Source: Candidatus Rokuibacteriota bacterium | GTDB taxonomy: Bacteria; Methylomirabilota; Methylomirabilia; Rokubacteriales; CSP1-6 | Direction of reading: 5' to 3' | Assembly: GCA_003220495.1 (NCBI GenBank) | Contig: QHSP01000019.1 | Location: 1 to 44,147 of the forward strand | DNA length: 44,147 nt | Part shown: in pieces, positions 1 through 44,147 of the stretch | How the letters are laid out: every line of letters begins with the position of its first letter | Position numbering within the stretch: the first letter of the stretch is position 1 | Program-made: the position numbers and the translations under genes | The notes under the pieces: generated by a model | Told to the model about the DNA's origin: nothing | The model's database searches: none | The model's input: the letters and a program-made list of their open reading frames with translations, nothing else

Positions 1-1
1 C

Positions 2-238
2 CAGCTCGCGTGCGACCACGTCGCCTCCGCGCTCGACGGGCGCGAGTCGGCGTTCGAGCTCCACGCCAACGGCGGCATCCCGGCGTGGCGCGGGCGGATG
101 CGACGCTACTTCACCCGCTACAGCGAGCTGGCCAACGGCGTCCTGCGCTCCTTGAGCGTCGATATGCCCAAGCTCGATCTCGAGGGCCTGCGCGCCGCTC
201 CCCTCAGCCCGCGCCGTCCGGTCACCCCGCCGCGGTAG
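2..238 (+). CDS. C-terminal fragment, possible 4-hydroxyphenylacetate 3-hydroxylase (HpaB) family
   Basis: Open from the left edge in frame 2 to a TAG at 236-238, giving 78 visible residues; the start lies outside the window. The visible part has an Asp-x3-Ser-x3-Gly-Arg-x3-Glu pattern (CDHVASALDGRESAFE), then an Arg/Tyr-rich helix. This resembles the C-terminal helical bundle of flavin-dependent 4-hydroxyphenylacetate 3-hydroxylases, which hydroxylate phenols with FADH2 supplied by a separate reductase. The last 17 bases overlap the 3' end of the convergent livM-like gene. The family call rests on one short motif and is tentative. Confidence 0.45.
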   Translation, partial: QLACDHVASALDGRESAFELHANGGIPAWRGRMRRYFTRYSELANGVLRSLSVDMPKLDLEGLRAAPLSPRRPVTPPR

Positions 239-1178
239 CGCGCGGCCGCAACACGGCCACGGCCCGGCGCCAGCGCCGCACGGTCCCGGGCACCAGCCCC
301 TCGGGCATGAAGACGACGATGACGACGAAGATCGCGCCGAGCACGAAGTTCCAGCGCTCGATGTACGCGCTCGCCACATTTTTCACGACGACGACCAGCG
401 CCGCGCCGGCGATCGGCCCGAGCAGGGTCGCGGTGCCGCCGGCGATCACCATCAGGAGCGCCTCGGCCGAGGCCGTGAGCGCCACCGCCTGCGGGCTCAC
501 GAACTGGTTGTAGTAGAGGTAGAGCAATCCCGCCACGCCGCTCCAGAAGCCCGAGAACAGGAACGAGAGAAAGCGGATCATCCAGACGTGATAGCCGAGC
601 GCGTTCATGCGCCGGGGCTGATCGCGCGTGCCCCGCACGCTGGCGCCGAACGGCGAGGCGACGAACACGGCGATCGAGCCCACGGCGATCAGGAACACGA
701 CGAGCGTGGCCCAGTAGAAGCTCGCCGGGGAGGTCAGCGAGAGCCCGAGCGGGCTCGGCCGACCCCGGATGGCGATGCCGTTGTCGCCGTTGGTGATGCT
801 GATCCAGCGGTAGGCGACGCCCCACACGATCTGTCCGAGCGCCACCGTGATCATGACGAACCCGAGCCCGGTGCCGCGCAGCGCGAGCACGGCGAAGATC
901 GCGGAGACCAGGAGCGTCACGCCCAGCGCTCCCGCGGCGACGACGACCTGACCGTGGCCGTCGTTCATGATCCGGGCGCCCGCGTAGGCGGCGATGCCGA
1001 AGAGCCCGGCGTGGCCGAGGCTGACCAGCCCTGCGTAGCCGGCGAGCACGTTCACGCCGAGCGCGAAGATGGCGTAGAAGAGGATCTGGCTGGCGATGTT
1101 GACGTAGTAGGTCCCGCCGACCCACAGCGGCACCGTGGCCAGGATCGCCAGCGCCGCCGCGAGCCCGAGCCGCTTCAC
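222..1178 (-). CDS. livM: Branched-chain amino acid/amide ABC transporter permease, LivM type
   Basis: 318 residues, mostly hydrophobic, with the LivM-type stretch GYAGLVSLGHAGLFGIAAYA near residues 48-67 and about nine likely membrane segments. It would form half of the inner-membrane channel of a HAAT-family importer for branched-chain amino acids, amides or short organic acids. The start overlaps the stop of the upstream livH-like gene by 4 bases, so the two are translationally coupled. The stop overlaps the convergent partial gene by 17 bases. No LivG or LivF ATPase gene is present downstream on this strand, so the ATPases must come from elsewhere. Confidence 0.9.
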   Translation of the reverse strand: MKRLGLAAALAILATVPLWVGGTYYVNIASQILFYAIFALGVNVLAGYAGLVSLGHAGLFGIAAYAGARIMNDGHGQVVVAAGALGVTLLVSAIFAVLALRGTGLGFVMITVALGQIVWGVAYRWISITNGDNGIAIRGRPSPLGLSLTSPASFYWATLVVFLIAVGSIAVFVASPFGASVRGTRDQPRRMNALGYHVWMIRFLSFLFSGFWSGVAGLLYLYYNQFVSPQAVALTASAEALLMVIAGGTATLLGPIAGAALVVVVKNVASAYIERWNFVLGAIFVVIVVFMPEGLVPGTVRRWRRAVAVLRPRATAAG

Positions 1179-2035
1179 GCGGCCAGCCGTCCGAACAAGC
1201 CCTGAGGCCTCACGACCAGCACGACGAGCATGGGCAGGAACAGCACGACGTAGGCGAGCTCGGGGAACATCGCCTGGCCGAAGTTATAGAGGAAGCCGAC
1301 CACGAAGCTTCCCACCAGCGAGCCGAGCAGGCTGCCGCTGCCACCGAGGATCACGACTACGAGCGCGAGAGGCAGCATCTCCTGGTCGAGCCCGGGATAG
1401 ACCGAGAGGATCGGCCCGCCGATCACGCCGGCGAAGCCCGCGAGCCACGCCCCCAGGCAGAACACGATGGTGAAGAGTCGCGAGACCCGAATGCCGACGA
1501 CGCGCGCCATGGCCGGATCGTCGACGCCGGCGCGAATCATGGCGCCGAGTCGCGTGCGATCGAGCAGCGCCCACAGGACGACCGCGAAGACGACCGCGAT
1601 GAGGCTGATGGCCAGGCGATAGGTGGGAAAGCCGAGGCCCATGACCGAGGTGGCGCCGCGGAGCGCTGACGGTGTCGCGATCCGGATCGGATCGCCCGTC
1701 CAGACCAGCAAGCATACGTCGGCGATCATGAAGGAGAGGCCGAGCGTGACCAGTACCTGCGCGAGCTCGGCTCCGACCAGCCTTCTCAGAATGAGGCGCT
1801 CCACGATGCCGCCGAGCGCCGCCACCAGGAGCCCGCCGACGATCGCAGCCGTCCAGAAGTCGAACCCGTGCGCGATCAAGCTCGTCGCCAGGTAGGCGCC
1901 GAGCATGAAGAACGAGCCGTGCGTGAGATTCGGGATCTTCATGAGCCCGAAGATCAACGAGAACCCGGCCGACAGGAGAAAGAGCAGCCCGCCCAGCGTA
2001 ATGCTGTTGACCGCCAGCACCACCCACAGGTTCAT
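1175..2035 (-). CDS. livH: Branched-chain amino acid/amide ABC transporter permease, LivH type
   Basis: 286 residues from the ATG at 2035 (protein start MNLWVVLAVNSITLGG). A longer reading from 2071 would add 12 charged residues and run through a stem-loop, so I prefer 2035. The sequence has the LivH hallmark segment with FGLMKIPNLTHGSFFMLGAY near residues 30-49 and multiple membrane helices. It pairs with the LivM-type protein, to which it is coupled by a 4-base overlap. The binding-protein gene lies upstream across an 79-base gap filled with stem-loops, an arrangement that can let the binding protein be made in excess of the permease. Confidence 0.9.
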   Translation of the reverse strand: MNLWVVLAVNSITLGGLLFLLSAGFSLIFGLMKIPNLTHGSFFMLGAYLATSLIAHGFDFWTAAIVGGLLVAALGGIVERLILRRLVGAELAQVLVTLGLSFMIADVCLLVWTGDPIRIATPSALRGATSVMGLGFPTYRLAISLIAVVFAVVLWALLDRTRLGAMIRAGVDDPAMARVVGIRVSRLFTIVFCLGAWLAGFAGVIGGPILSVYPGLDQEMLPLALVVVILGGSGSLLGSLVGSFVVGFLYNFGQAMFPELAYVVLFLPMLVVLVVRPQGLFGRLAA

Positions 2036-2042
2036 GCTGTCT

Positions 2043-2116
2043 CGATTCGAGCGGCGGCTTTGCCGCCGCAATCGGATTCCTGGGGGAGGTCGGGAGGGGG
2101 CCGCCGAGGCCCCCTC
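2043..2116 (-). other. Two intercistronic stem-loops between binding-protein and permease genes
   Basis: Stem-loop A: gcggcggc (2051-2058), loop ttt, gccgccgc (2062-2069), with cgatt (2043-2047) able to pair with aatcg (2070-2074) across a small bulge. Stem-loop B: gagggggcc (2094-2102), loop gccga, ggccccctc (2108-2116). B overlaps the stop codon of the binding-protein gene. Both lie within a co-directional operon, so they may protect the upstream mRNA or attenuate transcription. No U-tract follows on the minus strand. Confidence 0.6.
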
Positions 2117-3350
2117 ACGTTTTCAGTGGTGGATAGTCGCGGGAGTACACCGGCTGCGCCAGGAACCATTTCTCGTCGTAGGTCCAGAACTGGCTCACTT
2201 TGGGATAGGTCTTGATCGTAGTGTTGACGAGCTTGTCGCCCTTCTTCTCGCACCGCCGGACGTAGAAGGTCCCGACCACGTTGCCGAAGTGATCGAACGT
2301 GAACGGCCCGCGGGGCGTATCGGTGAGCGACACGCTGCGAAGCGCCCGGATGAGCGCCTCCCGGTCGTCGGTCTTGCCACCGGTCTTCTCGAGCGCCGCC
2401 TCGGCGACCAGGCCGTTGATGTAGAGGCCGGCGGAGTAGAGGCCGGGAATGTTGCCGTAGTCCTTCACCATGCCGTCGATGAGTCGCTTGTTGGTCGGCG
2501 TATCGAGGTCGCCCGTGTAGGCCGAGCACGAGATCACGCCGACCGCCTCGTCGCCGAACGATTTCATCAGCGCCTCGTCACATGCCGTCCCGCCGCCCAG
2601 CACCGGCAGCTTGAGCCCCGCGTCCTGGTACTGCTTCATGAACTTCAGCGGATTCGAGCCGGCGAAGCCTTGCACGACCGCGTCGGCGCCGCTGATCTGC
2701 GCCAGGTATGGCGTGTAGTCGGGCGTCACCAGCGGCGGCCACAGCTTCTTGACGATCCGGCCGCCGGCGTCCTCGAAGACACGCTGGAAGCCCGCCATCT
2801 GCTCGTGACCGAACGCGAAGTCGTCCGCGATCGTGATGATGCGCTTGAACTTCAGCTCTTTCGCCGCGTAGTCGGCCAGACAGTGCATGTTCTGCGACGA
2901 CGTGGCCGAGGCGCGCACGAAATACGGATTGGGACGGCGCTGGGTCATGTCCTCCGCGGCGGCCAAGCTGAGGATCGGCATCTTCGCCTGGGCGGCGTAG
3001 TCGGTGATGGCCAGAAGCTCGAAGGCCGCCAGTGGCCCGAAGATCATGTCCACGTTGTCGCGCTCGACCAGCTCCTGGGTCTTGGTCTTGGTGCCCGCGG
3101 GATTGCCTCCGGTATCCGCTACGATGAGCTCGACCTTGCGGCCGGCGAGCGTGGAGTTCCGATCCTTGAAGAAGCGGATGGTGCCCTGCTCCATCTGGAT
3201 CCCGCCGGACGCGAGCGGCCCCGTCTTGACCGTGAGAAGGCCGATGCGGACCGGCTTGGGCTGTGCGATCGCCGGGAACGCCAGGGATGCCGTGACCGCG
3301 GCGCCGGCGGCGCCGGCCAGGAATTCACGACGACGGACCTTGACCGCCAT
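2115..3350 (-). CDS. ABC transporter substrate-binding protein, LivJ/amide type, Tat signal
   Basis: 411 residues. The N-terminus carries a twin-arginine-like signal (RRREFLAG at residues 6-13) followed by an Ala-rich hydrophobic stretch ending near AIAQP, so it is probably exported folded by Tat. The mature part starts KPVRIGLLTVKTGPLASGG, typical of type 1 periplasmic-binding folds (Peripla_BP_6). Family members bind branched-chain amino acids, amides, urea or aromatic acids; the ligand cannot be told here. It is first of the transporter genes (binding protein, LivH, LivM), 24 bases downstream of the acyl-CoA dehydrogenase gene, which suggests that the imported compound is processed as a CoA thioester. 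Confidence 0.9.
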   Translation of the reverse strand: MAVKVRRREFLAGAAGAAVTASLAFPAIAQPKPVRIGLLTVKTGPLASGGIQMEQGTIRFFKDRNSTLAGRKVELIVADTGGNPAGTKTKTQELVERDNVDMIFGPLAAFELLAITDYAAQAKMPILSLAAAEDMTQRRPNPYFVRASATSSQNMHCLADYAAKELKFKRIITIADDFAFGHEQMAGFQRVFEDAGGRIVKKLWPPLVTPDYTPYLAQISGADAVVQGFAGSNPLKFMKQYQDAGLKLPVLGGGTACDEALMKSFGDEAVGVISCSAYTGDLDTPTNKRLIDGMVKDYGNIPGLYSAGLYINGLVAEAALEKTGGKTDDREALIRALRSVSLTDTPRGPFTFDHFGNVVGTFYVRRCEKKGDKLVNTTIKTYPKVSQFWTYDEKWFLAQPVYSRDYPPLKT

Positions 3351-3374
3351 CTCGCTCCTCCTCGTCGGTGAGGC

Positions 3375-4538
3375 TCAGTAGCTCTTGGGAAGGCCCAGCA
3401 CGTGCTCCGAGAGGTAGTTGAGCACCATCTGTTGCGAGACCGGCGCGATCTTGTAGAGCCGCACCTCGCGCCAGAGCCGCTCGACGTAGAACTCCTTCGC
3501 ATACCCGTAGCCGCCGTGCGTCTGCAGCGCGACGTCGCAGGCCTCGAAGCCCGCCTCGGCGGCCATCAGCTTGGCGGTGTTCGACTCGGCGCCGCACGGC
3601 CGGCCGCTGTCGAAGAGCCACGCCGCCTTCAGGCACATCAGCTCGGCCGACTCGAGCTTCGCCCACGCCATCGCGAGCGGGTGCGCGATCGCCTGGTTCT
3701 GGCCGATCGCGCGATCGAAGACGACGCGCTCCTTCGCGTACTGCACACCCCGCTCCAGCGCCGCGCGCCCGATCCCGACCGCCTCGATGCCGGTGAAGAT
3801 GCGCTCCGGGTTGAGCGAATCAAGGAGGTGGTAGAAACCGCGGCCCACCTCGCCCACGACATCCGTCACCGGGATCTCGAGGCCGTCGATGAAGATCTCG
3901 TTGGAGTCGACCGCCGCCCGTCCGAGCTTCTCGATCTCGCGCACCGTGATCTTCGCGCGGTCGAACGGCGTGAAGAAGAGCGTCAGCCCGCCGAACGGCG
4001 CGGCGGCGTCCCGGGGCGCCGTGCGCGCGAGGAGCAGCATGTGGGTCGCGTGCTGGGCGTTGGTGTTCCAGACCTTGCGGCCGTTCACGACGAAGCAGTC
4101 GCCGTGACGCTCGGCCCGCGTCTGGATGCGCGAGGTGTCCGTGCCCGCGTTCGGCTCGGTCACGCCGAAGGACATGACGATCTCCCCCGAGGCGATCTGC
4201 GGGAGATAGCGCCGCTTGAGCTCCTCCGATCCGTGCTTGATCACCGGCATCGGGGGGAACATGTAGAAGTGGATCGGCGAGGCGCCCGTCGTCCCGGCGC
4301 CGGCGGCGCAGATCTCGTGGAGCATCAGCGCCGCTTCCGTCACGCCCAGACCGGACCCGCCGTAGTCATCGGGGATGATCATGCCGAGCCAGCCCGCCTG
4401 GGCAAAGGCCCGGATGAAGTCCACCGGATACTCCGCCTTCCGGTCCTTCTCGAGCCAGTAGTCGAGGGAAAAGGATCGCGCGAGCGTGGCCACTTCCTTG
4501 CGGATCAGCTCCTGTTGCTCGGTCAACTGAAAGTCCAT
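3375..4538 (-). CDS. Acyl-CoA dehydrogenase family flavoprotein, atypical C-terminal active-site segment
   Basis: 387 residues, normal length for the family. N-terminal helical domain (MDFQLTEQQELIRKEVA), middle beta domain with the FAD/substrate signature FGVTEPNAGTDTSRIQT near residues 124-140, and C-terminal helical domain with THGGYGYAKEFYVERLWRE. Members oxidise acyl-CoA to enoyl-CoA and pass electrons to ETF. Where MCAD-type enzymes have the catalytic Glu in an YEGT-like motif, this protein reads YKIAPVSQQM, so that Glu is absent. It may use another base or have another reaction. It lies directly upstream of the ABC importer genes on the same strand and probably shares their transcript. 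A divergent 257-base region with a large inverted repeat precedes it. Confidence 0.88.
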   Translation of the reverse strand: MDFQLTEQQELIRKEVATLARSFSLDYWLEKDRKAEYPVDFIRAFAQAGWLGMIIPDDYGGSGLGVTEAALMLHEICAAGAGTTGASPIHFYMFPPMPVIKHGSEELKRRYLPQIASGEIVMSFGVTEPNAGTDTSRIQTRAERHGDCFVVNGRKVWNTNAQHATHMLLLARTAPRDAAAPFGGLTLFFTPFDRAKITVREIEKLGRAAVDSNEIFIDGLEIPVTDVVGEVGRGFYHLLDSLNPERIFTGIEAVGIGRAALERGVQYAKERVVFDRAIGQNQAIAHPLAMAWAKLESAELMCLKAAWLFDSGRPCGAESNTAKLMAAEAGFEACDVALQTHGGYGYAKEFYVERLWREVRLYKIAPVSQQMVLNYLSEHVLGLPKSY

Positions 4539-4567
4539 GCGCGCGATTGTAGCGTAACGCCCGATCC

Positions 4568-4709
4568 GCGGCGCGGGGGCGGGCGGGGTGGGGGGGTGCG
4601 GGCGGCTCTGTCACCCGCTCGCCCGATTCGCGGCTCTTCGAGCCGCGGGCGGGACGAGGGGGGCCCACAGAGCGCCCGCACCCCCCCACCCCGCCCGCCC
4701 CCGCGCCGC
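4568..4709. repeat. 142-bp near-perfect inverted repeat in a divergent intergenic region
   Basis: Left arm 4568-4611 (44 nt) and right arm 4667-4709 (43 nt) are complementary throughout except for one extra G in the left arm. Both arms are almost pure G or C tracts, including runs of seven. The 55-nt centre holds a second hairpin: cgcggct (4629-4635), loop cttcg, agccgcg (4641-4647). The element sits between the 5' ends of the acyl-CoA dehydrogenase gene (minus) and the MBL gene (plus), so it is not a terminator between converging genes. It could be a small non-coding palindromic element or a strong regulatory structure. Confidence 0.85.
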
Positions 4710-4795
4710 TCGCGTGCGCTGGTTACACAGCGCGGCGCAGAACACCTGACGGCGCGCAGGTCGAACGCGGAAGTGGCTCACGCCGGTCGACGCCT

Positions 4796-5575
4796 ATGGG
4801 CGGTGCTATGATGCGCGAAATGGCGATTCAGGGACTGTATGCGCTGCAGAACGGGTTCATGGGCTTCGAGCGGTCCGGGCTCTTCTACGGCGAGTTCTCG
4901 GGAGATCGCGTCCGGATCCCGATCGCCTGCTGGCTCGTCCGCACCTCCGACGCCATGATTCTCTTCGACACGGGGCTCTCGCCCCGGGCGGTGCCGGGCC
5001 TCTTGCGCAACGACCCGCTGGCACGCTTCACCGAAGAGGATCTGCTGGTGCACCGGCTGGACCTCGTCGGCCTCGAGCCCGACAACGTGGACATGGTCGT
5101 GCTCTCCCACCTCCACTACGATCACGCCGGCGGCGCGGCCCTCTTCCCCAAGTCCGAGCTCATCGTCCAGAAGGACGAGTACTCGTACGCCCACTACCCG
5201 GCTTCGTTCTTCGAGTCGTTCTACTACCGAAAGAACTTCGACCTGCCGGGCTATCGCTGGCGGCTGCTCGACGGCGACACCGAGCTCGTGCCCGGCGTGA
5301 CGATTCTGAGATCCGACGGGCACACACCCGGCCACCAGTCACTGCTGGTCGAGCTGCCCGAGTCGGGGCCGGTCATCCTCACCGGCGATGCCTGCTACTG
5401 GCACGAGCACGCCGACAAGGAGCGCGTGCCCGGCGTCGTCTGGAATCCGACCCTGGCGCTGCACTCACTCCGGAAGCTGAAGACGATCGCGCGGCTCGTG
5501 CGCGGGCGGATCTTTCCCGGTCACGACCCGGTCTTCTGGGAAACCGTCAAACAGGCGCCGGACGCCTATCGCTAG
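4796..5575 (+). CDS. MBL-fold hydrolase, N-acyl homoserine lactonase-like
   Basis: 259 residues from the first ATG. In-frame ATGs at 4808, 4811 and 4820 are alternatives; none has a clear ribosome-binding site, and TATGAT at 4807-4812 looks like a -10 box, which would favour a near-leaderless start at 4820. The HxHxDH metal motif is HLHYDH (residues 105-110), followed by DGHTPGH, the metal-bridging Asp in LTGDACY, and a final FPGHDP. This order matches the AiiA/AttM-like lactonases, which open lactone rings with two metal ions. No secretion signal is seen. The neighbour 33 bases downstream is an amidohydrolase on the same strand, so a catabolic ring-opening role is as likely as quorum quenching. 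Confidence 0.85.
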   Translation: MGGAMMREMAIQGLYALQNGFMGFERSGLFYGEFSGDRVRIPIACWLVRTSDAMILFDTGLSPRAVPGLLRNDPLARFTEEDLLVHRLDLVGLEPDNVDMVVLSHLHYDHAGGAALFPKSELIVQKDEYSYAHYPASFFESFYYRKNFDLPGYRWRLLDGDTELVPGVTILRSDGHTPGHQSLLVELPESGPVILTGDACYWHEHADKERVPGVVWNPTLALHSLRKLKTIARLVRGRIFPGHDPVFWETVKQAPDAYR

Positions 5576-5608
5576 GCGCACGCAGTACAAACGGAACAGG
5601 AGAGTGCC

Positions 5609-6820
5609 ATGAAGGACGGGCTCAGGTTCGTGGACAGCGACATGCACATCATGGAGCCGCCGGATCTCTTCGACCGCTATCTGGACCCGAAGTTCAAGGA
5701 CCGGATCAGCGTGCCGGTCGGCGCGGACGGTCGCCCGAAGCGCGGCGCCGCCGGGCTCACCATCATCGACGGCCTGCCGACGTCCGACGTGGACCTCCAG
5801 CAGTACCGAAAGCGCGTCCGGAACAGCGGGCCGCAGAGCACGCAGCCCCTGTCGGGCTCACGGCTCTTCGACACCGGCCGGCTCGACTTCGCGATCGCCC
5901 GCGACTACGACCCCGTCGCCCAGGTGATGGGCATGGAGATGGAGGGCGTCGACATCGCGGTGAACTACCCCACCGCCGGTCTCGCCCTGCTCGGCCGCGA
6001 CAACATGGATCCGCAGCTCTCGCTGGCCATCTGCCAGGCGTACAACAACTGGATCCACGAGTTCTGCGCCTACAGCCCGGACCAGCTGAAGTGGGTCGCG
6101 ATGCTCCCGGTGCACGACGTGCACCTGGCCTGCCGCGAGCTCGTGCGGTGCGTGCGTGAGCTCGGGGCCGTGGGCTCGTTCATCCGGCCGAATCTGGTGA
6201 ACGGCCACTACTGGCACTCCAACTACTGGGATCCCCTCTATGCCGTGCACGAAGAGCTCGACGTGACCTGGGGCTTCCACGAGGGCGTGAGCGCGCTCTA
6301 CTCGCGCATGATCCCGCTCTACGGCGAGAACCGCTTCTATCGCCACGTCGCGAGCCACTGGATCGAGATGCAGCAGGCGCTGATCGCGATGATCATCGGC
6401 GGCGTCTTCGAGTTCCATCCGCGGCTCCGGGTCGGCTACCTGGAGGCCCAGAACTCCTGGGTGCCGGGCCTCCTGTCCCGCATCGAGTGGGACTATCCGC
6501 AGTACCGCGACTCGCACGCGCCCTACCTGGCGCTGATGCCGCGCGAGTATTTCCGGCGCAACTGCTGGGCGGCCGTCGAAGGCAGCGAGCCGGAGATCGA
6601 GGCGACCGCGGGACTGATCGGCGCCGACCGGATGTGCATCTCCACCGACTACCCGCACTTCGACTCCAATTTCCCGCACGTCTCGACGAATCTCCTGAAG
6701 AACGTGCCCCGCGAGATCGCGGCCCAGATCTTTGCCGGTGGCGCTCATCTCTACGGCTTCACCGAGGCGCACTTCAAGAAGGCGGACGCCGCCGCCGCGA
6801 AGATCGCCGCGCGGCGCTGA
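5609..6820 (+). CDS. ACMSD-like amidohydrolase (amidohydrolase_2 family)
   Basis: 403 residues, ATG at 5609 preceded by a good AGGAG at about 8 bases. The N-terminus FVDSDMHIMEPPDLF provides the Asp-x-His metal pair, and STDYPHFDSNFPH near residues 348-360 provides the C-terminal metal/catalytic residues. The family of TIM-barrel metal enzymes includes 2-amino-3-carboxymuconate semialdehyde decarboxylase and related aromatic acid decarboxylases and hydrolases. This one has the longer N-terminal form common in uncharacterised ring-degradation proteins. It probably forms an operon with the upstream lactonase-like gene. The exact substrate is unknown. Confidence 0.87.
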   Translation: MKDGLRFVDSDMHIMEPPDLFDRYLDPKFKDRISVPVGADGRPKRGAAGLTIIDGLPTSDVDLQQYRKRVRNSGPQSTQPLSGSRLFDTGRLDFAIARDYDPVAQVMGMEMEGVDIAVNYPTAGLALLGRDNMDPQLSLAICQAYNNWIHEFCAYSPDQLKWVAMLPVHDVHLACRELVRCVRELGAVGSFIRPNLVNGHYWHSNYWDPLYAVHEELDVTWGFHEGVSALYSRMIPLYGENRFYRHVASHWIEMQQALIAMIIGGVFEFHPRLRVGYLEAQNSWVPGLLSRIEWDYPQYRDSHAPYLALMPREYFRRNCWAAVEGSEPEIEATAGLIGADRMCISTDYPHFDSNFPHVSTNLLKNVPREIAAQIFAGGAHLYGFTEAHFKKADAAAAKIAARR

Positions 6821-6833
6821 GCTGACTCAGGTC

Positions 6834-6860
6834 GAGCCGGGGGCGCGCGGCCCCCGGCTC
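6834..6860. terminator. Bidirectional hairpin terminator between convergent genes
   Basis: gagccgggggc (6834-6844), loop gcgcg, gcccccggctc (6850-6860): a perfect 11-bp stem filling the 43-base gap between the stop codons of the amidohydrolase (plus) and PAP2 (minus) genes. There is no U-tract, so factor-independent termination is uncertain. Confidence 0.6.
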
Positions 6861-6863
6861 GCG

Positions 6864-7472
6864 TCAGCGCGGAGGCCGAAGCCGCGGATCGACCGCCAGC
6901 AGGAAGATCACGAGGTACGCCGCTCCACCGCTCGCACCGCCGAGCACGTCGCTGAGCCAGTGGGAGCGCAAGTACAGTCGGCTCACCGCCACGCCGAGGA
7001 TCAGCAGGAGCAGGCCGACCGTTCCCACCCACCGCCAGACCGGGCGAATCTGGACGGTCCACAGGAGATAGATGACGCCCCCGAAGAACACGACCGCGCC
7101 GAAGGTGTGCGCGCTCGGAAAGCCATACGGCGAGAGCTTGGGGCGGGGCCGCGCGACGATCCACTTCGCGAGCGCGAGAGTGGCAAATGCCCCGACGAAC
7201 ATCCCGGGGACGTACCGAGCCGCGCGATGACCCTGTCGCTTCAGCAACACGTAGGCGACGAGGCTCAGCGGAATCAGGACGTACCCCGAGCCGATGCGGC
7301 TCAGCGCCTGCATCAGGGGCCGGAGCTCGGGGTAGCGCGCCGAGCGGACGAAGTCGTGCGCGGCGTGATCCAGGTCGAAGAATTGCTGGTTGTACGCGAG
7401 CACGCCGAGGGCGACGAATGCCAGCGCCGAGACGATCGCCAGCAGGAGCACCGCCCAACGGAGCGCTTGCAT
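6864..7472 (-). CDS. PAP2-family membrane phosphatase
   Basis: 202 residues with about six membrane helices. All three phosphatidic acid phosphatase type 2 motifs are visible: K-x6-R-P as KWIVARPRP (103-111), PSAH (119-122), and SR-x5-H-x3-D as SRLYLRSHWLSD (164-175). The two His and the Arg/Lys residues are the known catalytic set. Such proteins dephosphorylate undecaprenyl pyrophosphate, phosphatidylglycerol phosphate or phosphatidate at the outer face of the membrane. It is transcribed alone toward a convergent hairpin. The choice between lipid-carrier recycling and phospholipid turnover cannot be made from sequence. Confidence 0.9.
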   Translation of the reverse strand: MQALRWAVLLLAIVSALAFVALGVLAYNQQFFDLDHAAHDFVRSARYPELRPLMQALSRIGSGYVLIPLSLVAYVLLKRQGHRAARYVPGMFVGAFATLALAKWIVARPRPKLSPYGFPSAHTFGAVVFFGGVIYLLWTVQIRPVWRWVGTVGLLLLILGVAVSRLYLRSHWLSDVLGGASGGAAYLVIFLLAVDPRLRPPR

Positions 7473-7501
7473 CCGCCCGATTATGTCACCGCGCGCCGAG
7501 A

Positions 7502-8233
7502 TCAGACGAGAAGCTGCTTGCCGTCCTCGGCCCCCTCGACACCGAGACCGTCGAGGCGCGCCAGCATGTCCTCGCCCATGTGAGTCAGGACCAGCCGCCG
7601 GCAGTCGAGCCGGGCGCGGTGCTGGAGCAGGGTTGTCAGGTCGAGGTGGTACCTGACCCGCTTGTCATAGAAGAGCGCCTCGGCGACGAAGAGATCGGCG
7701 CCGCGCGCGGCGTCGATCAAGCTGTCCGTCCACTCCGTGTCACCGGAGTACGTGACGATCTTTCCCTCGCCGGCCACCCGTAGCGCGAACGGCGGAGCGC
7801 CGCTCGCGTGAGATACCTCGAACCCCGTCACGTTCATCGGCCCGACGGCGACGGGCAGGCGATCGGTCAGCTCGACGAAGCGGGTGTCGAACTTGCGCTC
7901 GACTCGGGTCGATCCGGGAAAGAGCGCTTCCATCGTTAGGAGCACGCGAGCCTCGACACCGGGCGGACCGACGACGACCAGCGGGCGGGTGCGGCGCTTG
8001 AACTGGCCGTCGAGGATCATGAAGGGCACGCCGCCGAAGTGGTCGCCGTGCAGGTGGGACAGGATCACCGCGTCGATCGCCTGGGGATCGACGCCGAAGC
8101 GGCGCATCGCGATCAGCGACGACGCGCCGCAGTCGAGGAGGATCTGGCTCGCGCCGGACTCGAGGCGGATGCAGGTCTGGAACCGGCCGCCGCTGCCGAA
8201 CGCGTCGCCGGATCCGAGGAACTGGACCTTCAC
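7502..8233 (-). CDS. MBL-fold hydrolase, RNase Z-like
   Basis: 243 residues from the GTG at 8233 (MKVQFLGSGDAFGSGG). A GTG at 8239 is also in frame, but the GGAGGAG sits directly on it, whereas it is 6 bases from the 8233 codon; I choose 8233. The metal motif is HLHGDH (60-65); later come SHASG, the bridging Asp in YSGDTEWTD, and a terminal LTHMGEDM. The GTG-x-G-like N-terminus (LGSGDAFGSGG) is typical of the ElaC/RNase Z-like and arylsulfatase-like branch. It lacks the exosite arm of true tRNase Z, so a small-molecule hydrolase is more likely. Its start region is divergent from the MmgE/PrpD gene, 38 bases away. Confidence 0.85.
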   Translation of the reverse strand: MKVQFLGSGDAFGSGGRFQTCIRLESGASQILLDCGASSLIAMRRFGVDPQAIDAVILSHLHGDHFGGVPFMILDGQFKRRTRPLVVVGPPGVEARVLLTMEALFPGSTRVERKFDTRFVELTDRLPVAVGPMNVTGFEVSHASGAPPFALRVAGEGKIVTYSGDTEWTDSLIDAARGADLFVAEALFYDKRVRYHLDLTTLLQHRARLDCRRLVLTHMGEDMLARLDGLGVEGAEDGKQLLV

Positions 8234-8271
8234 GAACACCTCCTCCCCGCACTCATGATATCGTGCCGTGC

Positions 8272-9636
8272 ATGAGCGCCGCGGCCCGTCTCGCCGAGTT
8301 CGTCGTCAAGACCTCGCTCGAGGACTGTCCGCCTGAAGCCGTCGTGCGGGTGCGGCGCGCCGCGCTCGACACGCTCGGCGTCATGCTCGCCGGGGCCGCC
8401 GAGCCCGTCGCGGGGATCGTCCGGAAGGTCGTGCGGGCCGAGGGCGGGATCGCGCTCGCGACCGTGGTCGGGACGACGCTCAAGACGGCACCGGGCTGGG
8501 CCGCGCTCGCGAACGGCGCCGCCGGCCACGCCCACGATTTCGACGACACGAACTTCGCCCTGCTCGGGCATCCGAGCGTGCCGCTCCTGTCGACGGCCCT
8601 CGCCGCCACCGAGGCCGAGACCGCCGCGGGTCGCGCGCTCGTCCTCGGCTACATCATCGGGTTCGAGATCGACGTCGCCCTCGGCACCGCCCTGAATCCG
8701 GATCACTATACGCGCGGCTGGCACGCCACCTCGTCCATCGGAACCCTCGGCTGTGCCGCCGCGGCCGCGCGCATCATGGGGCTCGACCTCGTCCAGACGC
8801 GCCATGCCCTCGCCATCGCCGCTTCCCACGCCTCCGGGCTCAAGGAGAACTTCGGCTCGATGACGAAGCCCTACCACGCGGGGCACGCCGCGCGGAACGG
8901 GATCCTGGCCGCTCAGCTCGCGCGCGAAGGCATGACGGCTTCCGAGACCGCGCTCGAGGGCCGTCAGGGCTACGCCGCGGCCTTCGGAGGCGCGCGAGGC
9001 CTCGACCAGTCGCTCGAAAGTCTCGGGCGCACCTGGCATCTCCTCGGCTCGGGGATCGCGGTCAAGCCCTATCCCTCGTGCGCCCTCACCCACTCGGCGA
9101 TCGACGCGTTGATCGACCTGCGGGCGCAGCATCGCCTGAGCCCGAGCGACGTCACCGCCGTGCAGGTCGGCGTCAACGGCGTCGTCCCCGACGTGCTCGC
9201 CCACTCGCGGCCGACGACCGCGCTCGAGCGGAAGTTCTCGATGCAGTACTGCGCCGCCGCCGCGCTCGCGGAGGGCCGGGTCGATTTCGGCTCGTTCGCC
9301 GACGGCGAGGTCGCGAACCGCGAGACCCGCGAGCTGATGGAGCGCGTCGCGATGGTGGTCGATCCGGGGCTCCCCCAAGGCGTCGAGCGCCATGCGTGGA
9401 GCCGCGTGACGGTCCGCCTCCGCGACGGGCGCACCGTGTCGACCGAGGCGCGCGGCGCGCGGGGTCACCCCGAGACGCCGCTGTCCGACGAGGCGCTGCG
9501 CGAGAAATTCCTCGCCTGCGCGCGCACCGTCCTCTCGCCGGACGAGGCCGACGGCGTCGCCGAGCAGATCGGCCATCTCGAGCACATCCCGGACATCCGG
9601 GCGCTGACCTCACGCCTCGAGGGCCATTTAGACTAG
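8272..9636 (+). CDS. MmgE/PrpD family protein (2-methylcitrate dehydratase-like)
   Basis: 454 residues from the ATG at 8272; a GTG at 8263 is a weaker alternative. The sequence has the family landmarks NGAAGHAHDFDDTNF near residues 79-93, a Tyr-rich GRQGYAAAFGG segment, and VKPYPSCALTHSAIDA near residues 264-279. Family members include 2-methylcitrate dehydratase, iminodisuccinate epimerase and cis-aconitate decarboxylase, so the reaction is probably loss of water or CO2, or epimerisation, at a polycarboxylate. It is followed after 10 bases by a racemase-like CoA enzyme and then an MFS carrier, which suggests a dicarboxylate or branched-acid catabolic operon. Confidence 0.88.
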   Translation: MSAAARLAEFVVKTSLEDCPPEAVVRVRRAALDTLGVMLAGAAEPVAGIVRKVVRAEGGIALATVVGTTLKTAPGWAALANGAAGHAHDFDDTNFALLGHPSVPLLSTALAATEAETAAGRALVLGYIIGFEIDVALGTALNPDHYTRGWHATSSIGTLGCAAAAARIMGLDLVQTRHALAIAASHASGLKENFGSMTKPYHAGHAARNGILAAQLAREGMTASETALEGRQGYAAAFGGARGLDQSLESLGRTWHLLGSGIAVKPYPSCALTHSAIDALIDLRAQHRLSPSDVTAVQVGVNGVVPDVLAHSRPTTALERKFSMQYCAAAALAEGRVDFGSFADGEVANRETRELMERVAMVVDPGLPQGVERHAWSRVTVRLRDGRTVSTEARGARGHPETPLSDEALREKFLACARTVLSPDEADGVAEQIGHLEHIPDIRALTSRLEGHLD

Positions 9637-9646
9637 GAGCCACACC

Positions 9647-10840
9647 ATGGGCGTACTCGACGGGATCAGGATTCTCGAGCTGGCGCGCGTGGCGCCGGCC
9701 GAGCTGCCGGCGATGATGCTGGCCGACATGGGCGCCGAGGTTCTCAAGATCGAGACGCCGGAGCCGGGCCGCGACACGAGCGACGAGTGGGTCCGCCGCA
9801 CGATCCACACCTTCGTCAACCGCAACAAACGCTCGATGACCTTGAACATGAAGTCGCCTGAGGGTCAGAAGGTCTTCCGCAAGCTCGCCTCGACGGCGGA
9901 CGTGATCGTCGAGGGCTTCCGGCCGGGTGTGATGAAGCGTCTGGGCGCCGACTACGAGACCCTGCGCGCGCTCAACCCGCGCCTCATCTACTGCTCGCTG
10001 TCCGGCTTCGGCCAGGACGGACCGTACCGGGATCGCCCGGCGCACGACATGAACTACCTCTCGCTCGCCGGTGTCTTGAACCTCATCGGCGAGAAGGATC
10101 GAAAGCCGGTGATCCCGCTGAACCTGGTCGCGGACTACGCGGGCGCGAGCCTGCACGGCGCGCTCGGCATCATGATGGCGCTCTTCGCGCGGGAACGGAC
10201 GGGGCGCGGCCAGCACGTCGACGTGTCGTATCTCGACACGACGGTGTCGCTCCTGGCGGCGACGCCCAACATGCGCTTCTTCTTCAGCGACGGCCTGGCG
10301 CCGCGGCGCGGCGAGGGCTTCCTCGGCGGCTCCTACCCCTACTACGCGATCTACACGACGCGGGACGACCAGCTCCTGACGATCGGGTGCACCGAGCCGT
10401 GGCTCTGGGAGAATTTCTGCAACGCGATCGGGCGGCCGGACTTCAAGCGCTTCGCGCGCACCGCCGATCAGCTCGTGCGCGCGGCCAACGCGGAGGAAGA
10501 GGCCTCCCGGCGCGAGATCGAGGCGCTGATCAGGACCCGCGACCGGGACGAGTGGTACGAGCTTCTCGTGAAGGCCGACGTCTGCGTCGGCAAGGTGTAC
10601 GACATTCCCGAGATGGTCGCGGACCCGCAGATCAACCACCGCCGGATGGTCGTCGACGTCGAGCACCCGACCCAGGGGCGTGTGCGGCAGATCGGTGTGG
10701 CGATCAAGCTGTCGGAGACGCCGGGAGCGATCCGGAGCGCGGCGCCGATGCCCAACGAGCATACCGAGGACGTGCTGAAGGACCTGGGGATGACGGCCGC
10801 CGAGATCGCGGATCTCAGACGGAAGGGAGTGGTCGAGTAG
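9647..10840 (+). CDS. CaiB/BaiF protein, alpha-methylacyl-CoA racemase-like
   Basis: 397 residues. The N-terminal CoA-binding Rossmann half reads LDGIRILELARVAPAELPAM and LADMGAEVLKIE. The active-site region has His133 in AHDMNYLSL and Asp163 in PLNLVADYAGA; their spacing of 30 equals that of the catalytic His126/Asp156 pair of mycobacterial alpha-methylacyl-CoA racemase. That favours racemisation of 2-methyl-branched acyl-CoA over CoA transfer, although the whole class III transferase family shares the fold. The start follows GGAGC about 7 bases upstream. It sits between the MmgE/PrpD and MFS genes in a compact operon. Confidence 0.85.
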   Translation: MGVLDGIRILELARVAPAELPAMMLADMGAEVLKIETPEPGRDTSDEWVRRTIHTFVNRNKRSMTLNMKSPEGQKVFRKLASTADVIVEGFRPGVMKRLGADYETLRALNPRLIYCSLSGFGQDGPYRDRPAHDMNYLSLAGVLNLIGEKDRKPVIPLNLVADYAGASLHGALGIMMALFARERTGRGQHVDVSYLDTTVSLLAATPNMRFFFSDGLAPRRGEGFLGGSYPYYAIYTTRDDQLLTIGCTEPWLWENFCNAIGRPDFKRFARTADQLVRAANAEEEASRREIEALIRTRDRDEWYELLVKADVCVGKVYDIPEMVADPQINHRRMVVDVEHPTQGRVRQIGVAIKLSETPGAIRSAAPMPNEHTEDVLKDLGMTAAEIADLRRKGVVE

Positions 10841-10847
10841 CGATCGC

Positions 10848-12056
10848 GTGACGCGAGCCTGGCGTCAGCTCACCCTGCTCTCGCTCGCCGAGCTGCTCGC
10901 CCTCTCGCTCTGGTTCAGCGCGTCGGCCGTCCTGCCAGCTCTCACGCGCGAGTGGAGCCTGACCGCCGGCGGCGCCGCCGGCCTCACGATCGCGGTGCAG
11001 GCCGGCTTCATCGCCGGCACACTCCTCAGCGCGCTCGCCAACCTGCCCGACGTCTTCTCGGCGCGCCTGGTGATGACGGTCGGCATCCTGCTGGGCGCCG
11101 CGACCAACGCCGCCCTCGCCCTCTGGGTCTCGAGCCTCTGGCCGGGGCTGATCCTCCGCTTCGCGACCGGCGTATGCCTTGCCGGCGCCTATCCTCCGGC
11201 GATGAAGATCATGTCGACATGGTTTCGCGAGGGCCGCGGGATGGCGATCGGCATTCTCGTGGGCGCCCTCACCGTCGGCTCCGCCACGCCCCACCTCGTG
11301 TCGGGCGTGATCGCCCTCCCCTGGCGCGAGACCTTGCTGGTCGCGTCAGCCCTTGCGATGGCCGGCGCCGTCGTCGTCCGGCTGTGGGTGACCGACGGCC
11401 CGTATCAGTTTCCCTCGGCGCGGTTCGACATCCGGATGGCCGCCGCCGTCTTCGGCGAGCGCGGACCGCGGCTGGCGTGCTTCGGCTACCTCGGTCACAT
11501 GTGGGAGCTCTATGCGATGTGGGCGTGGATCGCCGTGTTCCTCGCGGCGAGCCTGGAAGCGCGCGGCGGCGGCAGCTACGCGGGGCTCAACGCCAGCGCC
11601 GCCACCTTCCTCGTCATCGCGCTCGGCGCGCTCGGCTGCTGGGCCGGCGGCCTCGCGTCGGATCGGTGGGGCCGGACGACCTCGACGATGGTCGCGATGA
11701 CGCTTTCGGGGGCCTGTGCAGCCACGATCGGTCTGACGTTCGGCGGTTCACCGGTCGTGACCTTGCTCGTCGCAACGGTCTGGGGGATCACGATCATCGC
11801 CGATTCCGCTCAGTTCTCGACCGCGATCACCGAGCTTTCGCCGCCCGCGTACGTGGGCACCGCGCTCACGACGCAGACGTGTGTCGGCTTCGCGCTGACC
11901 ATGATCTCGATCTGGCTCATCCCGCCTCTGGTGGCCCGTGCCGGCTGGCGATGGGCGTTCGCGACCTTGACGATCGGGCCGGCGCTCGGTGTGCTCGCGA
12001 TGGGCCGACTCCGCGCGACGCCCGAAGCATCGAAGCTCGCCGGCGGCCGGCGTTAA
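10848..12056 (+). CDS. MFS transporter
   Basis: 402 residues with about 12 hydrophobic segments. It begins with GTG 7 bases after the racemase-like gene. An inter-helix 2-3 loop follows the first long segments, and helix 4/5 sequence includes RFATGVCLAGAYPPAMKIMS, as in NarK/CynX-like carriers. The probable task is import or export of the small acid handled by the two genes before it. No substrate-specific motif is recognised. The gene ends at a region of repeats and hairpins facing the convergent patatin gene. Confidence 0.87.
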   Translation: MTRAWRQLTLLSLAELLALSLWFSASAVLPALTREWSLTAGGAAGLTIAVQAGFIAGTLLSALANLPDVFSARLVMTVGILLGAATNAALALWVSSLWPGLILRFATGVCLAGAYPPAMKIMSTWFREGRGMAIGILVGALTVGSATPHLVSGVIALPWRETLLVASALAMAGAVVVRLWVTDGPYQFPSARFDIRMAAAVFGERGPRLACFGYLGHMWELYAMWAWIAVFLAASLEARGGGSYAGLNASAATFLVIALGALGCWAGGLASDRWGRTTSTMVAMTLSGACAATIGLTFGGSPVVTLLVATVWGITIIADSAQFSTAITELSPPAYVGTALTTQTCVGFALTMISIWLIPPLVARAGWRWAFATLTIGPALGVLAMGRLRATPEASKLAGGRR

Positions 12057-12063
12057 ACAGGGA

Positions 12064-12167
12064 GCCCGTCGAGGCCCCGGAACCGCGAAAGCAGAGTCGA
12101 GGGGCGCCCCGGCTCCGCCGGGGCGTCTCCGAGCGCGGGGGTCTTAGGGGGCCCGTCGAGGCCCCCT
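12064..12167. repeat. Intergenic repeat/hairpin block between convergent genes
   Basis: The 15-mer gcccgtcgaggcccc occurs at 12064-12078 and again at 12151-12165. Between them cgccccgg/ccggggcg forms an 8-bp hairpin (about 12107-12127). The right end forms a second hairpin, agggggcc (12146-12153), loop cgtcga, ggccccct (12160-12167), which overlaps the stop codon of the patatin gene. The block probably ends transcription from both sides. The right hairpin is nearly identical to the one at 2094-2116. Confidence 0.6.
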
Positions 12168-13224
12168 ATACAATGACGGGCGACGTCTGGAGCCGGCGCA
12201 GGAGCGGGAGCCCCTGGTCGGTGAGCCACTCCTTCGTCGATTCGAAGCCGAAGCGAAGCGCGGCCCGACTCGCGTCGAAACCCATCGACGGGCCGAAGAG
12301 CGGCGTCTCGTCCCGGGTCGGCTGGATCAGGTGGAACTCGGTGCGCGGGTGCTTGATCCGTAAGGCCGAAAGGCCGAGCTGCAGCAGGTTCTGGCTGTAG
12401 ATGCGGCCGGCCTGCTCCATGATCGTGTAGAGACCACGATTGCGCAGGGGCACGACGCCGCCGTCCGGGTTGGGCACGAGCGGGTTGACCACGATCACGA
12501 CGTCGGCGCCCGCTTCGGCCGCCAGATCCGCGTGGCCGCTGAAGCCGACCCCGCCGTCGACGTAATCCCGACCGCGCAGGGTGTAGGGTTCGAAGAACCC
12601 GGGAATCGCCGACGACGCCGCCACCGCCTCGCTGATCGAGACATCGCGAAGCCCGTCGTCGCGCCCGAACACCACGCGCTGCGCGCTATCCAGGTCGATC
12701 GCGGGGATCAGGAGCACGCGCTCGAGCGCCGTGAAGGAGTTCTGGAGCCCGACGACGGCAAAGGTCTCGCGCATGTAACGCTCGAGGGCCACCAGCGAGA
12801 AGAACCCGGCGGGCAGGTCGCGCTCCGCGGCCGCCAGCATGTCGGGGACCGAGCCGCGCACCGCGGTCATCGCGTTCTTGCCGACCGCCCAGAGGAGCCG
12901 GCCGAACCGCCCCGCAGCGTGCCGGAACGAGTTCGAGGCGTAGACGGCGCCACGCCTGAAGTTCAGCGGGTGCTCGAGATCCTCGTCGATGATGCGGTAG
13001 ATCTCGGTGGCTCGGACGCCGTTGGCGAGCAGGCTCGCCACGACGGAGCCCGCGCTGCAACCCACGTAGATATCGAAATCGCCGGCGCCGTCGACCCGCT
13101 CCTCGATCGCGGCGATGACACCGACCTCGTACATCCCGCCGATGACGCCGCCGCCGGCCAGGGCCAGGGCGTAGCGCGGCCGTCGCGACCGCCATCGCCC
13201 GACCACGCGCCTCAGAATGTTCAT
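12166..13224 (-). CDS. Patatin-like phospholipase
   Basis: 352 residues from the ATG at 13224; a longer reading to 13365 would add 47 basic residues unlike the family and run into AT-richer DNA. The oxyanion loop reads LAGGGVIGGMYEVG (residues 22-35; the usual basic residue is Ile), the nucleophile elbow is GCSAGS with Ser57, and the catalytic Asp is Asp223 in YVDGGVG. The Ser/Asp dyad is therefore complete. Patatins hydrolyse acyl groups of phospholipids or lysolipids, in the cytoplasm or after injection. The first 17 residues are Arg-rich, with no signal peptide. The gene stands alone, divergent from the PHP-domain gene. Confidence 0.9.
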   Translation of the reverse strand: MNILRRVVGRWRSRRPRYALALAGGGVIGGMYEVGVIAAIEERVDGAGDFDIYVGCSAGSVVASLLANGVRATEIYRIIDEDLEHPLNFRRGAVYASNSFRHAAGRFGRLLWAVGKNAMTAVRGSVPDMLAAAERDLPAGFFSLVALERYMRETFAVVGLQNSFTALERVLLIPAIDLDSAQRVVFGRDDGLRDVSISEAVAASSAIPGFFEPYTLRGRDYVDGGVGFSGHADLAAEAGADVVIVVNPLVPNPDGGVVPLRNRGLYTIMEQAGRIYSQNLLQLGLSALRIKHPRTEFHLIQPTRDETPLFGPSMGFDASRAALRFGFESTKEWLTDQGLPLLRRLQTSPVIV

Positions 13225-13532
13225 GGATGTCTGCCTCAATTGTAACAACCTTGTCAGCAATCGAGTTGCCAGGCCCCTCCATATCCGGAAACTCGTAATT
13301 TGACTGACGATCCATCCGCCGGTTCTCTTCACGGTCGTCCGACAAACCGGCAAGCTCTTTGACACGCGGTCGATCCACCGTCAAGTTGGCGGTCAAGTAC
13401 AAACCACCAATAAGGAAGAAAGTTCTCACCTTGCACACTGCTGGGTGGGCACACCGAGAAGCCGATCTCAGGAACGACGCCGACTTACGCATCTTCCGAG
13501 CTTGGTATCTGCCTTGCTCTAAGAAAAACGCC
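13225..13532. promoter_or_regulatory. 308-base divergent intergenic region, AT-richer than its surroundings
   Basis: No gene recognised. On the minus strand TACAAT (13239-13244) could be a -10 box for the patatin gene, though it lies very close to the start codon. On the plus strand TTGACA occurs near 13359 with no convincing -10. A gtcaagt direct repeat occurs twice about 12 bases apart near 13380-13400. The plus strand stays open through the region in the PHP frame, but the encoded residues look unlike the PHP family. Confidence 0.4.
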
Positions 13533-14261
13533 ATGAACGTCGGGCTCCGAGCCGACCTCCACATCCACACGCGGGAGGCGGAGCCCTTCATCGCGTACAA
13601 CGCCCGCCAGGCGATCGCTCGCGCCGCAGAGGAAGGCTACCGGGTGCTCAGCATCAGCAACCACGACACGGTCACGTTCAACGACGATCTGGCCGCCTTC
13701 GCGCGCGACCAGGGCATCGTCCTGATCCCCGGGGTCGAGGTCACCGTCGAGGGGCGGCACGTCCTCGTCTACAACGCGGACGTTGAGGTCGACAAGCTGA
13801 AGACCTTCGCCGGCCTGAAGCGGTATCGGACGCCCGACTGGCTCGTGGTCGCGCCCCACCCGTTCTTCCCGGCCTCCTACTGTCTGCGCGAGAAGCTATG
13901 GCAGGAGATCGAGCTGTTCGACGCGATCGAGTTCAGCCACTTCTACACGCCGCACGTGGACTTCAATCGGGCGGCGGTCAAGCTGGCCCACGCCGTGGGA
14001 CTCCCGTTGATCGGGACCTCCGACAGCCACATCGACGCGCAGTTCGGAACCACGTTCTCGTTGATCGACGCCGCGCCGACCGTCGACGCGGTGGTCTCGG
14101 GCATCAAAGCCGGGCACGTCAGCGTCGTCAGCCGACCACTGAGCCTCGCGCGCTGCGCCAGCATCCTCGCCCAGCACGCCCTGGGCGCCGGCCGGGAACG
14201 CGCGCGGAGCTGGCTCAGGCCGACTCCGCCGGCCCCCCAGACGATCCTGACCCCGCGCTGA
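13533..14261 (+). CDS. PHP-domain metal-dependent phosphoesterase
   Basis: 242 residues from the ATG at 13533, where the family sequence begins (MNVGLRADLHIHT). The metal-binding pattern is clear: His10-x-His12, NHD (His44, Asp45), Glu in PGVEVTVEG, APHPFF, and GTSDSH near the end. The polymerase-and-histidinol-phosphatase fold uses these to hold three metals and hydrolyse phosphate esters; stand-alone members include RNase AM/YciV and histidinol phosphatase-like enzymes. Its stop is 8 bases from that of the convergent pirin gene. The C-terminal 35 residues are basic and Pro-rich and lie beyond the domain. Confidence 0.87.
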   Translation: MNVGLRADLHIHTREAEPFIAYNARQAIARAAEEGYRVLSISNHDTVTFNDDLAAFARDQGIVLIPGVEVTVEGRHVLVYNADVEVDKLKTFAGLKRYRTPDWLVVAPHPFFPASYCLREKLWQEIELFDAIEFSHFYTPHVDFNRAAVKLAHAVGLPLIGTSDSHIDAQFGTTFSLIDAAPTVDAVVSGIKAGHVSVVSRPLSLARCASILAQHALGAGRERARSWLRPTPPAPQTILTPR

Positions 14262-14269
14262 CCGGGCGT

Positions 14270-14968
14270 CTAGCCCAGGTCGAAGACCAGGACTTCCGTA
14301 GACTCGAGTCCGATGAGCCGAAGCGCGGGTTGCGCGCTGACCGCCGCGCCATCGCCCTGCCACAGCGGCTGACCGTTGAGCGTGATGGCGCCGCGCGCGA
14401 CCTGCACCCAGGCGTGCCGCTCTTCGTGGAGCTCGTAGACCACTTCATGGTCGCGCTCGAGCAGGCCCGAGTAAAAGCGGACGTCCTGATGGATGGTCAC
14501 GACCGAGCCGCCGCGCCGCGGCCCGGCGATCAGCCGCAGCATGCCTCGCTTGTCCGGGTCGGCGATCGTCTTCTGCTCGTAGCTCGGCTCATGCCCGCGG
14601 CGGTCCGGCACGAGCCAGATCTGGAGGAAGTGGACCGGCTCGCTCGGCGACGGATTGAACTCGCTGTGCGTCACGCCCGTGCCGGCGCTCATCCGCTGGA
14701 TCTCGCCGGGCCGGATCACGGAGCCGGTGCCCAGGCTGTCGCGATGCTGCAAGGCGCCCTCGAGCACGTAGCTGATGATCTCCATGTCCCGGTGGCCGTG
14801 CGTCGGAAAACCGCGGCCGGGCTGCACGCGGTCCTCGTTGATCACGCGCAGCGTGCGAAACCCCATGTGGCGCGGGTCGTAGTATTCGCCGAACGAGAAC
14901 GTGTGCGACGTGTCGAGCCAGCCGAAGTCGAAGTGCCCGCGGTCGGCCGCGGCGCGTCGTGTGATCAC
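14270..14968 (-). CDS. Pirin family protein (YhhW-like bicupin)
   Basis: 232 residues from the GTG at 14968, which overlaps the stop of the response regulator gene (GTGA). The frame runs further upstream, but those residues are Arg/Pro-rich shadow sequence. N-terminal cupin metal ligands are visible as FPTHGHRDMEIISYVLEG (His-x-His) and VTHSEFN (His-x-Glu), the pirin iron site. Pirins are either quercetin 2,3-dioxygenases or redox-sensing transcription cofactors. Being the last gene of an MBL, Hpt, response regulator and pirin unit favours a signalling-linked role. The C-terminal cupin lacks a metal motif, as usual. Confidence 0.9.
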   Translation of the reverse strand: MITRRAAADRGHFDFGWLDTSHTFSFGEYYDPRHMGFRTLRVINEDRVQPGRGFPTHGHRDMEIISYVLEGALQHRDSLGTGSVIRPGEIQRMSAGTGVTHSEFNPSPSEPVHFLQIWLVPDRRGHEPSYEQKTIADPDKRGMLRLIAGPRRGGSVVTIHQDVRFYSGLLERDHEVVYELHEERHAWVQVARGAITLNGQPLWQGDGAAVSAQPALRLIGLESTEVLVFDLG

Positions 14969-15606
14969 AGCTGGGTCCCAGGCGGGCGGGCTTCCCGGAT
15001 CCGGCGCAGTCGCTCCAGCTCGGGCTCGACGTACTTCTCGCGGCACTCCGGACAGATCCCGTGCGTGAACTGGGCGTCGGAGTGCCCTTCGATGTAGGTC
15101 TCGACCTGCTGCCAGTAGTTTCGATCGTCGCGGACCTTCTTGCAGTACGAGCAGATCGGCAAGAGCCCCTGGAGCTGCTTGACTCGCGTCAGCGCCTCTT
15201 CGAGCTCGCGCACACGATCGGCGAGCGCTGCCTGGAGAGCGAGCATCCGGAAGCCCACCTGCACCCGCGCGCGGAGCTCTTCCCGCTCGAACGGCTTCAC
15301 GATGTAGTCGTCGGCGCCGGCCCCGAGGCCGGTCACGATGTCCTGGGTTCGGGCCTTGGCGGTCACGAAGATGAGATACGGCTTCGGCTCGCGGCCCAGC
15401 GCGCGGACTCGCGTGCACAGCTCGAGGCCGTCCATGCCCGGCATGGTCCAGTCGAGGATCGCGAGCGCCGGCGGGTCGTCGTTCTGAAAGAGCTCCCACG
15501 CCTGCTCGCCGCTGGAGGCCGAGGTGACCTGGTAGCCCCAGCCGGTCAGCGACGCCTCGTGCAGGCGGCGCACGATCGGCTCGTCGTCGACGATCAGCAC
15601 TCTCAC
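14965..15606 (-). CDS. Response regulator: REC domain with C-terminal Cys4 zinc-ribbon-like domain
   Basis: 213 residues from the GTG at 15606, which overlaps the Hpt stop (GTGA); an in-frame start at 15639 would add 11 charged residues inside the Hpt gene. The receiver has the acidic pocket VDDE (7-9), phosphoacceptor Asp52 in LDWTMPGMDG, Thr82 and Lys104 in YIVKPF. A coiled-coil helix (about 125-146) leads to a domain with Cys152-x2-Cys155 and Cys185-x2-Cys188, probably binding zinc. This C-terminal module recurs behind REC, PAS and GAF domains, and its function is not settled. There is no DNA-binding helix-turn-helix. The partner Hpt gene is immediately upstream; no histidine kinase is encoded nearby. 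Confidence 0.88.
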   Translation of the reverse strand: MRVLIVDDEPIVRRLHEASLTGWGYQVTSASSGEQAWELFQNDDPPALAILDWTMPGMDGLELCTRVRALGREPKPYLIFVTAKARTQDIVTGLGAGADDYIVKPFEREELRARVQVGFRMLALQAALADRVRELEEALTRVKQLQGLLPICSYCKKVRDDRNYWQQVETYIEGHSDAQFTHGICPECREKYVEPELERLRRIREARPPGTQL

Positions 15607-15983
15607 GTCGTCGCCTCGAGGTCGATCCGATCGGTCCACGTCGGATCGGCGAAGAACGCCATGACCCGGTCGAGCTCTTGCGCGATCTGCGCCACGAGAT
15701 CGGAGCCGTTCTCCGTGTGACCGTCGTGGGCGGCATCCTCGAGGGCGACCGCCGCCGTCTGCAGTCCGGTCGCGCCCAGAATCGCCGCCGAGCCCTTCAG
15801 GCTGTGCGCCACGTGCTCGACCTGTCGGACGTCGGAGGCGGTCAACGCCGCGCGAATCGCCTGCAGGCGCTTGGGGCCGTCGTCGACGAAGATCGAGACC
15901 AGCTCGGAGAGGAGATGGCGATCGCCGCCGAGCCAGCGCATGGCCACCGCGAGATCGACCGGGCGCCCGGCGGCACGGTCCAC
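15603..15983 (-). CDS. Stand-alone Hpt phosphotransfer protein
   Basis: 126 residues from the GTG at 15983, preceded by GGAGG at about 8 bases; a TTG at 16019 inside the MBL gene is unlikely. The phosphotransfer motif is HVAHSLKGSAA with His60 as the phosphorylated residue, in a four-helix bundle. It would relay a phosphate between a hybrid kinase encoded elsewhere and a receiver such as the one encoded by the next gene, with which it overlaps by 4 bases. The MBL gene ends 4 bases upstream, so MBL, Hpt, REC and pirin form one tightly coupled operon. Confidence 0.87.
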   Translation of the reverse strand: MDRAAGRPVDLAVAMRWLGGDRHLLSELVSIFVDDGPKRLQAIRAALTASDVRQVEHVAHSLKGSAAILGATGLQTAAVALEDAAHDGHTENGSDLVAQIAQELDRVMAFFADPTWTDRIDLEATT

Positions 15984-15987
15984 GAGC

Positions 15988-16809
15988 TCACACCTCCGCC
16001 AGGTCCTCGCCGACGGCAACCGCCCCGGCGAAGTCTCGCCCGGCTGCGGCCGCGAGCTCGGCGGGCACCGATCCCGGCATCAGGTGCGTGATCACGAGCT
16101 TCTTGGTCCCGGCCGCCCGCGCCACGCGGCCGATGTCGGCGGGCTGCGTGTGGTAGGACGAGAGGTCCTTGACCTTCTCCTCCAGCGATGGCCACCCGCA
16201 GCCCGGATACCACGGCGTCTTGGACATCTCGCAGCACTCGTGGATCAGACAGTCGACGCGGTGGCTCCAGCGCACGAGGTTCTCGCACGGTCGTGTATCG
16301 CCGGAGACGACGACCGACCGGCCGCCCCCGTCGAACCGAAAGCCGAAGGCCGGCTTGACCGGGTCGTGCTCGACCAGGAACGCGCTCACACGCACCGCGC
16401 CGGTGTCGAGGATCTTGCCCTCCTCGATCTCGGTGACGCGCACGTCCGGCGGCCGTCGGTCGTGCATGTGCGAGCGGCGCACCTCGATGTCCCAGCTCAG
16501 GTAGTCGAGGAGCTTCGCGACCTGAGTGTGCGTCCCGGCCGGGCCCCAGATCTCGAAGGGCGCGTTCTGGCCGGCGATCCACCGCGAGATCAACAGATGG
16601 CCGAGGTCGATCGTGTGGTCCGAGTGGTGATGGGTGATGAAGACGCGCGGCCAATCCCATGGACGCACGCCCGCCTGGACCAGCTGCGCGCCGACGCCGG
16701 AGCCGGCGTCGACGAGAAATCGCGCGTCGCCGAGCGAGAGGAGCGTCGCGGGGCCCCGTCGCGTCGGGTTGGGGGGTGGACTTCCCGTGCCGAGCAGAAC
16801 CGCGCGCAT
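15988..16809 (-). CDS. MBL-fold hydrolase, RNase Z/arylsulfatase-like
   Basis: 273 residues beginning MRAVLLGTGSPPPNP, the usual start of RNase Z-like MBL enzymes. The metal motif is HHHSDH (THHHSDHTIDLG near residues 59-70), followed by the bridging Asp in VVSGDTRP and the late ITHLMPG. A Cys/Trp-rich stretch HECCEMSKTPWYPGCGWPS near residues 191-209 is unusual and may cap the active site. It is first in the operon with Hpt, response regulator and pirin genes. An enzyme for a cyclic phosphodiester or sulfate ester signal would fit that context, but this is only an inference. Confidence 0.86.
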   Translation of the reverse strand: MRAVLLGTGSPPPNPTRRGPATLLSLGDARFLVDAGSGVGAQLVQAGVRPWDWPRVFITHHHSDHTIDLGHLLISRWIAGQNAPFEIWGPAGTHTQVAKLLDYLSWDIEVRRSHMHDRRPPDVRVTEIEEGKILDTGAVRVSAFLVEHDPVKPAFGFRFDGGGRSVVVSGDTRPCENLVRWSHRVDCLIHECCEMSKTPWYPGCGWPSLEEKVKDLSSYHTQPADIGRVARAAGTKKLVITHLMPGSVPAELAAAAGRDFAGAVAVGEDLAEV

Positions 16810-16846
16810 CTAGCTTTGGATACTAGCATGGCTGCGAGGCGGCCCC

Positions 16847-16861
16847 GACCTGTTCAGAACA
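16847..16861. repeat. Perfect 15-bp palindrome over the fhs stop codon
   Basis: cctgttc (16847-16853), centre a, gaacagg (16855-16861). It covers the stop codon of the formate-tetrahydrofolate ligase gene and lies about 40 bases upstream of the MBL start on the same strand. It could be an operator for the MBL-Hpt-REC-pirin unit or a chance palindrome. Confidence 0.4.
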
Positions 16862-18476
16862 GGCCGACGACGTTGCCGTTCGCGTCGATATCGACGCCTT
16901 CGGCGCCGGGCACCTTCGGGAGCCCCGGCATCGTCAGGATGTCACCCGCATAGGCGACGACGAAGCCGGCGCCGGCCGACAAGGCGGCGTCACGAATCGT
17001 GATCGTGAATCCGCGCGGCCGGCCGGGACGCTTGGGATCGTCGCTGAGCGAGTTCTGCGTTTTCGCCACGCACACCGGCAGGCGCCCGTAGCCGAGCGAC
17101 TCGTAGCGCTTGAGCTTCGCCGCGGCCGCCGGCGCGAACGTCACCCCGTCGGCGCCGTAGACCTTCTTGGCGAGCGTCTCGAGCTTGCCGGTGAGCGGGA
17201 GCTCGTCGGGGTACAGATAGCGGAAGCTCGAGCGGTCGCTGGCGCGCACCGCGTCGAGCACCATGCCCGCCAGATCGGTGACGCCGGCGCCGCCGAGCTC
17301 CCAGCCGCGCGACTCGGCGCAGGGCACGCCCAGCGTCTTGCAGCTGGCCTTCACGGCGCTCACGGCCGCGTCCGTGTCGTCTGTGAAGCGGTTCAGCGCG
17401 ACGACCGGCCCCAACCCGAACAGGCGCACGTTCTCCACGTGCTTGGCCAGGTTCTCCTCGCCGTGCATCGCCAGGGCGCGCGTCGTGACGACGATGACCG
17501 CCGCCGACGGCACGAGGCCGCCGGTCCGACACTTGATGTCCACGAACTTCTCGGCGCCGAGGTCGCTCGCGAAGCCGGCCTCGGTGACCAGGAACTCGCC
17601 GAGCTTGAGCCCAAGACGCGTGGCGATGAGGCTGTTGCACCCGTGGGCGATGTTGCCGAAGGGCCCGCCGTGCACGAGCGCCGGAGTCCCCTCGAGCGTC
17701 TGGACGAGGTTGGGCTTGATGGCATCCTTCATGAGGACGGCCATCGCGCCCGCGGCGCGAAGCTCGCGCGCGGTGACGAGCGTCCCCTCGCCCTTCTCGG
17801 CGACGACGACGCGCTCGACCCGGGCCTTGAAATCCTGCAGGTCACGCGCCAGACACAGGATCGCCATGATCTCGGATGCGACCGTGATGTCGAAGCCGCT
17901 CTCGCGCGGCACGCCGTGCGCCGGTCCGCCCAGGCCGATGACGAGACGACGGAGGGCGCGGTCGTTCATGTCGAGGACGCGCTTCCAGAGAATCCGCCGG
18001 ACGTCGAGCTCGAGCGCGTTGCCCTGCGCCAGATGATTGTCGAGCATCGCGGCGAGCAAGTTGTGCGCCGCGGTGATCGCGTGCATGTCGCCGGTGAAGT
18101 GGAGGTTGATGTCCTCCATGGGCGCCAGCTGGGTGTGCCCGCCGCCCGTGCCTCCGCCCTTCACGCCAAAGACCGGTCCGAGCGACGGTTCGCGGATCGC
18201 GACGATGGCGCGCTTGCCGAGCCGACGCAGCCCGTCGGCCAGGCCGATCGTGGTGGTGGATTTACCCTCGCCCGCCGGGGTCGGCGTCATCGCCGTCACG
18301 AGCACGAGCGTGCCGTCGGGCCGGCCGCCGACTCGGTCGATCACCTCCCAGCGGATCTTCGCCTTGTAGCTTCCGTAGGGCTCGAGGTCAGCGCCGTTCA
18401 ATCCGAGCGTCTCGCCGATCGCCTGGATCGGCTGGAGCTTCACGGCGCGGGCGATGTCGATGTCTTGTTTTCCCAT
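16854..18476 (-). CDS. fhs: Formate--tetrahydrofolate ligase
   Basis: 540 residues from the ATG at 18476 with GAGG 8 bases upstream; about full length for the family (usually near 555). The nucleotide-binding loop PTPAGEGKST (near residue 63) and the segments REPSLGPVFGVKGGGTGGG and FTGDMHAITAAHNLLAA are diagnostic. It uses ATP to join formate to tetrahydrofolate, giving 10-formyl-THF for purine synthesis or C1 assimilation, in the cytoplasm. It is 10 bases downstream of the molybdenum hydroxylase gene. Formate released by catabolism, such as formamide hydrolysis by the cluster on the opposite strand, could feed it; that link is inference. Confidence 0.96.
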   Translation of the reverse strand: MGKQDIDIARAVKLQPIQAIGETLGLNGADLEPYGSYKAKIRWEVIDRVGGRPDGTLVLVTAMTPTPAGEGKSTTTIGLADGLRRLGKRAIVAIREPSLGPVFGVKGGGTGGGHTQLAPMEDINLHFTGDMHAITAAHNLLAAMLDNHLAQGNALELDVRRILWKRVLDMNDRALRRLVIGLGGPAHGVPRESGFDITVASEIMAILCLARDLQDFKARVERVVVAEKGEGTLVTARELRAAGAMAVLMKDAIKPNLVQTLEGTPALVHGGPFGNIAHGCNSLIATRLGLKLGEFLVTEAGFASDLGAEKFVDIKCRTGGLVPSAAVIVVTTRALAMHGEENLAKHVENVRLFGLGPVVALNRFTDDTDAAVSAVKASCKTLGVPCAESRGWELGGAGVTDLAGMVLDAVRASDRSSFRYLYPDELPLTGKLETLAKKVYGADGVTFAPAAAAKLKRYESLGYGRLPVCVAKTQNSLSDDPKRPGRPRGFTITIRDAALSAGAGFVVAYAGDILTMPGLPKVPGAEGVDIDANGNVVGLF

Positions 18477-18486
18477 TACGAGGTCC

Positions 18487-20829
18487 TCATGTGGGCTGCT
18501 TCGGCCGAATCGCGGAGCCGCCGAGGAGCGACTCCGGGCGAATCGGGAGGGTAGTGATCTGCACGCCGAGCTGGCGCACGGCATCGGCGACCGCGTTCGC
18601 GATCGTCGCCGGCGCGCCGATCGTTCCGCCCTCGCCCATCCCCTTGACGCCACCGGGGGTCACCGGCGAGGGCGTCTCGAGGTGACCGATCTCGAGCAAG
18701 GGCAAGTCGTCGGCCCTGGGAAGCGCGTAGTCCATCAAGGTCGCGGTGAGCAGCTGGCCGCCGTCGTCGTAGACGACGGACTCGAGGAGCGCCTCACCGA
18801 GGCCCTGGGCGACGGCGCCGTGGATCTGTCCCTCGACGATCACCGGGTTGATCACGCGCCCACAATCTTCCACGAGCGCATAGCGTCGCACGGCGACGCG
18901 TCCGGTGGCCGGATCGACCTCGACGACCGCGACGTGGACCGCGCCCGAGAAGGTCGGGCCGGGAAGGTCGCAATACACGGTCGCCTGCAGACCGGGTGCC
19001 TGGCCGTCCGGGAGGCCGCCGAGCGGCGGTGAATACGCGGCGCGCGTGATCTCGGCCAGGGCAAGCGAGCGATCGGGAAAGCCGCGCACGAAGGCGCGCC
19101 CACCGGCGAGCTCCACGTCGGCGGCCGCCGCCTCCAGCCGGTTCGCCGCGAGGGCTCTCAGCTTGTCGCCGACGCGATCGGCGGCGACGGCAGCGGTTCC
19201 AAGCATCGCGACCGTGCCCCGGCTCGCGAACGTGCCGCTGCCGCGCGGCGACTCGGCCGTGTCGACGCGCTGCAGTCGGACGTCCTCCAGCGGGAGCCCC
19301 AGACGATCGGCCACGATCTGCGCGATCGTGGTCGCGTGCCCCTGGCCCTGCGTCGGGAAGCTCACGGCGCACCGTACCGTCGCGTCCGCGTCCACCGTGA
19401 CGGTCGCGGCTTCGATGCCGGGCACCTCGACCGCTCCGCGCCGGCGGAAGCCCGCCGATCCCATCCCCGTGTACTCGGTGTAGCACGCGATGCCGATCCC
19501 GACGAGTCGGCCGTCGGCGCGCGCGGTCTTCTGCTCGTGCCGGAGCTTGTCGTACTCGACCGCGGCCAGCGCCTCATCGAGCGCCTTCGGAAAATCACCG
19601 CTGTCGTAGATGTAGCCGGTGGCCGACGTGAACGGATAGGCCTCGCGGGGAATCAGGTTGCGCCGCCGGACCTCGGCCGGATCGAGCTGCAGACGCTCGG
19701 CGACGAGGTCGAGCATGCGTTCGGCCACGAACGCCCCCATCGTCATGCCGACGCCGCGATAGGCGCCGAGCGGGGGCTTGTGCGTCGCCAGCGCGAGCGC
19801 CTCGAACTCGTAGGCCGAGACCCGATAGGGGCCGGGCATGATGCTCGCGGTGCCGAGCGGCTCGAGGACACCGGTGGTCGGGTACGCATGGTACGCGCCA
19901 TTGTCCGACACGACCCGCGACCGCAGGGCGAGCACGGTGCCGTCGTTCGCGGCGGCGATTTCGACCGTCGTCCGCTGGCCGCGGGCCTGAGACGCCGCCG
20001 CGAGATTCTCGCGGCGCTCCTCGAGCCATTTCACGGGGCGCCCGAGTCGTCGCGTGAGGGCGGCCACCGCAATGTCTTCGGGAAACACCTGCATCTTGAG
20101 TCCGAAGCCGCCGCCGACGTCGGGGCTCACAATCCGCACGCACGCCTGCGGCAGGCCGAGGGCTTCCGCGAGCGCCGTGCGCATCACCGATGGAGACTGG
20201 TTGCCCGACCAGATCGTGAGCGCCTCGCCATCCCAGTCGGCGAGCAGGCCCCGGAGCTCGAGCGGCGAGGGCGCGCAGCGGCCGTGCTCGAACGTCTCGC
20301 GGAGGACGATCGGCGCCCGCGCGAAGGCGCCATCGACGTCACCCTGGCGGTGGCGGCGCTGGAACAGGATCTGGTCGGACGCGAGTGCCTGGTCGATGGT
20401 GACGACGGCCGGCTTGGGCTCCCACTCGACGGTGACGAGCTCGCGCGCGTCGGCGGCGACGTACGCGGTCGCGGCCACGACGGCCGCCACCGCTTCGCCG
20501 CAAAAGCGGGCGACGCCGTCGGCCAGCGCCGGCCACGCCGTCGGTGTGAAGCCCGGGCCATCGAGCCGGGGCGAGAGCGGCCTCGTCACGGTTCGTAGAT
20601 CCTCGGCGGTGACGACGGCCACGACGCCGGGCAGCGCGCGCGCCGCGGCGGCGTCGATCCGGACGATGCGCGCGTGCGCATGCGGGCTTCGCACGAAGCT
20701 CGCGAAGAGCATGCGCGGGAGCCCGAGGTCGTCCAGGTATCGCCCTCGGCCGGTCAGCAGCCGCGGGTCCTCGAGCCGCTTGATTCGCGTGCCCGTATAG
20801 CGCAGCGGCGGCGAGTCGCCCGCGCTCAT
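18487..20829 (-). CDS. Xanthine dehydrogenase family molybdopterin-binding large subunit
   Basis: 780 residues from the ATG at 20829, overlapping the stop of the DUF1015 gene by 4 bases. The N-terminus YTGTRIKRLEDPRLLTGRGRY matches CoxL/XdhB-like subunits. The molybdenum-site loop reads GAYRGVGMTMG, not the AYxCSFR loop of form I CO dehydrogenase, and the catalytic Glu733 is in KGMGEGG. It should hydroxylate an aldehyde, purine or aromatic heterocycle at a Mo-cytosine dinucleotide centre. The partner FAD and [2Fe-2S] subunit genes, normally adjacent, are absent; the neighbours are DUF1015 and fhs. Confidence 0.92.
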   Translation of the reverse strand: MSAGDSPPLRYTGTRIKRLEDPRLLTGRGRYLDDLGLPRMLFASFVRSPHAHARIVRIDAAAARALPGVVAVVTAEDLRTVTRPLSPRLDGPGFTPTAWPALADGVARFCGEAVAAVVAATAYVAADARELVTVEWEPKPAVVTIDQALASDQILFQRRHRQGDVDGAFARAPIVLRETFEHGRCAPSPLELRGLLADWDGEALTIWSGNQSPSVMRTALAEALGLPQACVRIVSPDVGGGFGLKMQVFPEDIAVAALTRRLGRPVKWLEERRENLAAASQARGQRTTVEIAAANDGTVLALRSRVVSDNGAYHAYPTTGVLEPLGTASIMPGPYRVSAYEFEALALATHKPPLGAYRGVGMTMGAFVAERMLDLVAERLQLDPAEVRRRNLIPREAYPFTSATGYIYDSGDFPKALDEALAAVEYDKLRHEQKTARADGRLVGIGIACYTEYTGMGSAGFRRRGAVEVPGIEAATVTVDADATVRCAVSFPTQGQGHATTIAQIVADRLGLPLEDVRLQRVDTAESPRGSGTFASRGTVAMLGTAAVAADRVGDKLRALAANRLEAAAADVELAGGRAFVRGFPDRSLALAEITRAAYSPPLGGLPDGQAPGLQATVYCDLPGPTFSGAVHVAVVEVDPATGRVAVRRYALVEDCGRVINPVIVEGQIHGAVAQGLGEALLESVVYDDGGQLLTATLMDYALPRADDLPLLEIGHLETPSPVTPGGVKGMGEGGTIGAPATIANAVADAVRQLGVQITTLPIRPESLLGGSAIRPKQPT

Positions 20830-22052
20830 TCGCCGAGCCGATGGAACACGAGGCCGTCCAGGAGCTTGGGGTAGAAGTGAGTGGACTTCTGCGGAAGCAG
20901 CTCGCCGCCGTGCACGATCGCCTGGAGCTCCTCGCCGGTCGTGGCGGCGATCAGGAATGCCGCCTGGTACTTGCCGTCGCGGGCGAGCTGGATCGCCTCG
21001 GCGCGGTCGGCGGTGTAGTCCACGTGCGTCTTCGCGTCGAGCTTCGCGTCGCTGATGCCGAGCAAGGGGCGAAGCAACCCTTCGTGGAGGATCGAAACGG
21101 CGAGCCCCCGCCAGGCCGCTGACCTCTTCTCGGGCCACGCGATGTGGTCACGCGCACCCGGCTTGAGTCGCAGGAGCGCCGCGTCCGTTCCGGCCACCAC
21201 GGCGATCGACCGGTTATCGAGCTCGACGGTCAGCGGATCGGCCAGCGGTGACACCTCGAACCAGCGGGACGCCATCTGGACGAAATCGTCGAAGTCGAAG
21301 CCCTGGACGCCGTGCACGAGACGATGATTCGGCAGGATCGTCAGTCCGGGCGCCTCCAGCGCGAAGAACGCCATGAGCTTGTGGCGGGCGTCCGGATGGC
21401 GCTCAGCGTAGGCGACCGCCGTCTCGTATCGGTGGTGGCCATCGGCGATGATCACCTGGCGGGCCACCATCAGCTCCCGAACGTGACTCACCGCCGCCTC
21501 TTCGGTCAGGCGCCACAGGCGATGAAGCTCGCCCTTGAGATCGCGCGCCTCGGCGATCGGGTCGCCGATCGGTGTCGTGGCACGCCGAAGCTCGCCGCCT
21601 GGATCGGCGGTCAGCATGAACAGCAGGCCGATGTCGGCGGCGGTCGCCTCGAGGAGCTGCATCCGGTCTCGCTTTGGCCCGGCGTGCGTCCGCTCGTGCG
21701 GTAGCACCACGCCGCGCTCGTAGTGGCTGACCTCGCCGAGCGCGACGAAGCCCATGCGCGTCACCAAATGGCCGTCCGCCGTATACGTCTGGTGATAGGG
21801 ATAGATCGCGGGCCGCTCGTCGCGAGACCACACGCCGTCGGCCAGCCAGCCGTTGAGCACATCGCGGGCGTCACGATACTTGTCGGTCGCGTCCTTGGGA
21901 TGGCTCACACGGACGATGTTGTACCGGCTCATCGTGTACAGGCGGTCCTGCATCTCGGGACTGATCTGGTCGTACGGCGGCGCCACGACCGCCGAGATGT
22001 CACGCGCCTCGCTGCCGGCGTAGCGATAGCCTCGAAGGGGCCTGATCTCCAT
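20826..22052 (-). CDS. DUF1015 family protein
   Basis: 408 residues from the ATG at 22052 (MEIRPLRGYRYAGSEA); an in-frame start at 22094 adds 14 residues not typical of the family. The conserved family segments are VVAPPYDQIS near the N-terminus and IADGHHRYETAVAY in the middle. Function is unknown; the His-His pair and conserved acids suggest an enzyme, and the family has been tentatively linked to hydroxyacid or kinase-like roles. It is the first gene of a coupled set with the molybdenum hydroxylase subunit and fhs, and diverges from the cupin gene across 113 bases. Confidence 0.9.
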   Translation of the reverse strand: MEIRPLRGYRYAGSEARDISAVVAPPYDQISPEMQDRLYTMSRYNIVRVSHPKDATDKYRDARDVLNGWLADGVWSRDERPAIYPYHQTYTADGHLVTRMGFVALGEVSHYERGVVLPHERTHAGPKRDRMQLLEATAADIGLLFMLTADPGGELRRATTPIGDPIAEARDLKGELHRLWRLTEEAAVSHVRELMVARQVIIADGHHRYETAVAYAERHPDARHKLMAFFALEAPGLTILPNHRLVHGVQGFDFDDFVQMASRWFEVSPLADPLTVELDNRSIAVVAGTDAALLRLKPGARDHIAWPEKRSAAWRGLAVSILHEGLLRPLLGISDAKLDAKTHVDYTADRAEAIQLARDGKYQAAFLIAATTGEELQAIVHGGELLPQKSTHFYPKLLDGLVFHRLGE

Positions 22053-22165
22053 GTCTCTCGTGTCGGTCGCGTCGACGAGGCACTGTCGATCCAAACTCGC
22101 GCCAAGTCAAGGGTACCGTCGCCCGATCCGAGGTAAACTGTCGCCCACCAGTCTTCGAGGAGAGG

Positions 22166-22558
22166 ATGCCGATGGACGAGACCGCGGTGGCCGCGACGAC
22201 GGGCGTCGCCCAGGTGTTCGATCTGAACGCCCTCAAGGCGTTCGCCCCGGACAAGCGTGTGCGCAAGATGCTGTTCAAGACCGATCAGCTCTGGTCCGAG
22301 ATCGCCTGCTACGAGCCGGGCCAGTCGACGGTCATGCACAGTCACCCGCGCGAGGAAGAGGCGATCTACGTCCTCGAGGGCGCCGCGAACATGAGCATCA
22401 ACGGCGACGAGGTCGTCGTGCCCGCCGGCGCGATCGTGAAGTTTCCCGCCAACGTCCCGCACGACGTCCGGAACCTCGGCCGCGAGCGCTGCGTGATCAT
22501 GTTCCTCAAGATCAATCCCAAGGTGCTCAAGGCCGGCGGCGCGGGCGCCGCGGGGTAG
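22166..22558 (+). CDS. Small cupin protein
   Basis: 130 residues; GAGGAGAGG lies just upstream of the ATG at 22166 (an ATG at 22172 is also possible, with better spacing). The single cupin barrel has motif 1 as HSHPREEEAIYVLEG (His-x-His-x4-Glu-like) and motif 2 as PANVPHDVRN, so the metal site is complete. Such small cupins serve as dioxygenases, isomerases or accessory proteins in aromatic breakdown. It starts a plus-strand cluster with LigAB-type dioxygenase, formamidase-like and F420-type genes, which suggests a catabolic role. Confidence 0.87.
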   Translation: MPMDETAVAATTGVAQVFDLNALKAFAPDKRVRKMLFKTDQLWSEIACYEPGQSTVMHSHPREEEAIYVLEGAANMSINGDEVVVPAGAIVKFPANVPHDVRNLGRERCVIMFLKINPKVLKAGGAGAAG

Positions 22559-22571
22559 CCCGGGAGGGTAC

Positions 22572-22916
22572 ATGGGAAACGTCGAGCGCTGCGACAAGAC
22601 CCTGCCGACCAACGAAATGATCTATCACGTCCGTCGTGATGCGGCCTTGCGGGCGCGATTTCTGACCGACCTCCAGGGCGTCGCCCGTGAGTTCGGCCTG
22701 AGCCGCGCCGAGTACGAGGCCGTGCGCGACAAGGACCCGAAGCGGATGATGGACCTGGGCGTCCACCAGTACTACGTGCCGCAGATTCTGCGGCTCTTCT
22801 TCGGCGCCGCGCACAACAGCAACGCGAGCGCCGCGCTCGAGTGCTACCAGCGCGCGTTCCCGGAGGAAACGGCGAAGGCGATGGCGCTCCAGGCCCGGCT
22901 CGAGCGGGGCCGGTGA
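22572..22916 (+). CDS. LigA-like small subunit of an extradiol dioxygenase
   Basis: 114 residues, all-helical in appearance. The region from DAALRARFLTDLQGVAREFG to LGVHQYYVPQILRLF corresponds to the protocatechuate 4,5-dioxygenase alpha-subunit fold (LigA), which lids the active site of the LigB subunit. The stop overlaps the LigB-like start by one base (TGATG), so the two subunits are coupled. The cupin gene ends 13 bases upstream. Substrate class is probably a catechol-like or heterocyclic diol. Confidence 0.85.
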   Translation: MGNVERCDKTLPTNEMIYHVRRDAALRARFLTDLQGVAREFGLSRAEYEAVRDKDPKRMMDLGVHQYYVPQILRLFFGAAHNSNASAALECYQRAFPEETAKAMALQARLERGR

Positions 22917-23758
22917 TGGCCGAGATCGTCGCCGCGATGGCCATGACGCATTCGCCCGGCCTCACCGGGTGGTTCTCGCGGGCCTCCCGGGACTATCAGG
23001 AGCTCGCGCTCCAGGCGACCGCCGAGATGCGGCGCCAGCTGGTGGCCGCCCGTCCGGATGTCGTCGTGATGTTCAGCAACGACCACCTGCTCAACTGGCC
23101 GATCAACAACGTGCCGGAATACACCGTCGGCATCGCCGAGGAGCACGTCGGGCCGGCCGAATGGTTCGACGAGTGGCTCGCGATGGAGAAGTACCGCGTG
23201 CCCGGTCACTCCGGGATCGCGCGATGGCTCGTCAACGAGGGCGCGCGACGCGGCTTGGCGCTCGCGTACCTGCGCGAGATGCAGTACGACGACGGCATCT
23301 CGGTGCCGACGCACTATCTGAATCCCGACGCCCAGTTCAAGCTGGTCCCCGTCACGATGAACTGCACGGTGCCGCCGATTCCGACACCGGAGCGCGCCTA
23401 CCACGTCGGGACCCTGATGCGCGAGATGCTCCGAGCCTATCCCGGCGACGAGCGCATCGCCGTCGTCGCGACCGGCGGCCTCTCGCACGAGCCGGGCGGG
23501 CCCCGCTACTTCTGGGTCGACGAGGAGTTCGATCGCTGGTTTCTCGACTTTCTCAAGCGCGGCGACCACGCGGCGCTGCTTCGTGAGTGCACGCTCGAGC
23601 GGATGGAGGAGGCCGGCTCCGGCGGGACCGCGGAGCTGCTCGCCTGGGTGCTGGTCCTCGCCTTCACGCGCGGACCGGCGGACGTGCTCGCCTACATGCC
23701 CGCCGTCGCATGGCGATCGGGCACGGGCATGGTCGTCTGGAACGGGCTCGCGCGATGA
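22916..23758 (+). CDS. LigB-like catalytic subunit of a class III extradiol dioxygenase
   Basis: 280 residues. His12 (AMTHSPG) and His57 (FSNDHLLNW) match the iron ligands His12 and His61 of Sphingobium LigB, and His191 in TGGLSHEPGG matches the catalytic His195. Acidic residues in VDEEFDRWFLDF follow where LigB-type enzymes vary. The enzyme would open an aromatic diol ring next to the hydroxyls with O2 and Fe(II). It overlaps the LigA-like gene by one base. An acetamidase/formamidase gene follows after 17 bases, so the opened product may contain an amide. Confidence 0.9.
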   Translation: MAEIVAAMAMTHSPGLTGWFSRASRDYQELALQATAEMRRQLVAARPDVVVMFSNDHLLNWPINNVPEYTVGIAEEHVGPAEWFDEWLAMEKYRVPGHSGIARWLVNEGARRGLALAYLREMQYDDGISVPTHYLNPDAQFKLVPVTMNCTVPPIPTPERAYHVGTLMREMLRAYPGDERIAVVATGGLSHEPGGPRYFWVDEEFDRWFLDFLKRGDHAALLRECTLERMEEAGSGGTAELLAWVLVLAFTRGPADVLAYMPAVAWRSGTGMVVWNGLAR

Positions 23759-23775
23759 TCGGAGGAGCGTAGACG

Positions 23776-24720
23776 ATGGCGACCACGCACCATCTCGATC
23801 GCGGGACGGTCCACCGGGAGTGGAACAATGCATTGCCGCCGCGGCTCACGATCGATCCGGGCGACACCGTGGTGTTCGACACCCGCGATGCCGCCGACGG
23901 CTATTACTCCACGAAGTCGACGCACGCCGACGTCCTCGCGCGGGGACCGTTTCGCGGCCATCCCCTCACCGGGCCCGTCGCCGTCCGGGACGCCCGGCCG
24001 GGTGACGTCCTCACGGTCGAGATCATCGACGTGAAACCGGCGGCCGAGTTCGGCTGGACCGCGATCCGCCCCGGGCGGGGCTTGATGCCGGAAGCCGAGT
24101 TTCCGAAGCCGTTCCTGAACATCTGGGATCTGACCGCGGGGACCCACGCGCGGATGGGCCGCGATCTCCGAGTTCGAGTCCCCATCGCGCCCTTCCCCGG
24201 GGTGATGGGCGTGGCCCTCGACGAGTCAGGGGGGCACAGCACGATGCCGCCGCGGAAGAACGGCGGCAACATGGACATCAAGCAGCTGGTCGCGGGCACG
24301 ACCTTGCTCCTGCCCGTGTGGGTGGACGGCGCGCTGTTCAGCGTCGGCGACGCCCACGCGGCCCAGGGCGACGGCGAGGTGTGCGTCACCGCGATCGAGA
24401 TGATGGCGCAGGTCACGCTCCGCTTCGGACTCGAGGCCCGACGCGGATTCCGCGAGCCGCGGTTCCGGACGCGCGGGCCGATCTCCTCGGCGCTCGAGCG
24501 CGGGCCGTGCTACGTCACGACCGCCCACGGCCCCGATCTCTTTGCCGGCGCCCAAAACGCGATCCGCTACATGATCGAGCACCTGGTGGAGGAGCGCGGG
24601 CTCAGCCGCGAGGAGGCCTACATCCTCTGCAGCGTCGCCGTCGACCTGAAGATCAGCGAGATCGTCGACGCGCCGAACTGGATCGTGTCGGCGTTTCTTC
24701 CCGAAACCGTCTTCGCATGA
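23776..24720 (+). CDS. Acetamidase/formamidase family amidohydrolase
   Basis: 314 residues, normal for FmdA/AmdA. Landmarks: GHPLTGPVAVRDARPGDVLTVEI near residues 60-82, GGNMDIKQLVAGTTLLLPVW near residues 169-188, and VGDAHAAQGDGEVC near residues 192-205, with His/Asp residues of the metal-dependent active site. It hydrolyses short amides to acid plus ammonia in the cytoplasm. GGAGGAG lies about 8 bases before the ATG. Its position directly after LigAB suggests that it cleaves an amide formed on opening of a nitrogen-containing ring; that is inference from context. Confidence 0.92.
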   Translation: MATTHHLDRGTVHREWNNALPPRLTIDPGDTVVFDTRDAADGYYSTKSTHADVLARGPFRGHPLTGPVAVRDARPGDVLTVEIIDVKPAAEFGWTAIRPGRGLMPEAEFPKPFLNIWDLTAGTHARMGRDLRVRVPIAPFPGVMGVALDESGGHSTMPPRKNGGNMDIKQLVAGTTLLLPVWVDGALFSVGDAHAAQGDGEVCVTAIEMMAQVTLRFGLEARRGFREPRFRTRGPISSALERGPCYVTTAHGPDLFAGAQNAIRYMIEHLVEERGLSREEAYILCSVAVDLKISEIVDAPNWIVSAFLPETVFA

Positions 24721-24757
24721 GCCGCGATCGCACCCGGCTCGACCACTAGGAGCAATC

Positions 24758-25594
24758 ATGCACCACGGTGTCTTCATCTTCCCGACGGACTACTCGATTC
24801 GGATCGACGAGCTGGCGCGGGCCGCCGAGGAGCGCGGCTTCGAGTCGCTGTTCGTGACCGAGCACACCCACATTCCAACGAGCCGCCGGTCGCCGTTCGC
24901 GGGCGGCGGTCCCCTGCCGAAGGAGTATTCCCACACGCTCGACCCGTTCATCGGGCTCATGGCCGCGGCGGCGGCGACGCGGACCCTGAAGCTCGGGACG
25001 GGCATCTGTCTCGTCATCGAGCACGATCCCATCACCCTGGCGAAGACGATCGCGAGCCTCGATCTCCTCTCGAACGGACGGTTTCTGTTCGGCATCGGAG
25101 CCGGATGGAACGCGGAGGAGATGGAAAACCACCACACGGTCTTCAAGACGCGGTTCCGGCTCTTGCGCGAGCGGATTCTCGCGATGAAGGAGATCTGGAC
25201 GAGGGACGAAGCCCAGTATCACGGCGAGTTCGTCAACTTCGATCCGATCTGGTCGTACCCCAAGCCGGTGCAAAAGCCGCATCCGCCGGTGCTGCTGGGC
25301 GGCGAGAGCGGGCACACGCTCCAGCGCGTGGTGGATTTCTGCGACGGCTGGTTCCCCCGCGGACGAAACGCCGACGCGATCCTGCCCGGTCTCGCCGACC
25401 TCAAAGCGCGCGCGACGCGGGCCGGTCGCGACGCGTCGAAGATCTCGGTGTCGGTGTTCGGCGCGAAGGCGGAGCGCGCGACGCTCGACACCTACGCCTC
25501 CGCCGGGATCACGCGCGCGATCTTGAGGTTGCCGTCGGAGGGCCGCGACGCGGTGCTGCCGCTCCTGGACCAGTACGCCAAGCTGATGCGGTGA
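24758..25594 (+). CDS. LLM class F420-dependent oxidoreductase
   Basis: 278 residues forming a luciferase-like TIM barrel. The F420-type landmarks are the N-terminal FVTEHTHIP (near residues 30-38), KLGTGICLVIEHDPITLAKT and FGIGAGWNAEEMEN. Members reduce or oxidise small substrates with coenzyme F420 or FMN. ATG with AGGAG 6 bases upstream. The stop overlaps the start of the PPOX-type gene (GTGA), so both are made together. Coenzyme use is inferred from family resemblance; the F420 biosynthesis genes are not in this window. Confidence 0.9.
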   Translation: MHHGVFIFPTDYSIRIDELARAAEERGFESLFVTEHTHIPTSRRSPFAGGGPLPKEYSHTLDPFIGLMAAAAATRTLKLGTGICLVIEHDPITLAKTIASLDLLSNGRFLFGIGAGWNAEEMENHHTVFKTRFRLLRERILAMKEIWTRDEAQYHGEFVNFDPIWSYPKPVQKPHPPVLLGGESGHTLQRVVDFCDGWFPRGRNADAILPGLADLKARATRAGRDASKISVSVFGAKAERATLDTYASAGITRAILRLPSEGRDAVLPLLDQYAKLMR

Positions 25595-26025
25595 ACGACC
25601 TCCCCGCCTTCGCCGCCGAGCTGCTCTACCAGAGCCGCGTCGCGCGGCTCGGCACGGCGGATCGGGCGGGGCAGCCACTCGTCGTGCCGGTGTGCTACGT
25701 GTTCGACGGCCGGGCGTGCTTCTCGGCGCTCGACACGAAGCCCAAGCGGGTTGCGACCACTCAGCTTCGGCGCGTGCGCAACATCGCGGAGAACCCGCGG
25801 GTCTCGCTCACCGTCGACCGCTACGAGGAGGAGTGGTCGCGGCTCTGCTGGGTGATCGTCCAGGGGCGGGCCGACATTCTCACGGAAGGATCCGAGCGCG
25901 CGGGCGCCGTCGATCTCCTCCTGTCCAAGTACGCGCAGTATCGGGTCATGGGGCTCGACCGCGAGACGGCCACGGTCATTCGCATTTCACCGGAGCGAAC
26001 CTTGCACTGGAAGTGGGAGGGCTAA
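25591..26025 (+). CDS. PPOX-class F420-dependent oxidoreductase (split-barrel flavin-fold)
   Basis: 144 residues from the GTG at 25591, overlapping the LLM gene by 4 bases; the frame is open upstream but only as shadow sequence. The split beta-barrel begins VARLGTADRAGQPLVVPVCYVFD (shown in part) and includes DTKPKR near residue 50 and VIVQGRADIL near residue 90, matching the TIGR03668-type F420-binding family. It probably reduces a conjugated substrate or binds the cofactor for the coupled LLM enzyme. It closes the cupin-LigAB-amidase cluster and faces the end of a convergent gene 15 bases on. Confidence 0.85.
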   Translation: MNDLPAFAAELLYQSRVARLGTADRAGQPLVVPVCYVFDGRACFSALDTKPKRVATTQLRRVRNIAENPRVSLTVDRYEEEWSRLCWVIVQGRADILTEGSERAGAVDLLLSKYAQYRVMGLDRETATVIRISPERTLHWKWEG

Positions 26026-26039
26026 CCGGCGCCGAGGAA

Positions 26040-27728
26040 CTACCGCTTCTCGATCTGAAGGCCGGCCTGCGAGACGAGCACGCCGGCCTGGCCGGCCTGT
26101 CGCATCGCCTGACCGAGCCGGTGCTTCTCGATCCACGCGCGGATCTCGAGATCACGATGTCCGTCGAAGAACTCCGCGGTCATCGTGATCAGCTGCGTCA
26201 CCTTCCCGTGATTGTCCTGGAGCTGAAAGACCTGGGCGTTCCGCTGAAAGTCGAAGAAGTCGTAGACCGTGCACAGCGGGAACTCACGCTGCAGGTACCC
26301 GCGAACGACTCCGATCTTCGTCTCGTCGAGCGCCGGGTGGTCGAGGAACTTGCGCCACTGTGGAGCCAGCTCGCCGTTGTCCGGAAGGGTGAGACCCTGG
26401 AAGATCTTGCGCTGCTTCTCGGTCAGATCCCCGATCGAGTCATGGGGCTCGTCGATCACCTCGTCGGGCGCGACCTCGTGGGCACTGACTTGGATGTCCG
26501 CGGCGAAGGGCTGGATCGCCAGCCTCGGAGTCGATTCCGCACTCGGCGGCGGCGGGGCCACGGCTCGTGGAGGCTCGGGCGCTGGCCCCGTGCGCGCGTC
26601 GAACGTGCTGGTCAGCCGATCGAGGAATTTCCGCCAGGTCGGCGCGAGATCGCCCTTGGCGGTGTCGTTTCGCGCGAGATCGCTCTTCGATCCGTTCTTG
26701 GGGACATCCGCTCTGGCGCCATCGCTCTTCGTTCGCGGCTCGACCTGTGGCGCGCGGGCGGCAGCCGGTGCGGCTGGGGTCGGCGGCCTGGAGATCTCGC
26801 GCGGGCTGGCCGGTCTCTGTTCGGAAGGGCGCAGGAGGTCGGGCACTTCCCGCGATCGCCGTCGAGGCGGAGCGTCGATCGGGGGGCGTAGCCCCTTGAG
26901 CACGGCGGGGGGTGGCTCGGATCGCTGGTTCGAGTCGTCTTTGGGAGCGCCGTTCGTCGAGGCCGGTTCGGCGGCCCGCGGGTTCGGTTTCGGCTCGATC
27001 CGCAGGGCCGGCTTGCTCTCGTGGAGCATCACGATCCTCGGCTCGTCCACCGGCGTGACCCTCGGCTCCTCGCGCAGCTCTTCGCGGAGCTCTTCCTGCG
27101 GCTCCTCGGGCTCATCGTCGCGAATCGCTTCCCGCAACAAGACGAGCTTCGGCTCTTCCCGCGGCGCCACTCTCGGCTCCAGCGGCGGCGCAATCGGCTC
27201 CTCGACGACGGGTGGCTCCAGTCGCTCGAGGCGTTCCGGGCGGATCGCGGCGGGCTCGGCGGCGCCCGATGCCCTCGGCGCCCAGTCGACCCGATCGAGA
27301 TAGAAGCCGGCGGTGCCGTTGGCCTCGACGTAGCGAAACTCGAAGCAATCGACCGCGGAGAAGTTCAGCAGGCGCAGCTTGCGCACGAACGCCTCGAGCA
27401 GCCGCTCGGCGACGAAGACGATCCGCGGCGGCCATCCGAGCTGCACGTTCGCGGGCACGAGCCGTTGCACCGACTCGGGGTATTCCAGACACCACGCGTA
27501 TGCCTCGAGGGCTCTGACGAGCATGGCATCGTCCGCGGTGAGACCGAGAACGACCAGCATCGGGCAATTCCGGGCATCGAGCGCGGCGATCTCGACGGCC
27601 GTGCGGCCGAGATTGAGGTTCGACGCGACGATCTTGAGGCCGGGCTCCATCGCGTCGACGTTGTCCGAGACGAGCGTTCGGAGGTGCTGCAGGTCTGAAA
27701 CTTCGCGGCGCTTGAATGTCAGCTTCAT
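26040..27728 (-). CDS. Hypothetical protein: NucS-like (apparently inactive) N-terminal domain, disordered middle, repeated WRKFLD motif
   Basis: 562 residues. Residues 1-150 resemble the NucS/DUF91 PD-(D/E)XK fold: EPGLKIVA, then AVEIAALD where the first catalytic Asp is expected, then MLVVLGLTADDAM where Glu-x-Lys is expected, then a helix ALEAYAWCLEYPE. The Glu-x-Lys pair is missing, so nuclease activity is unlikely. Residues about 151-355 are Pro/Glu/Arg-rich and look disordered (EEPQEELREELREEPR). LAPTWRKFLD near residue 361 recurs as LAPQWRKFLD near residue 454, the second inside a C-terminal domain of about 110 residues. I do not recognise the whole protein. It is monocistronic and divergent from the GGDEF pair. 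Confidence 0.75.
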   Translation of the reverse strand: MKLTFKRREVSDLQHLRTLVSDNVDAMEPGLKIVASNLNLGRTAVEIAALDARNCPMLVVLGLTADDAMLVRALEAYAWCLEYPESVQRLVPANVQLGWPPRIVFVAERLLEAFVRKLRLLNFSAVDCFEFRYVEANGTAGFYLDRVDWAPRASGAAEPAAIRPERLERLEPPVVEEPIAPPLEPRVAPREEPKLVLLREAIRDDEPEEPQEELREELREEPRVTPVDEPRIVMLHESKPALRIEPKPNPRAAEPASTNGAPKDDSNQRSEPPPAVLKGLRPPIDAPPRRRSREVPDLLRPSEQRPASPREISRPPTPAAPAAARAPQVEPRTKSDGARADVPKNGSKSDLARNDTAKGDLAPTWRKFLDRLTSTFDARTGPAPEPPRAVAPPPPSAESTPRLAIQPFAADIQVSAHEVAPDEVIDEPHDSIGDLTEKQRKIFQGLTLPDNGELAPQWRKFLDHPALDETKIGVVRGYLQREFPLCTVYDFFDFQRNAQVFQLQDNHGKVTQLITMTAEFFDGHRDLEIRAWIEKHRLGQAMRQAGQAGVLVSQAGLQIEKR

Positions 27729-28076
27729 CGGAGCATCCCCAACCGATCCAGCAACCGGTGTGCCAGCGCAGAACTAAGGTTCGCATCAACGAAAACGGGA
27801 GATTGCGCGCCTGCTCGAGACGCCGAGGAGCCAGCATGACACGATGGGGCCGACGGGCTGTCACGGTCATGCCTCATGACGACAAATAATTTGTCAACGA
27901 TGAGAATTTACTTGGTCAGGGAGTTGCCATTCCCTCCTGCCCGGGATTACCCGGATCTCCGATGTTCTGGATTTATCGACAGTTTCCGCAGATCAGACAA
28001 ATTAGAGTGAGTGGCACCGGTATTGCTGGGTTGAGCTTCGTATACGTGCGGCTGGCGAGGTCCGGATACGGCCGAT
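27729..28076. promoter_or_regulatory. 348-base divergent intergenic region with a perfect palindrome
   Basis: No gene recognised. It is clearly AT-richer between about 27880 and 28000. The perfect palindrome gacaaat-a-atttgtc lies at 27881-27895, and the half-site gacaaatt recurs near 27995. It separates the NucS-like gene (minus) from the first GGDEF gene (plus) and probably holds both promoters and an operator. I could not assign confident -35/-10 boxes. Confidence 0.5.
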
Positions 28077-29159
28077 ATGGACGGCGGACACGGTGGCGGG
28101 CGCAAAGCGGAGCGACCGAAGTTGAACATGACGCAGGCGTTCAGAGAGCTCGTCCAGATCGGGATCACCTTGACCAGCGAGCAAGACCTCGGAACCCTCC
28201 TCGAACGCATCCTCACCGAGGCCCGCCGGTTCACGCGCGCCGAGGCCGGGACTCTGTTCCTCCGCGAGGGTGACCAGCTCCGCTTCGCGGTCGTCCAGAA
28301 CGATAAGCTCGCGCGCGAGCTCGGTCAGGAGGAGATGCGGCGTCGCCTCCAGTCCGACCCACTGAGCCTTCGCGAGCTCAGCCTCGCCGGTCACGTCGCG
28401 CTCACGGGCGACATCCTCAACCTCCACGACACGTACATGATTCCGCCGGATCGGCCCTATTCGCACGATCCGCGCATGGACGCGCGACTGAACTACCGCA
28501 CCCAATCTATTCTGGTCGTCCCGCTCCAGGATCCGGCGAACAACATCCTCGGCGTGCTGGAGCTCATCAACGCGCTCGAGCGGGGACGCGTCGTGCCCTT
28601 CGACTCCCAGTACGAGGGCCTCGTGCGCTCGCTGGCGTCGCAGGCCGCCGTCGCGCTCCGCAACGCGCGGCTGGAAGATCTCTCCTTCAAGGACGCGTTG
28701 ACGGATGTCTACAACCGCCGGTACTTCACGATCCGCATGGAAGAAGAGTTCAAGCGTCACTGCCGTTTCGGTGAGCCGCTCTCGCTCGCCCTCATGGACC
28801 TCGACCACTTCAAGGAGGTCAACGACCGGTTTGGGCATCGGGCCGGCGACCAGGCGTTGCGGGACGTCGCCCAGCTCCTGGTGAAGCATTCGCGGAGCTT
28901 CAGCATCGTGACCCGGTACGGCGGCGACGAGTTCGCGATCATCCTCGTGAACACCGCGAAGACGGGCGGCCTCACCTACGCCGAGCGCATCCGGGCCGTG
29001 GTCGAGCAGCACCCCTTCCCGCACGGTCCGGTCACCGTCAGCCTCGGCATCGCCAGCCTCCCGGAGAACGCCACCACCGTCGACGACCTGATCGTCGCGG
29101 CCGACCAGGCGCTCTACGACGCCAAGCGTCTGGGCCGGAATCGAGTCGCCGTTCAGTGA
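28077..29159 (+). CDS. GAF-GGDEF diguanylate cyclase
   Basis: 360 residues from the ATG at 28077; an ATG at 28128 (MTQAFRELVQ) is an alternative that would remove a basic 17-residue leader. Residues about 25-205 form a GAF domain (RRFTRAEAGTLFLREGDQLRF near residue 50, quoted in part) joined by the signalling helix NARLEDLSFKDALTDVYNRR to a GGDEF domain. The active site is intact: MDLDHFKEVND and YGGDEF (281-286). The inhibitory RxxD site upstream reads RSFS, so product feedback is probably absent. It would make cyclic di-GMP in response to a small ligand. The second copy overlaps by 4 bases. Confidence 0.92.
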   Translation: MDGGHGGGRKAERPKLNMTQAFRELVQIGITLTSEQDLGTLLERILTEARRFTRAEAGTLFLREGDQLRFAVVQNDKLARELGQEEMRRRLQSDPLSLRELSLAGHVALTGDILNLHDTYMIPPDRPYSHDPRMDARLNYRTQSILVVPLQDPANNILGVLELINALERGRVVPFDSQYEGLVRSLASQAAVALRNARLEDLSFKDALTDVYNRRYFTIRMEEEFKRHCRFGEPLSLALMDLDHFKEVNDRFGHRAGDQALRDVAQLLVKHSRSFSIVTRYGGDEFAIILVNTAKTGGLTYAERIRAVVEQHPFPHGPVTVSLGIASLPENATTVDDLIVAADQALYDAKRLGRNRVAVQ

Positions 29160-30214
29160 GTCCGCAGACGATGGCCGATCGCGGACAGCTCCTGGAGGAG
29201 CTCCTCGAGATCGGTATCGCTCTCACCGTCGAGCGTGATCTGTACGCGCTGCTCGAGCGCGTCCTGGAAACGGCGCGGCGGTTCACCCGGGCCGAGGCCG
29301 GCACCTTGTTCCTGCGCGAAGGCGATCACCTCCGCTTCGCCGTGGTCCAGAACGACTTCCTCCAGCGCAAGCTGGGCACGGTCGCGATGCAGCAACGCCT
29401 CCAGTCCGAGCCGCTTCGGCTGACCGAGCCGAGCCTGGCCGGCCACGTCGCCCAGACGGGCGAGATCGTCAACGTGGCCGATGCGTACGCCATCGGGGTG
29501 CACGAGACCCGGGCGCTCAACCGGCGCTTCGACGCCGCCAGCGAGTACTCGACGCGCTCGGTGCTGGCGGTCCCGATGCACGACCTGGCCGGGAGCAACG
29601 TCGGCGTGCTCGAGCTGTTGAACGCTCTCGACGAATCGGGCGCGATCGTGCCGTTCGACCCCGAGGACGAGAAGGTGATCCGGGCGCTCGCCTCCCAGGC
29701 GGCCGTCGCCATCCGCAACGCGCGGCTCGAGGACCTCTCGTTCAAGGACGTCTCGACCGAGCTCTACAACCGCCGCTACTTCGCGCTGCGGATCGACGAA
29801 GAGGTCAAGCGTCACACTCGCTTCGGCCACCCGCTCTCTCTCGTCGTCCTGAACATCGACCACTTCAAGCAGCTCAGCGCGGCCCACGGCCCCGCCGCCG
29901 GCGACGAGGTCTTGCGCGTGGTGGCGCGGCTGCTCGTCAAGCACTCCCGGAGCTTCACGATCATCGCCCGGCTCGACGGCGACGGCTTCGCGGCGCTGCT
30001 CGCGAACACGCCCAAGGCGGGCGCCGTCACCTACTCCCAGCGAATCCGCGGGGTCATCGCGGCGCATCCGTTCGCAGCCGGGGCGATCACCGCCAGCTTC
30101 GGCGTCGCCGGTCTCCCGGCCGATGCGGCGTCGGCCGACGACCTGATCGCCGCCGCCCAGCGCGCCCTGACCGACGCCAAGCGCCTCGGCCGTAACCGCG
30201 TCACCGCGCTCTAG
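29156..30214 (+). CDS. GAF-GGDEF protein with degenerate GGDEF motif
   Basis: 352 residues from the GTG at 29156, which overlaps the first copy's stop (GTGA); an ATG at 29171 is possible. The architecture and sequence closely follow the first copy (RRFTRAEAGTLFLREGD, NARLEDLSFKD), so the pair arose by tandem duplication. The active-site motif reads LDGDGF (273-278) in place of YGGDEF, and the metal-binding loop reads LNIDHFKQLSA in place of MDLDHFKEVND. Cyclase activity should be lost. It may act as a dimer partner, a GTP or cyclic di-GMP sensor, or a GAF-only receptor. Signature residues elsewhere (DAKRLGRNR) persist, so it is not a random pseudogene. Confidence 0.9.
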   Translation: MSPQTMADRGQLLEELLEIGIALTVERDLYALLERVLETARRFTRAEAGTLFLREGDHLRFAVVQNDFLQRKLGTVAMQQRLQSEPLRLTEPSLAGHVAQTGEIVNVADAYAIGVHETRALNRRFDAASEYSTRSVLAVPMHDLAGSNVGVLELLNALDESGAIVPFDPEDEKVIRALASQAAVAIRNARLEDLSFKDVSTELYNRRYFALRIDEEVKRHTRFGHPLSLVVLNIDHFKQLSAAHGPAAGDEVLRVVARLLVKHSRSFTIIARLDGDGFAALLANTPKAGAVTYSQRIRGVIAAHPFAAGAITASFGVAGLPADAASADDLIAAAQRALTDAKRLGRNRVTAL

Positions 30215-30303
30215 GCTCCTCGCCTCCGCCAAGGTCCCGGCGCATGGCTTGACTTGAGTCGGGATCGTGTGTCATTAGGTTCCGCATCGACGAGGAGGAG
30301 TCC

Positions 30304-30984
30304 ATGAGCAAGAGCCCGTTCCGCGCCCGCCTCGAAGCCGCCGTCATCGCCCGCCACAGCCGCCTGAATCCCTTCACGGAGAAGTGGGTCAAGGGCGAGC
30401 TGAATCGCGCCCAGCTCGGCGCGTGGGCGGCCCAGCACTACCAGTACGTCTCGCAGTTCCCGCGCTGGTGCGCCACCGTGTACGGGCAGTGTCCGGATCC
30501 GGATGCCCGGGATTTCCTGCTCGAGAACATCATCGAGGAAGAGTCCGGCACCAAACACGTCGACCTCCTGATCCGCTTCGCCGAAGCGTGCGGCGTCTCC
30601 CGCGCCGAGGTCGAGTCGAAGCAGCAGCTGCCGACGACCCGCGGGCTCACCGCGTGGTGCTTCGAGATGTCGCACCAGACGTTCCACGTCGCGGCCGCGG
30701 GCCTGCTCGTCGGGCTCGAGTCTCAGGTGCCCGGCATCTACCAGCGGAACCTGCCGCCGCTCAAGACGCACTACGGCTTCACGGACCACGAAGTGGAGTT
30801 CTTCGCGATCCACATCGAGGCGGACGAAGTCCACGGCGAGCGGGGCTATCAGATCGTCGAGCGGCACTGCACGACCCAAGAGCGTCAGGCGGAGGCGATC
30901 GAAGCGGTCCGCCAGGCGACAGAGATGCGCTGGCAGTACATGACCGGCCTCCATCGCGCCTTCGTCGCGAAGGAGGACCTGTGA
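30304..30984 (+). CDS. Haem-oxygenase-like diiron oxidase (HDO/PqqC/TenA-like superfamily)
   Basis: 226 residues, all-helical, ATG after GAGGAGGAG. Six probable metal ligands can be placed: Glu78 and His85 (EEESGTKH), Glu139 (VGLES), His170, Asp174 and His177 (HIEADEVH). Spacings of 7, 54, 31, 4 and 3 nearly equal those of chlamydial CADD (Glu81, His88, Glu142, His174, Asp178, His181). That argues for a non-haem diiron oxygenase over thiaminase TenA or cofactor-less PqqC. The start of the Rieske gene overlaps its stop (GTGA). A TTGACT at 30249-30254 is a candidate -35 box. Substrate unknown; HDO enzymes fragment or oxidise amino acids and fatty acids. Confidence 0.85.
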   Translation: MSKSPFRARLEAAVIARHSRLNPFTEKWVKGELNRAQLGAWAAQHYQYVSQFPRWCATVYGQCPDPDARDFLLENIIEEESGTKHVDLLIRFAEACGVSRAEVESKQQLPTTRGLTAWCFEMSHQTFHVAAAGLLVGLESQVPGIYQRNLPPLKTHYGFTDHEVEFFAIHIEADEVHGERGYQIVERHCTTQERQAEAIEAVRQATEMRWQYMTGLHRAFVAKEDL

Positions 30985-31289
30985 GTCGGCGCCGAGTCGC
31001 CCGCCTGGAGGATCTCCCGGCGGGCCAGCCGACCCTGGTCGAGGCCGACGGCGCGCGGGTCGTGCTCTCGCGGGTCAACGACGCCGTCTTCGCGTGCAGC
31101 GACGAGTGCGCCCACCAGGGCGGTCCGCTCAGCGAGGGTCGGCTCGCGGGGACCCGGTTGACCTGCCCGTGGCACGGCTGGATGTTCGACCTCAAGTCGG
31201 GCACGTGTCTCATGCCGTCGCGCGGCGGTCCGGTCGTGACGTATCCGGTGACGATCGAAGCCGGCGAGGTCTGGATCGAGGTCCCCTGA
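30981..31289 (+). CDS. Rieske [2Fe-2S] ferredoxin
   Basis: 102 residues from the GTG at 30981, with GGAGG 7 bases upstream, inside the 3' end of the oxidase gene. The cluster ligands are Cys44-x-His46 (ECAHQGGPLSEG) and Cys63-x2-His66 (LTCPWHGWMFD), in the bacterial ferredoxin-type Rieske fold. It has no membrane anchor or oxygenase domain, so it should be a soluble electron carrier. Translational coupling to the diiron protein makes that enzyme its likely electron acceptor. A reductase is not encoded nearby. The GlcG/HbpS gene starts 2 bases after its stop. Confidence 0.93.
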   Translation: MSRRRVARLEDLPAGQPTLVEADGARVVLSRVNDAVFACSDECAHQGGPLSEGRLAGTRLTCPWHGWMFDLKSGTCLMPSRGGPVVTYPVTIEAGEVWIEVP

Positions 31290-31290
31290 C

Positions 31291-31713
31291 ATGGCGCTCA
31301 CGCGGGCGCGGGCGCGCGAGAGCGTCGAGCGCGGCTTCGCCAAGGCGCAGGCGCTCGGGTTCAAGGTCGCGATCGCCGTCGTGGACGACGCGGGCCACCT
31401 CGTCGTGTGCGACCGCATGGACGGCGCGCTCTGGGTGACGCCCGAGATCGCCCGCGCCAAGGCCAACGCCGCCGCCGCCTTTCACGCCACGACGCTCGAT
31501 CTCGAAGAGCGATTCACGAAGCGTCAGCTCTTCGCCGACAACGTCGCAACCCTGGGCGACTATCAGTTCGTCTTCGGCAGGGGCGCCGTCCCGCTCGTCG
31601 AAGACGGCCGGATCGTCGGCGCCGTCGGCGTGAGCGGCGCCGTCCCCGCGGACAACGATCATACGATCGCGGATGAGGCGGCGGGCCATCCCACTCTTCC
31701 CACGAGCCACTAG
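31291..31713 (+). CDS. GlcG/HbpS family haem-binding-like protein
   Basis: 140 residues with the DUF336 pattern: ESVERGFAKAQALGFKVAIAVVDDAGHLVVCDRMDGA (quoted only as landmark positions 11-47) and a Gly-rich end around VEDGRIVGAVGVSGA. HbpS of Streptomyces binds haem and iron and is a redox sensor component; GlcG sits in glycolate operons and PduO-C-like relatives in cobalamin clusters. The usual C-terminal Asp/Ala-rich stretch is present, followed by His-Pro. It is third in the unit with the diiron protein and Rieske ferredoxin. A 19-bp tandem duplication covers its stop codon. Confidence 0.85.
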   Translation: MALTRARARESVERGFAKAQALGFKVAIAVVDDAGHLVVCDRMDGALWVTPEIARAKANAAAAFHATTLDLEERFTKRQLFADNVATLGDYQFVFGRGAVPLVEDGRIVGAVGVSGAVPADNDHTIADEAAGHPTLPTSH

Positions 31714-31733
31714 ACTTCCCACGAGCCACTAGA
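31696..31733 (+). repeat. 19-bp perfect tandem duplication over a stop codon
   Basis: cttcccacgagccactaga occurs at 31696-31714 and immediately again at 31715-31733. The TAG stop of the GlcG/HbpS gene (31711-31713) lies in the first copy; the second copy is in the spacer. Because the unit is not a multiple of three, reading frame beyond the stop would change. Confidence 0.95.
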
Positions 31734-31775
31734 CAGGGACTCGGCAGCTCCCCTTTCTAAGGTAAAGTGGCGGTC

Positions 31776-31934
31776 ATGCAAGTCGAGGTCGAGGTGCATC
31801 GGAATGAGCTCGGCGAGTGGGTCGCCGTCGCCGTGGCCTGGAACGTCCAGGCCACCGGTCACACTGAGAACGAGGCGCTCGCCCGGATGATGCAAGCGCT
31901 GGCGCGGCACTTGAAGACTTCGACCCAGAAGTGA
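31776..31934 (+). CDS. Small HicB-like protein coupled to a CoA transferase
   Basis: 52 residues. The pattern EVHRNELGEWVAVAVAWNVQ then ATGHTENEALARMMQALARH is a strand-strand-strand-helix arrangement like the truncated RNase H-like fold of HicB/DUF1902 proteins. The stop overlaps the start of the CaiB/BaiF gene (GTGA), which supports translation. A weak AAGG lies about 13 bases before the ATG. No HicA toxin gene is near, so a toxin-antitoxin role is unlikely. It may be a leader ORF that controls translation of the CoA transferase, or a small regulator. Confidence 0.65.
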   Translation: MQVEVEVHRNELGEWVAVAVAWNVQATGHTENEALARMMQALARHLKTSTQK

Positions 31935-33115
31935 GCGGCGCGCTCGCGGGCCTCCGGGTCATCGACTGCTCGCGTTTGATCGCCGGCGGCGTGCTCGCGA
32001 CCATCCTGGCCGACCACGGCGCCGATGTGATCAAGGTGGAGAATCCGCGCGGCGGCGATCCGCTCCGCACCTGGCTCCGTGATCGCGGCGAGCTCTGGTG
32101 GAAGGTCTACGCGCGCGGCAAGCGCTCGGTCACGTTGAACCTGACGCACGAGCGCGGGCAGGCGCTGCTCCGAAGGCTCTGCCACGACGCTGACGTCCTG
32201 ATCGAAAACTTCCTGCCGGGCACGTTCGAGAAATGGGGGCTCGGCTGGAGCATCCTCTCCGCGGAGAATCCCCGGCTGGTCTTCGCCCGCGTTTCCGGCT
32301 GGGGCCAGGACGGCCCGTACCGCGATCGGCCCGGCTTCGGCACGATGGTCGAGGCGATGAGCGGCTTCGCCTCGTCGACGGGCCCGGCCGACCGGCCACC
32401 GACACTGCCCTCGTTTCCCATGGCCGACATGGTCGCGGCGCTCTCCGGCGCCGCCGCCGTCCTGGCGGCGTTACGGCATCGGGATCAGGTCTCGGGGCGC
32501 GGTCAGGTGATCGACATCTCGCTCTACGAGCCTCTGCTGTCCGTCCTCGGGCCCGCGGCCGCCGAGTACGCGCTGGATCGCACGGTGAAAGCTCGCCACG
32601 GCAACCAGTCCGACAACGCGAGCCCACGCGGGACCTATCAAACGCGCGACGGCAAGTGGGTGGCGCTGTCGGCGTCGACTCCCGCGTCCGCGGCCGCGCT
32701 CTTCGAGGGGTTGGGGCTCGGCCACCTCCTGAGGGACGCGCGCTTCGCGACCAACGACGCGCGGGTCACTCACAACGACCTCGTGGACGCCGCCCTGGAC
32801 GGCGCGATCGGCTCACGCACGCTCGACGAGATGTCGCGCCTGTTCGAGACGCACGACGTCACGGCGTCGCCCGTCTACGACATCGCCGATATCACGAAGG
32901 ATCCCCACGTGGTCGCGCGCGGAATCCTCGTCGACGTGCCGGATCCCGTGCTGGGAAGCGTACGCATGACGGCGCCCACGCCCCGCCTCGGCGGCACGCC
33001 GGCGGCGATCCGCTTCACGGGCCCCGCGCTCGGGGCGCACAACCGCGAAGTCTATACGTCGCTCGGCCTCGACGAGGCCGAGCTGCATGCGCTGACACGC
33101 GATGGAATCATCTGA
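31931..33115 (+). CDS. CaiB/BaiF family CoA transferase (formyl-CoA transferase-like)
   Basis: 394 residues from the GTG at 31931 in the overlap with the small upstream ORF. The N-terminal CoA-binding half reads LAGLRVIDCSRLIAGG and LADHGADVIKVENP. The probable catalytic Asp166 is in SFPMADMVAAL, as in formyl-CoA transferase where the Asp forms a mixed anhydride with the substrate. The segment GFGTMVEAMSGFAS lacks the His-Asp-Ile/Met-Asn-Tyr racemase motif seen in the other copy at 9647, so this one is probably a true transferase. It would activate a carboxylic acid by exchange from a donor CoA. The exported amidohydrolase gene overlaps its stop by one base. Confidence 0.9.
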   Translation: MSGALAGLRVIDCSRLIAGGVLATILADHGADVIKVENPRGGDPLRTWLRDRGELWWKVYARGKRSVTLNLTHERGQALLRRLCHDADVLIENFLPGTFEKWGLGWSILSAENPRLVFARVSGWGQDGPYRDRPGFGTMVEAMSGFASSTGPADRPPTLPSFPMADMVAALSGAAAVLAALRHRDQVSGRGQVIDISLYEPLLSVLGPAAAEYALDRTVKARHGNQSDNASPRGTYQTRDGKWVALSASTPASAAALFEGLGLGHLLRDARFATNDARVTHNDLVDAALDGAIGSRTLDEMSRLFETHDVTASPVYDIADITKDPHVVARGILVDVPDPVLGSVRMTAPTPRLGGTPAAIRFTGPALGAHNREVYTSLGLDEAELHALTRDGII

Positions 33116-33990
33116 TGCGACGACGAATCGTGCGGCGCGCGCTCGCAGGCTTCCTGCTCAACACGCTGACGTGGAGCGCGCCGGTTTGGGGCGCCGACTA
33201 CGGGGGGCCGCTGATCGACGCCCATTCGCACCTGCCCAACTCGACCGCGATCGACGCCTACGTCGCGGCGATGAAGCGCCACAACGTGCTCAAGGTGGTG
33301 CTACTGGGCGTCGGCGGCCTGCAGAAGGACGACACCGCCTGGCTGACGGCGGCGAGCAAGAAGTATCCCGACCGCGTGGTCGCGGGGCTGCCCCTGCCAG
33401 AGCCGACGTCCGAGAGCGCCGCGAGCCAGCTCGCGATCCAGCTGGAGCGTGGGAAGCCGCGCGTGATCGGCGAGGTCCACATGCGGCAGGTCGGCCGGCG
33501 GCTGATCGATCGCGACCCCAATGGGCCCGTGTTCGGCAAGATCCTCGACGCCGCGGCCAAGTTCGTCGTTCCGATCGTGATCCACTACGAGCTGACCGAT
33601 CAGGCGGAGACCGCGCTCGAGCGCGCGCTCGCCGCGCACCGGAAGAGCACGATCGTCCTGGCGCATGGCGGTGAAGGACCGCCCGGCCGGCTCGACCGGC
33701 TCCTGCTGCGCAACCCGAACCTGTTCATCGATCTCTCCGGCATGCACTTCCAGCGGACGCCCGCGCTGGCGTCCGAGACGGGCTCGCTCGACCCGGGATG
33801 GAAGGCGCTGATCGAGAAGATGCCGGATCGCTTCATGATCGGTGCGGACCTCTGGGCTGCGCGGCTCTTCGAGCCGGGAATGCTCGATCGGCTCTTCCTG
33901 TGGACGCGCCGGATCCTCGGCGAGCTCAGGCCGGACGTGGCCGCGCGCGTCGGGCATCGGAACGCGGTGAAGCTCTACCGCCTCGAGTAG
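33115..33990 (+). CDS. Exported amidohydrolase-family protein
   Basis: 291 residues from the ATG at 33115 (TGATG overlap with the CoA transferase). A signal peptide is visible: MRRRIVRRALAGFLL, a hydrophobic stretch, and a cut near VWGAD. The mature protein starts LIDAHSHLPN, the His-x-His of amidohydrolase_2 TIM barrels; HYE near residue 163, AHGGEG and GADLWAAR supply later active-site-like residues. Being periplasmic is unusual for this family. It may convert the ligand before import, or be a lipid- or ring-directed hydrolase. Length is short for the family but ends with the expected C-terminal helix. Confidence 0.82.
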   Translation: MRRRIVRRALAGFLLNTLTWSAPVWGADYGGPLIDAHSHLPNSTAIDAYVAAMKRHNVLKVVLLGVGGLQKDDTAWLTAASKKYPDRVVAGLPLPEPTSESAASQLAIQLERGKPRVIGEVHMRQVGRRLIDRDPNGPVFGKILDAAAKFVVPIVIHYELTDQAETALERALAAHRKSTIVLAHGGEGPPGRLDRLLLRNPNLFIDLSGMHFQRTPALASETGSLDPGWKALIEKMPDRFMIGADLWAARLFEPGMLDRLFLWTRRILGELRPDVAARVGHRNAVKLYRLE

Positions 33991-34022
33991 GCGCACCGCC
34001 GGGCAGCCAGGGAGGGCGCGAG

Positions 34023-35141
34023 ATGACATTTCGCACGGCGCTGTGCGATCTCCTCGGGATCGACTACCCGATCGTCCAGTCGGGCATGGGCGCCATCGCC
34101 GGCCCCGAGCTCGTGGCCGAAGTGTGTCGCGCCGGGGGGCTCGGCATCCTCGCCGGTCTCAACGTGCCGCCCGACGACCTCCGCGCGATGATCCGCCGCG
34201 TCCGCGAGCTGACCAACCGCCCGTTCGGTGTCAATCTCTGGCTGCACCGGGCGCTCCGGCCGCCGATCGATCCCGGTGAGATCAGCGACGAGGTGCTCCG
34301 CGGGGCCCAGGGCATGCTCAACCGCTTCCGCCAGCGCCTGGGGATCCCCACCACGATGGCCCGACCCAATCGAGCCCCGGACCTCATGGAGTCGACGATC
34401 AAGGTCGTCCTCGACGAGCGCCCGGCGCTCTTCTCGGCGGCCCTCGGCTGGCTCGAGCCGGGGCTGGCGGACGAGTGCCGCCGGCGCGGCATCAAGGTCA
34501 TGGCCATGGTCTCGACGGTCGCGGACGCGCGTAGCGCCGCGGCCGATGGCGCCGACCTCATCGTGGCTCAAGGAGGCGAGGCCGGCGGCCACCGCTCGAT
34601 CGACGGCAAGCCCGCGTCGCCCGACGCGACCAGCGTCGGCGTGATGGCCCTGCTACCACAAATAGCCGACGCCGTGCGGGTGCCGGTCGTCGCGGCGGGT
34701 GGGATCGCCGACGGCCGCGGACTCGTGGCCGCCCTCGCCCTCGGCGCGAGCGGCGTGCTGCTCGGCACGCGCTTCGTGGCCACGCGAGAATCGATGGCTC
34801 CCGAGCTCTACAAGAAGCGGCTGCTCGAGAGCGACAGCGGGGACACCACGCTGACCGACACGCTCAGCGGCCTCTGGGCACGGGCCCTCGCCAACCGCTT
34901 CACGCGTGAGTACACGGAATCCGGCGCGCCCGTCCTGCCGCCGCTCGTGCAGCGCGGTGCCGCCACCGACGTCTTCCTCGCGGCGCTCAAGCGGGGCGAC
35001 CCGGACTACTACCCGATGATGGCGGGCCAAAGCGTCGGACTGGTTCGCGATCTGCCGGGCGCGGGCGAGGTGGTCGCGGCCGTCATCCGCGAAGCCCGCG
35101 CCGTCCTGCGCGCACTCCCCGAGCGCGTTCGAGAGACCTAG
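34023..35141 (+). CDS. Nitronate monooxygenase-like FMN protein
   Basis: 372 residues from the ATG at 34023 with GGAGG 9 bases upstream. TIM-barrel landmarks: YPIVQSGMGAIAGPELVA (residues 17-34), VAQGGEAGGHRS near residues 181-192 (family His included), and VVAAGGIADGRGLVAALALGA near residues 221-241 that binds FMN phosphate (quoted as landmark). These flavoenzymes oxidise alkyl nitronates or propionate 3-nitronate; related proteins act as enoyl reductases. The 3' end overlaps the convergent HxlR gene by 59 bases. It may be part of the operon from the diiron protein onward, though a 32-base gap precedes it. Confidence 0.9.
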   Translation: MTFRTALCDLLGIDYPIVQSGMGAIAGPELVAEVCRAGGLGILAGLNVPPDDLRAMIRRVRELTNRPFGVNLWLHRALRPPIDPGEISDEVLRGAQGMLNRFRQRLGIPTTMARPNRAPDLMESTIKVVLDERPALFSAALGWLEPGLADECRRRGIKVMAMVSTVADARSAAADGADLIVAQGGEAGGHRSIDGKPASPDATSVGVMALLPQIADAVRVPVVAAGGIADGRGLVAALALGASGVLLGTRFVATRESMAPELYKKRLLESDSGDTTLTDTLSGLWARALANRFTREYTESGAPVLPPLVQRGAATDVFLAALKRGDPDYYPMMAGQSVGLVRDLPGAGEVVAAVIREARAVLRALPERVRET

Positions 35142-35613
35142 AGGCCCGCTTCGCCGTCTTGCCGGGCGCGCGCCGCCGGCGAAGCTCGACGGTGGCGCCG
35201 TGCACGCGGCCGGCGCACTGCCGGCAGAAATACTTGATCTCCACCGGATGGCCGCACTCGGCGTGCACCAGCGCGGTCTGCCGGTGGACGTGACGCGAAC
35301 CCCACGCGGCCAGCGCGCCGACGACCACCCCGAGCTCGCGCCCCTTGTCGGTCAGCGCGTACTCCGCGCGCGGAGGGTGGTCGGAGTAGAACCGCCGCGT
35401 CACGAGCGCGTGCGTTTCCATCAGCTTGAGCCGATCGGAGAGGATGTTGGGCGGGATCCCCGGAAGGCTCTGCTGGAAGTCCTGGAACCGCCGCGGACCG
35501 CGCAGCATGTCCCGAACGAGCAGCAGGGTCCAGCGGTCGCCGACCAGCTCGAGCGACTTCGCGACTGGACAGGCCTGGCCGTAGCGCTTGGGCACACGGG
35601 AAGTGTAGCGCAT
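35083..35613 (-). CDS. HxlR-family winged-helix regulator with C-terminal Cys-rich extension
   Basis: 176 residues. The winged helix spans about 12-110: Cys15 in QACPVAKSLELVGDRWT, then LPGIPPNILSDRLKLM and YSDHPPRAEYALTDKGREL. The N-terminal Cys is at the place used as a redox switch in YodB/HypR relatives. The tail has ECGHPVEIKYFCRQC, a possible zinc-binding site, then an Arg-rich end. It diverges from the MATE exporter gene across 41 bases and probably represses both. Its last 59 bases are antisense to the nitronate monooxygenase gene end. Confidence 0.88.
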   Translation of the reverse strand: MRYTSRVPKRYGQACPVAKSLELVGDRWTLLLVRDMLRGPRRFQDFQQSLPGIPPNILSDRLKLMETHALVTRRFYSDHPPRAEYALTDKGRELGVVVGALAAWGSRHVHRQTALVHAECGHPVEIKYFCRQCAGRVHGATVELRRRRAPGKTAKRASRSLERARGVRAGRRGLRG

Positions 35614-35616
35614 GTC

Positions 35617-35644
35617 TTGACAGAAAAGCTAGTCACTATAAAAT
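35617..35644 (+). promoter_or_regulatory. Sigma-70-like promoter and putative HxlR operator for the MATE gene
   Basis: TTGACA at 35617-35622, 16-base spacer, TAAAAT at 35639-35644. The element lies in a distinctly AT-rich patch. The -10 overlaps the short palindrome ctat-aaa-atag, and agtca occurs on both sides of it, so the divergent HxlR protein may bind here. Transcription would start only a few bases before the MATE ATG at 35655, so the mRNA may be almost leaderless. Confidence 0.55.
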
Positions 35645-35654
35645 AGCAAGTCAT

Positions 35655-37004
35655 ATGGACCCCGCGACCCGCCGCCTCCTGGACGGACCGATCGCCCCGA
35701 CGCTCCTCCGCCTGGCGGCGCCGAACGTGATCATGCTGGTCGCCCAGGTCGCGATCAGCGTCCTCGAGGCCTACTACGTCGGCTGGCTCGGCGCCGACGC
35801 GCTGGCCGGCGTCTCGGTCACCTTCCCGCTCGTCATGCTCATGCAGACTATGTCGGCCGGCGGCATGGGCGGCGGGGTCGCCTCCGCCGTCGCGCGGGCG
35901 CTGGGGGCCGGGCGGCGCGCGGACGCGAGCCGTCTGGTCACGCACGCGATCGCGATCGCGCTGGGCATGGCCGCCGCGTTCACCGCCATCGTGCTCGGCG
36001 GCGGGCGCGCGATCTACCACGCGATGGGCGCGCGCGAGGGCGCCCTCACCGCCGCCCTCGCCTACTCGAACGTGATCTTCGCCGGTGCCGCCGCGGTCTG
36101 GCTCTTCAACATTCTGGCGAGCGCCGTCCGGGGCACCGGCAACATGCTGCTGCCCGCGGGCGTCGTGCTGGGGGGCAGTCCCTTCCTCGTGAGCCTTTCT
36201 CCCGCGCTCATCTTCGGCTGGGGACCCTTCCCGCGCCTCGGTGTGACCGGCGCCGCCCTCGCCGTCGTGTCCTACTACGTGGCCGGGGCCCTGGTGCTCT
36301 TCGCCTATCTCGCATCGGGCCGGAGCCTCGTTCGCCTCGCGCCCACTCTGCGCTTCGAGCGGGAGCTCTTCGCCCAGATCCTCCGCGTCGGCGCGCCGAG
36401 TCTGGTCAACAACGTGATGACGAATCTGACCGTCGTGCTCCTCACGGCGCTCGTCGGTCCATTCGGAACCTTCGCGCTCGCAGGCTATGGCATGGGCGTG
36501 CGGCTCGAGTACCTCCTGATCCCGCTCGTCTTCGGCTTCGGGTCCGCCCTCGTCACGATGGTCGGCACGAACTTCGGCGCCGGCCAGGCGGCGCGCGCCA
36601 GGCGCGTGGCCTGGACGGGCGCCCTGATCGCGGCCGGCGCCACGGAAGCGATCGGGTTGGCCGCCGCCTGGTTCCCTCACGCGTGGCTCGGCCTGTTCAG
36701 CAACGAGCCGGCGGTGCTCGCGGCGGGCGCCGCATACCTGCGCGTGGTCGGCCCGGCCTACGGATTCTTCGGGCTCGGACTCGCCCTCTATTTCGCGTCT
36801 CAGGGCGCCGGGCGACTCCTGTGGCCGCTCCTCGCCGGCAGCGTGCGTCTCGTCAGCGCGGCGGCGGGCGGCTGGCTGATCCTCCATCAGCTTCCCGGCG
36901 AGCTCACCGCGCTCTTCGCCGTGATGGCGCTCGCCCTCGTCCTCTTCGGCTCGACCCTGGCCGGCGCGATCCGACTGGGCGCCTGGGAAACCGGACGGCG
37001 CTGA
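35655..37004 (+). CDS. MATE-family efflux transporter
   Basis: 449 residues with about 12 membrane helices in two related halves. The N-terminal part PTLLRLAAPNVIMLVAQVAI and the second-half equivalent LRVGAPSLVNNVMTNLTVVL show the internal repeat, and VRGTGNMLLPAGVVLGGSPF lies between. The MatE family exports cationic drugs or metabolites using Na+ or H+. No ribosome-binding site is visible before the ATG, consistent with the short leader predicted from the promoter. The divergent HxlR-type regulator is its likely controller, perhaps responding to toxic electrophiles. Confidence 0.93.
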   Translation: MDPATRRLLDGPIAPTLLRLAAPNVIMLVAQVAISVLEAYYVGWLGADALAGVSVTFPLVMLMQTMSAGGMGGGVASAVARALGAGRRADASRLVTHAIAIALGMAAAFTAIVLGGGRAIYHAMGAREGALTAALAYSNVIFAGAAAVWLFNILASAVRGTGNMLLPAGVVLGGSPFLVSLSPALIFGWGPFPRLGVTGAALAVVSYYVAGALVLFAYLASGRSLVRLAPTLRFERELFAQILRVGAPSLVNNVMTNLTVVLLTALVGPFGTFALAGYGMGVRLEYLLIPLVFGFGSALVTMVGTNFGAGQAARARRVAWTGALIAAGATEAIGLAAAWFPHAWLGLFSNEPAVLAAGAAYLRVVGPAYGFFGLGLALYFASQGAGRLLWPLLAGSVRLVSAAAGGWLILHQLPGELTALFAVMALALVLFGSTLAGAIRLGAWETGRR

Positions 37005-37093
37005 GGCGGTCGCCGGGGCGACGAAGCCAGAGGCCGCTAGACTGCATCGGCTCGCGCCCGGCGCGCCGCCTGTCGCGGCCCTGCGCAGTCCGC

Positions 37094-37099
37094 TACAAT
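37094..37099 (+). promoter_or_regulatory. Candidate -10 box for the LLM/carboxylase-reductase operon
   Basis: TACAAT at 37094-37099, 36 bases before the GTG at 37136; the -35 region 17 bases upstream (near tgtcgc) is weak. A GAGAGG ribosome-binding site follows at about 37127-37132. Confidence 0.35.
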
Positions 37100-37135
37100 G
37101 GCTACTGGATTCCAGGCGATCGACAGGAGAGGCCC

Positions 37136-38152
37136 GTGAAGCTCGACGTCGGCATGCTGACGCACGATCTGAAATCCATTCCCGCCTATGCGCGAAAGGT
37201 CGAGGCGCTCGGCTACGACTGTCTCTGGTCTTCCGAGACGCAGCACGATCCGTTTCTTCCGCTCGCCGTCGCCGCCGGAGTCACCTCGTCCATCCGGCTC
37301 GGCACCGCGATCGCCGTGGCGTTTCCGCGAAGCCCCATGATCCTCGCCCATATCGCGTGGGACCTGCAGAAAGCCTCCGATGGCCGGTTCATCCTCGGGC
37401 TCGGGACACAGGTCAAGGGGCACAACGAGCGGCGCTTCTCGGTCAAGTTCGAGTCGCCCGGCCCGAAAATGCGCGAGATCGTCCTGTCGCTGCGGCACAT
37501 CTGGGACTGCTGGCAGAACGGGACGAAGCTCGCGTTCAAGGGACAGTTCTATCGGTTCGATCTGATGACGCCGTTCTTCAATCCGGGCCCGATCGCGCAT
37601 CCGAAGGTGCCGATCTACATCGCGGGCGTCAATCAGTACATGTGCCGGATCGCCGGCGAGGTCTGCGACGGCCTGCACGTGCATCCGTTCAACAGCCCGA
37701 AGTACCTGCGCGAGTACGTCCACCCGGCCGTGGAAGAAGGGTTGCGGGCCTCCGGCCGCAAGCGAACGGACTTCACGTATACGACCGCCAGCTTCGTCGT
37801 CGTGGGCGACACCGAGGAGGAGCTGGCGAAGAACCGTCGATCGGTCAAGCAGCAGATCGCCTTCTACGCCTCGACGCGGACCTACGAGCCGGTGCTCGCC
37901 GCCCATGGCTGGCAGGACCTCACACCGGCGCTCCACCGGAAATCCGTCGAGGGTGACTGGCCCGGCATGGCCGATCTGATCACCGACGAGATGCTCGACA
38001 CCTTCGCGGTCACCGGAAGCTACGAGACGATCGGCGCCCAGCTCAAGGCGCGCTACGCCGGGCTGCTCGACAGCACGGCGCTCTATCAACCCTATCAGCC
38101 GGGGCTCGACGATCCCCGGCTCCCGCGCTTCATCAAGGAATTCAACGCATGA
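37136..38152 (+). CDS. LLM class F420-dependent oxidoreductase (TIGR03617-like)
   Basis: 338 residues from the GTG at 37136 with GAGAGG 4-9 bases upstream; the open frame continues upstream only as shadow of the MATE gene. The luciferase-like barrel has WSSETQHDPFLPLAVAAG near residues 30-47 and FILGLGTQVKGHNERRF near residues 83-99, with Gly-rich cofactor-binding loops. A lid helix region lies in KRTDFTYTTASFVV. It probably uses F420 or FMN. The stop overlaps the start of the carboxylase/reductase-like gene by 4 bases, which suggests that both act on the same acyl-CoA or its precursor. Confidence 0.9.
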   Translation: MKLDVGMLTHDLKSIPAYARKVEALGYDCLWSSETQHDPFLPLAVAAGVTSSIRLGTAIAVAFPRSPMILAHIAWDLQKASDGRFILGLGTQVKGHNERRFSVKFESPGPKMREIVLSLRHIWDCWQNGTKLAFKGQFYRFDLMTPFFNPGPIAHPKVPIYIAGVNQYMCRIAGEVCDGLHVHPFNSPKYLREYVHPAVEEGLRASGRKRTDFTYTTASFVVVGDTEEELAKNRRSVKQQIAFYASTRTYEPVLAAHGWQDLTPALHRKSVEGDWPGMADLITDEMLDTFAVTGSYETIGAQLKARYAGLLDSTALYQPYQPGLDDPRLPRFIKEFNA

Positions 38153-39390
38153 TCGATCTCTGCGAGCTCGGTGAGCGCCCGCCCCTCGGCGAAGTCCCCA
38201 CGCGCATGCATGCCTTCCTGGTCCGCCAGAATCGATTCGGGCAGCCCCGCGACGCCTGGCGGCGCGAGGTCATCCCGACGCCGACGCTCGGACCCGACGA
38301 GGTGCTGGTCTACGTCATGGCGTCCGGCATCAATTACAACAACGTCTGGGCCGCGCTCGGCACGCCGGTCGACGTGATCGCCGAGCGCCAGCGCGCGGGC
38401 GAGCCCGAAGACTTCCACGCTGGCGGCAGCGACTGCTCCGGCATCGTGTGGGCGATCGGACGGGACGTGAAGACCGTCAAGGTCGGCGACGACGTGATCG
38501 TGCACAGCGGATGGTGGCGGCCGGACGATCCCTGGGTACGCTCGGGCAAGGACCCGATGCTCGCCGAGAGCACGCGGATCTGGGGCTACCAGACCAACTA
38601 CGGGAGCTTTTGCCAGTTCGCGCGCTGTCAGGCCCATCAGTGCGTCCCCAAGCCGAAGCGGCTCACCTGGGAAGAAGCCGGGTGCTTCCTGCTCTGCGCC
38701 TCGACCGCGTATCGGATGCTCATGGGGTGGCCGCCCCACCGCGTCGAGCCCGGCGATGTCGTGCTCGTGTGGGGCGCGGCGGGCGGGCTCGGCAGCATGG
38801 CGCTCGAGATCACGCGCGCCGTCGGCGGCCGCGCCGTCGCAGTCGTCTCGGACGACGCCAAGCGGAAGTTCTGTCAGGAGCACGGCGCGGCGGCGGTCAT
38901 CAATCGCAACCAGTTCACGCACTGGGGTGCCATGCCCAACACTGCCGACACCAGGGCGTACGGCGAATGGGCCAAGGGCGCGCGTGCGTTCGGCAAGGCG
39001 ATCTGGGACGGTCTCGGCGAGCGCGTGAGCCCCCGGATCGTCTTCGAGCACCCGGGGGAGTCGACGCTGCCGACGTCGGTCTTCGTCTGCTCGACCGGCG
39101 GCATGGTCGTCATCTGCGCCGGCACCACCGGCTACACCGCGACGATGGATCTGCGTTATCAGTGGATGCGCCAGAAGCGGTTCCAGGGCAGCCATCTCTC
39201 CAACGACTCGCAGGCCCTGGCCATCACCAAACTCGTCGCCGAAGGCAACGTCGATCCGTGTCTCAGCCACACCTATGCGTACGACGACATCCCCGAGTGC
39301 CATCAGCTGATGCTCGAGAACAAGCATCCGTACGGCAACATGGCCATCCTCGTGAATGCGCGTCAGCCAGGCCAGGGGACGACCCGGTGA
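38149..39390 (+). CDS. ccr: Crotonyl-CoA carboxylase/reductase-like MDR enzyme
   Basis: 413 residues, slightly short (K. setae Ccr is about 445). Matches along the length: SGINYNNVWAALG (60-72), IWGYQTNYGSF (144-154), LVWGAAGGLGSMALE (Rossmann NADPH loop), IVFEHPGES, MVVICAGTTGY and FQGSHLSND. Ccr makes ethylmalonyl-CoA from crotonyl-CoA, CO2 and NADPH. The Asn and the late His of the CO2 pocket are present, but Gln148 stands where I align Glu171 of the K. setae enzyme (GFET/GYET motif). Activity may be altered toward reduction or another enoyl-CoA. No other ethylmalonyl-CoA pathway gene is visible. Confidence 0.87.
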   Translation: MIDLCELGERPPLGEVPTRMHAFLVRQNRFGQPRDAWRREVIPTPTLGPDEVLVYVMASGINYNNVWAALGTPVDVIAERQRAGEPEDFHAGGSDCSGIVWAIGRDVKTVKVGDDVIVHSGWWRPDDPWVRSGKDPMLAESTRIWGYQTNYGSFCQFARCQAHQCVPKPKRLTWEEAGCFLLCASTAYRMLMGWPPHRVEPGDVVLVWGAAGGLGSMALEITRAVGGRAVAVVSDDAKRKFCQEHGAAAVINRNQFTHWGAMPNTADTRAYGEWAKGARAFGKAIWDGLGERVSPRIVFEHPGESTLPTSVFVCSTGGMVVICAGTTGYTATMDLRYQWMRQKRFQGSHLSNDSQALAITKLVAEGNVDPCLSHTYAYDDIPECHQLMLENKHPYGNMAILVNARQPGQGTTR

Positions 39391-39403
39391 GGTGGACGCG
39401 GTG

Positions 39404-39754
39404 ATGCGGACCGTCACCGTCATCGGTCTGCTGCTGCTTGCCGTCGGCGTCATTCCGGCGGCCGCGCACCACGGCTGGAGCGGCTACGACGCGACCAAGG
39501 AGCTGACGCTCACCGGCACCATCACGGAGGCTGGGTACGAGCACCCGCACGGACACGTGCGGCTCGACGTGCCGGGAAAGATCTGGCTCGTCGTGCTGGC
39601 ACCGCCGACGCGGATGGAAAGCCGCGGGCTCCCGGCCTCCAAGCTGCAGGTCGGCGCCAAGGCCACGGTCGTCGGCTATCCCCACCGGAGCAACGCCGAA
39701 GAGATGCGGGCCGAGCGCATCATGATCGACGGAGCGACGGTGGAGCTCCGTTGA
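39404..39754 (+). CDS. Small exported protein, DUF6152-like
   Basis: 116 residues from the ATG at 39404. The signal peptide covers about residues 1-20 (hydrophobic VIGLLLLAVGVIPAA) with cutting before AHHGWSGYD. The mature part is a small beta-rich domain with a second Glu-His-Pro-His (EHPHGHVRL) and VVLAPPTRMESRG. The N-terminal His-His pair after cleavage would suit copper binding, but this is inference. Proteins of this type often accompany PcoD- or DUF6644-like membrane partners, as here. Confidence 0.75.
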   Translation: MRTVTVIGLLLLAVGVIPAAAHHGWSGYDATKELTLTGTITEAGYEHPHGHVRLDVPGKIWLVVLAPPTRMESRGLPASKLQVGAKATVVGYPHRSNAEEMRAERIMIDGATVELR

Positions 39755-39785
39755 CCCAGGCGCTGGAGCTTCGTTGACGCAGGCG
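39741..39785 (+). repeat. 23-bp imperfect tandem duplication at a stop/start junction
   Basis: tggagctccgttgacccagg.. at 39741-39762 and tggagcttcgttgacgcagg.. at 39764-39785, 20 of 22 positions equal, period 23. Copy 1 holds the DUF6152-like stop (TGA at 39752-39754) within TTGA; copy 2 holds the TTG start of the next gene in the same TTGA context. Confidence 0.9.
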
Positions 39786-40265
39786 AGCGCTGGCTGGACC
39801 GGCTGGCTCGAGGCCACCGCGGCGGCGACGGCAATGCGGCAGTCGCTCTGGCTCTACCCGATCGTCGAGATCCTGCACATCATCGGCTTCGTGGTCCTCG
39901 TCGGCAGCGCGGCGATGTTCGACTTGAGGCTGCTCGGATTTTCGCGGCAGCTTCCGGTCACGGGCATGGAGCGCCACCTCCTGCCCTGGGCGCGCGCCAG
40001 CGTGCTCCTGATCGTGCCGACCGGTGGCCTGATGTTCGTCGCTCACGCGACCGAGTTCGCCGGAAATCCCGCCTTCAGGATGAAGCTTCTCTTCCTCGTG
40101 CTGGCGGCGCTCAACGCCTCGCTCTTTCACCTCCGGCCGTTCCGGCGGGTCGCCGGATGGGATCACGGGGCCCGCGCCCCGCTCGCGGCGCGCGTCGCGG
40201 CCGGGCTCTCGCTGACGCTGTGGACGGGCGTGATCGCCTGCGGACGGCTGCTGGCGTATTTCTAG
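39774..40265 (+). CDS. Small integral membrane protein, DUF6644-like
   Basis: 163 residues from a TTG at 39774; no ATG or GTG lies near, and the duplicated junction explains the start. Four membrane helices are visible: residues about 28-48 (PIVEILHIIGFVVLVGSAAM), 72-92, 104-118 and 140-160. His34 inside helix 1 and His66 and His88 elsewhere could bind haem or copper. It pairs with the exported His-rich protein encoded just before it; together they may form a small copper or haem handling unit. A hairpin follows 2 bases after the stop. Confidence 0.75.
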   Translation: MTQASAGWTGWLEATAAATAMRQSLWLYPIVEILHIIGFVVLVGSAAMFDLRLLGFSRQLPVTGMERHLLPWARASVLLIVPTGGLMFVAHATEFAGNPAFRMKLLFLVLAALNASLFHLRPFRRVAGWDHGARAPLAARVAAGLSLTLWTGVIACGRLLAYF

Positions 40266-40267
40266 AA

Positions 40268-40292
40268 TGGGGGGCCACGACATGGCCCCCCA
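40268..40292 (+). terminator. Hairpin terminator after the DUF6644-like gene
   Basis: tggggggcca (40268-40277), loop cgaca, tggcccccca (40283-40292): perfect 10-bp stem 2 bases after the TAG. It is followed by a C-run (ccccc), with no T-tract. It belongs to the same GGGGGCC/GGCCCCC type as the hairpins at 2094-2116 and 12146-12167. The rest of the 119-base gap shows no gene. Confidence 0.6.
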
Positions 40293-40384
40293 TACCCCCC
40301 ACTCGCGGGGACGTGACTGTCGCCGTCTGAAACTCTCCCTGTTCGACTGGCGGGCGAGATCCGCGTGCCGCCGCGGTCTCGCGT

Positions 40385-41221
40385 TCAGAAATATCCGGGC
40401 TCGCCCGGGAGCAGGACGCGGCGCGTGTCGCCCTCGATGAGCACGCGCGGGAGGATCGTCCGCACCTCGCGCCCGTGCACGCGCTCGAGCGCGGCCGTGA
40501 CCGAGGGCGCGCCGTCGAAGAGCTCGAGGTTCTTCACCGTCGGATTACGGAGCGACAGCTGTCCCCGGAGGTTCGCGTCGATCGCCTCGCGTGGGCCGAG
40601 CCATCGCACCTCGGTGATCTCGCGCTCGTCGGCCACGGCCTCCTGCCCCTCCGGCATCGCGGCGGCGAAGAAGCGGGTGTCGAAGCGAAGCGGCTGGATC
40701 TCCGGCGTGATCCAGTGGGCGAAGTACACGAGCGCGTCGGTGGCGAGGGTGAGGCGCTCGGCGCGCAGCATGTCCCAGAAAGCGTGATGATCGGCCTGAC
40801 ACGCCTTGCGGTAGCCCGCGTAGCGTTCGCCGTCGAGGCGAACGGGCCGCCCGTCCGGCGCGTAGGCCAGCAGGATCCCGACCTCCTCGAACGTCTCGCG
40901 GATGACGCCCACCCAGTGGCCGAGCGCCGCCGACGGCGTCGAGGCTAGACCGAGCCGACGCGCGGCTTCCCTCGTGTCGACGCTCCGGCACCAGGCGGCG
41001 GCATCGTCGGGGCCGTCGCTGGCTTCGATCTTCCCGCCGGGAAACACGAAGTCCCCGGCGGCGAACTTGCTCGCGCCGTGCCGGCGAATCAACAGAACTT
41101 CGAACGCACCCGACGAGCGACTTCGGAGAAGGACGAGGGTGGCGGCCGGGACCGGCGTCACCGGCGCGGGTTTGACGGACACGAGGCAGTGTGCCACGAT
41201 GACGCGGCCGCTGTCATGCAC
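40385..41221 (-). CDS. Nudix hydrolase, NUDT19-like with split Nudix box
   Basis: 278 residues from a GTG at 41221; GTG codons at 41197 and 41182 are alternatives, and none has a clear ribosome-binding site. The Nudix box is divided: FPGGKIE (60-66), then about 41 residues, then RETFEEVGILL (108-118). This insertion is characteristic of the NUDT19 acyl-CoA diphosphatase family, which cleaves CoA and acyl-CoA to acyl-phosphopantetheine plus 3',5'-ADP. With two CaiB-type enzymes, an acyl-CoA dehydrogenase and a carboxylase/reductase in the window, CoA turnover is a sensible role. It diverges from ridA across 20 bases. Confidence 0.88.
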   Translation of the reverse strand: MHDSGRVIVAHCLVSVKPAPVTPVPAATLVLLRSRSSGAFEVLLIRRHGASKFAAGDFVFPGGKIEASDGPDDAAAWCRSVDTREAARRLGLASTPSAALGHWVGVIRETFEEVGILLAYAPDGRPVRLDGERYAGYRKACQADHHAFWDMLRAERLTLATDALVYFAHWITPEIQPLRFDTRFFAAAMPEGQEAVADEREITEVRWLGPREAIDANLRGQLSLRNPTVKNLELFDGAPSVTAALERVHGREVRTILPRVLIEGDTRRVLLPGEPGYF

Positions 41222-41241
41222 TTCGTGGAGGACAGATCGCT

Positions 41242-41703
41242 ATGAGCGCCGAAGCGCGACTCAAGGAAAAGAACATCACGCTTCCGAAGCCGACCAGCCC
41301 GATGGCGAACTACGTCGGCGCCGTGCGGACCGGCAATCTTCTCTTCGTCTCGGGCCACGGTCCGGTTCGCGACGGCAAGGCGACGTCTCAGGGCAAGGTC
41401 GGCAAGGATCTCACGGTCGAGCAGGGCTATCAGGTTGCGCGCGAGGTCGGGCTCTCGCTGCTCGCCACGGTACGCGCGAACCTGGGCAGCCTCGACAAGG
41501 TCCGCCGCGTCGTCAAGGTGCTGGGCATGGTGAACTCGTCGGAGGGCTTCGGCGACCAGCCCAAGGTGATCAACGGCTTCTCCGACCTGATGGTCGAAGT
41601 GTTCGGCGAGGCTATCGGCAAGCACGCACGCTCGGCGGTGGGCATGGGCGGGCTACCCGTGAACATTCCAGTCGAGATCGAGATGGTCCTCGAGGTCGAG
41701 TGA
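41242..41703 (+). CDS. RidA family protein (Atu1372/YjgH-like)
   Basis: 153 residues. The fold landmarks are YVGAVRTGNLLFVSGHGPVRDGK near residues 24-46 (quoted as landmark) and HARSAVGMGGLPVNIPVEIE near the end; the Arg in ARSAV corresponds to Arg105, needed by RidA for enamine/imine deamination. A longer loop (SSEGFGDQPKVING) is typical of the Atu1372 branch. It detoxifies reactive imines from PLP or flavin enzymes. The 50-residue membrane peptide gene starts 4 bases after its stop. Confidence 0.92.
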   Translation: MSAEARLKEKNITLPKPTSPMANYVGAVRTGNLLFVSGHGPVRDGKATSQGKVGKDLTVEQGYQVAREVGLSLLATVRANLGSLDKVRRVVKVLGMVNSSEGFGDQPKVINGFSDLMVEVFGEAIGKHARSAVGMGGLPVNIPVEIEMVLEVE

Positions 41704-41707
41704 GGCC

Positions 41708-41860
41708 ATGGCTCTCCTGCTCGACCTCTGCATGATGCTGATCTCGCTGGTCTTCCTCGCGATCGTCGGTCTCGTCGCCGGCGTCGCGATCCCGGGACTG
41801 TTCATGGCCGCAGCCGCGCCGTGGCTCGACTGGATCCTGCCGCTCAAGAAGAAGTCGTAG
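41708..41860 (+). CDS. Small single- or double-span membrane peptide
   Basis: 50 residues, ATG at 41708 preceded by GAGG (41703-41706 region). Two hydrophobic stretches cover residues 2-24 and 25-40 (MALLLDLCMMLISLVFLAIV at the start), ending PLKKKS, so the C-terminus should stay in the cytoplasm. It starts 4 bases after ridA. Its last 17 bases overlap the 3' end of the convergent BtuF-like gene. I know no family for it; the spacing, ribosome-binding site and protein-like composition support it. Confidence 0.55.
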   Translation: MALLLDLCMMLISLVFLAIVGLVAGVAIPGLFMAAAAPWLDWILPLKKKS

Positions 41861-42671
41861 CGGCCGGATCGATCAAGCGAGGCAGCGCCCTCAAGGCCTC
41901 CGCGATCCGCGGTCCGTGCCACGAGAAGGGCTTGCCGTCGACGAGATGAATCCGCCCGCCCCGCACCGCGGGCACGTCCACGTATCCTGCGAAATCGGCG
42001 AGGTGCGCGCGTCTGAATCGAAACGGCTCGTCGGGGAGCAGAATCACCGCCGGTCGCCGGGCCGCCATCTCGTCCAGGGTCACTGTCGGGTACCGTTCCG
42101 GCCGCTCGGCGAACACGTTTCGCGCCCCGCAGACCCTCAGCATGTCGTGGATGTACGTATCGCGGTTGATCGTCATATACGGCCCGCGCCAGATCGGGTA
42201 GAACACGGCGACCGGCGGCCGCCGGGCCGCCGCGCTGACGACGCGGTCGTAGAGCGGCTCGATCTGCCCGAGAATCTCGGCCGCGCGTGCCTCGGTGCTC
42301 GTCACCGCGCCCAGGTCCGCGATCAGCTGGATGCCCTCGGCCACTGTGCGTGGATACGTGACCCAGACCGGGATCGACCACGATCTGAGCGTCTCGACGT
42401 GGTCGCGCAGGTTCTCTTCGATGTTCGCGATGACCAGGTCGGGCTCGAGTCGCCGTATCTTCTCGAGATCGGGATTCTTCTCGCCGCCGATGCGGGTCTT
42501 GCCACTGACGATCGCGTGCGGCTCCACGCAATAGACGGTGATCCCGACCAGCGCGTCGGCGAGGCCCAGGGCGCAGAGAGTCTCGGTGATGCTCGGGACG
42601 AGCGAGACGATTCGCCGAGGGGGCCGAGCGAGGTCGACGGCCACACCGGAGGCGTCGGCCCGCACCACCAT
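41844..42671 (-). CDS. BtuF-like helical-backbone metal/cobalamin-binding protein without signal peptide
   Basis: 275 residues from the ATG at 42671, which overlaps the stop of the small gene upstream by one base. The N-terminal lobe starts RIVSLVPSITETLCALGLAD (residues 20-39), with EPDLVIANIEENL later and a C-terminal lobe ending KPFSWHGPRIAEALRALP. This is the TroA/BtuF fold for vitamin B12, haem or siderophores. There is no signal peptide or lipobox, so it may be a cytoplasmic binding protein, as seen in other stand-alone members. No BtuC/BtuD genes are near. Confidence 0.87.
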   Translation of the reverse strand: MVVRADASGVAVDLARPPRRIVSLVPSITETLCALGLADALVGITVYCVEPHAIVSGKTRIGGEKNPDLEKIRRLEPDLVIANIEENLRDHVETLRSWSIPVWVTYPRTVAEGIQLIADLGAVTSTEARAAEILGQIEPLYDRVVSAAARRPPVAVFYPIWRGPYMTINRDTYIHDMLRVCGARNVFAERPERYPTVTLDEMAARRPAVILLPDEPFRFRRAHLADFAGYVDVPAVRGGRIHLVDGKPFSWHGPRIAEALRALPRLIDPAATTSS

Positions 42672-42853
42672 CACGCGATCCGCCGGCTCCGCAAGCGCTC
42701 GACGAGCGCGAGCGTCTCGCGAGTGCGCTCGGCGACCTCCCGATCCCACTTCATGACCTCGTCCAGCGGCGCCCGGTTGTCGATCGCGTCCTCGAGGCTG
42801 GTCACCGCCACGCTGAAGAGGTTCAGCACCCGCCGCGTCTCGTCACTCGGCAT
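42671..42853 (-). CDS. Small helical protein coupled to the BtuF-like gene
   Basis: 60 residues, ATG at 42853. It appears all-helical and charged (EVMKWDREVAERTRETLALV then an RLRSRR tail), probably a helical hairpin or coiled coil. Its TGA overlaps the ATG of the BtuF-like gene (TGATG), which supports real translation. No family recognised. It may be a small partner or a translational leader for the downstream gene. Confidence 0.65.
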   Translation of the reverse strand: MPSDETRRVLNLFSVAVTSLEDAIDNRAPLDEVMKWDREVAERTRETLALVERLRSRRIA

Positions 42854-42883
42854 CGACGTGTCTCTCCCCTCCGACGGGCGCCC

Positions 42884-43255
42884 TCACGCGTCCACGTCGA
42901 GCGCCGGTGAGTCTTTCCACTGCGGCTCGCCCTCGGGCTTGAAGTTGCGCGTGTTCACGAAGTGCAAGCCGTGATGCAGGTTCATCTTGAACTTGCCGCC
43001 GCCGTAGCGGCCGCCGATCCAGCCCGTCGGGTCTTCCAGGAACGCGTCCATCTCGCCCGAGGGCAAGCGTATCAGCCATTTGAAGCGGATCGTTCCGGCC
43101 CAGGGCTCTTGAACCCCGATGGTCGCGGTGAAATCGGGCCACACGCGCGCGAACTCTTCGAGGATCTCCCGGCGGGTGGGGCGCGCGAGGCCGCGATTGA
43201 TCAGGTTGCGCTTGAGATACGGCTCGATGAGGTCCCAGCACCACGAGGCAATCAC
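42884..43255 (-). CDS. Conserved-looking protein of unknown function
   Basis: 123 residues from the GTG at 43255; the frame extends to 43330 but enters the divergent gene with Arg-rich residues. Composition is that of a compact soluble protein, Trp- and Phe-rich: WCWDLIEPYLKRNLINRG, then EEFARVWPDFTATIG, WLIRLPSGEMDAFLEDP, and GGGKFKMNLHHGLHFVNT. The His-His-x2-His near residue 100 could bind metal. No family recognised. It ends 30 bases before the small helical gene and may be the first gene of that minus-strand set. Confidence 0.65.
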   Translation of the reverse strand: MIASWCWDLIEPYLKRNLINRGLARPTRREILEEFARVWPDFTATIGVQEPWAGTIRFKWLIRLPSGEMDAFLEDPTGWIGGRYGGGKFKMNLHHGLHFVNTRNFKPEGEPQWKDSPALDVDA

Positions 43256-43287
43256 TGCGGCGCGCAGTGTATCATGGCGTCGTGCGG

Positions 43288-44147
43288 ATGACCCTTCGGC
43301 GCTGCGCGCTCTGGGCGCTGCTCGCGGCAAGGCTCGTCGGAGGCTGGGGCGTGGGCTGGGACATCCGCTGGCATCTCGTCATCGGTCGCGACTCGTTCTG
43401 GATCGCCCCGCACGTCATGACCTATGCATCGGTCGTCGTCGCGTGCGCGATCTCGTTCGGCATGCTCGTCATCGAGACGTGGCGCGCGCGCGGCACCGCG
43501 TCGCCGGGCACGGTCACGATCGCTGGGCTCCGCGGCACCCGCGGTTTTCACCTGACCTGGTGGGGCATGGCGATCGTCATCCTGGCGGCGCCGATCGACG
43601 ACCTCTGGCATCGCCTCTTCGGGCTCGACGTGACCCTCTGGAGCCCGCCCCACCTGCTGGGCCTCGCGGGCTCCCAGGTCTCGAACCTCGGCGGTCTCCT
43701 GATCGCGCGCGAGGTGTACGACGCAGGGTGGCAGCGCTGGACGGCGCTCGCGGCGAGCGGAGTGTTCCTGCTCGGCACGTTCTACATCCTCGTGGACCAG
43801 TCGGTCCAGACCGCGTTCCATCGGGGCTCCGTCTTCTTCTTCACATTCCCGATCCTCGGCGCACTCGCCTTCACGTTCGCGCTCGTCCTGGCCGCGCGTC
43901 TCGCGCCGAGTCGTGGCATGCCGCTCGCCCTGGCGATCGGCGCCCTTGTCGTGCAGATCTCGATCCTGCTGATCGGGGACGTCGGCTTCGCGTTGCTCGA
44001 GCCGACCTCGACGATCGGGGAGGCGATCGCGGCCGATCCGACGTCCCCCGTCGCGGTGGCCCACGAGATGGCTCGCCGCAACGGGGTCGTGCCCGGGCGC
44101 TCGATGGTCCTGCGTTGGATTCCGTTGCTGCCGGCGGCGCTGATGAC
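43288..44147 (+). CDS. Polytopic membrane protein with duplicated Asp/His/Pro-His motif (3' end outside window)
   Basis: At least 286 residues from the ATG at 43288 (a GTG at 43282 is possible); open to the right edge. About seven hydrophobic helices. Two motifs recur: WDIRWHLVIGRDSFWIAPH near residues 24-42 and DDLWHRLFGLDVTLWSPPH near residues 103-121. Both fit D-x3-H-x3-G-x-D-x(2-3)-W-x2-P-H, at the ends of membrane helices. Such Asp/His sets often hold metal or haem. I do not recognise the family. It diverges from the unknown gene at 42884-43255 across about 30 bases. Confidence 0.75.
   Translation, partial: MTLRRCALWALLAARLVGGWGVGWDIRWHLVIGRDSFWIAPHVMTYASVVVACAISFGMLVIETWRARGTASPGTVTIAGLRGTRGFHLTWWGMAIVILAAPIDDLWHRLFGLDVTLWSPPHLLGLAGSQVSNLGGLLIAREVYDAGWQRWTALAASGVFLLGTFYILVDQSVQTAFHRGSVFFFTFPILGALAFTFALVLAARLAPSRGMPLALAIGALVVQISILLIGDVGFALLEPTSTIGEAIAADPTSPVAVAHEMARRNGVVPGRSMVLRWIPLLPAALM

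Follow-up and report, generated by a model that had tools for sequence, protein, structure and literature searches.

The window, a stretch of 44,147 nucleotides from a soil bacterium with a Rokubacteria-type genome, holds a tight operon of three adjacent open reading frames on the plus strand. The first (30304-30984) encodes a haem-oxygenase-like dimetal oxidase (HDO) of 226 aa (PF14518, 117 bits against a cut-off of 28.9), the second (30981-31289) a Rieske [2Fe-2S] ferredoxin of 102 aa with a GTG start (PF00355, 65.8 bits), and the third (31291-31713) a DUF336 protein of 140 aa with an ATG start, HbpS-like and of the EfgA family (PF03928, 107.5 bits against a cut-off of 25). Directly 5' of the HDO ATG and on the same strand, a purine-rich leader, GAGGAGGAGTCC (30292-30303), can be read off the sequence and is a probable ribosome-binding site. 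The Rieske gene overlaps the HDO stop, as the original prediction had described; the overlap, from the GTG at 30981, measures 4 nt, and the identical overlap is found in many relatives. The gap before the DUF336 gene, previously given as 2 bases, is 1 base, with the Rieske stop codon at 31287-31289 and the next ATG at 31291. A consensus scan around the operon found neither a sigma-70-type promoter nor an intrinsic terminator.

Directly upstream of the operon (28077-30214) lie two tandem GAF-GGDEF genes that are about 60% identical to each other; some Rokubacteria relatives carry three in a row. At the other end, a perfect tandem direct repeat of 19 nt, CTTCCCACGAGCCACTAGA, present twice at 31696-31733, spans and duplicates the DUF336 stop codon. 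A CoA-transferase gene follows downstream. Between it and the DUF336 gene is a 52-aa open reading frame (31776-31934), HicB-type-like, that overlaps the GTG start of the CoA-transferase gene and has no NCBIfam match.

The AlphaFold2 model of the HDO (pLDDT 94.6) is closest to CADD (1rcw), with a VIA Z of 29.0, an rmsd of 1.4 Å over 211 residues and a Foldseek TM of 0.88. It next resembles PqqC, UndA and HrmI, and BesC and PolF match as well. By alignment, the predicted metal ligands are Glu79, His85, Glu139, His170, Asp174 and His177, and these six columns are invariant in 35 family members as well as in CADD and PabS. The original prediction had proposed the same CADD-like ligand set except for the first carboxylate, which it placed at Glu78. 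Column 79 is invariant in all alignments, CADD and PabS included, and column 78 is Asp in both of these proteins. In most orthologues outside Rokubacteria the loop from the EEE motif to the His is one residue longer, and the spacing from the second Glu to the His is then 7, as in CADD; the Rokubacteria proteins are one residue shorter before His85. Given the invariance of column 79 and this shortened loop, we replaced Glu78 with Glu79 as the first carboxylate, and the near-exact CADD spacing counted from Glu78 is a coincidence of a one-residue loop deletion. With Glu79 in first place, homologues do keep all six ligands. The identification as an HDO that conserves its dimetal ligands and is partnered in the operon by a Rieske protein and DUF336 is thus supported; its predicted dimetal site, probably di-iron, would react with O2.

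Purifying selection acts on all three genes. The NG86 dN/dS values against 14 relatives are 0.03-0.34 for the HDO and 0.07-0.25 for the DUF336 protein, the slowest of the trio, and 0.23-0.56 for the Rieske protein, the fastest. In the 59 relatives searched, close orthologues of the HDO, at 75-97% identity, turned up within its own family and order and in none of the class-mates examined; the named genomes that carry them are Candidatus Rokuibacteriota/Rokubacteria, one of them labelled Methylomirabilota. Among the named Rokubacteria loci with enough downstream sequence, the HDO-DUF336 pair is present in all 29 and the complete trio in 26. The remaining three lack the Rieske gene, and a search of their vicinity gave no Fe-S gene of another type. 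The genes flanking the trio differ from genus to genus, and the trio evidently stays together, since its adjacency persists while its surroundings change. Purifying selection on all three genes and the recurrence of their order in other genomes argue that the arrangement is not due to chance. The host genome encodes other HDO, Rieske and DUF336 paralogues, which form no second trio in the stretches examined.

The HDO also has orthologues of about 46-52% identity in Bacilli, Actinomycetota, and Alpha- and Betaproteobacteria, which extends the clade to four phyla, Rokubacteria included; carriers are Aneurinibacillus, other Bacilli, Actinomadura, Pseudonocardia, Asaia, Caballeronia and Cupriavidus. 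They were gathered by a scan of genome contigs, genome searches and a plasmid search, and are undercounted because the contig scan used two exact peptide patterns. In a tree, Rokubacteria, Actinomycetota, Betaproteobacteria and Alphaproteobacteria each group together and apart from CADD/PabS, with a deeper order that lacks resolution. Every lineage has a DUF336 gene near the HDO gene, and most have an Fe-S donor. The Bacilli cluster runs transporter, creatininase-family amidohydrolase, HDO, aldehyde dehydrogenase and DUF336, accompanied by a GntR regulator, often by an aspartate dehydrogenase, and in most cases by a plant-type [2Fe-2S] (Fer2) ferredoxin; near the Aneurinibacillus HDO no Fe-S donor gene was found. 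In Actinomycetota the order is HDO, Rieske and an HcaD/AndAa-like FAD reductase, followed by a second Rieske gene and with DUF336 close to the HDO where the contig reaches. A gamma-glutamyltransferase is present in most of these loci and an aldehyde dehydrogenase or Rid-family gene in several, and at one locus (L127) a Fer2 ferredoxin gene accompanies the Rieske gene next to the HDO.

Betaproteobacteria have HDO, aldehyde dehydrogenase, DUF336 and a BenC-like reductase, plus small ferredoxins; two of their three loci include an ornithine-cyclodeaminase-family gene with a sub-threshold match to the iminosuccinate reductase BhcD. In Alphaproteobacteria (Asaia and one relative) the HDO gene is single or doubled and stands with DUF336 and a Rieske protein of divergent sequence. 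Outside Rokubacteria, aldehyde dehydrogenase, transporter and GntR regulator are thus frequent neighbours, the aldehyde dehydrogenase adjoining the HDO in Bacilli, Betaproteobacteria and some Actinomycetota, whereas the Rokubacteria clusters are without the adjacent aldehyde dehydrogenase and transporter of the other phyla. The constant pair is HDO and DUF336, with an Fe-S donor in most lineages whose type changes. The operon of HDO, Rieske and DUF336 that had been read as a three-part oxidase therefore does recur, and what does not stand is the Rieske protein as a defining part, since it is missing from three Rokubacteria loci and swapped in other phyla.

Several further features of the wider clade were noted. 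In the Asaia bogorensis MAG (L090, 6001-7510), two HDO copies stand in tandem next to a single DUF336 gene and a Rieske protein of divergent sequence, possibly as a two-subunit form. The TRN family (L087-L097 and L137-L151), membrane-protein-like and about 480 aa long, is a frequent HDO neighbour in Bacilli, Actinomycetota and Betaproteobacteria. It matches no NCBIfam model and, above cut-off, no Pfam family, and is possibly the substrate transporter of the clade. The two Cupriavidus loci encode a protein of about 100 aa beside the ferredoxin of the HDO cluster (L150, 8391-8708; L151, 8324-8626), the L150 copy of which matches nothing in Pfam or NCBIfam; at the corresponding place Caballeronia (L149) carries a hypothetical gene. 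For more distant HDOs (L129-L136, about 37-40% identity), DUF336 was found in none of the eight loci, which argues that the DUF336 link belongs to the orthologue clade. A Rieske-like match was found in only one of them (L135, 5403-6386), directly after an HDO of about 29% identity and on the same strand, so that a second HDO lineage may also have acquired a Rieske partner.

The best solved match of the DUF336 protein, by both sequence and fold, is the formaldehyde sensor EfgA (6bws). Residues K57, S115 and D123 of the operon protein align with K57, S114 and D121, the residues with which EfgA binds formaldehyde (PMC8153426), and these pocket residues are invariant in the 24 HDO-linked DUF336 copies compared. 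Since DUF336 proteins conserve these residues widely, and not EfgA alone (PMC8153426), their presence argues only weakly for aldehyde binding. The earlier description of this gene product as a haem- or cofactor-binding GlcG/HbpS protein is right as to the family (PF03928); haem binding is a family label only, and the nearest structure is EfgA. The operon protein has its DUF336 domain in common with EfgA, HbpS, GlcG, PduO-C and NahX and, unlike all of these, is tied to an HDO operon. The Rokubacteria copies are only 25-35% identical to the HDO-linked DUF336 proteins of other phyla, and another DUF336 copy in the host genome is nearer to those of Bacilli than is the copy in the operon. On these two grounds, DUF336 may have joined the HDO on several occasions, or its copies may be non-orthologous between lineages.

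The Rieske protein has both the PF00355 domain and the motif C43-x-H45 ... C62-x2-H65. Its nearest NCBIfam models are the dioxygenase ferredoxins HcaC and AndAb, both below cut-off, and its closest solved chain is 2i7f, the ferredoxin component of a dioxygenase; T4MOC is also a relative. It is the only redox gene adjoining the HDO, and the operon contains no reductase gene. BPH-type ferredoxin reductases (PF14759) are encoded at two loci of the host genome and could feed the Rieske protein, which would in turn pass electrons to the HDO. The swapping of donors between lineages is the pattern to be expected of an HDO that depends on one-electron reduction without requiring any particular protein to supply it.

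We therefore considered what the operon might do, and put at slightly better than even the chance that it encodes a small multi-turnover multicomponent oxygenase, in which the Rieske protein re-reduces the dimetal HDO and the DUF336 protein handles a reactive carbonyl in an EfgA-like manner. Electrons would pass from NAD(P)H through a cellular flavin reductase to the Rieske protein (or ferredoxin) and on to the dimetal site of the HDO. Because the site would be re-reduced in this way, the HDO would turn over repeatedly and not be spent like CADD. The reduced site would react with O2 to give an oxidised product; an aldehyde would probably be set free in the process and pass to an aldehyde dehydrogenase where the gene is present, while the DUF336 protein would bind or sense the small reactive carbonyl as EfgA does. 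Electron transfer from donor to HDO, multi-turnover oxygenation, a catabolic role, an aldehyde product and the role of DUF336 are thus what we infer for this system. Catabolism is suggested by the aldehyde dehydrogenase, transporters and GntR regulators that often join HDO clusters. The imine-handling neighbours (aspartate dehydrogenase, ornithine-cyclodeaminase family and Rid family) hint that the substrate may be a nitrogen-containing compound.

The Rokubacteria neighbours (CoA-transferase, amidohydrolase and an FMN enzyme) were discarded as substrate clues because they change between genera. Homarine catabolism and histamine/imidazoleacetate catabolism were considered as the pathway of the wider cluster and set aside, no supporting text having been found in the open-access literature. 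Nor did that literature yield a described pathway for the combination of HDO, Rieske and DUF336, in agreement with the original prediction, and relatives of the operon, found in four phyla, point towards a pathway not yet described, probably a degradative one. More tentatively, and at somewhat less than even chances, it may belong to a widespread undescribed class of haem-oxygenase-fold catabolic oxygenases, in which an NAD(P)H-dependent reductase would feed an interchangeable Fe-S donor, Rieske or plant-type ferredoxin, and this a di-iron HDO, with DUF336 capturing or sensing the aldehyde.

The resemblance to CADD raises the question of a p-aminobenzoate synthase. CADD builds p-aminobenzoate by consuming two residues of the enzyme itself, Tyr27 and Lys152 (PMC11965152, PMC13108848). 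At these positions the HDO has Thr25 (Thr, Ser or Ala in 34 other family members) and Asn149 (Asn, Ser, Gln or Thr in the same 34). As both sacrificed residues are absent, the HDO is not a CADD-type synthase, an identity that we rejected. A non-canonical self-sacrificing synthase of the CADD/PabS kind, with the Rieske protein priming the dimetal site a single time, is in our judgement highly improbable. CADD and PabS (1rcw, 8va9, 9pj4) are the closest solved relatives of the HDO by sequence and fold and have in common with it the fold and the E-H-E-H-D-H ligand set; the host genome (98% complete) has TrpE only, on contig C29 (L166), a separate PabB not being found at E <= 0.001. Against this, the HDO lacks the CADD relay tyrosines in addition to Tyr27 and Lys152, and reaches 142.5 bits with the NCBIfam CADD model TIGR04305, below the cut-off of 200. 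Unlike CADD and PabS, it has an electron donor and DUF336 as neighbours with no folate genes near, and its clusters carry catabolic and transport genes. PqqC has a related fold (VIA Z 27) and 21% identity; it is metal-independent, unlike the predicted dimetal HDO, and no PQQ genes were recognised beside the HDO. The HDO scores 78.4 bits with the NCBIfam PqqC model TIGR02111, far under the cut-off of 240, and we rejected this identity.

The HDO could instead be a biosynthetic oxidase of the UndA, BesC, SznF or MboA kind that makes a specialised metabolite, with the Rieske protein as a redox partner like MboB. Characterised HDOs other than p-aminobenzoate synthases act mostly in specialised biosynthesis (PMC13108848), and MboAB demonstrates that an HDO can require a dedicated Fe-S/flavin partner (PMC13185094). 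The neighbourhoods examined, however, contained no recognisable genes for synthetases, ligases or carrier proteins, and the aldehyde dehydrogenase, transporters, GntR regulators, and amidohydrolases or gamma-glutamyltransferase fit catabolism better. Very strong conservation between the genera of Rokubacteria accords with a role in core metabolism. We therefore consider biosynthesis unlikely, while giving it real weight. It is more doubtful still that the trio is adjacent by history only, the Rieske protein serving another oxygenase and the HDO using general reductants or none. Such a history would accord with the loci that keep HDO and DUF336 without a Rieske gene, with the faster evolution of the Rieske protein and with the several further small Rieske proteins that the host genome encodes, but the adjacency outlasts changes in the surrounding genes, and in other lineages the HDO orthologue has different Fe-S donors as neighbours.

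The reading that we favour, a multicomponent oxygenase re-reduced by its Rieske protein, can be compared with two known systems. MboA/MboB (2026) is a mangotoxin acetylenase that, according to its authors, may be the first dedicated pair of HDO and redox partner to have been characterised (PMC13185094), so that such a partner can no longer be called unprecedented. Apart from MboAB, we found no characterised HDO with its own redox partner in the open-access literature. As in our operon, an Fe-S redox partner is encoded alongside the HDO; MboB, however, is a single NAD(P)H reductase polypeptide with flavin and Fe2S2, whereas the operon donor is a separate small Rieske ferredoxin, and MboA acts on a peptide in biosynthesis, with no DUF336 gene mentioned in the accessible part of the report (PMC13185094). 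The Betaproteobacteria have a BenC-like reductase in the HDO cluster, in contrast to the Rieske protein alone in the Rokubacteria operon. In oxygenases of the toluene 4-monooxygenase kind, a di-iron oxygenase with a ferritin-like fold and several subunits is fed by a Rieske ferredoxin and an FAD reductase. The Actinomycetota version of the HDO cluster resembles this arrangement in having Rieske and FAD reductase genes clustered with the oxygenase. The oxygenase of the operon differs in being a single protein with a haem-oxygenase fold.

A 2026 review states that none of the HDOs so far studied depends on a protein effector (PMC13108848). If the proposed reading is true, HDO chemistry would extend from single-turnover or biosynthetic roles to multi-turnover catabolism, and DUF336, a family with few known functions, would gain a testable enzyme partner. 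It would also give access, across four phyla, to a degradation pathway whose substrate probably contains nitrogen. With Cupriavidus metallidurans CH34 and similar cultured carriers, the questions around HDO and DUF336 are accessible to deletion and growth tests.
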